Origin: Apoderus coryli
Taxonomy: Eukaryota > Arthropoda > Insecta > Coleoptera > Attelabidae
Direction: 5' to 3'
Assembly (NCBI GenBank): GCA_911728435.2
Contig: OU452202.1
Location: 15,541,135-15,605,134, forward strand
DNA: 64,000 nt
A model generated the notes under the pieces. The model was not told the DNA's origin, did not search any database, and was given only the letters and a program-made list of their open reading frames with translations. The position numbers were made by a program, and so were the translations under genes. This document shows, piece by piece, positions 1 through 64,000 of the stretch (within the stretch, counting starts at the first letter, position 1; every line of letters starts with the position of its first letter).

Positions 1-183
1 TAACCTTAAATAATAAAGTGTTTAGTCTGTCGTGTTTATTAGTGTATGATTTTCGAAGTTTTAAGACTATTAGGACCGAATCTCTAAATACCCAACGCAG
101 TAAAAGGGTCTTATGACATTGCTATTCCCCCACCATCAAATCTCTCAATACCCAAATACCCGAATCTCCAAATCTGCCTGGCT
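1..183. repeat. Partial copy of a TAA-flanked MITE
   Basis: Bases 1 to about 183 are an inverted, diverged copy of one half of the element at 28150-28575. They share runs of the motif AATACCCAAAT and its complement, the tract around CTATTAGGACCGAAT and a CTTAAATAATAAAGTG stretch. The inner part of the element is at the window edge, so only one end is present, near CTGGCTTT. It carries no coding capacity. Confidence 0.75.
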
Positions 184-239
184 TTATAGTCTTTGTGCTG
201 AAAGAAACGCCTTTATGTCAATTGTCATTGTATAAAAAG

Positions 240-740
240 TAGGTATGCGAAAACAGTATAAATATCGATACTCTTAGGTATCGGTATCGAAAGTGTAAAC
301 AGCACTTAAAAATAAAACTGCTGAATGTATTTTCTTCTATTTTGTGTTACTACATAACATAGGAGATCTATGAACACATCTATAAAACAGTGATAAAAAT
401 AAGCACAAAAATCAAATATCTTTTATAAATTGCAACGTATTATAAGTTATAATCAATGTATGATGTATAGTGTGGTATAAGAAATTAGAAAAAAATTGTC
501 ATATAATTAATGTATTCAAAATAACGAGCATTTAGGAAGAAACTGTCGAAAAAAACTGAATAAAATAATTAAGAAATGGCGTGGCAGTATAATGTATAAT
601 AATTATTTGCGATACCGCTATGAAGAATCGATACCAATTGGAATCGTTTTAAAAATATCGATACCAAAAATACTCGATACAGCATACAGCAGCAAAAGTA
701 TCGATACTTTCCAAGTATCGTTAGATCTCTAATCCCTAAA
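240..740. repeat. ATCGATAC-rich repetitive tract
   Basis: Two clusters of the motif ATCGATAC and its variants (about 255-295 and 600-720) are in both orientations, so the stretch can fold on itself. It looks like a decayed non-autonomous transposon related in style to the ATATCGAT-rich element at 26638-27470, but no clear ends or target duplication were found. The rest of 184-1666 is A+T-rich with no recognisable gene. Confidence 0.4.
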
Positions 741-1666
741 AAAAGTAAATAATTATATGTAAATACGTCGTATATGGGAAGGAGAATAAGTTTTATTTCA
801 AATTTGAATAATTAATTAAGTAGTCAAAACCTGATTGTTATTATTTACCTATTTGATTAACATCATTGTATAGCTTTGTAGGTAGCACGATCTTTGCGGA
901 CTTAGAGAGATAATTTCTTTGTATTATGCTACTCTAAATTGGATTAATTGGACCGTACTTATATCGAGTAGTAAAATTGTTGATAAACATAATTTGTACA
1001 CAATGCCATAAAATTATTAAAAGGTAGGTGTTTCAAAACAATAAATTACCCAATCATGTTATTTACTTTGAGTAGGCATGTCGTTTTGAGGTTGTCTAGA
1101 AACCAGTATGCATGGTTGTATTAGTAGAACTGATCGAAATCCAAAATGAAACAGTTACCAGTCTCTGTCCGTATTCCGTAACTATACTGTTATTTGCCTT
1201 ACAATTCCCCAGCTCCATTCCGAATTCCGATACTAAACTGTTTTGTGTAACACTTATCATCTCGCATTATTATGACTTTTTCTCATATTCAACGTGACTG
1301 GTCTGGAACTGATTTTGGGCCTCGATGTTTTTGACTGAGACGAACTAATCGGCAGTCATGATGAATCAGCCATCTCTACCTCCGCTTAGAGTTTTCATAG
1401 ATATATGTATATATTATAGAATCACTGATATTTGGACCCTTCGAAAATCTGTGTAATATATTTTTTATAAGATAATTAATTTTTCCCGGAGATATTTGGA
1501 ATATCCGTCCGGACGTCCCGCATACCTAAACTGTCATGTCTGGGGACATTCGGACATATGAAAACCCTACCTCAAATAGACCTCGTCCAGCCCATGAACT
1601 CTTCGGCCACAGAACATCGGTATGTAGTTATTAATAATAATTTTTTACTTTTAGTAAAACTAAAAA

Positions 1667-2491
1667 ATGGATGAACCAGTAAAAAGTAAATCAAAATTTT
1701 ATAAAAATCCGGATTACTATCCTTTCAACTGCCATTGTGGGAGAAATTTCAGTATCGAACAGAGCTATAAGGCTCACCGAAGAAAGATCCATGGGGAAAA
1801 GACATCCACTTTAATAGTAAAAGAAAAAAATTGCCCACTATGCCCTTTCAAATCACCTTCACTGTCCGATATATTGAACCATTTCGAAGCGGATCATAAG
1901 TTGCCTCTTGATCATGAAGCATATTTTTTTGAATCGAAAGAAGAGTTTTTGAGGTGGAAAAAAGAAATGGAATCGGAAACCTTATCTAAATATATCCAGC
2001 AAAGTGGTTGCAAACAATTCAAATTATATATATATCTCACATATAGATGTTTTAGATCTGGACACTATATACCTTCTGGAAATGGTATAAGACGTTTAAA
2101 GCGGCAAGGCAGTGATAAAATGAATGCTTTTTGCCCAGCATCTATAAAATTAAGAATAGAAAATGATGGAAAATGTTACGCTGACTATATTTCCACGCAT
2201 ATCGGTCATGAAGAAACAATTAATCCTGAAACTACAGTTCAAAAAAAAGTATCTGATCTAGCATTTTTAAACAGAAAGGATGCTCTTATTGTAAGATATA
2301 TGGAACATTTGGAAGGTATTGTCCTTCCGGAACAGCTAGAATATATGGAAAATTTACCAATAGAATCTACACTAAAAGCAATTCAGGAAGTCCACGACAA
2401 AAAGAAAACACGAAAAAGAACTCAAAGGAAACCCAAAATTATGAAACAAGTTAATGTATCGATTGATCATGACTACGATGTGATAATGTAA
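1667..2491 (+). CDS. Zinc-finger / FAR1-like DNA-binding-type protein
   Basis: A 274-residue open frame with protein-like composition. The N-terminus has two zinc-finger-like motifs: a shortened one (C22, C24, H37, H42) and a better C2H2 one (C56, C59, H72, H77). Residues about 85-190 resemble the FAR1/WRKY-GCM1-type fold that precedes ZSWIM-type domains: an FxSKEEF start, an aromatic Tyr-rich core, a CPASIK segment and a final THIGHE histidine motif. The C-terminus is lysine/arginine-rich. The start codon follows a TTTTACTTTTAG tract that could be a splice acceptor, so a 5' non-coding exon is possible. No downstream exon was recognised. Proteins of this layout occur widely in insects and may descend from transposases. 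The exact function is unknown. It is either a short host gene or a domesticated or transposon-derived frame. Confidence 0.65.
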   Translation: MDEPVKSKSKFYKNPDYYPFNCHCGRNFSIEQSYKAHRRKIHGEKTSTLIVKEKNCPLCPFKSPSLSDILNHFEADHKLPLDHEAYFFESKEEFLRWKKEMESETLSKYIQQSGCKQFKLYIYLTYRCFRSGHYIPSGNGIRRLKRQGSDKMNAFCPASIKLRIENDGKCYADYISTHIGHEETINPETTVQKKVSDLAFLNRKDALIVRYMEHLEGIVLPEQLEYMENLPIESTLKAIQEVHDKKKTRKRTQRKPKIMKQVNVSIDHDYDVIM

Positions 2492-3229
2492 TTGAGATTG
2501 AAAAAGTTGGAAATGAATGAAAAGGTATCTAAAAACAGTGCACATTTACATATGGAGTACAACAAAATTTTAGTTAGCTTTTTAAGAAAATGTTAATTCT
2601 ACCTATGTAGGTGTAATTGGGTCGCGAATTCCGTTGTGCGGCAGTTAAAAGACGACATGAAACTGCAACTTTCTATCTAACGATATTTAATTATTATGCT
2701 CACATACTTTCTTTGTATGATATTTTGAAAAAAATATTGAAAATAAATTTCGTATATTTCAGTTCAGGTTAGAAGCAAATTTTATTTCTAATCCAAAATA
2801 TTTCTAACTCATCTACTTAGCAAAATTCCTCAAAAATTAATCGCGAACACATTGTACGGGGTCTCCCAAATTAGACGTTTTCTTATTTTCTAAGATAGAA
2901 AAAAATTAACCAAGGTCCTCCAGGGTCAAATTTTATGAAAAGCTCACTCGTGCAAACTAAATTTGGCTATCTGTAACGGTTAAGCCGCTAGGTGGCGTTT
3001 CTCAATTTTGGTCGATTTCTTTTACGGCTTATAACTTTTTTTTGTCACTGGATGATGGCATCTAAGCCAAGATACATGAGGCCAATAAAATAAATAAATA
3101 AACCTTTTTGTAATTTGAGCAGATAATTAATATCTGTAAAAACTTTCTCATATCACTTTTCAACGTACAATAAGATATAGTAATCTGTTTTATTACAGGG
3201 CCATTCGTAAAGTTACTGTAACGAAAATT
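2492..3229. other. No gene recognised
   Basis: A+T-rich sequence after the zinc-finger frame. Nothing in it reads as a conserved protein on either strand. A GGGTCTCCCAAATTAGAC stretch near 2860 resembles transposon terminal sequence, but no partner end was found. Confidence 0.4.
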
Positions 3230-3960
3230 ATTTTTTTCCTTATGGGACAGCCTGTATAATTTTGGATTTTCCTACAGCCCCTAAAATTCCCTTTTCGAAA
3301 ATATATAACAAGTTATATATATTTTTTAAACCTACATAGTTGACTGAAAATAATCCCTACAACTAAGTATGATGCCTATTAATGCAGTTGCCAAGTTTTA
3401 ACTGTTTTGCACTTTGCACCCCAAAAATTTAGTAAAAACAATTAACCAAACTCATTTATTGTAACAATTACATTAAGGACAATGATACATATATTAAAGT
3501 GTCAAGAATATGTAATTTACATAAACTAGAAATAACTATAAACAATCAAAACAATACACAAATGAGAAAGAAATAATTAACAAATTAACCACAAATAAGA
3601 TACTAAAAACACCCAACCCATAAATACATGAAACAAACAAAAACACCTGCATATGAGAAAACATTTACCACATATGCTCAAATTGGCCACCGTTCTGGTG
3701 TCTTGAGGTAATTGATTGTTTGTAAATTAAGTCTTTCATTCGTCCCCAAAGGTAGAAAACTAAAGTTGTCAAGTCTGGTGACCTGGTTGGCAAAGCTATA
3801 GGTTCTCGATTTCCTACTCATCACCAAAATGCTCATTATAAATAGTTAGTTATTATCCTTGAATTATGGGGAGATGCGCCGTCTTGTTGAAAATAAATAC
3901 CATTGCTCTGTTGATCTAAAGGTAGTTAATCCTCAGAAAAATTTATTTTTCTGAGAGTTA
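3230..3960 (-). mobile_element. Decayed mariner-like transposon
   Basis: On the minus strand, about 3905 to 3690 reads as the C-terminal catalytic part of a mariner-family transposase. There is an FQQDGASPHNS motif (the second catalytic Asp region), followed after frame breaks by remnants of the segment PDL-T-L-FYLWG-MKDLIY. Several stops and frameshifts show it is dead. A GGGACAGCCTGTATA string near 3244 resembles a mariner terminal repeat, so this may be the element's 3' side. It shares the WIG-type segment with the fragment at 9815-10095. Confidence 0.7.
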
Positions 3961-4470
3961 ATCTAAGAACTAAGAATGGTTCAACTTGTGATCTTAAAAT
4001 CTGAATGTATCTGATATCTCGGTAAAATACTATTAGGAGTTATCCTTCAACTCGAAATAACATCAATTTACACTCACATGTCATAAACGCAGTGTTTGTT
4101 TGTTACCTTTTTAGGTAATACAGCCATCTTTGTAATTCTTGGACCTACAGTTTAGCGTGGAATCCGAACCACGCTCCTCGACCGCCAGATGCCAGCACCC
4201 ACGACTATATAGTCAATAACTACTTGGCATAGGCAAATCTACCGACTCGACCGGGAGCACCGTCCACCCATCCAACCACCATCCACGCGACTAGATACTG
4301 CGATATAATAATCACGTCGATGCGCGCTTTTAAAAGTTTGAGTTACGTGAGAAATTAACCTCAAAAAAACAATGTTTTTGAACGGTAGGAGCTAGGAGCA
4401 CCAGCGAACGCGCTTTGACCTACTGCGCATCCGGATTTTTGACTAATAGTGGAAGCAACAAAGTTATTAA

Positions 4471-6890
4471 TGCCCGTTTGCACCACATACACTTTAAGTA
4501 GAGAATAGTTAAGGGTCATCTAAATTTTAAGAACGGAATTGATTGCACCGAATCATGAGTAGGTAGCACTTAGTTAAGTATCGGGTAAATTTGTCAACAT
4601 AGCAAATTTAAGGTAGCCGACAATGAAGAGGAGTTTTTTGGTCGGGCAGTAGGTAATATTTTAACTTTTAACCTCTTCAGTTTTGTTTTCATAATAATTC
4701 ATAATGTAAACATTAATTTTGATTGTGAATGTGAACGAAAATTATTAAATACTAGAGTTAAATTGTGTCCGTAAATATAATAGAAACAAAATTATTTTGT
4801 GGCATAGCGGACAAAATGACTGGGTTTACCTACAGAAGGGACTTTGTTTAGACTGAGGCCCTGCTAAATTACACAAAAGTCCCTTGTGTAGGAAAAACCA
4901 GTCATTTTGTCCGCTATGCCACAAAATTATTTTCATTTTATTATTTAATACATTTTTTTAATATAACATATAATACGATGGAAGTTAGTGATACATAAAA
5001 AAAGAGAAGACCTCCAAACTACACTTCCAACGAGAAAGAAGTTCTTCTATCGATAGTGTTGGATCATAGTTATTGTGGCATCATTCAAATTAATAAAATT
5101 AACTTTTTGTTATTATTTTCCATTGTTAAATTTATCTATTCTTATTGTTATATATTTGAAATGTATTTATTACATATACATAGTATTTGATCTGTTTCTA
5201 TTATAAGATTTAGCTAGATGAGTGCTACTACTACTTACATATTTTATGATTTATATTCAAAAATAGTTTTAGTTTATTATTTACCTGGGAACATAAGTAG
5301 AGTTGTTAGCTTATTTATTCTTTTGTGGATTAATAATTAAATAAACTGTAAACGTGAAGTTGTTATGGTTTTAATACATAGGTATATACCTCTATTATTA
5401 TTTTTTAATATCGACTATTTCCTCAGTACCTCTATATATATATATAATAGGTATGTTAAGCACAAAGACGCTTTTCGGTCTTTCCTACTAACATCTTCTA
5501 TTCTATTGAAAGCTGTCATAGCTCATCAAATTCTAGTAAAAATGCTCAATTTGGTCTAGGATAGACCGAATCGTAGTCTTCGTCAGTCGAAATCTTTGAA
5601 AAAAATTTAAATTGTCCATATCTAAAAATAATTCGGCCTTTCATAAACCCTCCTTGGAAATCCATGTTCAATTAATTCGAAAACATCAAGATCCTCGTCA
5701 AATAATTCCATATTTTTAATTTTTTAATCGCCACACACAGTAAACAACCCAATAATGAAAAATATAAAAGCAATATTGAGGTTAGAATTCCATTTAAGAA
5801 GAGATTTCTCGAGTCAACTTATGCCCGTTGGCACCACATACAGTTTAAGTAGAGAATAGTTAAGGGTCACCTAAATTTTAAGAACGGAATTGATTGCACC
5901 GAATCATGAGTAGATAGCACTTAGTTAAGTATCGGGTAAATTTGTCAACATAGCAAATTTAAGGTAGCCGACAATGAAGAAGAGTTTTTTGGTCGGGCAG
6001 TAGGTAAGCATACGTTAATTTCCTTTTATACCGAGCCAATGGGAACGTTCGCCCTTAGGTCGTGTTTCCGTGGGTGGCCGACGCGGATCGGTGGCGTGCA
6101 TTTCGCTTTGTTTTTGCTGTTTGAATATTTTGGCGCCATAAGCTAGTGCTCTGAATATTATAAACAACTGAATCTGTTACTAGATAAAAAGCAAAAACAA
6201 ACTCGTTTATAACAGCAATAATTCTTATTGCTACATATAAAATAATAATTTATAAGTATAGTTGCGAATAGTTGTTATGGTTTTAATTTATACCTCTATA
6301 TAATAGTAATAGGTATGTTAAGCACAAAGACCCTTTCTGGTCTTTATCTTCTAATGAAAGCTGTCATATCTCATCAAATTCTAGTAAAAATGCTCAATTT
6401 GGTCTAGGATAGGCCGAATCGTAGGCTTCGTCAGTCGAAATCTTTGAAAAAAACTTAAATTTTCCATATCTTAAAAATAATTCGGCCTTTCATACACCCT
6501 CCTTGGAAATCCATGTTCAATTAATTCGAAAACATCAAGATCATCATCCAATAATCCCATATTTTTAATCGCCACACAATGTAAACAACCCAATAATGAA
6601 AAATATAAAAGCAATATTGAGGTTAGAATTCCATTTAAGAAGAGAATTTTCGAGTCTTAACTTAAGGAACACTTAGGCAAATTTAAAGTGACGTTTTAAC
6701 GTGGTGCAATAAAAAATAGATGCTAAGCGACTCTTAGAACAAATCGTGACTTAAAATATTCTTCAACACTTCACTTAAGTGACACTTAGGCAAATTTAAA
6801 GTGACGTTTTAACGCGGTGCAATAAAAAATAGATGCTAAGCGCCTCTTAGAACAAATCGTGACTTAAACGGTATGTGGTGCAAACGGGCA
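4471..6890 (-). mobile_element. Tandem PIF/Harbinger-derived element
   Basis: Two copies of one non-autonomous element are joined head to tail. The first starts with TGCCCGTTTGCACCACATAC at 4471, and the second repeats this start (one mismatch) at 5822. The inverted complement ends the second copy at 6890. The outer flanks are TAA (4468-4470) and TAA (6891-6893), the 3-bp target duplication usual for PIF/Harbinger, so the pair behaves as one insertion. The minus strand of each copy (about 5470-5720 and 6340-6575) encodes a HARBI1-like N-terminus, with motifs FELIEHGFPRRVYERPNYF and FQRFRLTK. In-frame stops break it. The first copy lacks the last ~230 bp. The second copy has a ~115-bp internal duplication near 6665-6865. 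Confidence 0.85.
4795..4926. repeat. Foldback MITE with perfect 29-bp arms
   Basis: The 29-base arms at 4795-4823 and 4898-4926 are exact reverse complements, beginning TTTTGTGGCATAGCGGAC. TTAT precedes and follows the unit and may be its target duplication. It is nested in the first Harbinger copy. A diverged piece of its centre, with CCCTTGTGTAGG, recurs near 23435-23490. Confidence 0.85.
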
Positions 6891-6893
6891 TAA

Positions 6894-7684
6894 GCGATGC
6901 TGATAGGCTTTGTGAATAACTTTTAAAATAAGGGTGGTTCATGGGTGGTAAATTTTGTTTTGTTTTTCTCTTTTGTTAATTTTTGAGGTATTTATTTTCC
7001 TTGTCCTTTTTATTATTTTTAGAGTAAAGATTTATTTTAACTATTAAGTATTTTTGTTGTTTGGATGTTGTTTTTGTATATCCCATTTTACTCTTATACT
7101 ATATTTATTAATTGAATAACTATTATTGCTGTTTGTAATGAGTTAAATAAAATAATAATTCTTAAAATAAAAAAAATAATTCTTAAAGTTTATGTTTCAT
7201 ACTTAATTAACTTAAACTCTTCGAAATAATTTTTAAAGTCATATAGCTACGGCACTGGAACAAGGGGGTTCAATATGGCCGCTAACAAAATTAGCCAGTT
7301 GGCGCATGTGATAGTGCGTTCTCCCCCCTCTATGTCTCGGAGGTTTGAGGTGCATCAGGGCATCACATCAGGCATCAGTGTCAGTTGTCAGTCTACTGAT
7401 CTGAGTTCTAGAAGGATAACGGATAACGCCTTGTTACTTGTTATGATATTTGAAATATTTGAAGTTCGCCACTTATGCTATTGATACTTTGACATGACGT
7501 CAATAAAATAAATAGTCAATACGTCAATGTCAATAAATTACAATTTGCAAAAATAAATTAATAAAATATTTAGTTGTACATTGTAGGTACAATAAGTTTT
7601 CGCACAATTAAGAAAGTGGTTCGTGTTTAATATTGAAAGAGGTGTTATAGAAAGTGATTCTTATATAAATCTTTTTCAACCACA
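6894..7684. other. A+T-rich spacer upstream of Mlf
   Basis: No conserved protein was seen. The 3' part should hold the Mlf promoter and 5' untranslated region, but no diagnostic core-promoter motif was identified with confidence. Confidence 0.4.
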
Positions 7685-10600
7685 ATGTCGATGTCAATCT
7701 TCGGCTTTGGCGATTTGGACAGCGATCCATATTTTGGGTAAGAAATTTTACTTATTTCTTTGTTGACAAACATAGAACAGCAACCGCCATGCTGTTTCTA
7801 GAATTTTTCAGAAAGAGGCCAGCTCTTATACTAACTTATCTTGTAGATCGCCCATGGGACAGATGCGTAGCATGGATAATATGATGAATTCCATTTTCCA
7901 AGACTCTTTTGGAATGGGTTTCTTCAGAGATTTCGAAAACAGAGCCAATAATATGCATCGCTCTCTAATGTCTTCATTTAATATGCCACTAATGCCAAAT
8001 TTCAATAGAATGCTGAGTTCCCCGTTAGACTCAATGCCCACAATGGGTAATTGCGCTAATTACAGCAGCTCTAGTACAGTTGTCAGCATGACTTCCGGTC
8101 CTGACGGTCGTCCTCAAGTTTATAAAGCTACATCCAGTACTCGCGTAGCCCCTGGGGGTATCAAAGAGACTCAGCGCACTGTTACTGACACGGTTTCAGG
8201 AACTAAAAAAATGGCCATTGGACATCATATTGGAGATAGGGCTCATATTATTGAGAAAGAGGAAAATATACATACTGGTGACAGGGAAGAGCGCGAGGAC
8301 CTGATTAATCTGGACGATGATGAGGTTCCAGAATTTGATAAAGAGTGGGGTCAGAAGACAAGATGTGTTTCAGAGATTCCGAGAATTTCGTCGAGTTCCG
8401 CTAGAAATCGTCATGCTTATGGGGGCTATCCAGCTGTGCCAGCCATTACTGCGGGACCAAGGTAAGGCATTTTGATTGTGTTTCATATTTTATTTGTTAT
8501 CTTGTAAATATTTTAAATCGCACTAAATTATTTTTTGCACCGCTCTTTTTTGGTTTGTGTAGCGAGTAAAAAATTGTTAAAAGTTTAAATTGTAAAAAAA
8601 TAATTTCGATATATCAACATATTTGAGGAGGCAATTCTAAAGAATAATCGCCAGTTTCCTTTAGATTGTTGTCAAAGAAAATGTTGAATTTGCTTTTCAA
8701 ATTATCATCGACTTTAATTTTCTCTAGTTGTATGTAAGCTGGTTTCGAAAATATCGATTTTTGCCCATTGAGCTATGAACAAATCGGATCTCACCATCCT
8801 GAGTTATTTACCTATAAAATCCGTTTGAATCAGATTTCCAAAAAATATTAAAATCCTAAACTGAAATCCTGCTTAAAATACGCGAATATTTTTTCTATAT
8901 GTATATAGGATAGGTAATACAAATAAGAGGATCTCGTAAACGTAGTAGTAGTTAAATTTGACAAAGTTGTGTAATTTTATAACAATGTGCCGTGAAAAAA
9001 ATTACACTTCTGCCTCTCATCTTCATTATAACTTCACAAATTAATAAGAATGAAGTCTTTATTTTTAAATGGGCGAGGTCTAGCCAAAGGCCAATCATAC
9101 ACAACCCATTACACAAAGTAAACAATACAAAACAAAAAAAAGAATAGAAAACAAACAAAATTATATAAAGTAAACTACAAATAATTTAAAATAATATAAT
9201 ATATAAACACCTCAAAATAAAAATAACAATACAATAATAAATCTCATTGACATGAAAGTAAATGTTCCTTTAACCAGTTCTTAAACTTATAGGGTGTTAC
9301 ATTCAGTAAATCTAGATATTGTTGATAATAGTTGAACATATTTACAGAATTATAAGTGAAACATCTTAGAAACATGGCTGTCCTATACAGGAATTACTAC
9401 CTTATTTTTAAAAATATACTCAAGATTGCAAAAAAAAACTAAAAACAGCAAATATACGTTAGTGGTCTACAATGATAATCAAGTTACCTATTTGAATTAT
9501 TTCATACGGATAAATGACGTTTTTATGTTAGTACATAGTGATATTGATGTTCCACAGGGGGGCGTCCTCCATTTTTTTTTAATTATTATATTATTGACAC
9601 ATTATGTGAGCGACGCGACTTGGAGTTTGTTTTGAGGAAATCGTTTGTTAATCTACCTATATGCTGACATGCGATTGCAGTCTTGGAAAGCAATTGTATC
9701 TAAATGTTTTAATTGTTATCCAGAGTGTTCTACAAGCTCTACGACAAACTTTGACAGATAATAGCTGGATTAATTATTATTACAAACAAATTATGACAGA
9801 GAGTTACTGCTTGGTTAAATAAAATTTTCCCGAATAAATGGATAGGTCAAGGAGGTTGTACCCCGATCTGAATCCTCTGGATGAATGAATGAAGCAGCTG
9901 GTCTACCATGTTGAAATCAATACCCCTCAGCAGTTACTTGAAAGAATTCAAGATGCACCTAACCAAATAAGAAATTATCCAAATCTCATCCATCGAGTGA
10001 CTGAATCTTTAGTTCGAGGATGTGAGGTTGTATTCAAGCCGAGGGTTCACATTTGTGTTGAATTTAGTTACCAATCAAAAACTAAGTGTTAATGTCGGGT
10101 AAATAATTGTAAAAAAATCGGTTGTGTCACCCCAAAACTTTCCCGACAAGTTATAATCAAAAATGTATGACCTTCGTAACAAAACAGAATTTTAATAATT
10201 ATTATTATTGTATTATTTTCATTATTTCCAATAAACTAACGTACCAAACGAACTACTTTATTCAAAAATTTAAAAAAAAAAAAGTTTTGCCAGAGCTGGG
10301 ATTAGAACCCATAACCTTCCACATGCGAAGCGAACGCTCTATCAATGACGCCACAGTACCCTCTTTGAGAATATTGAATGGTGTATCACTCGATCTCTAC
10401 TGCTATTTGAAGATTTAGCGGTTGTGTCCACCCCTATCACAGGGCTTAAGCGATTTCAACCAAAAACTAATGGGTTAATCCTAGGACTCCCCCAAACTCA
10501 TACCAAAATTTAGCTCAATTGGTTAAAGCGTTTACGGGAAAGTAAAAATGCGTTATGATGATTGTTTCCGGAACACAAAAAGTTGCACAATGTTATACAT

Positions 10601-13600
10601 CATAAATCAGAGAGAAAAGCTTAATCAGCTGTTGATGAAATTCAATATGGCTCCCATAAGGGTATCTGTCATCATTTTCGCGTGGAGAATAAAAAGTTGC
10701 TTTGGGAATGTAGGTACTTTTTGTTTTATGATACGTTTTTAAATAATTAGAAAAAAAAATCATTTTTGGTACTGTAATATTTGTTTTGAAGATATATAAC
10801 TATACAACTTTGTCACATTTAAACAACCTGTCTAACTCAAACGCTCTGTCCTACGTGGACGACAAAAGCTCGCGATGTGGCCGTCGCGTATTTATCAAGA
10901 AACGTTTTCCTTTTTCTTATGAATCTGTCTTGCGTTGACGACTCACACGACTTTGCAAAAATTGAGATGATTAACGAATCAGAATATGTGATTTTAGAAA
11001 ACGATTATTATTTATCAAAAATCGTCTTATCACGCGCGGTCCACGTAGGACGTAGCGTTATAGTTTACGAGATCCCAGTCGCGGTTCTCAAATTTGTAAC
11101 ATCTTGTTATTCATTGTGTGTATAATAAAATACTTTGTTGTTATTGATACAAGCTACACATCCCAATTGTACTGTGAATTATATCTTAGACATTATTTTT
11201 TAAATTTATTTCTGCATGTTATTTATGTATAGTAGTCGGCGTCATAGGGAAAGAGCTACAACTCCCCTAGTATCTGGACGTAGGCGTATAAGATCCCCAA
11301 AATTAGCTCTAACTTCTACATGCACTAGCTCCAGGTAGGCAGAATCAATATGAAAGATATATTTTTGATATTACTATTCATTACAATTTTATTCCCTTAA
11401 AATAACATTTATTTAATAAGTATTTTATAACTTTATGAAATCACTTGTTTTTATGCTAGATTGAAACAGACGTACGTTACCGAACGAATCCCTTCAGTTA
11501 AATTAATGCTATTTTAATAGCTTAAGCCATAAGCCATAACACATATACGTCCTTTTCTGCGAACATGAAAACACAACTAAGTACGTATAAAAATAAATCT
11601 ATATTGAAATAGAGTAGTATAGTGTACTTAAATAATGTTTATTCGTGTTGTTTGAAGTATAATCTATTATCCCCATGATGCAATTTTAGACTTTTCCTAA
11701 CTTCCACTCACACCTTCAAATTCGAATTCATTTGGCGTCAGCCTCTTTGTTGTTTCAAACCTTCCGACGCTACAGTTTTAAAGCAGGCATCAATCGGTTT
11801 GTTTACCAGAATTATTATTCAGAGTTACAAGAAAATTGCAAAGGAACAAGTGATTTTATATTTGCAAAAAAAAATATTTAAAAAATAAAACGTTTTCCAT
11901 ATTTACATAACTAATTCATACCATTGCATTTAAGAAATTATTTACATAACTTTTAACAATCACTATGCTATGTATAACTATTATTGCAATCGTTCTAATT
12001 TGCTTAGAAATCATTTTGTAATGATTCAAAATCATTAATTAATTTAAATCTATCAATTACCATCAATTGACTTACTGGGTACGGTGTCATTACAGGTTAC
12101 CTCGACATTAAAATTAATTAAAAAAAACACTACGAGCACAATAAGTGTCATGTAAGTAGATAATATAGATGTAAACAAATTTGGTGATCAGATCTTAATG
12201 ATATCGAATGTTGATTTTATTTATGTAATCGTTTTACAGTTAAGCATAATGTTACAAAAGTTGAAGTTACATTCATTTATCAACTTCCTGTTTAACATAA
12301 TGTAAAGTACACTTGCCAATATTTTATACACTACCTTAGCTTAAAGCCGGTACTACTGTTATAAATGTTTAACTATGGTTTGAGGTAAATATTCGTGAAT
12401 CGCCGAACACCAAACGAGAACATTTGTGTTGTTTGATGTTAGATGCAAGTAACAGTTTCGTGACAATATGCGATTTTCATTAAGTATAAACAAACAGAGA
12501 AATAGAGTTGCTTGAGTGGCAGCTGAATATAATATCATTGCATCAATAATAAAATTGTTTAATAAATAAATAATTAATAAATTATAATAAAACCCAGACG
12601 CTACAGAAACACTATTACTCTGTGAGCTCATTGGATCGGGTTCAATGTATAAAAGCCAATTTTTGACTCATGTTAAGTTTACTGCGATTTTGGATTTGCC
12701 TTTGGATTCTGGCTTAAGGAATTAAGTGTCCGATTGAATTTTTTTTTGAGGTTCAACACAAAAATAACTTAATATACACAGAAAATATGGAGGAATCATA
12801 TAAAATAAAATCGGTAAACTCAAGATCTGTTCATTTATTTTTATAGTTTTTTCGAATATCAGATGTTTTTTTATGCTTCTACAATTTTCTATTATTAATT
12901 TATCTGTAGTGCTTTTTACATAGCTGGTGATTTTTATTTTATTTTGTGTTAGTTTTAAGAATGTTACGCTTTGGGTGTTTCTTTGGTGTGTATTATTAAA
13001 TTTTAACCTTTTGGTAATGTTTGGTTTCTAACTAGAACTAATACTTTATCATGTTTGATCACAGTCATTTTAATACACACTCTAAGTATTTACAAAAATA
13101 TAGATATGTTTTTAATATCTCTTAGTCTGGTCTTCGTAAAAACGATGTGGTTGCAGTTGGTCCACATATTCTCGTGAATCTGATTTTAAGGCAAGGCACT
13201 TTTTGCCGATTTGTTTGCCACTGTTATAGTTGCTTTTAAATGATCTAAAAAAGTGATATCTGTAAACGTTTTATTTCATTCGCATGATATTTTATGTCGG
13301 CTATTATTATGCAAACATATTTACAAAAAAAACTTTTTGCTTTGCGATAATTCGGATGTATACATTAAAATGACTGTGGTATACTTTGTCAGAAAACTAG
13401 AATTATTGTATTTTTCTTTTTTATGGATCTAACAAAGGTATTTTTTTAATGGATATGATATAATACAAGGCTGTCCCTTCCGGGAGTCATTTCGATATAT
13501 TATTTAGAGGCTATGATTAGGGAAGATTGTCGACTGTATGTGAAACTAACCTAATTATAGTCTATCGCGTTATTAATCCGTCATCTTGGTGATTTTAACT

Positions 13601-14525
13601 ACTGAAGATATCGATCACTCATGTTGGCGAAACGTTGAGAACAAATTCTACAAAACACAAGCATAAACACCCGACAAACTACAATCAAGACGACTGCGAA
13701 AGGAATATACAATTTACCCTATATATTTATTGACAACAAGATTTGTTTGTTTCCAACATAACTAAAAGTCCTGTTACTTTATGTAACAAGCAATTCATCT
13801 ATATATTATTTGTATTCAACTAAACCATTGATAGTAGACAACAAGATGTTTTTGGCGACATCTAGTGTGAGCAGGCAATATGCCCGGTGAAACACAGTTC
13901 ACAAACGATGGCCGGACGAGAAGCAACAACACCATCATATCCTATTACCATCACTAGACACGCCCGAATTCCCTGGCGGGAGGCTTTATTAATGAATTGC
14001 TTGTTACATAATGTAAAAAAAAAATTAGTTTTATTGGAAATTTCTTTCACACTACCATGCTTTCACTAGACGGGCCGTTTCGTTGATTGATAAGTGGTGA
14101 TTGGTGATCGGCAGGCAGTGTGACCCAAATTTTCAATATTTACGAAGAGCTTATACTTAGCACGAGAGTTGAAAGACAACAAGATGTTTTTGGCGACATC
14201 TAGTGTGAGCAGGCAATATGCCCGGTGAAACACAGGTCACAAACGATGGCCGGACGAGAGGCAACAACTCCATCATATCCTATTGCGAACAATACTTAAA
14301 GTCTTGTTACATTATGTAACAACTCATTAATTGATAATAGTTTTTTCAGTATCTGATTGCATCTGGAGGGACACCTTGTTCATATAAATTGTTACTGAAG
14401 ATGATACATTTTGTTTTAATATTTTTAGCGCTGCTCGAAGCCCCTACAGTCAAACAGCCATGCCTCAACCGAGGAAATCCAAGAACATTAAAACAGTATC
14501 TGGAGGACATTACACTGAAAAATAG
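7685..14525 (+). CDS. Mlf: Myeloid leukemia factor (Mlf)
   Basis: Mlf family protein, a nuclear and cytoplasmic regulator known to bind chromatin factors and DnaJ-type chaperones and to affect haematopoiesis. Four exons are supported by splice sites and phase: 7685-7737, 7847-8461, 11233-11334 and 14429-14525, giving 288 residues, close to the family's usual 250-310. The N-terminus has the family's DSDPYFG and SPMGQMRSMDNMM segments, with the FxDFENR run just after. The centre has the conserved SGPDGRPQVYKATSSTRVAP and RTVTDTVSGTKKMAIGHHI stretches, followed by the acidic INLDDDEVPEFDKEW motif. The last two exons encode a basic, Ser/Arg-rich tail. Reading through the exon 2 donor adds one Arg and stops, so a shorter isoform is possible. 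Introns 2 and 3 are packed with transposon fragments. Confidence 0.93.
9050..9345 (-). mobile_element. LINE 3' end (ORF2 C-terminus and tail)
   Basis: The minus strand from 9345 to about 9246 reads as the last ~33 residues of a non-LTR ORF2, ending in the typical FKNWLKEHLLSCQ before a stop. The following ~200 bp should be its 3' untranslated region. It lies in Mlf intron 2, antisense to Mlf. Confidence 0.6.
9815..10095 (+). mobile_element. Mariner-like transposase C-terminal fragment
   Basis: Translated with one frameshift, this gives FPNKWIGQGG, then PDLNPLD (the third acidic catalytic region), then a ~65-residue tail with LVYHVEINTPQQLLERIQDA and RVTESLVRGCEVV. The family's WG after the catalytic residue is lost. 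It is a dead fragment in Mlf intron 2. Confidence 0.75.
10100..10445 (-). repeat. tRNA-like SINE-type repeat, copy A
   Basis: The minus strand contains a tRNA-like block: GTGGCGTCATTGATAGAGCG resembling a D-arm/box A, then a box B-like GGTTCTAATCC. The rest of the unit is an A+T-rich body ending near CTTGTCGGGAAAGTTTTGGG. The same unit lies in plus orientation at 37480-37740. Shared sequence over ~250 bp shows a dispersed family. The sense of the box A/B block suggests derivation from a tRNA gene. Confidence 0.65.
13741..13800 (+). repeat. Fragment of the 337-bp hammerhead repeat unit
   Basis: The sequence around TTCCAACATAACTAAAAGTC and TATGTAACAAGCAATTC matches the end of the tandem unit at 49685-50663. 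It lies just upstream of the antisense copy of the same family in Mlf intron 3. Confidence 0.65.
13835..14330 (-). repeat. Decayed antisense hammerhead (retrozyme-like) repeat
   Basis: About 1.4 tandem units in minus orientation. GACAACAAGATGTTTTTGGC recurs at 13837 and 14175, a 338-bp period that matches the 337-bp array at 49.7-50.7 kb. Shared blocks include GCCGGACGAGA, GGTGAAACACAG and GATCGGCAGGCAGTGTGACC. On the minus strand the hammerhead region (about 14130 to 14060) keeps CGAAACGG and GCCTGCCGATCACCA, but CTGATGA has become CTTATCA and stem II is disrupted. It is probably inactive. It lies in Mlf intron 3, antisense to Mlf. Confidence 0.8.
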
Positions 14526-17500
14526 ATCATAATAGTGTTATCCTGTCTGTTTTTCCTTTAATTTAATTACTATTTAATCTAAATTTAATTTGTTAATGAA
14601 AGGTTGCCAATAATTATTACTAGTATCAATATATTAATTTTGAGAGTTCATTTTGTTTTATAATGTGTAAATCTAAGCGCAGTTTAAAATATGTCTTAAT
14701 CATTCCGGTTTATTTACTTTCTGTGAGTTTCGATTCAGCTTTGTTGCACAATGATTTTATATTTTAGTTAGTTTTCAACCATTTTATGTATAAATTGTTT
14801 CCTCATTTTATAAATATAGCGTTTAATGAAAACATGCTGCGTGTAAGTGGCAAAGATTTAGACACTCATGAGTTCTGACCAACATGTGTAAGATTAAATT
14901 TGACTATTCAGGGAACTAAGCTCTCTAAACTCATTAGGTTAAACTTTAAAAGTCAGTTTTCAGTCTTCTCAGAAATTCGAAAAACAAAAAGTAATTTTTT
15001 GCCAGCAGTTATTAGTAGTGATACTCATTGTCAGTTACGTCGAGGAAGAAAGGGGCCATAAACCAATTTGCACCCAGGAGTACAATATTCGATATACTGG
15101 GAGTTTTGGGAATTGGTAGTAAAGCAAAAGTATGAACGAATTTCCAAATTACAAACGTCATCCCCAGCTTGGCAACCGTCAATCCCACCATTTTTAAACA
15201 AAAAAACATCATTGCTAAATCGCAACATCACACAAAATGATGATGGGGGAGTTATTGTATTAATTTCACTATTTATGCAGCTATTTTTATTTTACGCAAT
15301 TATGTGCTAAATATTATTAGGTAAGTACTAGTAGAGTAACAAAAAATTTAAGGTTGCCAATTCTCAACATAAAATTGGTTAATACAGTTATAGATTTCGT
15401 TTCTTTTTTAGTTTTAAGATATTTCATCTATAATTAATACTATTAGTAAGTATATTAATAAATGTATCGTAATTCCCTTATTTGTTTCGTCGTGTGTGAG
15501 AAAAAGTTTGTAATCTTGTTTTGTTTTTCTAATTCCTTATTTTAAAAGGATACATTTTGAGACTTGTAATAGTTGTGTAATTCCTGATTAATTGTGTTTG
15601 TAGTTGACATCGATAGTTGATAGTGTAAATGTAATTACCTAAATATATCGTTGTATTATTCTTATTAGGTTAATTTTATTTATGTAAGTAAAGGATTTTG
15701 GGTAACGTGAATTAAGTGTTGTTTTCTTTTCTCTATTTTTATTTTATCAACTTTGTGATGTAAATACAATAATTATTTTCTTTTGTTTTAGTATATTCAA
15801 ATTTTTTCGCCACCACTTTTTCATGGAGATTATTATTTCAGTCATAAAAAAGCCGTGTAAGACCCGTCAAACTACACATTTATACATATATGTATTGTAT
15901 ATGGATCCTTGGGGACATGTTGGAAACATATTAAATTTTAATCACTCAAAATTTAAGTTAAGTAAATGAATTTCAAAAATAAAATTGATTCGAACTATCA
16001 CAATAAAGGATTATCATAAATTAAAAATATTTTTGTTCGTTTGTCACAATCATATAAAAGTACTTGAGATGACTTTGTTTTGTATAAGTAGTTATTGATA
16101 AATAATTGATTGGTACCTATATGTATAAAAAACAAAATTCATATTAATAGTTTTAAGAAAATGATGGGTGCGTAGGTCTCCTAGATGACTCATTAATATT
16201 TAAACAAATTCAAGGCTAGTTTCCATTTAATTTAAAGTTAAACACGACGTACGTAATTATATTACCTATAATTATATATTATAAAATTGGTTTACAAGTA
16301 ATAGTTACATATTTTGTACGTTTCTTATCAATTATTTTGCAGATAGTACAGTTGTTTTTGAAAATAATATTTACCGATACAATTATTGTGATTAGTTTCT
16401 TTTCGATGTATTTTAAATGAATATCCGCATGTTTAATATCTTACAACTGTGAAATGGATGGTTTGAACATAACTAAAAATTGTGTGAAGGTAATGTACAA
16501 TTATTTTATATACAATTTAAACAAAATAGGAAAAATATCTACAGGTGTTTTCATAAGAACGGGTAAAAATGAAAAACCGTAACATTTTCTGCTTTGCAAT
16601 AACGACCACTGTTTTAGAATTTTCCTATGCCTTGATTCTAAGCAACCATAGCTAACTTTGCAATTTCTCACTTATTGTACAAAAAATACGCTTCTCAAAT
16701 GGCGGTGCTGTTGCTAAAGTTACTGCCAGAACTGTCAAAAACAATAAAAAGTAGAGGTCCGTTATAAGAAGTATAAAGTTTTATATATATATTTGTATGT
16801 GTAATGTGGGCATGCCATTTTCAATAGAATTGAGAATATAACAAGATAGTTTAATGGAAATACATATCGCGTGCTAAAGAGAAATTTTAAGTCATACCGG
16901 GATCACATTGGTGAAGATCTTAGAGATAGTGGCAATAAGAGAAGACTTAATTTTGCAAGCAGTTTGTGAGAAAACCTAGAGAAATTGTGAGCCAGATGAG
17001 CTTTCACAATATATGGCTTAAAATTGTTAATGTTACAAACTTTTGAGGGAACACTGCGCAAAGATAGAATGTTCAACCGGATATGGAAGGAAATATTGAA
17101 ACTTTACTGCTAGTTATTGTGGAACAAAAAATGCACAAGTTTTCCCTATTTAACCTAATTAGTAACTATTAGAGTTTCTAAAATCTGTTTCCACAGGTAT
17201 TAATTGGCTATGAAGTACAACTTTTGCCAGATTCGCTAAGCCGCGTCCTTATCGAACGCAAACATTTGCTTGTGTTTGTAGAGGTCCACGCGAAATTGGC
17301 AAGGCCTCAGGATTGTTTTTTTTTAATTTGGGGTCAGTTGTGCTTCATCTATTGTTTGTATCCCTTCTATAAATTTCTGGAGTAGGAGTGACTCTAAAAA
17401 ATTAAAATCCTCAGACAGCATTCTCTTAAAATATTTCTTCTCCAATTATTCAGAATATCTCGAATTATATTTAAAATTATTATTCGGTATTTTATTTTTC

Positions 17501-17579
17501 TTGACCTTTTGTAATGATTTATGTATTCACACAGGGGATGGGAGCGCTCGTCTCATAATTCGTATGAACCTGGAGAACC
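14526..17579. other. Mlf 3' region and gene-poor spacer
   Basis: A+T-rich. The start must hold the Mlf 3' untranslated region. Several short frames exist, for example at 15012-15310 on both strands, but none resembles a known protein and they overlap one another. No gene is called. Confidence 0.4.
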
Positions 17580-17888
17580 CTAGATAAATGTGTGTTCCTT
17601 GTGTGGATATCGTCTATCAATTTTGTACGAAATGTACTTTAAAAACTTACGCTGAACCTGCTCAACTTTATCCATATATGTTTGGTATATCGGTGACCTC
17701 ACGACAGACGCGTATTCCAACTTTGACCGCGTTAACGACTGGTAAAGGGCTATAAAAGTATATTGACAAATGCCTTTGTTGATCTTATAATAAAATATAA
17801 AGTGCTTTGGTCGCCTCTTGGCAAATACTCTGAATGTGTTAATTGAATGATAATTCATCGTCAACAAGGACACCCAACTTCCTTGCAT
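17580..17888 (-). mobile_element. Non-LTR retrotransposon ORF2 fragment
   Basis: A ~100-residue minus-strand frame matches the region after the reverse transcriptase core of Jockey/CR1-like LINEs. The diagnostic stretch is LYQSLTRSKLEYASVVRSP followed by a VEQVQRKFLKYI motif. Both ends are missing. Confidence 0.75.
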
Positions 17889-17989
17889 CTATTTAGGTTT
17901 TGTTTCGAAAAAGTATCTACTCCCACTCTACGTGGAACCAATAAGGCACGGTTGTACAATGAGCGTTCCCTGGAGTTCACCTTGATCTT

Positions 17990-18170
17990 CGGTTCAGCCG
18001 AGAAAATGCGTTGTACCTATATAGTAGTTTTTGATGGTGAACTTGAACGCCCGAATTTGGCTGTTCAAGCCGAGTTCAACGTTTTTCAACATTATTCTTG
18101 ATTGTTTTGAGGTTTTATTTAGGTTAATATTTGTTTTTTCAAAATTTAATTAGCTACAAAAATGGATGTG
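17990..18170. repeat. Dispersed repeat, also at 23180-23300
   Basis: This stretch and 23180-23300 share GCCCGAATTTGG, GTTCAAGCCGAGTT, AACGTTTTT, a TTTGTTTTTTCAAAATT tract and CTACAAAAATG in the same order. No coding sense was seen in either. The family type is unknown. Confidence 0.6.
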
Positions 18171-18695
18171 AGGGAAGACATTGCAAATAACAGAGTATAT
18201 GGAGTTTTCTAAGGATTAGCATTGTCTTGGAATTATGGATACAGACGGATAAATACTTATTACTTATAGAATAATATAAATAAATATATCTATTTACTAT
18301 TTATAGGTTAGATTATTAATTTTTCCTTCTCCTTTAATAGACTAGTTAAATGCTGGTTCAAGTGACCTTGAATAGGTACAACGTACAATTCTGGAGACCC
18401 TGAGTTTAAGGGTGAACTGTGAACTACAGTTCACGGGACTTAATGGGGAACCACCGTTTGTGCAACCGAGTTCACGGAATATTACAATGTTTTCAGTACT
18501 TAATAGCATTCACCTGTAGTATGTCTAATTTTATTTTAACTTCAGTTTACAGCCGCCTATTTTTAAATTAGAACAATTCCTATTAATAAAACGGTCTACC
18601 TACATATTTCCTATGCGCATTATATGTGGACGATATACGTAGTTAAAATAACAGCTAAATAATAACAAAATAATTATTGATAAGATATAAATTCA

Positions 18696-21600
18696 ATGTC
18701 TGAAGATTTCAATATCAGTGATTGTGCAGAAGGCAAATGTGAGGTATGCTGCAATTCTGCTACGCAAAAATGTGGTGCGTGTCATACAGTGTTTTATTGT
18801 TCTAAAGAACATCAAAAAACGCATTGGAAAATTCACAAAAAACTTTGTAAACCATTTCAGGTAAACGCTGCAGACTATCGAATATAATATATTTTACATT
18901 TTGGCCCACACTCTATGGAATGGTATCTAACTGTTGATATTACTATTTTTTCCATAGCAGCAGTATCGTTTTTCAGATTTTGATAGAAGCATCCTTTGTC
19001 TTCTAGGCAATTTGAATTAATAACTATCTAATTCTGTAACTTTACTAGTCAAATTAACCTTTTATCAAATTTATTTTAGAAATATTATTTCGTAGGTTTG
19101 CAGTGATGATGTTCTAGGCCGTCATTTAGTGGCCACCAAAGACTTAAATCCAGGGGAAATCGTTCTTCACGAACCGCCGCTGATTTGGGGTCCATCCCAA
19201 GTGACTGTACCAGTGTGTCTTGGTTGTGGTAAAAGTGTCACAGAAAAAAATAGTAAACCTTGCACGAAATGTGGTTGGCCAGTGTGTAATGATATTTGTG
19301 CGAAATCACCTGCGCATTTACCAGAGTGCCGATATACGGTTCTAAGAGGCGAGAAGGTAAAGAAACTAGGTCAAACCATAGAATAATAACTATAGATACG
19401 AAGGGTCAGTAGACGCTAAAAACGGCATCGAGTCGTCGCAATCCCAGCCACATTCTGGCCCGCTACTATATTATACTATATCTATATATACTAGAAGATA
19501 CTATCTATAACTATAAGCGGCGGCGAATTGCTTTTAAGACAGAGATAACAAAGGTGCCGACACGAGGTGAGGTAACTGTATATTAAACTGTGGCCAAACT
19601 AGATGATGAATCCTTATGGAAATATAATAATTTATTTGTAGAGATAGAAAAACATCGTTCAGTCCTCCACAGGTACAAACCGAACTTAGATATCACACAC
19701 CCTTGGTCGCGTTTCAATTTCTGTCTATATATCTTTGATGGTCTTCTGTCTTGTTAATAAAAATAATTGATTTGTGAAACATTTTGCCTACATAAATTTG
19801 TTGGTGTTGTATTTATTGTACCTAGTACCTACTCTATATCTAAGTTCAGCGCTGTACGAGATATTGGGCTTTAAACAAAAATATGGACGAATCAATTGTT
19901 TTTAACTGTAAACAGTAGTCAGCAATGATTAGTTGGCAGATGTCAAATTGAATTGACAAATATCAACTTACGTCAATTACAAATTCTTCAAGAAAAGTTG
20001 AACATTCCAATAAATCAGCGATATGGCGCTATCCCACGTGTGCAAGAGGTATTACGAAAGTCTTGTTTGGCGTCGAATGGATACGGAACCAAGGACCAAT
20101 ACAAAAAACATGTCCAGCCTTTGTTAGCGACCAAATACATGGTGTGTGATGCCTATTGTTTTTTATATCACCACAAATAAAGACTTCCCTAACAAGTTGA
20201 GCCTACTTTGTACATTTATTTTCAATCAATTATGGCTTACCTCAACCTCATACACAGGCATGTGGGTTTGCTACTGTACTATTAGGACTGCATCATGCAT
20301 AATGTAAAATAGAGGACCCACAGGGCCGTAATTTGACATTATAATTATTGTTTGTATTATATGATCATTATTATACCATTCTTAAGGTTTCCATAAAAAC
20401 TTTTGGAGTGATACATCCAACTTACCAATGCATTACAGTGTTAAGATGTTTATATCAAAAACAATTTTTACCAGAAGTATGGGATAAACTGGATAAACTT
20501 CAATCGCATTGTGAGGAAAGAATCACTAGTAAACGGTATGAAAGGGAAAGGTATATTGCTAACTTTATATTACGATTTTTTAAATTATCATCAACGTTTA
20601 CTGAGCAAGATATAATACGAATATTCGGTATACTTTTGGTAAGTTACTATACTTCTTCAGCCAAGCCAACCTAATTCCAACTAAACTGCTAATTTCCAGG
20701 TAAACGCTCACGAGGTTCCTTTAAGCTCACCTCCCCATATAGCTATTTATAATTCCACATCAATGGTTGAGCACAGTTGTAAAGCGAATTGTTGCAAAAC
20801 GTTCACGAATCAAGGTGCTGTACTAATAAAAACCGGCGTTCCAGTTAAAAAAGGTGAACATTTGAGTATTTGTTATACAGAACCTAGATGGGGTACAACT
20901 GCTCGAAGATACCATTTGTACAAAAGTAAATTCTTTTGGTGTACTTGTCAACGTTGTACTGATCCCACGGAGTTTGGCACGTACTTTAATGCACTGAAAT
21001 GTCAAAATAGGTTAGTGAAGTTTCCTATTCGGTACCTATGATTTTTCAGTTCATACTGTATCGTAAAACACACTTCTACATACTTGATTTTAGTTCTGTA
21101 ATAAAAAAATTACTGTCCTGTAAAATATTTTTTACCGGATTATTTCAGTGAAATTGTTCTACTGGATGCGAAACATTTTCCGACATTAATATCTTCAAAA
21201 AATCAACCATATATTTTTAATACAATAATTACAAACATTAATTTCGATTATCATTTCAACGTTGATTTCTGGAATTTTGTTGTTACTACTTCTTATTGAT
21301 GATATCCGATTTTTTCTTACCGTTCTTCCCCGTTTCCAACTTAATCCTCCTAATCAACTAACTGTTCCTGAAGAAAATCCTCCCGTGTAGGGGTCAGGAA
21401 AATTTGGACATGTCTGTCTTTTCCCAACTGAAAACTTTTCTTATGAAACAGTCAGTTGGTTACCAGTCTTTTAAGTCGAAAACGCGAGGGTAGTGAGCCG
21501 ATGGCATAAGCACCTGAAAGGAATACCATATACTCATATTTGAATAGAATATTTGGACCAAAGAAAAATTTTTTAATTTGTTCGACTAAGAAATAAAATG

Positions 21601-22785
21601 TATAAAGAATTAGCTACAGAAAGATATGGGTTTCAGAACCAGTAGAGAATTACGCACCATATCTAACAAGTATGTGATCATCAGATCTTCATTCATTTTA
21701 TTTCCATTGGCAAAAAAACTTTATTATTATTATTATTTGTCTTAACGATATGCTGATTTTTTTGAGTAGGTATCAAACTACGAAAATAACATTTTTTACT
21801 TCCCACGCCCGGTACACTTTTTTCAAACTCGGTTAGTCGTTGCTTCCGGAAACATTTCAATCCCTGTTGAAATGTGTTTATCGATCTAATAATGTAAATT
21901 AAGTAGTTACTGGATATGCCAGTTTTCAATGACGATATTACAGTTTTTTTTTCCATTTTCATAGTACTCAATGCAAGGGATACCTTTTACCCAAATCATT
22001 CATTGAAGATCAAGAGAATATACAAGACTGGATATGTAACAAATGCGACAAAATTCTCTCATCTGTTTGTGTTCAAGATCTGTTAGAACAAGTAGGTCAA
22101 GATATGTCTAAAATGAAGAAAGGTGTATCAAGTGCTTGTAAAGAATTTATACAAACATATGACAGATATTTGCATCCAAACCATTTTCATTTGACAGATG
22201 TGAAGATTGCTCTAGCCCAGATAATTGGGGAAGAGTTTCCTGGTGGATTGGAAGCAGTTTCTGATGAAGATTTAGAGTTAAAAGCACGAATATGTCAGAG
22301 TTTGCTTAATTTAACTAGATCCTTATGTCCAGGTAAATTGAGTTTATTACAGTTTTTACTGATTCTGAATAAGCAAATTTGTGTTTAAAATGCATAGTTT
22401 CTAAATTTTACACTTGAATCTATTTAATCTTTGATGTGACCATTTTCAGCTGAATCAAGATTTCGTGGCGTATTACTATTCGATCTTCATATGGCAATTG
22501 CAGAAAAAAGTCGCCGGCATCCGGATCCAAGGGAAGTACAGGCTACGCTATTGGTACGTAAATTATAGTAACGATAATTGAAATACCTTTATTACTAGCT
22601 ATTAATTTCAATATTATCCACACCCACAGGAATCTAGATCTCTTCTACAGGAAGCTGCTGCGTTATTAAAAGATGAACCAGAAGCATTACCCGAGAGTAA
22701 CATTCATAAATTGGCTAAGGAGAATCTGATGGGAATTGATCGGGTATTAGTGACTCTTCATAAAGCTCTTGGAGATTCACCATAA
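18696..22785 (+). CDS. MYND/SET-domain protein of the SmydA group
   Basis: Seven exons give 538 residues: 18696-18860, 19096-19356, 20387-20638, 20700-21010, 21965-22332, 22450-22553 and 22630-22785, all with good splice sites and continuous phase. Residues about 10-51 form a MYND zinc finger, with cysteine pairs ending in HWKIHKKLC. A SET-type domain follows. It opens with GRHLVATKDLNPGE, carries an inserted cysteine-rich CLGCGK/CTKCGWPVCN motif, and ends with VEHSCKANCCKTF and GEHLSICYTEPRWGT. A post-SET cysteine cluster (CTCQRC) comes next, then a helical C-terminal half. SmydA proteins are arthropod-expanded relatives of SMYD4, and many are thought to have lost methyltransferase activity. 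Here the usual N-H-S-C signature is split as HSCKANCC, so activity is uncertain. An AATAAA lies near 22910. Confidence 0.88.
19953..20180 (+). other. Unassigned protein-like frame in SmydA intron 2
   Basis: A 75-residue frame with good composition, including INQRYGAIPRVQEVLRKSC and KKHVQPLLATKYMVCD. It does not fit the SmydA protein, because exon 2 joins exon 3 perfectly without it. No family was recognised. It may be a relic of a gene copy or transposon, or may not be coding. Confidence 0.25.
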
Positions 22786-24619
22786 AGATACGAATGTAAA
22801 ACAACTAAACTGATAAATGCCCATGAATTTATATAGTTTTACATATCTTTAGTTAAGCTAATAATATAAGTAACGATAAGATGCCTTTCCCAAACTTATA
22901 CTTATATAAATAAAGATCGAGATCTCCAGCTCACCCAACTAAATCCTTTTATTTGTATAGACAAAATGCTTTTTCCACACGACCACCTGTAATACGCAGG
23001 TAGTGTGGGGCTCAAACTAGGTAAGTCGCCCTAGCCAATACACTAGAACCTGCGTGCTTCTTGTCAAAACTGCGGTATCGTGGTGACGAAATATTTTAAA
23101 TGTTCCTAAACAAAAGTTCGTTGTTGCTACCGTTACGGATAAAGGCACCCTTGCCCCAGAGACAATCCAATGATCTCTATGGTCCGGTTGTACGCCCGAA
23201 TTTGGTCGTTCAAGCCGAGTTAACGTTTTTTTAACCTGACTGCTGAATGTTTTAATAATGCTAGTATTTGTTTTTTCAAAATTGCATTACCTACAAAAAT
23301 GTAAGGTTCGTGATTTGATGCACTGTTGTAGATGGGCAACAACTATAGTACTCTGACGAGCTCATAATAAGAGCCAAACAAATTCGTCAGTATCTGTCGA
23401 CCCATGCCTCGGTCTGGTTTTACTGAATTAGACTGCTGCCCTACTAAATTAAACAAAATCCCTTGTGTAGGTAAAGCCATTAATATGAAGACAGTTGTTT
23501 GATTATTATTCTACATTTTTATAGCATAAGGTATTCTGGAATTGAGGACGATTTCTCTGTCGAGCTTTTTCCACTTATGAATTCCAGGCTTTCTTATTAC
23601 TTATTATAAATAAATTACGAATATTATAAATTTCGCTATTAAGCCCCTCTAATTCCCCTAACTTTGCCTATGTCGTGGTATTCTGGGTAAGTAGTATTAG
23701 TAGTAAAGACTAATGAATATCGCATATATCCAAGATTAAATGTTACCTGAAACAACACTAGTTTTCTTTAATACTTCTGTCCTGTAAATAATTGCAACAA
23801 TTATTGCTATCAGTTGCAATTATTAACCTACATTTTATGAACGGACTTCGTATCGTAAAAACAAACTTGACCATATCCTTTAAGCCTAAGCTAGAAGATG
23901 TCGGCCCCAGAGATTAGAAAATTTGCGCATGTTCGGCATGTTGACGCTCATGTTCCCCGCCCTCCATATCTATGGTTGTACCATGTTCTCCTCTTTTATA
24001 GACTAGTTAAATGCTAGTTCAAGTAAACTTGCGCAACCGTTGTCTTTATAAAGGAGAATGGTACAACGCTCGGACCATAGAAATCTTATATTATATATGT
24101 ACTCTAGAATGCTAATTAAATCCAGCCGAATACCAAAAAGTGTAACGGTTATGCAGAGTTTTCTCGAACTACGCATGCTCCTCAGTCACTTATTTTCAGT
24201 ACAGAGCTGCCATATTTAAAACTATTTTGTCGTTCGCCTTACAGAATTTATGCGACATATCTGTTTTATAAATAAATCCATATGTTGCGTCATACGAAAC
24301 TGCTTGACAAAATCAAATAATTCAATGTTATCGGTAAAATTGTAATACTGTTTAGTTTTCAGCAATATGAACGAAACATTTTTTTCCAAATCTTATTAAA
24401 TTTAGGAGATTTCGCAACAGCGTCTATTTTCGCAAATGACATTTCTCGTAGCGGGAATATCTGTCAGAGTCGGCTTCACAACAATTCAGATAGGTTTTAT
24501 AATTGAATTATGGGTTTATGCGTGGTATATTTTAATTGTTGATAGATATACCTATTTGTGATTAAAATTGTTTTTAATATTTGTTATTTTGGTTTGGTAG
24601 TTTGTTTATTTAACAAACA
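22786..24619. other. Spacer with repeats, no gene recognised
   Basis: This holds the SmydA 3' end, a partial copy of the 17990-18170 repeat (23180-23300), a relic of the 4795-4926 foldback family (about 23435-23490) and an imperfect inverted-repeat MITE at 23950-24085. No protein is convincing. Confidence 0.45.
23950..24085. repeat. Imperfect inverted-repeat MITE
   Basis: The left arm, CTATGGTTGTACCATGTTCTC, pairs with the right arm ending GGAGAATGGTACAACG...ACCATAG. The centre contains TAGTTAAATGCTAGTTCAAGT, which recurs near 18343 with TAGTTAAATGCTGGTTCAAGT, so a family of these exists locally. Confidence 0.55.
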
Positions 24620-25284
24620 ATGAGGTGTATAGTGTTGTGGTGTAAAAATGAAAGTATCATTCCTGGTATTAAATATTTTCAGTAAGTTATTGTTTCGGGT
24701 TTCTAACAGTCTCAGTTTGAGTCAATATGATACCATTGACATGATACTCATTTTTAGCTTGACAAAAAAAAGACATGATGTTTGGATGCGGGCATTGGGA
24801 TCCTAGTACAGAAAATGTATGTGATGGGAATGTCATATGCAGTAAGCATTTCGCTGCAGAAGATATCATTTGTAGAGAAGACGGCAAGAGGATCACCCTC
24901 GTACCCGATGCAGTTCCCAAACTTTTGTTGAAAAGAAGAGATTATGTAAATGAGAGTGGAAGTTAAATTCTTAATCGTTTGATATCAAGACACTGTTTAC
25001 TTAAAAGCAGTCAGTCAAAAATGCATGATATGTATGTCAAGAATATATTTCCTACGTTGTGTAGGTATACAAAGTTCGTTTGAATTCTGTTGTTAAACTG
25101 GAATATACTTAATTATAGAATCCTCCATGAAATTGCTGAGAATAAAAGTTCTACCAACCATGTTTTGTCACAAAATACTATTGCGAGTAGTACGGATGAT
25201 ATGGAAGTGGTTTACATGGACACGGAAAATATTCGTGAAATCACTGTTTCTTGCACCCCTTCTTTGAAGGCTGTAGAGAGGTAA
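24620..25284 (+). pseudogene. THAP-domain gene with frameshift
   Basis: Exon 1 (24620 to about 24678) encodes a THAP start, MRCIVLWCKNE, and ends at a GTAAGT donor. Exon 2 begins after TTTTTAG near 24754 and continues in phase with HLTKKRHDVWMRALG, then meets TAG. A different frame picks up exactly there with WDPSTENVC, CSKHFAAEDI and LVPDAVPKLL, the family's C-x2-H and AVP features, to a stop at 24964-24966. So a one-base loss near 24796-24800 splits the domain. A second, acidic frame at 25090-25284 may be a further exon. THAP domains are zinc-dependent DNA-binding modules of P-element origin. Either the gene is dead or the base is a sequence error. Confidence 0.7.
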
Positions 25285-25971
25285 GAGGCCTAAGGTGGTT
25301 GTATAAACAAACAAATATTATATAATAATAAAATAAATAATTAGAATGCTCAAGTCCTTACGATATTTTCCAATATTAGAATTTTTACTTATTTCTCGTT
25401 TCTGCTTAGATTTATTATTATTGGGTTGTACCTGTTAGACAATAAAGTATTTATATATTTAATGTAATTTTTTATTTCTTAAATTCCTTTATTCCATTTT
25501 TTTATTTGAATTACCAAATGGTAAAATTTAATTTTAAATATACCTATAACAGTAATATTACATTTAATCAAAGCCGGTCCTGTTGAAAAATAAGTGACTG
25601 GTGATCATGCGCATTATGGACAGCTCTACACTTTTGGTTACATTTTTGTACTACGGGATTATCATTCTAGAGTATATATATATATATAATATAAGATTTC
25701 TGTGGCTCGGACTGAGTTCAAGAGTGAACTATCGTTTGTACAACCGGGCCTGTCTGTCTTGCACACAACTCAAAACAGCTGGCCGTTATCTGTTTGCTAA
25801 TGCCAAGTCAAAATAAAAGAAGAAAATTATAACCTATAAATTCCATTAAATCTCTAATATGTGATACAGATGTAGCATTTTTAACCCAAAAATAAATACA
25901 TACCTATATCAAAGATTATTAATCTTTGCCTATATGGAATATATAATTTAAACTTTTACACCAAATAAAAA
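25285..25971. other. Spacer upstream of the C10 homologue
   Basis: A+T-rich. It includes a repeat fragment near 25700-25760 (GGACTGAGTTCAAGAGTGAACT), related to sequence near 18400 (CTGAGTTTAAGGGTGAACTG). No gene was seen. Confidence 0.4.
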
Positions 25972-26346
25972 ATGTCCAGGGTAGATATTCCCACGCTTAC
26001 ATCAGATTTAGCGATTGATATATTAAATAAAATTTTGGATGAACTACAAACACCGGAAAATGCACAGAGTTTAGAGGAAGCAAGAAATAATGTTGGTAAT
26101 GAAATGTTGAAGATGATGCAATTTATATTTCCTATTGTTATGCAAATTGAAATGGAAGTTATCAAGGATTTTGGCTTTCCTGAAAACAGAGATGGTATAA
26201 TTAAATTTTCTCAAATGTTACGTGCTTTAGAAAGAGAAGATTTGGAAATTGCCCGTTTACACAGTTTAATCAAATCCTATTACTTACCCCCAGTGTCGGT
26301 AAATACTAACGTTGATGGTAGTGAAGAAAGGAGTGGTAGTAATTAA
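25972..26346 (+). CDS. C12orf57: Protein C10 homologue (C12orf57 family)
   Basis: An intact one-exon frame of 124 residues, the same size as vertebrate protein C10 (about 126). Matching features in order are an LDELQTPENAQSLEEARNN segment (family: APENA...EARDNA), a MLKMMQFIFPIVMQIEMEV helix (family: MGKMLQFVLPVATQIQQEV), IKDFGFPENRDGIIKF, and a tail with EIARLHSLIKSYYLPP. The C10 family is small, conserved across animals and of poorly known molecular function. Human variants cause a brain-malformation syndrome. The start is the first ATG after a stop-rich leader. An AATAAA about 110 bp past the stop (near 26456) is a likely polyadenylation signal. The gene is compact and has no transposon insertions. 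Confidence 0.92.
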   Translation: MSRVDIPTLTSDLAIDILNKILDELQTPENAQSLEEARNNVGNEMLKMMQFIFPIVMQIEMEVIKDFGFPENRDGIIKFSQMLRALEREDLEIARLHSLIKSYYLPPVSVNTNVDGSEERSGSN

Positions 26347-26637
26347 TTTAATTTTTAAGTATTTTTATTTTTTTAATCAGTTCAGTAATTATGTAGATGG
26401 ATTCTAAACAAGCAATATAATTATGTATTTTATAATTAAATATATTAAAGAGAGAAATAAAACCTCAAAAATAACAAACACAAAACATTTCTGTTTTTAT
26501 TTATAATACTCTGATCCTATTACCTGAAAAAATAAAATCCTTCATCTCTCATTCTACTCTTTCTTGGATGTCTTCTTCTTGGTAGTCACTGGAAACTAGA
26601 TAAAATTCTTTTTCGCTTGCCTGCACTTAAACAGAGT

Positions 26638-27470
26638 TTTACCGCCCGCATATGCGGGTAGGGATGGCAACGATATATCGATATATTAAAAATATCGATA
26701 TATTAAAAAAATATATCGATATATTTTAATCGATATATTTCTTTCGATATATCGAAACAAATATCGATATATACAACACGATATATCGGTACATTATCAA
26801 AATAAATGTATCTGATACAGCTGCTTTCTTTCGCTAGTTTTATTGATCCGGATTTATTAATCAGGATTTGTTGGATTTCTGAAGGCTCGATAAGTTTACC
26901 TAAAAGAGGCAAGGGGATTACGTATCCGGATCGCGATAGGCGCTAAAGTGGGGATGAATCAGAAAATGCGTTTTTAGCGAAAGAACATGTGAATCCAAAT
27001 GCGTTTGGATCCTGAAATCAGTAGCGAAAGAAAGCAGCTTACATACACAGGTTTAAAACTTAAAGGTCCTTGTTGTGTTGCCGTAGCAGTCGACGCACAC
27101 AACAAAAAATCGAAATCGTCTAACAGGAAATAGATTATCAAAATTATTATTTCTAAGTTGTGTTCCAGAAAATTTTGAATGAATTGACCTAACCTAATGT
27201 AATTATTTCTAACAAATATTCTTACGTTTGCATATGTATTTTCAGGCAAATAAATTTTAATGAATACTATTTTATTTCATTATTTGAATCTTTAAAATTT
27301 CAGGTTTATTTACAACTACAATCCACTCTAAAATAAAAATATAACAAATATATCGATATATATAAAATATCGATATTTTTCATTCGATATATCGAGTATA
27401 TCGATATATCATTTGATTCAATATATCGATATATTTATTTATTTTGCCATCCCTATATGCGGGCGGTAAA
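26638..27470. mobile_element. Non-autonomous DNA transposon rich in ATATCGAT
   Basis: The ends are inverted: TTTACCGCCCGCATATGCGGG at the left and ATATGCGGGCGGTAAA at the right, each followed inwards by AGGGATGGCAA or its complement. Next to both ends lie ~100-bp arrays of ATATCGATAT, themselves palindromic. No clear target duplication was found. The middle carries another inverted-repeat element (26819-27042). There is no coding capacity. Confidence 0.75.
26819..27042. repeat. Nested MITE with CTGCTTTCTTTCGCTA ends
   Basis: The left end AGCTGCTTTCTTTCGCTA is mirrored by TAGCGAAAGAAAGCAGCT at the right. Internal blocks such as TTGATCCGGATTTATTA and GGGGATGAATCAGAAAATGC recur in a longer copy at 28911-29322, so these two are members of one family. 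Confidence 0.75.
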
Positions 27471-27965
27471 TGACCAGTTAGCGCCCGCTCATTTTAATTT
27501 TTTTTCATAGATGGTGCTACTGTTAGATTTGCAATACTAACGTTAACATCAGTAGTTTTCACTCAGTTAACTTAATGTGCATTCCATCTAGAGGATAAGT
27601 TGACAATTAATTGAGAAAGTTTACTTAGGTAGTCGTCTGCCATTCCGCTAAACGTATTTAATTATTATTTTTATTATAATCATATACATCAAATTTCTAT
27701 AGCGTACACGCTCAGATAATAATTTGACAGTTTCTTTCTACATTTAAAATACTCAACACTGACATGTGAGCCAGTCACATATGTTTATCTGATCTGAGTT
27801 TGTCAAAGGATAACGCCTATTATCATGTACGTCAAAAAATACTCCCATTAATTTCTGTCAAAAACTGTCAGTTCATAACAGTAATAATTAATTATTAAAA
27901 TAAAGTTCTTTTGGTTTAATATTGTAGTATGAAGAGGCAGGCGAAAAACTGTTGTAAGCACCACT

Positions 27966-28067
27966 GGCGGTAAAGCCGCTGCAGCCCTTCGCTGTATAGC
28001 TGCCCTCGCTCGCTTCGCTCACTCGTGCGTCTATACAGCGGCGGGCTGCAACGAATGCTTTACCGCC
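27966..28067. repeat. GC-rich inverted repeat (GGCGGTAAAG ends)
   Basis: A ~102-bp foldback with GGCGGTAAAG...CTTTACCGCC ends, inner arms containing CGCTGTATAG and CTATACAGCG, and a loop reading CTCGCTCGCTTCGCTCACTCG. It is strikingly G+C-rich against its surroundings. The terminal GGCGGTAAA matches the right end of the element at 26638-27470, which hints at a shared transposase. Confidence 0.7.
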
Positions 28068-28149
28068 CTTTATACTTAATATACTATTATACACCACAAG
28101 GATAAAACATAATATAACAATTTAAACAATAAATAAACATACCCAATAA

Positions 28150-28575
28150 AGCTGGCTTTTGTGCGAGGGAGATTTAGAGATTCGGGTATTTGGGTATTGA
28201 GAGATTTGATGGTGGGGGTATAGCAATGTCACAGAATGTTGTTTGTTATTCTGTGGCAATGTCATGAGACCCTTTTACAGCGTTGGGTATTTGGAGATTC
28301 GGTCCTAATAGTCTTAAAACTTCGAAAAACAAACACTAATAAACACACTTTATTATTTAAGGTTTATTAGGTTATTTTTCTTGTTATTTATTTTATTCTT
28401 TTCAACGCAGCCGATCATAACGCATGCGCAAAGTGCAAATATCCGAGAAAACATAAACTTAAACGAACTTTTGGGTATTTGGAGAAATGGAGATTTACCT
28501 CTACGCGCTGGCGTCACGTGATTGTCATCCACCAATACGGTGAATACCCAAATCTCTCTTGCACAAAAGACAGCT
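28150..28575. mobile_element. 426-bp MITE with TAA target duplication
   Basis: The ends AGCTGGCTTTTGTGCGAGGG and CTCTTGCACAAAAGACAGCT are inverted repeats with a few mismatches. TAA lies directly outside both (28147-28149 and 28576-28578), the target length typical of PIF/Harbinger. It is internally rich in TTGGGTATT/AATACCCAA. A part-copy opens the window at 1-183. It is non-coding. Confidence 0.8.
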
Positions 28576-28621
28576 TAACCAGTGAAAAATTCTATTCTAT
28601 GGCTTCGCTATGACTGCTGAC

Positions 28622-29913
28622 CAGTGTTGTTGCTGGCAAAAAATTTTTAGTAATAGAAAATGGTGTGTAATTGTAATAAACGTAATAGATTTATATTTAA
28701 AAAGTAATAGAAATGTAACAAATAGAAATATATTATAGGTTTGTTTTCACAAGCGTCAGAATCAGTCAGGATTCTGCGCAAACCAATTAAACCGCACGTC
28801 AACAACGTTATGCTCAGAATCCAGACTGTTTCTGACGCTTGTGGGAACAATCCTCATAACAATCTTATATTAATAATATCCAGAGATGGTTCATATCTCT
28901 GATAAATACCTAGCTGCTTTATTTCGCTAGTTTTCTTGATCCGGATTTATTATTCAGGATTTGTTGGATTCTTAATCGTGATTCTTTTCATTGCTATAGG
29001 TAAGAAAAGAAAGAACGCTCGATAAGTTTAACCTAAAAGTTCGACTCTAAAGGGGCATAACCTCTATAGACTAGAACTTTTCTTTTTTCTATAACGTGTT
29101 TGTTTATAAATATGACATTTTAGAAAGGTTCAGAGGTTAGAATTTTATGTTCGAATGAAACGAATCATATTTTTTAAATTCCGTAGAGGCAAGCGGATTA
29201 CGGATCCGGATCACGATGGGCGCTAAAATGGGGATGAATCAGAAAATGCGTTTTTAGCGAAAGAACATGATCAGTGAATCCAAACGCGTTTGGATCCTGA
29301 ACTCGGTAGCGAAAGAAAGCACCTACTATCGTAAACCCGTCACAGATATTTCCCTAAAAAAGAAAGAAAGATATATAACAACAAAAGGAAAACAATAGAC
29401 AAGCCAAACATTTAGATCAAAGTTCTAACCATATTAAACTGTGTTTAGATGTAGGATCTAGAGCACATGACATAAATACAAACACCGATGTTTTATTTTA
29501 TTGGTATCGACTTTTTTTAAAAATGACTAAGATTTGGTAGCTCTCTGTTTTCTGTTCACAAACCTAAAAATAAAACGACAGTTTTTTTGATCTCTTGCGC
29601 TTCTCTATTAGCGATGCCCGTCAAAGATTAAAGCACTACAGAGCATATTATGGGAAGCCATGTTGAAGCTAACTGATTTGGAATATTCTAATATCTTATA
29701 AAGACAATGATATTTAGTAGGAAAATGTATAAAGTTTTTGATTTTGACAAGTAATTTTTTTTCAAATTTTAATTGAATTTGAAAGTAATAAAAAAGTAAT
29801 AGAATCCATAAAAAGTAATAGATTCTATCAAATTAGACAAATGTCGTAATAAAGTAATAGACAATCGAAAAAGTAATAGATTTGTTACAATTGTAATAGC
29901 AATAACAACACTG
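28622..29913. mobile_element. Non-autonomous hAT element, 8-bp target duplication
   Basis: The ends CAGTGTTGTTGCTGGC and GCAATAACAACACTG are inverted and of the common hAT type. CTGCTGAC flanks both sides exactly (28614-28621 and 29914-29921), an 8-bp duplication as expected for hAT. Subterminal regions on both sides repeat AGTAATAGA many times, as hAT transposase-binding regions often do. The 28911-29322 block is a second MITE of the 26819-27042 family nested inside. No transposase is present. Confidence 0.88.
28911..29322. repeat. Second copy of the CTGCTTTNTTTCGCTA MITE
   Basis: GCTGCTTTATTTCGCTAG at the left and GTAGCGAAAGAAAGCACC at the right are the imperfect inverted ends. It shares ordered blocks with 26819-27042 but carries about 190 extra bases, so one copy is a deletion form of the other. 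It is nested in the hAT element. Confidence 0.7.
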
Positions 29914-30242
29914 CTGCTGACTGCGCATGTCGGAAGTCGGAACCAACAGTTCTTCTCAGTCAGTAGAGCTGCAAAATCGATTCGGAACCGGTAATGAACT
30001 GAGTCCGTATGCTACTCGAACAAATTGTTTGCGTGTATTCCTGGTAGTTGGATCATTTTTTTACCGCGAACGCAAACTGCACAAGCGAAGAAAACTAGAA
30101 CCATTGTCTTTAAAAGATAGAACCATTCAGAATTGCCTCCGCGAACGAAGCTATCGACAATATTTTTAATTTGACGCCCAGTAATTATCAACTCGAGGCC
30201 TGGCAACATTGCATCAATGTCATTAGTCATTAGTGTCATTGC

Positions 30243-30268
30243 CACAGATCTAGGATCCTAGATCTGTG
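30243..30268. repeat. 26-bp perfect palindrome with 8-bp direct repeats
   Basis: CACAGATCTAGG followed by ATCCTAGATCTGTG reads identically on both strands. GTCATTGC lies directly on both sides (30235-30242 and 30269-30276). This is the layout of a transposon reduced to two abutting ends inside its 8-bp target duplication. The spot is about 360 bp upstream of the Atg1 start codon. Confidence 0.85.
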
Positions 30269-30630
30269 GTCATTGCTTATTCATCTTTCATTTAATTGCC
30301 AAATGCGTTCAAGTCAAGTACAAAATACAAATAAATAAACACAAGCGAGAGAGAAAGAGAATCGATATATTATTAAAATAACAATAAAAAACGAGATTTT
30401 TTAGTTAATATCCACTTGATTATTGTTTAATAAATATAAATAATTTTATAGTTTTATACGTGAAGTTACAGTGAATAATGGTATTATAAAAATTCCTAGT
30501 GAAACTTTTTCAATATTTATTTTTAACCATGTAGAAAATTTTCTTACTCGCATTACATACTTCCATTACATACAACTTTTCATTTTAATTTATAATTAGT
30601 TCCAATTAAGACATAAATAATTTATTAAAC

Positions 30631-33600
30631 ATGGATTCAAATATTGGTGATTATGAGTACTCTACAAAAGACATATTAGGGCATGGTGCCTTTGCCGTTG
30701 TATATAAAGGACGATCTAGAAAGGTCAGTGTTCTGTTTATAGAGGAAATAAAATCTTTGGAATGTAAATATTTACTAATTACTAATATATTTGACGTAAG
30801 ATTGTTTATTTTTATTATAGAATCCATCTACTCTGGTAGCTATCAAATGCGCCCCAAAAAAGAACCTGAATAAATCGCAGCATCTGATTGAGAAAGAAAT
30901 AAAAATATTGAAAGAATTAACCAAATTACATCATGAGCATCTTGTGGCCTTACTGGATTGTAAGGAATGTTCGATCAATGTATATTTGGTGATGGAGGTA
31001 AGTAGCTTAAATTTATTGGAATTTAAATGCATATAACTAGCTACTTAATAAAGTTCAAAATAAATAGATAAGTAAGTATAGGTGGATTAGAAAAAAATTG
31101 AGATATGGAAATATGTATTTCACTTGATATCAACAGACTAAACAAACAGAAAGGCCAAAAAAAAACGAAAAATACATGTAGCATAGATAATAATAATAAT
31201 TCTTATTTATTTATTTTTATACGAAATATATAACACGTTTTGATTTCTAAAATTAAAATACTCCAGTGTACCTGATTATTATTTTTATAATCTTATAAAT
31301 ATTTATTGTTTTATTAGTAGGTCAGAATTATTGATAACGAATTTAACATATTTAGTTCACACATTTTCGTTGTTGATTATTATTGCAATATTTAAAATGC
31401 TGCTAAATCTAAAGGAATTATAAATAAATTTTAATACAAATTAAAAAATGATAAATATACTATACAGATTATTATAACCTATTATAAAAACAGTCTGTAC
31501 AAAATACTCGTCTTTAAAGACTTAAGTAGGTAGGAATATTCATTTGGTGGCATTTTATTTTTCGTTGATTTTCTCTACTGTACCATTATCAGTGAATTCT
31601 TTGGTCATTAGCGGTTTCATTTCAGTACCCTTTTCAATGTCCGGATTTCCTGTAACAAGAGTATATTATGTCAAAATAGCTATAAGCGCACATATATAGA
31701 CATACTAATTTGGACCGGTTTCGATTTAAAATTGACCAAAACTATTTAAGCTATTTATTTTTTTTTAGTACAGGTTAGTCGCTCATTGTGCAATAATTTT
31801 AAGTTACAGTAGACAATGAACCACGTTCCTTGATCAACAAATAATTTACAATTATTGATATTTTTCAACATGTGCCTAGTTTTGTAAGGACTTTTGATAA
31901 TGTTCAACCCATTTTTATAAACTTGATTAAAGCAAAATGTAATGAATGCTTGCTTATTCTTTTAGTTCTTAGTATATGCCTTACCATTATTTGTAGTATT
32001 TTGTGAACTTCGTCTTATTGAATTTCCATTTCTCACTTGTGAATTTGCTCTTCGTTTACGTTTCTGAACATAGTTATAGCTTACAGCTAAGGCTCCTACT
32101 GCCAGGACAATGGCAAATAGCACAATCAACACAGTTGTGTCTTTGCTAGCTCTCTGAACATCCCGAGATGATTCACCTGTGTTGGGCTCATCTGCTGCAG
32201 CTATTTCTTCTGGAAAGACAATAGTTTAATATTTTTAACTGTTAAGAATATAATGAAGTACTGTTTAGCGTTATAACGGCTCTTCTGAAGATCTTAAATA
32301 GTATAGTCTAATAAACAGGTAGGACACTATACTGTAAACTTACTTATTTCTGCACCAGTTGCCATGTTCATTATAGTTTTGTCACTTTCTCTAATTTCCA
32401 CCCCACTTGAACCATGTTCTTTTATATCCACCACTACATTACTGCTTTGACGTGCATCAACTGTTTCTGGTTGATTATTATTGTTACTTGCTTGTACCTT
32501 GTGTAGTTCTTCATGTTGTTCCGTTTTAGTAGTGACTTTCAGTTGCCCATCGGTAACTACCGTAGTTACAACTTTGTGTTCACTAGAAGCTTCAGTTTGT
32601 TCTACTACTCCATTGGTTACAACTTCAGCGTCAGTTACAGGAGTTTCTTCAATTAAAGTTACACTTGGTACTTCGACTACTGCATTTGTTGCAGATTTAG
32701 CGACGATATTCGATTCAGTAGCTGCTGCATTAACAACTTTTTCTTCTGCTGTACTGACTTTTATCGGAGCTGGACTAGCAACGCTGGCATTGGTTTCTAG
32801 TTTATCTTCAACAGGAACTGCCTCGACTGCAAAAGGTACAATTTTAGATGCTTGAGTTTCATATAATTCCGGTTTAATTGTTGTTTGATGATGTTCTTCT
32901 CCAGTAGTTGTCTCAATGTTATTTGGTTCTTCGGGTTCGTTTGAGGGGTTGTCTGTTTCCGTTATGTTTTCTTCTTCTTGTACAACTGGTTCTTTTAAAA
33001 GTATTGGATTAGCTTCATCTTCCGCTATTTTAGCTAATTCGTTGTCTTCACTGGGTTGTGGTATATTTTCTTTTAGCACAAATGGTTCGAATGCGGTTCT
33101 TGATATTGTAGTTTCGGCTACGTTTATTTCAGTAGAGGATTCTTCGAGATTAACTGTGGGATTTTGTTGTTTATGGGTAGTAGGTACATTGTTCGTGGTT
33201 TGAACTTCCGGTTTCTCCACACTTTCTGTAATTTGTTGTATTTTTGGTGTAGTGGCTTGGTCTGCATTTGGTGTAGCAATGTTGTCGTTAGTTTTGTTAT
33301 TAAAACTTGCGGCATTCAATTGGATATTTACCGTTGTTGTTTCCGTTTGAGTTAATATTTGCTCTGGAGTTGTTTCATTTTCATTGTGCTCCAACTCATC
33401 TAAAACATATTTTTGTTGTTTAGATGTTCAGCAGTTTATCTATGTACGTTAACAAACATAAACACCCTACATCAAAATTCGTTTCGTTACAACATATTTA
33501 TCGATACGACGAAAGAATAGAGTTTTCAAAAAGTATCCCAATAAATAATGTCATTTTATCATTAGATTTGGTGGTCATTGGTGTAAGTGATGGTACTTAA

Positions 33601-36600
33601 TTTTACAAGTGATTTAGATTTTAAAGATTTAAGAGGATAATATTCCTTACCTTACCTTATCCCGTATATTTACTAGTTATTATTTGCTTGATAACAAAAT
33701 GTTAAACATTTGCAAATTCTTTACATAATAGAGATAAATTGTCTATATAAGTACATACGTAGTTAGGTACATCATGGAGTAAATATTAGAATAATATTGT
33801 TGAAATTTTCAATTCATTTTATGTTATCTAGATGTCTGTCTCGTCTCTGTTTTCATAATAAATTAATAATACAATAGAAAAGTTTTCTATCTAGGAACAT
33901 TAATTTTCTGTTCTCTTTATTTTATCTTTAAAACTTAAGAAATTGGTGTAGAACATTCTAATACTACAGCTGTTTCTGGCACAGGTTAATGATGTATTGT
34001 ATTTCCTAAGAACCATGTCAAAATCCTAAAGTATACGAGGGTTGTCGTAAATACTTTACTATTTAACAAAGTAATCCAGAAAATAAGATTACTAAAAAAA
34101 ACCTGTCTAAATTTTAGGAAAATGTGTTTTTTTTTTCATTACAAAACTGAAACTTACCAGCCCCCGAGCCTTCTAACGGGGTATCCTCAACGTCCCGTTT
34201 TCTCAAATGGTGCCAGACTTTTCCAGGTTTTAATGCGAATTTTAACTCACTACAATCCACTGCATTACCATTCAATGTAATATCATATTGGTCACATAAA
34301 ATCGATGAAACGTCGTTTGGTCCTATGTTTGGATCGTCATTAATGAATTCTTCATCCCAAATATTGAATTCCTGAAAGAATGGCAGATTTACTAGATACT
34401 ATATCAGCTGTATGATGGATTTAGCATTTTATTGACATTTCCTCGTTATTAGACTACTAATCTTAACAAGAGACTTTAGTAAGTATTTAAATATGTTGAA
34501 ATATTACATATGAAAGAGAAAATATCTTCTAACTTCTAACCAAAGTTTTGTTAAATGTTATACTTACATTAGCTTCTAGATCCAAGGGTACTCCAAAGTA
34601 TTGTTGGGCAACTGTACATCTGAAACATTACAATTTATTATTGTTCAGAAAAACTTGGAACTTGCTTCTCGTCAAAAGAGTGAGGGTGATCGAAAGACTG
34701 CTTACTTCACCCGCGTGTTTATATTTTGTCGCAGACAGGCAGGAACATGTTCTATATTTTTACTTTGAAAATTTTCGTAGTTATTTTTGAACGTATCAAA
34801 TAGCAAATAATTATCTCAATAATAATTTTGTGAATTATGCAAGTAATTTTGGCAATTAAAGTACAGCAATTCTCTGCTGTGTAATACATTAAAAAATATT
34901 GCGCTGTTGTCAGCTTGTGCGAAATTTCTCAATTCATACTGATACCTTAAAGCCTGCCGATATTTTTCTTTTTAGTGTTAGTTTTATACTTAGTGCTGTT
35001 ATTTCACACATCGAACTTAACAACCTTACCTTGTTTATCGCCCTATTTATTAGTTATATATGATTCAACGTATTCACGTTTATATGGGATATTATCAATA
35101 GCGGATAATTAGATAAATTTTAAGAATTTCGCACGTCATTCATTCTGCCTACATTTCTAATGCTACTTTATTGAGGAATTCCTTAATGAAATCACTTAAG
35201 AGGTACTAAAGAGTTATCTCTATCCACTCAATAAGCGAACAATTTTATAACCTATGACTAATTTTATAACTGACTTTGCATAAAATTCGAGATTTGCCAT
35301 CTGCAGGTAATAGATTAAGGGAAAGAGAATTACATTAACTTATTGGTTTCCTGGTTCATTTTAGAGTTGCTAATTAATAAAAAACATAATTTTATCAAAC
35401 ATTTAAGTTTGATTTTTATCTAAATTCGTGATGCTGATTGTGATGGTAGAATTTATCGAATATCGTAAATTTGGAAAATGTGTATGTATTACATAATAAT
35501 GTTTTAAAATATTTGTTTTGTACTAATATTGTTATCGTGCCAATGAAAACTATGAACGTATATTAGAAAATGTGAAATTTGAATTTATTTCATTTTAATA
35601 TTTTTGTAGAATTTGCTTTGTTTGAACTACTACCTCAAGAAAACAATGTTGGTTTATTTTTCTTTTTGTTTCTGTTATTGTTGCAAAATAAATTATTAAT
35701 TTGGAACCCGTGTGCAATAAAGTTACTTTAACTGAGTTACTACGTAGACCGAGGTCCATTTAACTGCCATATCCGTTTTTGTTCTGTGTAAATAATAGAA
35801 CAATTTAACCGGGAATGAAAGTCAATCCTCCACGAAACGAAACCAATATATTCCAAGCTACCAAACATGTTTCGAAGCTTCAAGCTCCATCATCAATACA
35901 GTCAATTACGAAAAACTACATTGCAATGTGCATAGATACGAGTATTCACAATTCAAAGAGTATGCAATTGTGAATACTCGTATCTATGCACATTGCAATT
36001 GACTGTATTACCACTGATGATGGAGCTTGAAGCTCCGAAACACGTTTGGTAGCTTGTAATATATTTGTGTCGTTTCGTGGAGGATTGACTTTCATTCCCG
36101 GTTAAATACATTTACTCCACTCCAGAATGACTACTTTTTTAAGATAATAGAACAATGTTATTGTATAAACTAATATGGCTAACCCAAATCATAACCTGAG
36201 GAAACTTCCGAAACGTTGTATACTAATAATTTATATACTGCATTTCGTATATTCTGAAAATTGATTTTATCGTGTTCTAGTTTAACAGGTTTATGAATAA
36301 TGCTTAAAACAACTTTTAGAATCACTGCCCGTCTTCGAATGTTATGTGGTGTCTCACGCTATGTAGAATCTTTGTGCAAATGATATGTATACCATTTAGT
36401 TTTCAAGCCTATCCCAACTGTTTACATTGGAACATTTAGAGACTCACATTTCTTGGACTAGTCAATTAATTATTATATAACTTACTTTTAAATTAGAATT
36501 GCCGGTAATTAATCGGGAAAATATAATAAGTGATTAGTGTATCTACCGTTTAATAATTGTCATTATCTTACCTTAAATTAAAAACTGCAAGAACTGTCAC

Positions 36601-39600
36601 TAACAAACTGATGTAATACATTTTATTGTTTAATAATACACAAATTTAAAAATATTATGGATAAATAAAACTAGTAATGCTAATTGAAATTGTCTTGCAA
36701 AATTTTCATGTGACGTTATAAATACTGAATTGAAAAATGAATGTTGCTTACTGTAACATCGTCATAGATAGATTTGTATTAGAATATTTTGATAAGATAA
36801 GATACATCAGGAGTATTTACCTTTTTATTAAGTAACGAGAAATTTTTGCTCTGTGCAATATTATAAGGTAGGTAGGTATATACATACATGATAATGATAT
36901 GTAATAGGTTGGTACAAATGGTTACCAGGGTGTATTGATATCGTATGAATAATGTGGATAAGACAACGATTTTTTATCTGAATAAATTTTCGATCCATAT
37001 AAGAAAGATACAAAAACTACTGACCGATCACTAGTGATGCGTCGTAGATCGACAAAACTTAAAACGGTGGCCCATCTAGGTTGTAAAATGAATGTCGGCG
37101 TGGTGGGTGACCGTTTAGGGGGTTCATTAAAGACGGTACCTGACGGTGACCCATCTAGGTAAAAGAATGAATGTTGCGTGGTAGTAGAATGATAGTGAAT
37201 GCAGTAGGGTCCTGAACAGACACAATAAGCCTTTCAAGGATTCGTACACGCCGGGGGCTATAATTCGAGCGTACCGAGGTGTGCGAGTGGAGGACCAGAA
37301 GGATGAAAAAAAAACTACTTTAATCAAAAATTAGAAAAAAAAAGGATTGCCAGAGCTGCCACAAAACCCTCTTTGAATATATTGTATTATAATTGCTATT
37401 TGCCCCCATAATTCTCGAGAAAATAGCGTTTAAAATTTCACCACTTAGGTAGTTGTTTAATAGAATATTTTCTAAGAGGGTTCTGTGGCGTCATTGATAG
37501 TGCGTTCGCCACGCATGCGAAAGCTTATGGGTTCGAATCCCAGCTCTGGTAATACTTTTTTTATATAATTTTTGAATAAAGTAGTTAGTTTGTTACGTTA
37601 GTTTATTGGAAATAATGAAAATAATACAATTATAATAATAATTATTATTAAAATTCTGTTTCGGTGCGCAGGTCATATATTTTGGATTATATTATATCTT
37701 GTCGGGAGAGTTTTAGGGCGACAGAACCGATTTTTTTACGGCTGACATGTATGGCTTAATTTGCCTATTAATAGAGAACTAAACGGCACATCAGCTGCTT
37801 TGTGACTTGTAAATGCAGAACGTTTTTACTCTAACTTGTTAGCGGCAAACGTAATGTATCAAGCCTTCAGATTTGCCTACCCTTATGGCTGGTTCACATT
37901 CTTCTAGTAGCAATCGAGTTCAGCAATTCTCACCTACTCTTTTCCAATATAATGTTCTATTAATACACTTATTCTCTGTAGAAAGTAACTTTTTATCTTT
38001 GGTTGTTACCAACAAAAAACAACATATTCCCAACACATGACATTTCTGCCAGCATTGAATTATAGACCACCAATCCAGTTGCTCGAATGAATCCAGTACG
38101 TTTTAGTTTATGTTGGTGGACTTAACTGGCACTGGTATAATGTGAGCCTAGCCATTACATACTAGACTGTCCGTAGTTTTAAATAAACAGCGTTATCAGT
38201 CGTGTCTCTAACCACAGCGTTAATTATTATTGTTCATATAATTCGGTAGATTATTACCTTTTATCCTTTCAATTTGTTTAGATTTTTTATTATCATATGT
38301 TTGTGAATAGTATAAGTTCATATATCTACTTGCTACCTTTTTTAAAAACATAATCTCACTATAGGCATAAAAGATTTTGTTTTGATATAAAAATTTGTTA
38401 TTTTCCTTTGGTTCCATTTTTCAAATTAAATAATTGGTCATTTGTTTATTGGAAATATTTTGATTCTTATTAAAACATCGTAATTTTTATTTTACCTATA
38501 GCACCTATCCTATAGTTTTGGGAACTTCGATACCTAATACAGTATCAATGATAATAATTGATAATACGTAAACCTTTCTTAGAAGTTTACCAACTTTAAA
38601 ATCCCAGTCATGTTTTTTATCAGTTTGTTTTGGATGTTGTGTTTTGTGTTGATGTATTTCCGGAAATTTAGATGGTGTTGAGTTATAGACCAAATACTTA
38701 ATGGAAATGTATTTGCTATACTGATTAATACTGGGGAATAGTTTGTTCAGCTTGTTTTGTGAGCTATTGTTTAAATATACAGGGTACCCATGAAAACTAG
38801 TACATGAATTCTTTATATAAAATAAAAATTATGGATGACATATCTGTTTTAGATGGTTAACCAACTCTTCAAAATCTTCCACTTGGTTCGCAATACACAA
38901 TTCATTAGGAACCGTTCTGGCACCTCTCCCTCGAAAATAAACTCATCGGTAGTTACTTTTGCGGAAACAATATAATATAAATAGCTGGTCAATACCTAGC
39001 TAGCTTAGCCCACACTTTTGGCCTATGGAAATGATCTCCAACTATATTGGATCTTGAGCGCCAGTTACGGTCAGTTTTAACCAAAGATTAATCTACACAA
39101 TAGATAGTCAGCCCAATGCATTAAAATCAGAACATCTCTAAGTATGCCTGCCACTACGTGGCGTAGACTAGCGTGTAAAGCATAGAGCAGTATTGTCACA
39201 GCCAGAAACCGTTTTGTAGTTTATTAATATCAAAAACAAAACGCAACGTATAACAATTATTTAGATCATTTGCAACAGATATGCACCGGCAATGCTGTAT
39301 TGTCAGAGAGAGAAATTGATGAAATTCTGTATTAATCTGGAGGGGATACGCAGGGAGGGTAGAAAAAAAACAAGCGAATGTGGTGTGTGTCGTGCTGTTG
39401 CCAATTCGTCGGTAAAAGAAACACACAGGGTGATTTATTACAAGTACAGTATTGAAATAAAAGCCTAATCTCTATGAATTAAATTTAATATAATAATATT
39501 TAATCCATGTCATACATGTTTCAAGACTAGACCAGTCCCATGATCAGTGGCGAACAATCGTTAAATGAAAAGCTTTTAGATAGAAACATACTTTTGACTA

Positions 39601-42600
39601 AATATTTCACGTAGACAATGTGGCAAAGATGTAACAAGATTGTTGTAGATCTTATAATACCTATAATAAAAAAATTATCAGTGCTACCTATATTATATTA
39701 GGTATACCTATTATAATAGTCTGTCTCTTCTTCAGGTATAAGTTCCACTTTATCGGTTTAGGTACTTAAATTTTACTTCTTTTTAATGTTTCTTCGGGTA
39801 AATAATAAGTTCGGTAGGAATAGGGCTTTGGGTATGAAACAAAAAAGATAGAAAATAGAAATTTGATATAGGGGTAGTTCTAAGCATTTACAAGTTTGTG
39901 ACGTGTAGCGATTTTCGATGCCGCCCCCGGAGGTATACATGAGGGCGGCGCAATGCCGTTTTAAATATCTCGTTTCGCTTTCTTGGAAAATAAAAAATTA
40001 TAACTGATAACTGAAACTTAGTACTTAAACGTGGGCGTAAGAGGTAAGCTCACTTCACAGGTCTCTATTAATGAAAGAAAGTTAACATTTTGAGCATCTG
40101 CGTAAAATTAAATGTATCCGTTTGGTGGGTAGTTTTGATTACAATAAGTCGGTGCCAAGCCCAAGCCCGAAACAAAATAAATCTATATTTACCTACTACC
40201 TATTTGGCTTGGTACCGACTATTATGTGCATTGTTGTCTTTTGAATGATATTTGTATTTTGTTATTTTTCGTATTTTTTATTAGTTCTTTTGACAGCTCT
40301 GGTGTCATCAATACACCTGTATCCCGAATTGCACCAAATTGCGATGCTATTGAACAAGCATATAATCCTAAATATAATATTCTTTTTGAACTACCTGTAT
40401 CTCGAAAACCAAGCCGTAGCGGACCCATGTACATATGAAATTTGTATCTTAAAATTAGTCAAAGAATCACCCTTTAAAGTTTGTACAAGTACTTATGCAA
40501 CACCCTGTATACATAGATACTTTGATTTGCAATTTGCAAATCTGTCAAACTAGGTAATGCTGTTTTTTTTTATTTACTTTCAAATATGGTATTATGTAAT
40601 TGTATTCAAATTAAATGTTTGGGGATGATATTTACGAGTTTTATTTTTTTATATAGAGAAACTGTTATTCAGTTTTTAAGGATCAATCTGAAGCAGACGA
40701 TTGTACTTGTTAAAACATGAAAAAAGTTATTGTCGTGATACTTTTAACACCCTGTTGGTGGGTTTTTAAAGCTTTTTACGAAACGTGTTAACAATACAAT
40801 CTACATAAATCGTTAGTTTTTTAAAGTTTTATGATCATTGCACAAAAACCAATATTAGGGAGACTGTAAGTTTTTTTTCAATTCGGCGTTGCAGAATTTG
40901 AACCTAATTGTGATAATTGTGTTATTTTACTAGTATAGATATTTTTGAGTAAATTAATTCGGTTATAATCGATGAGTAGAATCTTTGGAGTAAAATACAT
41001 TTCACAAAAACCCTGAACCATATTTCTCAATAGATTTAAATTTTCATTAAAAACAGATTAAAAATTCTAATTTTTTACATCCTGCATTTCGAAACCGTAT
41101 TTTTTTAAATAATTATTGTCATGCTGGAAATTTCAAACCTTATTTACTTCAGCAACTTGTAAAAAGCACAGCCTTTTTAATATTAACATTTCTTAAAATC
41201 GATATTAAGCGATAACGATGACTTTCTATCAATATCACAGAAGGATACATTTATTACGTATATAATTTGTTAGATTTTATATCTCCGAATTGAAACACAC
41301 GCAAAAAATGTGCATAAAAAAGTTAGGGTAGCATTTCACGCCTGTATGCCCCTTTAATTTACCCGCCTCTGAGATTTATTTTTTCATAATGTTAACGACA
41401 AGTTGAATCTGCTGTTTGAGTTTGATCCTTAAAACTGAATCAGGTAATAACCGGAAGTCCTATCTATAACGCCAAATTTCGTTAATTTAAATATAACTTT
41501 TTGATGCATCCTTATATCCGAAATTTAAAATTAAATGACTAAAATAATATTATTTTAGTCATTTAAAATTATTGTCTAAAACATTTAATAAACCAGCCCT
41601 GTATATTTATACTATTATAGTAATTTCTTTTATTTTCGTCCATACACATTAATCTTTACGTAGATAGGTATACGTATACCATATAATTTTAAACAAAAAA
41701 CACTGCTGCACAGTAGTACATATATGATACCTATAATATAAAAACAAACTCCCACCTCGTAGGGGAAAGTATACTCGTCCTTGTCTAACATTGCCCATAT
41801 GATTATTTTATTTCAACACAATACATATAACGCCATCTACAATTTCCATAATTTCCATGGTTGCATGTTTTTCTAATAGATGTAGCTCGTGTCGAGACAG
41901 TTTCAATTTTTGTTTTATTTCCCATATACGCTGACTATCTATTGTGTAGATTAATCTTTGGTTTTAACCATAGATTGCCCAATCCATACTTATAGTCTTA
42001 CTGGTAGCCTGTGGCCATCCTACAAATATGTCCTCAAGTGGAAGCCTGAAACGGATAGTGGTTGGTTATATTGGATTACTGAAATTCGAACAGACTGTTC
42101 AGATATAGATAGGATAAAAAACAAGGGGACATTATGATAATATGGCTATACTATCTGGGGTTTCTCCGGTTGAATGAGTTACATCTTATTGAATCTTAAA
42201 AAGCTGCTATTCTAGTAACTGTAACCGTAGTCAAGAAAATCATGTATGAATAACTTGATATGGATACCTTTTTTTCAGTTTTGCAATGGAGGTGATTTGG
42301 CAGATTATCTGACAGTTAAAGGCAGTCTCAGTGAAGATACCATCAGAATATTTCTAAATCAAATCGGTATGAATATTCAAATATTTGATTTACTGAACAT
42401 TCCTAATCATACTTTTTGTATTATTAAATATTAGCGGGAGCCATGAAAGCGTTCCATGCCAAAGGTGTAATCCACAGAGATCTGAAACCGCAAAATATAC
42501 TTTTGGATCATAAGGGTGGCGTTAAAGGAGATGTGGATGCGTCCGATATCACTTTGAAAATTGGTAAGTGATTTACCGCTATGAAATGTATTTTGTTTTG

Positions 42601-45600
42601 CAGTGAATAGATCGTATTTCCAAATATAATAAAATATTGGGTCAACTGTTATTTTTAGTCCACACCATAGATTTGTTAAACTCAGTTTCAAATGAGAAGG
42701 TTCAACCGTATGCGATATGGGACTTAATAACTCTCTCTGACTATAGCCATGCCTCAATTTGAGTTAATGAGTCCATAAAATGAGTGATGACTGTTCATGC
42801 AATCGATAACATATAGTATCAAACTACAACATTGTGTAAACGATTTAATACATTTGACGGTGTAGTTATTTAAGTTTCATTACTTATGTATATATATCAT
42901 TTCAGCTGATTTTGGTTTTGCCAGATTTCTGCAGGACGGCGTAATGGCTGCAACTCTTTGTGGCAGTCCTATGTACATGGTAAGTTCCATTGATAATTAT
43001 TATATTATAAAAAGGGTAATATTAATGTGAAATTCATTTTAGGCGCCCGAAGTTATAATGTCGCAGCAGTATGATTGCAAAGCTGACCTATGGAGTTTAG
43101 GGACAATAGTATTTCAATGTTTGACTGGTAAGGCTCCGTTTCATGCTAGGTCGCCGCAAGAGTTGAAAATGTTTTACGAGAAGAACGTGAATTTGTGTCC
43201 AAGGTATGTTATTTAAATGTTGAACAAGAAGTTACTCATTTCCATGCGTGTAAAAAATTAATAAATTTCTGAAAGCATCTACTTTAAGTGTACAAAATCT
43301 TAACTGCATTTTCCACATTATTAATAAATAATAAATAGTTTATTTGCAGTCATATACAAAGAAAAATTTACAATGCATAACGTGTAAACATAAAAAAAAA
43401 CGCAATCACAATTACAATATAGCAACCGCAATCATAACTACAAGAAGCCAAAAAATAACTACAAAAGGGGTTAGAAGGCAGTAAAAAATTGTCCGATATG
43501 GGAATTCGTTGTGCGGTCAATGGCTGGATTGCGTCGTACTTGTCTGATCGGAAGATTAGTGTCAGGGTTGATTCGTCGGTCTCGGAATCCAAAAATTATT
43601 AATGTGGGGGCACCACAAGGGAGCGTTTTGGGTCTGCTTCTATTTTTACTTTACGTAAACGATTTGCCCCTGCACATTCCATCTGCAAGGGCTTTTATGT
43701 ATGCCGATGATACATCTCTGGTAGTCCACGACAAGGATCCAGAAGTACTGCGGATAAAAATTCTGTCCGTTATGCATATATTTAATTCCTGGTGCACTCA
43801 AAACAAACTGATGATCAATCATGATAAGACTGTCGTTCTGCAGTTCAGTAGGTATCGTGCAGTGCTGAATTACGCCTTGGTGTTTGAGGGCCATCGGCTG
43901 GAGTGGGCTACGTCTTCGAGGATTTTGGGAGTGACCTTCGATCGGCGGCTGCAGTGGGCTGATCATTTGGAAACTGAACAGCCAGGCTTACGTGATTTAC
44001 ACTCTCAGAAGTCACATGAATACTGGCGCTCTACTTAATATTTATTACTCTTTCGTGTATGCTACTATTGCCTACAACATTATCGTCTGGGGACGATCGA
44101 GTGACATATCCAGGGTGTTATTCATCCAAAAAAGAATTTTACGCACTTTGTTTCGCCTGTCATACAATTTCTCGTGTAGGGAGACATTTAGACGATGGCG
44201 TTTACTCACGGTTGCTTATATATACTTGCTTAAAATCCTGACGTATATTTTTAAAAACATCTGCAGGTTTCGGCGTAATGGCTCCTTGCACGACTATGCC
44301 ACTAGGGGCAGAGAGAGGAGGCCTCGACATGAGTTTTTTAAAAAGTCACCAGATTACTTTGGACTACTTTATTTTAATATGTTGCCTGAATCTATTAGGA
44401 ATTCGAGAAATATTCATCAATTTAGTAGAAATTTAAAGGAATTCCTTATACTACACTCTTTTTACAGTCTGAGCGAGTATGTTGAGCACTGCTCTTAATG
44501 ATCCTTCTTTATTGTGTTTTGACGTCTTGTGTGGTGACGAACTGTTGTTTTTGTTTGACTGTCTTATTCTGACGTTGTATGTTTATGGTTTAATGTGCAT
44601 ATACAGGTATTTTTGTGTATAAGTTTTACCTATAGGTTGATACCATTGAATTTGTGTTTAGATTTTATATTGTTTTATTGTTTATTTACTTGACATGCCT
44701 ATGTACTATTAGATTTTTGTACTAACTCAAGGCTAATAAAGTTATTACTATTATTATTATTAAAACTGATTAAAAGTGCTTGTGGGTATGATTTTGTTGT
44801 ATTAATGATTATATTTTTGTACTTACAGAATTCCACCTAGTACTAGCGCAGAATTAACCGATCTCTTATTGGGTCTCCTCAAGCGAAATCCGAAAGATCG
44901 TATGGACTTTCCTGTATTTTTCAACCATAAGTTTTTTAAACGGGTGGAATCACCGGTTAGTCCACGTACTAGCCATGGAGGTAAGTTTAAAAACTTATAA
45001 TTAAACGCAATAAAACTAAAGCCGTCACCTCCACAAATTGTTTTAATTAAATCATCAGGTAAACAACTAAATTTTTGGTGTAGATGAAAAAGATTTTTTT
45101 TATGGACAAAAGTTAGTTATTAGTGAACATAAAACATTTCGAAACCCCGAATTAAATGAGAAAATATAAATTATAACAAAGAAACAATTTTTGTCGAAAA
45201 AAAAATGATTAAGTACTATAAAACTAAAAAACTACAAATTTTCATGCAGAACTCCAACACGAAAACAAATGTTGAAATTGTTATAATATAATAATAATAA
45301 TAATTGCTTTATTGCTCAACAGAAAAGTCCATTTACATAGCAATCTTTTAAAAATAAATATATGAATATTATTATAGTACGGGTGTCGAAAAATGCATAT
45401 TAAAACTATAAATCGACCCAATTATTCTTTTAAAGGTAGGTAGATGTTTGAATGAAATGAATTAAAATAGTTTAAATTCACTTTCAAATAGACTAAAATT
45501 TAATTCTTATGATCCACTTTCAGACAAAAGGAATACACTACGGTTTGCATAATAGTAGGTCGGAATTTGGTAATTTTATCGTTCAATATATTTTTTAAAC

Positions 45601-48600
45601 TATGGTGCAGTGTGTATTTCTGTCAGGATCCTCAATTTCTTTTTATAATAAAAAAATAAAACCTCTATGGGGTGGCATCACCGACTTTAAATTATGTCAT
45701 ATTATCATAAAATATCATGAGATCAAGGTAAAAAGATTCATATCATAGCACTTTGGATCAAAACAATTTAACAATATGTTTGAATTCAACAAATATTTTT
45801 ATAAATTTATCTGAGCAAAGATACCTACTAAACTTGTTTACTAATCAACACAACACACTTTATTGAAACACGCATGTTTTTATTTTTTTATTGACACAGG
45901 CGAAAACCAACTAGCCACCTCTCCCCGATGATCGATTTCGCAATACTGAATTATTCTGTATTCTAATTGAAATACTTTAGGTGACAAAATATGTTACGGC
46001 ACCCATGCTTTATAGTTTGACACCAAATATAATATAAGCCATTGTTTGATTTATTCTAGTTCAAATATTTTAGGCAGGAAAACAAAAATATAGCTCCTGA
46101 AATCACGAAGAGCATGAGAAGTCGATAATAGGTGGCGAAATTTCATGGGTCGTTAATAGGTACTTTTTTTTACCTTACATATGCGTAGTACAAGATTTTT
46201 ATTGTATCACAATCATTAAAATATTCCGAATTTCTTTCAAGCAAGCCATCCATCTTAGACGCACCTCTACAATATTCGATATGTGATCAGCAAAGGTCAG
46301 AAACTCATCAAATGTTACTTCCAAATCGTTCACCGTTACAAACCTATTCAAAATAGTGCCCCCAATGGTATAATTACAATTAATCTGCGACAGTTTTCCT
46401 GAAAATGTCATTACTTTACACTTATCAGAGTTTAACGCTATCTTGTTATTACTACACCATATCTTTATTCTGTTCAAATGCCTTTCACGAAGAGAACAGT
46501 CTTCTACTCGCGTTACGTTGCTAAAGATCTTTAAATCATCCGCGACAGCATGATATCGTACAATATAAATTTATAGTCCTTTTAATGTTTCCTAATGACT
46601 TTTTATTGATGTAGAATTACCTGCATATGCTTACGGTTCTTCTCCGCTTGCAAGAAAAATTGCAAAACCATCTACACCTGTCAAAGTGTTAACTCCCATA
46701 AAAGTTGGTACACCTCCCAGATCATTACCAGGTAAGTCAACGCATTTGTGTGTGTGTACGGTGTTTACAATTTTGTGGAGACTGACTTTTATTTTATCCC
46801 CAAAAATTTCCAATTTTCCTATAAAACTATTTTATATCCTCCTATTTCTACTAACGAATGGCAGTCAGAACCACCCCAAGACGTCCGACATGGCTAGGTC
46901 ATTTTTAGATTTTTAAAAATGACACATGCATCGAATAATTTGGATTGATTCTGGCTACACGAAAACTGGCATGATTAGGTTTATTTACGTAAAAAACTTT
47001 TATTTTCGATCGTTAATCAATCATTTTGATTCATCATAACCATTCTTATAACTTTTAGAATCGCCTAGATCTACAAGGACTGCACTCAGTTCCAGTCCTG
47101 ATGATGATTATGTTATAGTTCCAAGAGAGCCAGAACAATCGTTGGAGATTAGTGTTGAAAAAGACAAACCTACGTAAGTTTATTAGCTTATTTTTAAAGT
47201 TGATTGATGACTTATTATCATGATGAATTTAATACAGACGGTATACGAAATGCATGGGCGTAGTCAGGGTGGGGCGCTTACCCCCTTCCCTGGACGGACC
47301 CTATTAAAAAAATTTCAAATTCAAAAAAAGTTCGATTTCGTGGGTATGACGTGACCAGTATAATCGCATAATGGCTTACGATACTGAACAAACCTTAACA
47401 AACCCGGACGCAAAATATAAAAAAGCAGCGCTCCCGGTGGAGATGCAAGAAACTATAATAACTAAAGGGCGGAATATATGCAAAGTGCATATATTTGCAT
47501 ATTTTGCATATTTTTACAAATTTCATAAAAAATTGCATATTTCGGCAAAAATAAAATTTGTGTGCATATTTTTATGTTTTTCGTTTTATCAAAAGATTAA
47601 GTGCGACCCTTGCAGGTAATTGAAATAATTTAACATGTGGGTAGGTTTTATTATTATATTGTTTATTGCCGGCATTTATTGGATGTTTAGGAATTCCCAG
47701 TGTGGTAGTAAGTAGAGCAAATGTGGTCTATTCTTTTGTATTTATATTGTATAGTTTAGTTTGTCGATAGATTCCAGTGTGAAAAGAGTGATTTCGAAAA
47801 TACGAGTATTTGTTTCAAACGCCTAAAATGCCGAAAGCTGCTTCGTGGATTAAAAATTTTCCTGAGTTGGAGTTTAGTGGGGATAAAGTGTTTTGCAAAG
47901 TTTGTGCCAAAATCATTGTTTGTGAAAAGAAGTTCCAAATTGATCTCTATCAATTTTTTTTTTACCAAATCCAGTTCCAGTAGAGAAGTTTTTAGTGTTT
48001 TTGTCTGACGCAGCGCCGTATATGGTTAAAGTAGGCCAAAACTTAAAAATATTTTATCCCAATATGGTACATGTCACTTGCCTTTTACACGAAATAAACA
48101 GAGTTGCAGAAACTATTAGAACAGCATATCCCTTGGTGAACAAATTAATTTCAAATGTAAAGAAAGTGTTTTTGAAAGCACCTCTAAGAGTGCAGATCTA
48201 TAGAGAGAAATTGCCAGGAGTTAGTTTACCTCCAGAGCCCGTAATTACTCGATGGGGAACATGGATTAAGGCCGCGATATTCTACGCAGACCATTTTGAA
48301 CCCATTAAAGACATAGTTTTAGATTTAGAAGACAATTCACAATGTGTAGTGCAAAGTCAAGAAGTATTAAAAAATGTAAATTTAGCTAAGGAACTTGTTT
48401 TTATTAAGGTTAATTTTAGTTTTATACCAGATATAATAACTTCGTTAGAAAGTAGGAATATAAGTTTAAGAGAATCAATTAAAATTGTTGAAACTTTTTC
48501 CGACAAATGCAAAAAAGTTCCTGGTGATGTAGGAAATCAAGTAAGAAGTAAACTCGAAGTTATTGTGGGAAAGAATGAAGGCTTTAAGTATTTAATGGAA

Positions 48601-51600
48601 GTCAAAAATGTTTTTGATACTAAACCATCCAACGAAGTAATACCTTGGCCTTATAACTTACTACCCAAATTAAAATATTGCCAGATCACATCGGTAGATG
48701 TTGAAAGAACTTTTTCTTTGTACAAACATATTTTTACAGACAGAAGGCAAAAACTTTTATCGGAAAATTTTGAAAAATATATCGTTATAAATGCATTTTA
48801 TACTATTTCAGATTAAAAATTTTACCTATTATATTTTTCTTTTAATTTTACTTAAAATAAATAATTTTTGTAAGAGTCGGCGTTTCTTTATTTCCATTTT
48901 TCTATGTTATATTCAAGGCATATAATTGCATATTTTGACAAATAAATGCATATTGTTGCATATTTCAAAGAAAAACTATGCATATATATGCGCATATTTT
49001 AACTGAATTGACGTGCATATATTCCGCCCTTTAATAATAACATAGTGTATATATCTGGTTATATATTATTATATATTGTTAGGTTTAGATTCACCAGTTG
49101 ATACTTTAAGGTTAAGCTCACTTCGCGAAATCGGATGCTTTGTTTTTGAGCATTGAGCAGGAGGAGATCTTTTATAATTCCGTATCTGGATTCATTGATA
49201 ATGTTTTTAGGACAGCGATTCTCTAATGAAAATCTGCCAGCCTAAGAGTTGTTTTCATTATACCCTAATATATTTCTTGCTTTACCATTTGCTGAGTTTT
49301 AACAAAAGTTAAAATCTTTTGTGACCACTACAACTTAAACGAGATTTTGGCTCAAGTATGGTATAATCTATGGTAAGAAAAAAAAAATCAGATTCGGAGT
49401 TAAAAGAAATTGAACTAGTTAAAGAAGCGCAATCTTCTTATTCAGGCAATAAACAAGCGCCAAATTTCACTCGCGCAACCTTGCACTACCTGTACAATAG
49501 AAAGATCATTCAGCACCTTTCGTCGGTTAAAAACTTGGTTACGGTTATCAATGTTGTGTGACTTTGCATGATGAGCGTCCATCGAAAAAGAGTTTTAAAC
49601 GCGAATGATTAGTTTGAAAAAGAAATTTTGTCCAAGCTTAGCCAGAATTCTAGAAAGTTAATGCTAAAATAAAATACTTATGAGAGAGAGATGTTGGCAA
49701 TAGGATATAATGGAGTTGTTACTTCTTGTCCGGCCATCGTTAGTGAACTGTGTTTCACCCGGCATATTGCCTGTTCACGCTAGGTGTCGCCAAAAATATC
49801 TCTCTCTCAATCAATTCTCGTGCTAGTATAAGCTCTTTGTAAATGTTGGAAATTTAGGTCACACTGCCTGCCGATCACCACTGATGAGTCGTGGATCGAC
49901 GAAACGGCCGTCTGGTGGAAGCATGGTAGTGTGAAATAAATTTCCAACATAACTTAAAGTCTTGTTGCTTTATGTAACAAGCAATTCTTAAATAAAGCCT
50001 CCCTGCTAGGGGATTCGGGCGCATCTAGTGTTGGCAATAGGATATAATGGAGTTGTTACTTCTTGTCCGGCCATCGTTAGTGAACTGTGTTTCACCCGGC
50101 ATATTGTCTGTTCACGCTAGGTGTCGCCAAAAATATCTCTCTCTCAATCAATTCTCGTGCTAGTATAAGCTCTTTGTAAATGTTGGAAATTTAGGTCACA
50201 CTGCCTGCCGATCACCACTGGTGAGTCGTGGATCGACGAAACGGCCGTCTGGTGGAAGCATGGTAGTGTGAAATAAATTTCCAACATAACTTAAAGTCTT
50301 GTTGCTTTATGTAACAAGCAATTCTCAAATAAAGCCTCCCTGCTAGGGGATTCGGGCGCATCTAGTGTTGGCAATAGAATATAATGGAGTTGTTACTTCT
50401 TGTCCGGCCATCGTTAGTGAACTGTGTTTCACCCGGCATATTGCCTGTTCACGCTAGGTGTCGCCAAAAACATCTCTCTCTCAATCAATTCTCGTGCTAG
50501 TATAAGCTCTTTGTAAATGTTGGAAATTTAGGTCACACTGCCTGCCGATCACCACTGATGAGTCGTGGATCGACGAAACGGCCGTCTGGTGGAAGCATGG
50601 TAGTGTGAAATAAATTTCCAACATAACTTAAAGTCTTGTTGCTTTATGTAACAAGCAATTCTTAAATACTTATGAGTTACGAACCCAACATTTGTTTTGA
50701 TAAATTTTTTATGTTAAGACGAGTTTCCTCGTTGCCTTGCTCCACCATGGGGAACACCCTGGCTACGCTCATGACGAGTTCGATTCAATATTTTTTTTGT
50801 TATACTATACCGCATACTCCCAAACACCTGATAACTGAATGTGTTGGCATTCGCGAAGAGTGCTTAAATTTACCATCCCTGACACCATACAAGCTCTCAC
50901 TTGAAACAAATTTCAAGGATTCAAGACACACGATAGATCTTCAGGTCGCAGTGCTTCAGACAGCCCTATTTAATTTTAATTTTACAATACAGTGGAGTGG
51001 AGAGTATTACGATCTCTGGATGGTACTTTGACAAGCAACAATTTCTAATGATCACATTTTTTTTTGTAGATTAGAACTTCCTGTCCGCAGCTCGCCTACA
51101 CCAGACACAGTTCCAACTAGTCCCAATAGACCATCATTCTTACCTATTTCAGAACCAGTTCCTGTTCCAACGCAGCGAGAAGCATTCAAACTGCTGTCAC
51201 AAAGCAAAAAAGATGTTGCGTCTTCGGCAGAGGTAAAAATATATTTATTGTAGTTGGAGTTTTTCAATATATTTTCAAAAATAAAATTAATTTATAGGCT
51301 TCCGGCAGTGTGCCAAGATCACAGCCTATCACGATGAAACGGCCACCAGATAGGCAGTTGAGCAACGATATTGATATTGCATCGCTTACACCGCCTTCTG
51401 TAAGTTTTATTTTTTACTATCAATATACATGATCTGTCCCATAAATATCCGACCCTCGTTCCTGACTTCGTCGAAGAACATCCGAGCGACCTCTGTGGGT
51501 ATGTCCGTAACAACTGGGTCGGTAATTACGGATTACCGTACAGGTGCCAGAAAGGAGCGGATTAAAATTTCGACTGATGCCCATTCAACTAGGTTGGTGG

Positions 51601-54600
51601 AAGCCGCAAAAGACCCATTAGGAAAATGGAATCAGTACTTCAACAGGCCACATGATCAATAAAGAATGGTACCTTACGGACGATCGAAACAAATGTGCCC
51701 TGAATCCCATTCCGAATACATACTTGGTGAAATGGTCAGTCATATGGGGATTACTTGGAAAGACGCCACATACCAGATCACTAAAATCAATACCAAAAAA
51801 GCGGACTAATGGCTACAGGTCCGATATTTATGGGGCAGAACTATTACAGCAGGAATTACCTCATAACTGTTTTGTAAATATAGTTATTTTGTTCGAAACT
51901 CCATTATATTAGTTATATTTATGCAAAAGGTACAATATCTGATCGGTACTCCACCAGTAGGCAGCCGGAGACGATCCACCAGTAGCAGTATTTGTGACAC
52001 TTCACCTCCACCCAATGTCTGGACGGTGTCTCCGACATCCGCTCGGAGTATACGCAACAATTCACCTCTAAGAGCCCCACCTGGTAATTTTTATTGTGCT
52101 CTTTTAATATAAATTTGATTGCTAACACTTGTTTTTGTCAGATTTAACTTCACCGTTGTTCAAAGGTACCTTAGCCAGGGTACCAATGCTCAGTAGTCCG
52201 AATTTGAGCGACAACAACAATTTGGGTAAATCACCAATTATTCCATTTGGTACGCGAGCTGTCCCTCTTCCGGAGTTATCCGGGCTGAGCAACTATCAGA
52301 ATTTAATCAAAGAGAGAGTGTCCGATGACCACAGCAATCTTTATCCGTTTATGACACCAGAGTTACCAGAGGAAACGCTTTTAGGAGTAATATCACTTCA
52401 TTATTTTGCAGTAATTTATTCACTTATCAATTTTCAATTTCAGAAAGAACACAACGAAACATTGGCTAAGATTAATTTTGTCCTGGCACTCAGCAATTGT
52501 ATTCTAGATTTGGCCGCTAAACGATCTAGCCCAGTATTCAGTGCTCTTTTGACTAATTTTGTATATAGACGCAACTCCCACGACGATACTCAACCAACCA
52601 CTGAGTTAGAGAGATGTACGGAACAGGTTGTGTTATTAGTCCGAGTTCTACAACTATTGAGTTCCGGATTGAAGTTGGCTTCAAAAGAATTTGCATCGGG
52701 ACATTTATGTCCCAGTACGACTGTGAAAAATGGTATGGATATTACTTATTTACTTGCCTAACAGGTTTACACCCAATTACAAGACAATTTAACAAATGCT
52801 CAGATACAATGACTGAATAATATTACCTAATACATCATCATAAAACATATTCATACATAATGCAACACAAGCATCAAAACCGCATACACAAAAAAAAAGA
52901 CCCAAATCAAAACCAGACCCAAAACCCCAGAAAAAAATACAATATAAAATATAAATATAACAATTGCATATATATATATATATATGTATATAACTTAAAT
53001 ATTATTAAGATACTAGGGATTAAAGTAAGGTTTTTAAGGCGTTTGATATCGTTTCCTATATACTCCCAACCTTGTTGCAGTGTGCTTAGGCACCGTGAAG
53101 TTGTTGCTCCAAACTCTGCAGAGGACTAAGCACTGGTTAAAAGGTTTTACACGTCAGGTTTGGATAGGTAATGCTATGGTTATGTTTTGTGATAGAAAGT
53201 TCCTGGGGATGGATTCGTCTGTACACAATTTAAGTTGAATACACTGTATTACAATTCGCTTTTATTTTTTTCTCAGTATTCTTAAAGTAACCAACTCAAC
53301 CCGACGTGAATACTCAAATATGGAAATTTGATTTCATTCAGAAAGTGTTCAACTTCTCTCGTCTGTTTCATCACTAAATACAAAATCTTTCCCCCCTGTC
53401 TTGTTTGACGTATTTAAGTTCCAATACGTTACTAATATGAGTATTTAGTTGCTGTAGCTGTGAGTATTTCTCCGCCATTCATTGAGACAGTGCATACTTG
53501 GGAGCAAAAAATTTGTTCGTTGATTATCACGTATATTTATGTAAAGTTAGTAAAAAACAGTCTGAATCGAGTGGTTCCGGAATCCTTCTTCTTTATATTA
53601 GGTATGTTTGTAATTATATCCATGATCTAGTGATTTTTGACACTTTTTCGTCGGAAAAAGAAAGAACGTTGCAAATTCTTCTTCTTCATCACGTTTCTTT
53701 AGCATTTTATGGACCCAAAAACGTCTTTTCCTCGTTTTACAATATTTGTTCAACTTTACTTGCTCTTCATCTAATATTAGCGCAATTACATACAACATAT
53801 CTTTTCACAACGCCAGAAGAAACTTCTAATGAATCCGACGAAAGCGTATAGCACTGTGCATTGCCGTTGCCTATCCGCTTCCTTGCATTTCTAATGATAA
53901 TCGGCCTTTACAAGGAGAAAAGACACATGTATTAAATTTTATGTTTAATTTTTATTTTTGCTGGATTGGTATTTACTATTATTTTGCTTTTCAGTTGTAT
54001 CGACTTTAAATGCGAAATTCCGTTCAACATTGACTGAATGCAAACGGTTAAACAGCTCTGGTTTGTTAAAGCAAATCGGTACAACTAATATAATTGCTGA
54101 TAAAATTATCTACAATTATGCTATCCACATGGTAAGTAATAAATTATTATTAAAAATACAAGAATAAATTTAAATCTTCGTATGATAAATCTCCCTGTGT
54201 ATGGTGTGTTTTCTTCGTGTGTTTTCATAATACCAGATAATGCCTAAAATGTATGTAATTGCATTAGCAATAATGAATATTTTCTAGTGTCGAAGAGCAG
54301 CTCTTGATGAATTATTTGGGAACCCGGCCGAATGTTTTCAGGGATACCAAACCGCTCAGATATTGTTGCATAGCTTGGCCCAACAGATCCAGAATCCACA
54401 AGATAAGATGCTATTAACCAGATGTAAGTATAAATTCAGAATTACGAATTAAATCAAATCTACACAGCGGTTTGCCTTTAATATTGAATTATTATAAACA
54501 ATATTGTTGTTGATTTTTCACCGAACGCACAACAATGATTATTAGTAGCAGCTTGCTTTTCCGAGAATGTCTTTTGAACAGGGCCCGCTCTAGCCTTCAT

Positions 54601-57184
54601 GTCACCCCGGACAAACAGACAATTTGCCGCCAGTTTTTTTAAACGAAATAAAAATTATGTTAAAATCATTTATTTAAAAAAATATATGTAATACATAATA
54701 AACATTTAAAAAGGGGAAAACTTAAAAGTGCTTGTACATATAAGGTGCATTTTTATTAATAATAATAAATTGTCTAAAATTATGGAAAACAATTTGTTAC
54801 ATTACATAATCCAGTATGCTGCTCATGAAGGCGAAGTCTAGCTCAACAACCCTCAAGAACAGCTAAATATAAAAAAATTAGCACATAAGCAAAAATCTCA
54901 CAGAAGTTATGAAACAATAAATAGCACATCGAAACACAGTCCATCCCAACGAGAACAACTCATATACACATTTATAATAAGTAATGAGAGGAAAAGGCCC
55001 AAGCCAACTTAAAGTGTATTAACGTTTCTGTCCTAGGAATGTTTTATATAAAAATTTAAACTTATTCCTATTATTGGACCGGGCGAAGGCTATCGAGTAA
55101 ATTATTATAAAATTTGATCGCATTATAGGTAAAGCTTCTCTGAAAAGGAGCCGTATGGTGATGCGGCATAGTAAGTCTATTATTAAAATGGTGTATATTT
55201 AGACTATGAATATTACTTCGTTTTATTAATTTAGCCCTAATTGGATCAGGGCTACACGAATTGTTCAAAATATAGAGTACAAAATTGCCAAGATGAAGCA
55301 AACGACGGCGCTCCATAGTGAGCTAACTCATAGCACGAAAAGTGTGTGATATATGGTCATACTTTCTTAAACCATTGATAAACCTAATCCTGTCAATGCA
55401 ATCAAGAAGCGGCCCATAAATAAAATCGCAATAATTAAAGTTAGATAAAACCAAAGATTCACATAAATATTAATATTTCAAACCATAGAATGAGTTTTGT
55501 ATTAATCTTGTTACATAATCACATCTGAAATCAGTATCCAAGAGAATACCTAAGTTCTTAGCAGATTTCACAAACTGTACAGCTTTATCATCTATAACGA
55601 CCCTAAAATTGTGAAGTAGAAAATGAGTATTGATTTTGCTTCCAAAAGGCAACATATAAGATTTAGCAGGGTTTAAGTGCAAGTTATGCTCCTTAGACAG
55701 CAAGAATATATTATCCAGGTCGGAATTAAGTTTACCTAGAGCTCCCTCGTAATCGCCAGTGCTAAATGAACAATAAATCTGTGTATCGTCAGCATACGCA
55801 TGCCCGGAACAAAAACTTAAAAGTTATCAAAACAATTTCAAATTCTTTTCAGACGTATTAATTTATATAATTAATCAGACAAATAATGTCCAATACAGAT
55901 AATTTTTGAACTAAGAAAAACCACTGATGATGAGGTTTATGACCTCGAAACATGTATGGTGCTGGCTGTTAAATTGAATTATATGCGTTATTTTGTGGAG
56001 TAGACGTGTTTCATTCATATCATCTACACTCCTCGTACGAAATGGATTATTTTGCAAAAAAAAAACTCAAAGATTTCAATATGTCAGATGTGTAAATTAG
56101 AAATATCAGAAGATCTAATACTGAACCTTGTGGAACACCAGACGTAAAGTATTATTGATATACTTATATTATATGAAGAAAGCACACAAAATTATTGCAT
56201 AACCAAACAGACAAATTTTACATTCTATAAAAATATAACTATAAAATAAAGGAACCTAAAGGAAATGTTTCTTTCTAACTTTGATTTCCGCAAATGTTTT
56301 TACTACATCTTTTAAGTTAACTTGATCAGTAATTTGCGTTGTAGTTGAATGTAAAAAATTCTTAATCAATTTTCATTTGGAAAAACTTTCTCCCCTTGCA
56401 ACAGTTACTGGTATAGACACCAATACTCTTAAGGAAACACTTAAGTTTGGGGCACAATTTAACATTGTTATTAATTTTTTAGGGCTTTCTTTTTTGCTCA
56501 TAAGTCCAGACACTGCACAAATTTCTTCTGCTAATTCTACACCATTAATATCAACAGAATCACCGTAAATTAAAATACTTTTTCTACGACTGTCTTTAAA
56601 TGCCTTTATTATATGTTCAATCATGATTTGAAAATGTAGTACATTGTAATGCTGTTTTTCATTTACCCGTGCGTAACAAATATTTCCCACTAGTTGCCTA
56701 GGAAATATTTATTACGCACGGGTAAATTTCCTGGTAATGACAAAAGTAGCGTCGGCCATGAAAAATCACCATAGCAACGCCGACAATACAAACACATCAA
56801 ATTGACAGTTTAGGTATTTATAATTAAAGTATTTCGCTAATTTCAAAACACAAAAATAGTGATAGTGAATACAGTTTAACACCACATAGTCAATTTAATA
56901 CTTCTAACTTATCGTATTTAGGCTTTATTTATGTCATTTCATGTTCGTTGCACAATATAAAATTATGAACATCTTACGTTTTCTGTCGCAAATGCAAAAT
57001 TACCATAATGAAAACGAGGTTTTAGTTATTATTGAAACATTATTGCTGTATTTAGATCCATGAAGTTCTTAATTAATTTATATAATAATTGTACATTTCT
57101 TTTACTATAGACAAAGATGCTGTGGAAAAAAGATTGTTCCTCCTTCAGAAGAAAGGCGTAATCATTGCAGCAGATCCTAATTAA
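30631..57184 (+). CDS. Atg1: Autophagy-initiating kinase Atg1 (ULK1/2)
   Basis: Ser/Thr kinase that starts autophagy with Atg13, FIP200 and Atg101 partners. Seventeen exons give 801 residues: 30631-30723, 30821-30997, 42279-42366, 42435-42563, 42906-42979, 43043-43203, 44829-44980, 46615-46731, 47059-47173, 51070-51232, 51298-51399, 51930-52083, 52142-52386, 52444-52732, 53995-54131, 54288-54423 and 57111-57184. All phases agree. Kinase landmarks are [45 protein letters not shown] and [17 protein letters not shown] Ser/Pro-rich linker (residues about 290-555) follows, then the C-terminal tandem MIT-like domain beginning [12 protein letters not shown], as in ULK1, which docks Atg13. Intron 13 (57 bp) has no stop and preserves frame. 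Introns hold a whole antisense gene and many mobile elements. The AATAAA is at 57632. Confidence 0.95.
31555..36621 (-). CDS. Nested antisense single-pass membrane protein
   Basis: Six minus-strand exons lie wholly inside Atg1 intron 2: 36621-36572, 34619-34568, 34371-34158, 33399-32344, 32209-31985 and 31649-31555. They give 563 residues with continuous phase. A short hydrophobic start, [17 protein letters not shown], looks like a signal peptide. A ~90-residue N-terminal module with three cysteines follows ([25 protein letters not shown]), ending in a basic LRKRDVED that could be a furin-type site. The large fourth exon encodes ~350 residues rich in Thr, Glu, Val and Ala with no fold, resembling an extracellular stalk. 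One transmembrane helix ([19 protein letters not shown]) and a ~55-residue basic tail (KRKRRANSQ) complete it. No family was recognised. It is probably a cell-surface or secretory-pathway protein. Confidence 0.82.
35803..36107. repeat. 305-bp inverted repeat carrying hammerhead motifs
   Basis: Two arms of about 150 bp face each other. The outer ends are ATTTAACCGGGAATGAAAGT and its complement, and the centre reads GTGAATACTCGTATCTATGC and its complement. Each arm contains a hammerhead-like core: well preserved on the plus strand at 36010-36052, and on the minus strand near 35905-35860 with CTGATGA changed to TTGATGA. The paired arrangement resembles terminal repeats of Penelope-like elements. 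It sits in Atg1 intron 2, upstream of exon 3 of the nested gene. Confidence 0.75.
36009..36052 (+). ncRNA. Hammerhead ribozyme motif, Penelope-like type
   Basis: CTGATGA is at 36014-36020. Stem II pairs GGAGCT (36022-36027) with AGCTCC (36031-36036), then GAAA is at 36037-36040. A minimal stem III (A40-T45, C41-G44) precedes the cleavage-site triplet GTT (36044-36046). Stem I pairs TACCA (36009-36013) with TGGTA (36047-36051). One extra T separates the core from stem II. It is on the plus strand, so in sense with Atg1. In-cell cleavage is not shown. Confidence 0.6.
37010..37065 (+). repeat. Decayed hammerhead-repeat fragment
   Basis: CCGATCACTAGTGATGCGTC followed by GTAGATCGACAAAAC aligns with the hammerhead region of the 337-bp unit at 49.7-50.7 kb (CCGATCACCACTGATGAGTC, GTGGATCGACGAAAC). 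The core has lost C3 and A9, and GAAA is now AAAA. Stem II (GTCG/CGAC) is kept. Downstream sequence diverges. Confidence 0.6.
37480..37740 (+). repeat. tRNA-like SINE-type repeat, copy B
   Basis: GTGGCGTCATTGATAGTGCG is followed by a perfect box B, GGTTCGAATCC, then an A+T-rich body ending TTGTCGGGAGAGTTTTAGGG and a T run. It is the plus-strand counterpart of copy A (10100-10445). An inverted piece of the same family (CCAGAGCTG...ACAAAACCCTCTTTGA) lies just left at 37340-37375. It is in Atg1 intron 2. Confidence 0.65.
38770..42240. other. Atg1 intron 2 distal part, repeat debris
   Basis: No gene was seen. Mariner-type ends occur near 38781 (ACAGGGTACCC), 40502 (ACACCCTGTATAC) and 40748 (AACACCCTGTTGG). 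About 39080-39113 and 41929-41962 carry the same ~34-bp sequence in opposite orientation (AAGATTAATCTACACAATAG in the first). All are probably transposon relics. Confidence 0.5.
43470..44762 (+). mobile_element. 5'-truncated non-LTR retrotransposon (LINE)
   Basis: It reads with the Jockey/CR1-like reverse transcriptase motifs [26 protein letters not shown] and the catalytic YADDTSLVV, then [15 protein letters not shown]. After a frameshift near 43980 comes the C-terminal domain ([42 protein letters not shown]), with a stop near 44498. Another frame change lies near 43590. The 3' end is AATAAAGTTATTACTATTATT. It is truncated and dead, and sits in sense in Atg1 intron 6. Confidence 0.85.
46195..46560 (-). 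mobile_element. Reverse-transcriptase fragment of a LINE
   Basis: The minus strand shows a worn catalytic box ([12 protein letters not shown]), then [20 protein letters not shown] and [12 protein letters not shown], the order seen after the YADD motif in Jockey-like elements. Short and without ends, in Atg1 intron 7. Confidence 0.75.
47463..49033 (+). mobile_element. hAT transposon with internally deleted transposase
   Basis: Perfect 20-bp terminal inverted repeats, TAAAGGGCGGAATATATGCA and its complement, are bounded by ATAATAAC on both sides (47455-47462 and 49034-49041), an 8-bp hAT target duplication. Both subterminal regions are dense in TGCATAT/ATATGCA. A start at 47829 ([18 protein letters not shown], then FCKVCAK) looks like a BED-type finger beginning. 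It breaks near 47950. A 273-residue frame at 47995-48816 then carries the middle and the C-terminal dimerisation region ([20 protein letters not shown]). The catalytic N-terminal part is missing, so the copy is non-autonomous. It sits in sense in Atg1 intron 9. Confidence 0.92.
49875..49918 (+). ncRNA. Hammerhead ribozyme, unit 1 (intact core)
   Basis: Stem I pairs TCACCA (49875-49880) with TGGTGG (49913-49918), the last pair being a wobble. CTGATGA is at 49881-49887. Stem II is GTCG (49888-49891) with CGAC (49897-49900) and loop TGGAT. GAAA is at 49901-49904. Stem III is the self-complementary ACGGCCGT, and the cleavage triplet GTC ends at 49912. Stem III is very short and may need pairing between two neighbouring units. 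Confidence 0.85.
50212..50255 (+). ncRNA. Hammerhead ribozyme, unit 2 (mutated core)
   Basis: It has the same fold as unit 1, but the core reads CTGGTGA (50218-50224): the invariant A6 is G at 50221. Stems and the GTC site (ending 50249) are kept. Loss of A6 is known to abolish hammerhead cleavage, so this unit is probably inactive. Confidence 0.82.
50549..50592 (+). ncRNA. Hammerhead ribozyme, unit 3 (intact core)
   Basis: CTGATGA is at 50555-50561, stem II GTCG/CGAC, GAAA at 50575-50578 and GTC ending at 50586. Stem I again pairs TCACCA with TGGTGG. Cleavage here and in unit 1 would release a 674-nt dimer, because unit 2 lies between them. Confidence 0.85.
50672..51031 (+). mobile_element. 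Possible LINE C-terminal fragment
   Basis: A 119-residue frame contains [20 protein letters not shown], which resembles the histidine/cysteine motif (C-P-HC...HLL-EC-...R) after the RNase H domain of some non-LTR elements. Upstream catalytic parts are absent. It ends just before Atg1 exon 10. Only this motif supports the call. Confidence 0.4.
52387..52443 (+). other. Atg1: 57-bp stop-free Atg1 intron 13
   Basis: The donor GGA/GTAATA and the acceptor TTTCAG/AAAGAA leave the protein reading [16 protein letters not shown], matching ULK1 at this site. The 57 bp are a multiple of three without a stop, so retention would insert 19 hydrophobic residues at the edge of the C-terminal Atg13-binding domain. 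Confidence 0.75.
53598..53860 (-). mobile_element. Harbinger-type transposase N-terminal fragment
   Basis: The minus strand carries ALILDEEQ and [19 protein letters not shown], the order found at the start of many PIF/Harbinger transposases (D-EEE-, RRFWVH-, KKR-E-GEF). No catalytic domain follows. It lies in Atg1 intron 14. Confidence 0.7.
54660..55830 (-). mobile_element. 3' part of a LINE (reverse transcriptase to tail)
   Basis: Minus-strand frames give [12 protein letters not shown] (catalytic box), [20 protein letters not shown] and [15 protein letters not shown]. After breaks comes the C-terminus at 55316-55071 ([19 protein letters not shown], ending [10 protein letters not shown]). 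About 400 bp of 3' untranslated sequence follows. Stops and frameshifts make it dead. It lies antisense in Atg1 intron 16. Confidence 0.8.
55920..55960 (+). ncRNA. Hammerhead ribozyme motif, Penelope-like type
   Basis: CTGATGA is at 55924-55930, and stem II pairs GAGGT (55932-55936) with ACCTC (55942-55946). GAAA is at 55947-55950, a two-pair stem III closes over AT, and the cleavage triplet GTA ends at 55956. Stem I pairs ACCA (55920-55923) with TGGT (55957-55960). One extra T lies before stem II, as in the 36009-36052 motif. No Penelope protein was recognised nearby. Confidence 0.6.
56290..56690 (-). mobile_element. hAT transposase C-terminal pseudogene
   Basis: The minus strand reads [20 protein letters not shown] followed by RGESFSK, the hAT dimerisation motif (family: IPVTVASAERSFSKLKLIK). 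It continues after a stop with [13 protein letters not shown] and later [12 protein letters not shown]. The upstream 60 residues match the helical region of ZMYM1-like hAT proteins. It belongs to a different hAT group from the element at 47463-49033. Confidence 0.78.
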
Positions 57185-57631
57185 TAACAACATTCTATTA
57201 ATAAGTACAAATATTACGTATAAACAATAACTATTATCTGATTCTTTTAACATTTGTATACATACTGTAACAAAAAATGACAACATTATAATAGTTATTC
57301 TAAGCAAAAAAACTACCTATATAAATCGATAGTATTTTATTTGTGATGATGTTTATCTTCATTTTTGTTTTGTGTTTAATTTGTTCGAAAAATATACCAT
57401 TTTAATATTAATTTGTTAGTTTTAAGTTAATTTGTTTAATTACTTATTTGACTGTTCTAGATTTTTAATTAAAATAATTCCAATTATGTGTCGAAAGTAA
57501 AATTTAAATGTTGAAAAAAATAGATCTGTATTATTATGAACTAATGAATTTTTGGTGACTATTCATTTTTTATGATAGTAGTAACGTTTAGGATTAAATT
57601 TAAATTAATATAGTTTTGTTTGCTAGTATTC

Positions 57632-57637
57632 AATAAA
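57632..57637 (+). terminator. Atg1: Atg1 polyadenylation signal
   Basis: AATAAA lies about 450 bp after the Atg1 stop, followed by a T-rich downstream element (TGTTTCTTCC, then GTGTTTCATTTTTTTG). It is the best candidate for the Atg1 3' end. Confidence 0.6.
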
Positions 57638-57889
57638 GGTAATGTTTCTTCCATTATTAGTGTTTCATTTTTTTGACCAATAAAAACGCAATTATGTATT
57701 GTTATTGATTTTGAAATGGATTGGTGGATTATAAGTGCAGTTTAATATATAGAAAGAAATCTACGAAGCCTAATACCCTAAACCCAACCAACATTTCCTC
57801 TATGAGAAAACGTTTACTCAACTCCATGCACGCGGGCAATATCACCTAATAAGAGGCTGCGGCCAAAAGCCTGATAATTGTTGAGTTAA

Positions 57890-58560
57890 ATTATATTTAT
57901 TTCATATTATGTAAAATTTCGCAACTCGCTCAAGGCTACAGGCTCTAAAGCTAGTGGTCATGATAATCATGGATACAAAGTTCTTTCTCATTAAGCCTAA
58001 GCCTTTGTTATTAATGCCGATAATCATATCAAATTGAAATGTAAGTTTTGTAAAGGTGATCATTCAAAACTATATAAATGCTCTTCTTTTATTGCGAAAT
58101 CTTCGTCAGAAAGATTTGCCTTTGCAAAGCAGAATAATCTCTCTACTAACTGTTTGTGCACTAACCAGGTCCCTGTCGATCTTTTAAAACTTTAGATTTT
58201 GTAATTAAATGCAAAACTCGTTATTGAACTTCAATCGTCCTAGGCAGATCGTAGATCCTCAGATAATGCTCAGAACTGTTAAGACAACCAGTGTTGTGGT
58301 AAGCTAATATGTGTTCGTGGTCTATTATTGGATTGCGTAGTCAAGCCTCATTTATGACAGAAAAATAATGTCTGCACAGACCGCTCTAACTTCAATTTTC
58401 CTGTAAGTGGTTTAGGCCATTGATCTTTAAGCGCTTCTGGTAAGGTTTAATGTACACTAAAGCCAGTTGAAACTGCTGTTTTTTTTAGTTCCAGTACAGT
58501 ATAGAAACATTGATTTGGTTTAAGATAAACATCTAAGTGATTCGCGCGTTATATTAATAC
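57890..58560 (+). mobile_element. BEL/Pao LTR retrotransposon remnant (gag-protease)
   Basis: The gag zinc-knuckle region is recognisable (CKFCKGDHSKLYKCSSF, SSERFAFAKQNN, then CL-TN), with typical CCHC spacing. After breaks, a protease-like stretch follows near 58320-58440 whose frames give remnants of an LDC...QASF active-site region and PVSGLGH. Stops and frameshifts are many. No reverse transcriptase or LTRs were found, so this is a dead fragment. Confidence 0.7.
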
Positions 58561-59227
58561 AATTATTATGGTATTAAATAAAATAATAAATTGTTTATAA
58601 TTATTGACTAAAGATTTATCCTAAAACCCCAAAAACATAGGTAGGTATCTTCAAATGTCTGAAGGAGGTATTTATATTCGTATTAAAACCTCAAATATAT
58701 AATCCATCGAGAATGAATTTTGGGATTGAACACAAAAAACTACTCAAATTGGTTGAATTCATGTGAGGATATTCTTCAGACTCACATGCATCAGTTTATG
58801 AAAGGAACGAAGAACGAATGCACTACAAGCTACGAGTGACGTTTTAGGATATTTTAGTTGATTTGTTTTTAAAGAGATGTACCATGGACCTCTCCTAATA
58901 CTTTGACAAATTTCTTTAAATTTATGTGTCCCTGGTACGAAATCGTAATCATGCCAAAGTAGAATAATCATTATTCCACTTTATTTGTTTTGAAGGGGAC
59001 AGACAAACAATATTTTCCAATTTCATTTGCTACTTTCTCAAGATCTTATTTATAAATACATCAAGTATATCATTTACCAAGACTAGATTAGTCTGTAAAT
59101 GCAATGACTAGACTAACGACTAACACAAAATTTCGCGATCTAATTAGTTTGAAGATAGATTCTTTATACAATAATTATACCATAATCAGTGCCTAAGAAG
59201 CTAAAAATATAGGAAAAGTATATATTA
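58561..59227. other. Spacer upstream of tRNA-Phe
   Basis: A+T-rich, with no protein or RNA gene recognised. The tRNA promoter is internal to the tRNA gene. Confidence 0.4.
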
Positions 59228-59300
59228 GCCGAAATAGCTCAGTTGGGAGAGCGTTAGACTGAAGATCTAAAGGTCCCTGGTTCGATCCCTGGTTTCGGCA
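59228..59300 (+). tRNA. tRNA-Phe: tRNA-Phe (GAA)
   Basis: 73 bases without an intron. The acceptor GCCGAAA pairs with TTTCGGC, followed by discriminator A. The D-arm is GCTC...GAGC. The anticodon stem TTAGA/TCTAA encloses CTGAAGA, with anticodon GAA at positions 34-36. The variable loop is AGGTC and the T-loop is TTCGATC. Box A (TAGCTCAGTTGG) and box B (GGTTCGATCCC) are intact, and a run of ten T's right after serves as Pol III terminator. The T-stem reads CCTGG on both sides, so position 51:63 is a T-T mismatch where the usual sequence has a G at 63. Confidence 0.95.
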
Positions 59301-59726
59301 ATTTTTTTTTTTTATTTTTGCTTTTTAATAAAAACAAAAGTATATCTTAATTAACATTTATTATGAAAAATATACAATTAATACACTACAATAAAAATAA
59401 TCTATCACATAAAATTATAAAGTTAGTTTGTTTCAAACCACTAGCATAGATAAATATCTATGCCACTAGTAATAACGATAAAAATAAATGCGCAAAATAC
59501 AAATTAACACCTATAATATAAAGGATATTCTCTAATATTATTATTTTAATCATTATTTGTTGTGGGTTTTAGGCACTTTTCAAATTTCATGTTTATTTAA
59601 ATAAAAAAAGAAAATATTAAAAAAACGTATGTTCAGTGGATAATGATATTGAAATGACCCAATGCTTACCGAAGCTAGTGGCCAATACTAAGAAGGAAGG
59701 AAAGACATTGAAAAGCATTGTTTAAT
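59301..59726. other. Swip-1 3' flank
   Basis: A+T-rich sequence between the tRNA terminator and the stop of the minus-strand Swip-1 gene. It should hold the Swip-1 3' untranslated region. Confidence 0.45.
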
Positions 59727-60408
59727 TTATTTAAAGAGTGAGGCTTTCTGTAAAAACTGTTGTCTTCGCATTGCTTTTTCTTGTTCTTCTCGTTTTCTGT
59801 CATCTTGTTCTTGTCTGATTTCTTCTTCGAATTTGCTCACTTTTGATAATTCAACAATCTGCAAAAAGATTAAAATCATACCTTGTGCTAATATCTTATT
59901 TAATTCAATTTAAACGGAACCATAGCACTCAGGTTTTTTTATAAAGACAATGCTTTTATTTACTATTACGTCACTGTCACTGGCCGTGACAAAACTGGTT
60001 AAATATTATGAGAGAAGCTATCATATATCATTATCATCATGATATAAGTTGGCGCTAACACGCCCAAACAGTTTTGCTGATAATGTGCCATAAAATTGTG
60101 ATAATTTAAAATCCAATGTACAAACCTTTGCCTCAAAAAACTCTTTTGCACCGTTAACACCAACTTTTTCCACATCGACTTCAGTTAGTCTAGCTAATTG
60201 GCCCAATCCAGAATCTTGATCAAGTTCTCCGGCACGTGCTTTGCGAAACACCATCATAAATTCATTGAATGAAAGCCTACCATCACAATCTTCATCAACT
60301 TCTTTGATCATTGCTTTTAAACCTAAATGGGTTTGTGGGGCACCTAACACCTCCATCATTCGTTTTAATTCGTCCAAACTTAAGAAACCATCTTTGTTTG
60401 TGTTAAAT
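59727..60408 (-). CDS. Swip-1: Swip-1 / EFHD2-type EF-hand protein (3' exons)
   Basis: Two terminal exons are visible, 60408-60126 and 59858-59727, joined in phase to give 137 residues. Two EF hands come first: NTNKDGFLSLDE (first position Asn instead of Asp) and DEDCDGRLSFNE, separated by the conserved MMEVLGAPQTHLGLKAMIKE. FRKARAGEL and the segment GAKEFFEAK follow, and the end is a charged coiled coil (KFEEEIRQEQDDRKREEQEK). EFHD2/swiprosin binds calcium and crosslinks actin at moving cell edges. The exon 1 region (disordered N-terminus and FxEFSRKQI helix) was not found upstream, so it lies past the window end or inside Ero1 in antisense. An in-frame ATG just above the exon is intronic. 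Confidence 0.88.
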
Positions 60409-60899
60409 CTGTAATAGAAATACACTTATTAATAAGAATATTGGTGTTATATAGTATTAAACTAGAATATTGGTTTGTGAGTTATTTAATAGCGCTTCCA
60501 TGCCGTTTGAAGTCGGAATAAATTAAAGCCATTACATTATTAACTTAATATTATTATTATTAATTATTAACTAAGAAGCGAAAAAGAATAAACATTTTAT
60601 TGCTTTTTCTTATTTTACACAGTAAAACAAATCTGATTTTTTGAACATTTGAAATAAAATTAGTGGCAACATTGCAATTCTTTGTCATTTAATGAAAGGA
60701 AATTCCGAATTCGACAGAAGACAGGCGGTGGAACATCATAATACATAGGTGTTACTACTGTTTACGTGTACCTAATGATTTTGTGGTGATTAATAATAAT
60801 CATGCAATTCAAAATTTATCGTGAAATGTAATATAATGAAAGTTGCAACCTCCCACATAGTTCAATAGTGTATTATTCGAATGCGACATAGCGTCATGT

Positions 60900-62087
60900 A
60901 TGCAGGCATACAACATCGTAATGTACCGACCAATTTTATTATTGTATCAATTGTTGATATTTTCTTGTATCGCACATAAATGTCTAACATATCTTAACCT
61001 AGAAACACCGGACAACAATAATAACGAGTGTTTTTGTCAATTAGAAGGTAAAATTGATGAATGCACATGTAATATTGATACAGTAGATCATTTCAATAAT
61101 GTGAAGATATATCCACGATTAAAAAGTCTGCTAGTGAAAGATTATTTCAGGTAATTAATGATGTGAAATGAACTTTTCTTAACATACTTAACCGTCTTTT
61201 CCTTTCTAAAACGGACATTTTTTGGTATAATTAACACATAGTAGGTATTTATAAAAAAATTATATAAGTAATTAGGCTGACAATTAGTAATAAATATTGT
61301 AAAAAATATAATTAAACTAAATAATAATGAGATATGAAATTAAACTTAACATTTTTCAGATTTTTCAAAGTGAATCTGAAACGACCATGTCCATTTTGGA
61401 GCGATGATAGCAAGTGTGCTATGCGTTTTTGTCATGTGGAGTCTTGCGAAGAGAACAGTATACCGAAAGGCATTAAAGGAGCCCCACCACCAGCTAATGA
61501 CAACTGTGATAATAGTAATGATGAACATCACAATAATTTAGATTTTTTAAACAAGACCTTGAGTGAGAAAACGCAACAAGATATGAGATTATGGCGGGAG
61601 CACGACGATGCACAAGACAATTTCTGTATTGTCGATGAAAACGATGAAGAAGCTGAATATGTTGATCTGTTACTCAACCCAGAAAGATATACTGGATACA
61701 AAGGAAAAAGCGCCAAACGCACTTGGGAGAGCATCTATTTAGAAAACTGTTTCAGACCCAAAACAACGACATTTAATTTAAATCCATACATTCAAACAGC
61801 TAAACTAAACGAGTTGTGCCTGGAAGAACGCGTTTTCTATCGAGTGATATCCGGTTTACATACCAGTATTAATATACACTTGTGTGCGAATTATTTGTTG
61901 TCAACGTTAACAAGTCAGGAAGGTGAATGGGGTCCGAATTTGGATGAATTTATTAAGCGATTTTCACCGGAAACTACGAATAGTGAGGGACCGAATTGGT
62001 TGAGAAATTTGTATTTCATCTATGTGGTTGAATTAAGGGCGTTGGCGAAAATTGCTCCGTATTTGGAAAGAGAAAAATACTATACTG
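60900..62087 (+). CDS. Ero1L: Ero1 ER oxidoreductin (5' exons, partial)
   Basis: Ero1 is the FAD-dependent oxidase of the ER lumen that reoxidises protein disulfide isomerase. Two exons, 60900-61150 and 61360-62087, give the first 326 residues. The rest lies past 64000. A signal peptide follows Met at 60921 (MYRPILLLYQLLIFS), and the upstream in-frame ATG at 60900 is the alternative start. CFCQLEG and DECTCNIDTVDHFNN match the family N-terminus, then YPRLKSLLVKDYFR and VNLKRPCPFW. The shuttle pair is CHVESC (C-x4-C). YVDLLLNPERYTGYKG, WESIYLENCF, SGLHTSINIHLCANYLL and a FIYVVELRALAKI helix follow, all as in Ero1. Exon 2 ends at ACTG/GTGAGT. A short out-of-frame upstream ORF begins at 60881. 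Confidence 0.93.
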
Positions 62088-64000
62088 GTGAGTTAATTAT
62101 TTTTTTTATCTATCTAGCATAATATTTATTATAATTCAAATTACTGACGGCTGATAACAAGATTATTAACCTGATAAAGTAGGATTTCAGGTGTCAATTA
62201 TGAAACAATATCAGTCAAATATTAATTAAGTGGTATAGTTAATAATATATACTAAATATTTCAAGGAAGTTTGACAGCTTTTGTTTAAGATTTAATATCC
62301 TGTAAAAATTTGAGAAGGTATTATTGTTGGAATTATGATATGATTATTTTGAAGAGTATTGACAATATGAAATTATACATTATTATTAGTTATGAGCCGT
62401 GAATATAATACAGTCGACTATAAGCCAGTTTTTTAGCCTGTTCACCTTGTTATTTTAAAATGGCAAATCCAAATTGAGAATTATTCGGAATGAACAGAAA
62501 AAGTTCTCAGCATGCTTAGTTTCTTTTTAGTTCAGTCGCTTGGGGAAAAATACAGAAGTTTTTTTTCCTTCGTTCTTTATGATTTTTGAGGTGCTGAATT
62601 CGAATTTAAACTTTGCCACCTCAAAAAAGTGATGCGTGCGTTGCTAGAAAACTAGGAAAAACACAGAAAAAAATGGCCTTTTTTTCGGTTTTTTTACCAA
62701 TAACTCAAAGGCAAAGTTCTAAATCGAATTCAGCATATCAAAAAACAGAAAACAATAGAGAAAAAAACTTCTATATTTTTTCCTGGATACCTCTTCTTAT
62801 ACTGTACCTACTATTTAGTTATTCCTATAAAGACAAAGTTTTCTGAAACTAACATAAGGCTATTTTTCAAGTAGTATTGGAGCTAATTTTTTATTGTTCT
62901 CAGCGTAGTCTATTTTAGAGAATATTTGTCGACAAGGACTAAAAATTTTTTGTTATCCCTAGACAAAAACACGAATTCCTGAATTTGCCAACATACAGTT
63001 TTGTTTCAAACAATAGCACAGGTACTAATTCTGTTGGTCTGTTCTCACCACACTATTCTTTAGAATGTAATTAGAGAAGTCAATTCGTAACGAAATTCAA
63101 CTAATTTTAAAATCTCCTTGTGCAGAAATATTTTTCAGCTTTTTTTTTACTTTAAATATAGGACGGGGCTCTTTTTCCCTTTGTTAAATAAGTCATAATA
63201 GTATGACTTTATTGCTCGTCACTAAAATCTAATCTACACTTATGATTAATTGAAAAAGACGCTTTTTCCAGCCTCAGAGCCAGTTCAATACATATTGAGT
63301 GACGCTCTTAGATATTTGTTCCAATATGTAAATACAAATTATTATTATTTTTAATTTTTCTAAATTTATATTACGGTCCTGTTGCAAATTGATGATTACA
63401 TAATCATAGTCACTTAATTGCAACCCTATAGCGCCATCTTCTCACCCACGCGCAGTACTAATTTGTTAATTAATATAATAGAAGAATTGTAATGTGCACG
63501 CCAAACACAATTTATGTAATTTAATTATTGTTAAGAGTTGATTATTAAAAGTTATGTTTAAAATTCAATGAGAAAAATTATTACGGTCCTTCGAGTATTA
63601 TTTGGTTGGTAACATTTTGGTCCTTCGAGCCGGATATTTGGAAAATTGACTGAAAAAAAAAAAAATGTGTTTGAAAATTTGAATTTTCACGTCACACGTA
63701 AAGTTTGGTTACTGTAAGAAAAAGAAGTCGAGTAACAGGATAAAAGCAGGTCAGATATTTAATTATTTTTGAAGAGTAATACTTTTAACAAGAAGAAACA
63801 ACTGGAATTGAGTGGTAAAAACTATTCGTGTTTTCATTTGAAAATATGTTTATTTGATAGATTGGGGTAAAGATAAATATTTATTTTGTAAAATTATTAA
63901 ATTTTCATTGTTTGGGTGCACCAGGATAGGTACCTACATAATATTTTATTTCGTTAGGTATTAGGTAATACAGGGCAGGAGTATAGTTAAGGTTTTTTAA
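62088..64000. other. Ero1 intron 2 (incomplete), no exon recognised
   Basis: No further Ero1 exon was found on the plus strand and no Swip-1 exon on the minus. The string TTTGGTCCTTCGAGCCGGAT near 63620 resembles leader sequence of insect BEL/Pao elements, but that is the only hint and no coding part is visible. Confidence 0.4.

What the first reader, a model, noticed from the sequence alone, without database searches (positions are those of the whole stretch)
49685..50663. Retrozyme-like tandem array with 337-bp hammerhead units inside Atg1
Three units keep a full type I hammerhead layout (CTGATGA, stem II GTCG/CGAC, GAAA, GTC cleavage triplet, stem I TCACCA/TGGTGG), with predicted cut sites spaced exactly 337 bp. 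The DNA is non-coding, tandem and inserted with its own target duplication. Metazoan retrozymes with this design were described recently and are thought to make circular RNAs. This family's sequence may be undescribed. It is in sense with Atg1, so Atg1 pre-mRNA itself would contain the ribozymes.
Basis: partly seen in the sequence, partly recalled or inferred. Interest (0 to 1): 0.92.

Follow-up and report, generated by a model that had tools for sequence, protein, structure and literature searches.

The report
Circular-RNA retrozyme inserted in Atg1 intron
A small mobile element carrying a self-cutting ribozyme sits in an intron of the autophagy gene Atg1, and its sister copies elsewhere in the genome carry a signature suggesting that one tiny RNA circle was copied into both strands of a cut chromosome at once.

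Summary
Window 49685-50663 is a 2.9-unit tandem array (337 bp) with type I hammerheads, flanked by a 13-bp target duplication, sense to Atg1, in an intron. Cores 1 and 3 are intact; the middle one reads CTGGTGA, so only cuts after 49912 and 50586 are expected. It is a metazoan-type retrozyme.

The new part is how copies are built. I mapped 39 best-scoring sister loci plus this one. Thirty are divergent head-to-head arrays with 8-16 bp duplications (mode 12). In 29 of 30, one arm ends at unit position 78-85 and the other at 228-240. The 5'-5' junction is random. Units on both arms are nearly identical within a locus (0.2 differences on average, 18 loci; 6.2 when loci are shuffled). So one RNA circle was apparently reverse-transcribed repeatedly from both strands of a staggered cut, each strand starting at its own fixed, unpaired RNA site.

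Penelope-like elements of this genome show the same unlike-ends rule (12 of 12 testable family-A loci), 12-14 bp duplications and the same AAC^ target. A second retrozyme family agrees. I infer Penelope machinery. Cleavage, circles and mobilisation are untested.

The parts
49672..49684 (.). left target-site duplication AAATACTTATGAG
49685..49692 (-). remnant of the second, inverted arm: with the last 3 bases of the duplication reads GAGAGAGAGAT, the reverse complement of unit positions 223-233 (second start region)
   Evidence: sequence; in 30 two-arm sister loci this arm is 0.13-10.4 units long
49692..50668 (+). tandem array of 2.9 units of 337 bp, unit position 117 to 82 (position 1 = base after the hammerhead cut)
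49875..49918 (+). hammerhead type I, unit 1, intact core; stem I 49875-49880/49913-49918, CTGATGA 49881-49887, stem II 49888-49891/49897-49900, GAAA 49901-49904, GTC 49910-49912, predicted cut after 49912
   Evidence: (32.3 bits)
50212..50255 (+). hammerhead type I, unit 2, core mutated (CTGGTGA at 50218-50224), expected inactive
   Evidence: (25.0 bits)
50549..50592 (+). hammerhead type I, unit 3, intact core, predicted cut after 50586
   Evidence: 32.3 bits
49798..49811 (+). second reverse-transcription start region (ATCTCTCTCTCAAT, unit 223-236), unpaired in the predicted circle
   Evidence: arm ends in sister loci; fold
49983..49997 (+). first reverse-transcription start region (AATTCTTAAATAAAG, unit 71-85; arm ends at 78-85), unpaired in the predicted circle
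   Evidence: arm ends in sister loci; fold
50664..50676 (.). right target-site duplication AAATACTTATGAG; its first 5 bases overlap the array end
42231..45000 (+). Atg1/ULK kinase exon stretches upstream of the insertion (within 42231-42434, 42428-42571, 42866-43030, 43043-43216, 44809-45000)
51075..51236 (+). putative downstream Atg1 exon, placing the array in an intron
   Evidence: reading by eye; no family search of this stretch

Best explanation
This is a member of a dispersed family of non-autonomous metazoan retrozymes. Its RNA is cut by the hammerhead into 337-nt monomers and ligated into circles (inferred from family knowledge). A Penelope-like protein, probably a dimer, makes a staggered cut of about 12 bp at an AT-rich site resembling AAC^N12^GTT. 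The 3' end exposed on one strand primes reverse transcription at one fixed unpaired site of the circle (unit position about 80). The 3' end on the other strand primes at a second fixed unpaired site (about 236). Both run several times around the same circle or identical circles, giving two antisense tandem cDNAs that are joined 3' to 3', often at short microhomology, so no separate second-strand primer is needed. The result is a head-to-head pair of tandem arrays with two different outer ends and a short target duplication. The Atg1 copy is such an event in which the second arm stopped after about 8-11 nt.
For: Unlike ends: 29 of 30 two-arm loci have one end at 78-85 and the other at 228-240; L017 has 82 and 180; no locus has two ends of one kind. 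Duplications are 11-16 bp in 28 of 30 and 8 bp in 2. Junction phases are uniform (KS p 0.77, n 60). One template: in the 18 loci with full units on both arms, one + unit and one - unit per locus differ by 0.22 on average, against 6.25 when loci are permuted (10000 permutations, minimum 3.0). Within-locus distance is 0.14% against 2.6% between loci; L045 has 13 full units on both arms, all identical. Equal arms: 3.31 and 3.38 units on average in 30 loci, p 0.75. Both start sites fall in the two long unpaired stretches of the predicted circle, 70-87 and 217-246, in one multiloop. Target: AAC before the duplication in 12 of 28, GTT after it in 6 of 28, background 1.9%. Two independent insertions hit the same 14-bp site in opposite polarity, from different circle variants (L036, L042). 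Second family: of 40 clusters, 21 are two-armed and 19 of those have unlike ends. Penelope-like elements: 12 of 12 testable family-A loci have unlike ends, duplications are 12-14 bp in 14 of 14 loci examined, AAC^ in 5 of 14 with matching polarity, and their hammerhead has a palindromic minimal stem III.
Against: No RNA data: cleavage, circles and transposition are untested. In only 7 of 18 loci are the two arms closer to each other than to the nearest unit of any other locus; in 11 of 18 some other locus holds an identical unit, so arm identity does not single out one molecule. The 3' regions of two Penelope-like families share no detectable sequence with the retrozyme, so no specific partner is named. 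The retrozyme start sites are about 156 nt apart, against about 36 nt in the family-A element. Three of four Penelope-like loci examined at the centre (L058, L059, L061) are close to symmetric palindromes, unlike most retrozyme junctions. Six of the 40 loci lack a detectable second arm, and in four of those I found no duplication. Retrozyme loci are the best-scoring candidates for a three-unit query and Penelope-like loci were picked because they were two-armed, so shares of all copies are unknown. No LINE insertions were examined as a control. The published Penelope-like enzyme starts at sites without homology to the target, while here the duplication overlaps the arm ends by 2.6 and 4.3 nt on average, not tested against chance.
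Confidence: 0.72

Rival explanations
1. A LINE-type element mobilises the retrozyme: ordinary target-primed reverse transcription at one site, with twin priming giving the inverted arm.
For: LINE-type reverse transcriptase fragments exist in the window (43475-44038, RVT_1); twin priming also gives head-to-head inversions with microhomology (recalled).
Against: Twin priming would be expected to give a variable second site in a minority of copies (recalled). Here the second site is fixed in 29 of 30 two-arm loci, and 30 of the 40 mapped loci are two-armed. Duplication length and AAC^ target match Penelope-like elements of the same genome. No LINE insertions were compared.
Confidence: 0.12
2. A foldback DNA transposon: the inverted arms are its terminal repeats and the tandem units are expanded internal repeats.
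For: Long inverted arms made of tandem repeats, with target duplications.
Against: The two outer ends are different sequences in all 30 two-arm loci, arm lengths vary from 0.13 to 10.4 units, and the hammerhead core is kept in 229 of 241 motifs.
Confidence: 0.03
3. Satellite-like expansion in place: a short insertion grew by unequal exchange, or a DNA circle was copied and integrated; the hammerhead is incidental.
For: Units are homogeneous within loci, as local exchange or gene conversion would also give; the two full window units differ by 5 transitions.
Against: Both arms share the same variant in opposite orientation, both outer ends sit at fixed unit positions, and identical variants occur at separate loci (L042, L026, L030).
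Confidence: 0.08
4. The template is a linear tandem transcript rather than a circle, with the same two start sites.
For: Genomic arrays would give such transcripts; [quoted passage not shown]
Against: Units within a locus are nearly identical and both arms use the same variant. A tandem transcript from an already homogeneous array could mimic this, so it is not excluded.
Confidence: 0.2

Closest known systems
Metazoan non-LTR retrozymes (PMC7229834)
   Same: Type I hammerhead, small tandem units (150-450 bp described), low GC, target duplications, highly paired predicted circle, insects named among hosts.
   Different: An exact hammerhead match was found in neither of two collections scanned (neither is a collection of animal genomes). 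Head-to-head arms and two fixed start sites are not mentioned in the parts read (parts 2-4 of 6); the word 'inverted' does not occur in its main text.
Penelope-like elements (PMC3846280, PMC11167929)
   Same: Head-to-head inverted copies, a short duplication, an optional tail at one of the outer 3' ends, cutting and extension of both strands, two internal start sites, type I hammerhead.
   Different: They encode RT and GIY-YIG endonuclease. Their two start sites lie about 30-40 nt apart, those here about 156 nt. They are not multimers of a small circle.
Newt and axolotl hammerhead repeats (PMC7229834)
   Same: About 330-bp tandem units, minimal stem III with palindromic loop.
   Different: Far higher copy number in axolotl; no two-ended insertion structure described in the parts read.

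Membership tests
Metazoan non-LTR retrozyme | Type I hammerhead in tandem repeats of 150-450 bp | tested here: met
   Rfam scores 32.3 and 25.0 bits are below the gathering score of 34
Metazoan non-LTR retrozyme | No protein-coding region | tested here: met
   frames of 48-54 aa only within the array
Metazoan non-LTR retrozyme | No LTR, primer-binding site or polypurine tract | not tested
   none seen on reading; no separate search made
Metazoan non-LTR retrozyme | Dispersed insertions with target duplications longer than 4 bp | tested here: met
Metazoan non-LTR retrozyme | Transcribed, self-cleaved and circular RNA | not testable with these tools
   no RNA data; only fold prediction
Penelope-like element | Encodes reverse transcriptase and GIY-YIG endonuclease | tested here: not met
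   array has no such frame; it is not itself a Penelope-like element
Penelope-like insertion mechanism | Head-to-head arms with unlike outer ends and short duplication | tested here: met
   29 of 30 two-arm retrozyme loci; 12 of 12 testable family-A Penelope-like loci
Penelope-like insertion mechanism | Shared target preference in the same genome | tested here: met
   AAC^ in 12 of 28 retrozyme and 5 of 14 Penelope-like sites, background 1.9%; no LINE control
Penelope-like insertion mechanism | Shared RNA recognition sequence between retrozyme and partner | tested here: inconclusive
   no similarity above shuffles for two families; other families not tested
Foldback DNA transposon | Identical terminal inverted repeats | tested here: not met
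   outer ends differ in all 30 two-arm loci

The most novel reading that the evidence does not exclude
The retrozyme circle is a two-socket template. It carries two separate primer sites, one for each strand of a Penelope-type staggered cut, so a dimeric Penelope complex can run two rolling-circle reverse transcriptions on one RNA circle and join the two cDNAs, making a double-stranded insertion without a separate second-strand step. The mutated and intact hammerheads within Atg1 pre-mRNA would then be by-products of such an event.
Probability: 0.55. Interest if true: 0.86.

Novelty: new variant of a known kind. Interest (0 to 1): 0.72.

Why it matters
How metazoan retrozymes re-enter the genome, and which enzyme moves them, is left open in the literature read here: PMC7229834 names Penelope-like elements as a strong candidate, and PMC7761336 says the repeats show no motif that would help deduce the partner. 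The two fixed ends, the near-identical units on both arms and the target shared with Penelope-like elements turn that into a concrete, testable model. They also give genomic support for a circle being copied several times over, and suggest how both strands of such an insertion could be made at once. Divergent copies could be transcribed as long double-stranded RNA, a possible source of small RNAs (inference).

Tried and rejected
Pfam PF26215 was not in the library, so PF01541 was used to find Penelope-like elements. Exact searches for the hammerhead in viral contigs and genome contigs found nothing, as expected for collections without animal genomes. Similarity between the retrozyme and the 3' regions of two Penelope-like families was not above shuffles. 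A CGCCA stretch upstream of the second start site, seen by eye in retrozyme and family-A element, was not tested and is not claimed. Hammerhead conservation across loci was only modest: 26 of 337 windows are as conserved or more, so I do not claim selection. A hammerhead count over the whole genome was never obtained. hmmscan found no family in the L061 protein, although the genome search had scored GIY-YIG there at 32.6 bits. Its 728 relatives, 120 of them listed, nearly all carry PF26215 in the list, many PF00078, six PF01541; no solved structure matched it. The Rfam scan of six Penelope-like loci gave 32 rows and no hammerhead, 31 of them microRNA models; the Penelope hammerhead was read by pattern. 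I rejected snapback as the main source of the second arm because phase differences at the junction are uniform (p 0.64), although four loci share the same offset.

Full report
The array. Window 49692-50668 is a tandem repeat of period 337 with 2.9 copies and 98% matches. It is flanked by the 13-bp duplication AAATACTTATGAG at 49672-49684 and 50664-50676. Rfam Hammerhead_1 aligns to all three units at 32.3, 25.0 and 32.3 bits against a gathering score of 34. The middle unit has CTGGTGA instead of CTGATGA, so two of three cores are intact. The two full cut-to-cut units differ at 5 positions, all transitions. The predicted circle of unit 50250-50586 folds at -109.6 kcal/mol, z -6.5 against 100 shuffles. 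Five exon stretches upstream on the same strand, joined by me, match ULK1/ULK2 at about 1e-81, so the host gene is Atg1. With a putative downstream exon at 51075-51236 (by eye) the array lies in an intron, in sense.

Sister copies. A search of the same genome (428 Mb, 129 contigs) gave 149 matches, with 40 of 1821 first-look candidates scored. The query had three units, so single or decayed copies are under-represented. I fetched 39 loci and treated the window as the fortieth. I numbered the unit from the base after the hammerhead cut and mapped each locus; they hold 2.4 to 16.0 units each. Thirty of 40 are two arms in divergent orientation by a rule that drops pieces under 90% identity. The other ten: L033 has a 43-base second arm of 88% identity, ends at 240 and 80 and a 12-bp duplication; the window and L022 keep only a few bases of the 236-type arm; L019 is a composite; L027 and L044 have one arm with a duplication of 10 and 9 bp; L012, L023, L037 and L040 have an 80-type end and no convincing duplication.

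The unlike-ends rule. In 29 of the 30 two-arm loci one outer 3' end lies at unit 78-85 and the other at 228-240; the exception is L017 (180 and 82). No locus has two ends of one kind. Duplications are 12 bp in 13 loci, 13 in 7, 14 in 6, 11 and 16 in one each, and 8 in two. The 5'-5' junction phases are uniform (KS p 0.77, n 60). Junction overlaps, with L032 (35 bases) left out: 16 of 29 have one or more shared bases, 6 are blunt, 7 have extra bases; random junctions would give one or more in 44%. The two arms are equally long on average, 3.31 and 3.38 units, in 30 loci (L033 added, L018 and L019 left out).

One template per locus. From 171 full units in 40 loci, the mean distance is 0.14% within loci and 2.6% between loci. 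In the 18 loci with full units on both arms, one + and one - unit per locus differ by 0.22 on average, against 6.25 when loci are shuffled. L045 has 13 full units over both arms, all identical; L036 has 9, all identical. Against a locus-specific reading: in 11 of the 18 loci some other locus holds an identical unit, and in only 7 of 18 are the arms closer to each other than to the nearest outside unit. The dominant unit is the same in L036 and L021, and in L042, L026 and L030, as a few active circle lineages would give. Repeated travel around one circle, or identical circles, fits best. A linear tandem transcript of a homogeneous source array is a weaker alternative.

Start sites and target. 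Both start regions lie in long unpaired stretches of the predicted circle, 70-87 and 217-246, in one multiloop. The sequence AAC stands directly before the duplication, at the nick that would prime the 80-type arm, in 12 of 28 loci; GTT stands directly after it, at the other nick, in 6 of 28; the background is 1.9% (the labels printed there name the flanks by side, and I give the reading by nick). Only the 28 loci with duplications of 11 bp or more were used. L036 and L042 have identical flanks over 299 and 296 aligned bases and hold insertions at the same 14-bp site in opposite polarity, from unit variants that differ at 4 alignment columns, so I take them as independent events.

Second family. 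The Rfam search of the genome gave 4 hits with 73 of 52198 candidates scored. L082 belongs to the first family; L083-L085 belong to a second one that keeps the hammerhead and differs elsewhere. Its unit is 331 bp in L090. A search with it gave 116 matches, 40 of 1419 candidates scored. Grouped, they form 40 clusters: 19 one-armed and 21 two-armed. Of the 21, 19 have unlike ends and two have one end elsewhere. The query itself ends at the first start site, so those ends are resolved to some tens of bases only, and two of the 19 (C19:14116k and C19:14297k) look like one duplicated locus. Among the second-family loci read in full, L083, L089 and L090 have two arms, unlike ends and duplications of 12-14 bp; L084 has two arms ending at 48 and 228 and no duplication found; L085 (fetched again as L086), L087, L088 and L091 have one arm.

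Penelope-like elements. The genome search listed 150 scored GIY-YIG matches of 1260 candidates; by eye 18 divergent pairs are among them. I examined 14 of the 18, chosen because they were two-armed: 13 of one family (A) and L061 of another (B). In 12 of 13 family-A loci one end carries a tail of 27-36 nt that the other lacks; in L060 one end is cut short. L061 also has unlike ends. Duplications are 12-14 bp in 14 of 14. AAC precedes the duplication in 5 of 14, at the nick that primes the arm without the tail. The family-A hammerhead (CTGAGGA...GAAACGCGCGTC) has a palindromic minimal stem III like the retrozyme, and its two ends lie 50 and 86 nt after the cut. L058, L059 and L061 are close to symmetric palindromes; L060 has a spacer between its arms. 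The nearest named relatives of the family-B protein include beetle proteins (Diabrotica, Coccinella, Callosobruchus), which suggests, but does not show, a beetle host.

Literature. In PMC11167929 (parts 1 and 2 of 4 read) a purified Anolis Penelope-like protein cuts and extends both strands and starts reverse transcription at two adjacent internal RNA sites matching the genomic tail. In PMC3846280 (passages) the typical element has head-to-head inverted pLTRs, an optional tail at one 3' end and a short duplication. PMC7229834 (parts 2-4 of 6 and passages) describes metazoan retrozymes and names Penelope-like elements as a strong candidate helper; [quoted passage not shown] PMC11722881 was read in passages. 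Other papers were seen as listings only. I found no description of two-armed retrozyme insertions or of two start sites on a retrozyme in the listings of searches, which cover open-licence papers only.

What is shown and what is inferred. Shown by sequence: array, hammerheads, duplications, two-arm structure, unlike fixed ends, within-locus identity, duplication length and target shared with Penelope-like elements. Inferred: self-cleavage, circle formation, Penelope mobilisation, simultaneous copying of both strands, and any effect on Atg1.

Noticed in passing
L014, L017, L018, L026 junctions: Four of 30 two-arm loci share exactly the same phase offset at the 5'-5' junction (minus arm 10 positions below plus arm); unexplained.
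   Followed up: no
L058, L059, L061: Three of four Penelope-like two-arm loci are close to symmetric palindromes at the centre, unlike most retrozyme loci.
   Followed up: partly
L083, L084, L085, L090: A second retrozyme family (331-bp unit in L090) with the same hammerhead; the fourth base pair of stem II reads G-C in the first family and C-G in L085, a compensatory change.
   Followed up: partly
window 47944-48816 +: hAT-like transposase frame of 290 aa in the same Atg1 intron region (DUF659 and Dimer_Tnp_hAT, both below their cut-offs).
   Followed up: no
window 43475-44038 +: LINE-type reverse transcriptase fragment between Atg1 exon stretches (RVT_1).
   Followed up: no
window 59228-59300 +: tRNA gene, 69 bits.
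   Followed up: no
window 6656-6868: 113-bp unit, 1.9 copies, 95% matches.
   Followed up: no
L019 and L020: Two insertions apparently at the same position of a diverged host repeat (about 79% identity).
   Followed up: partly
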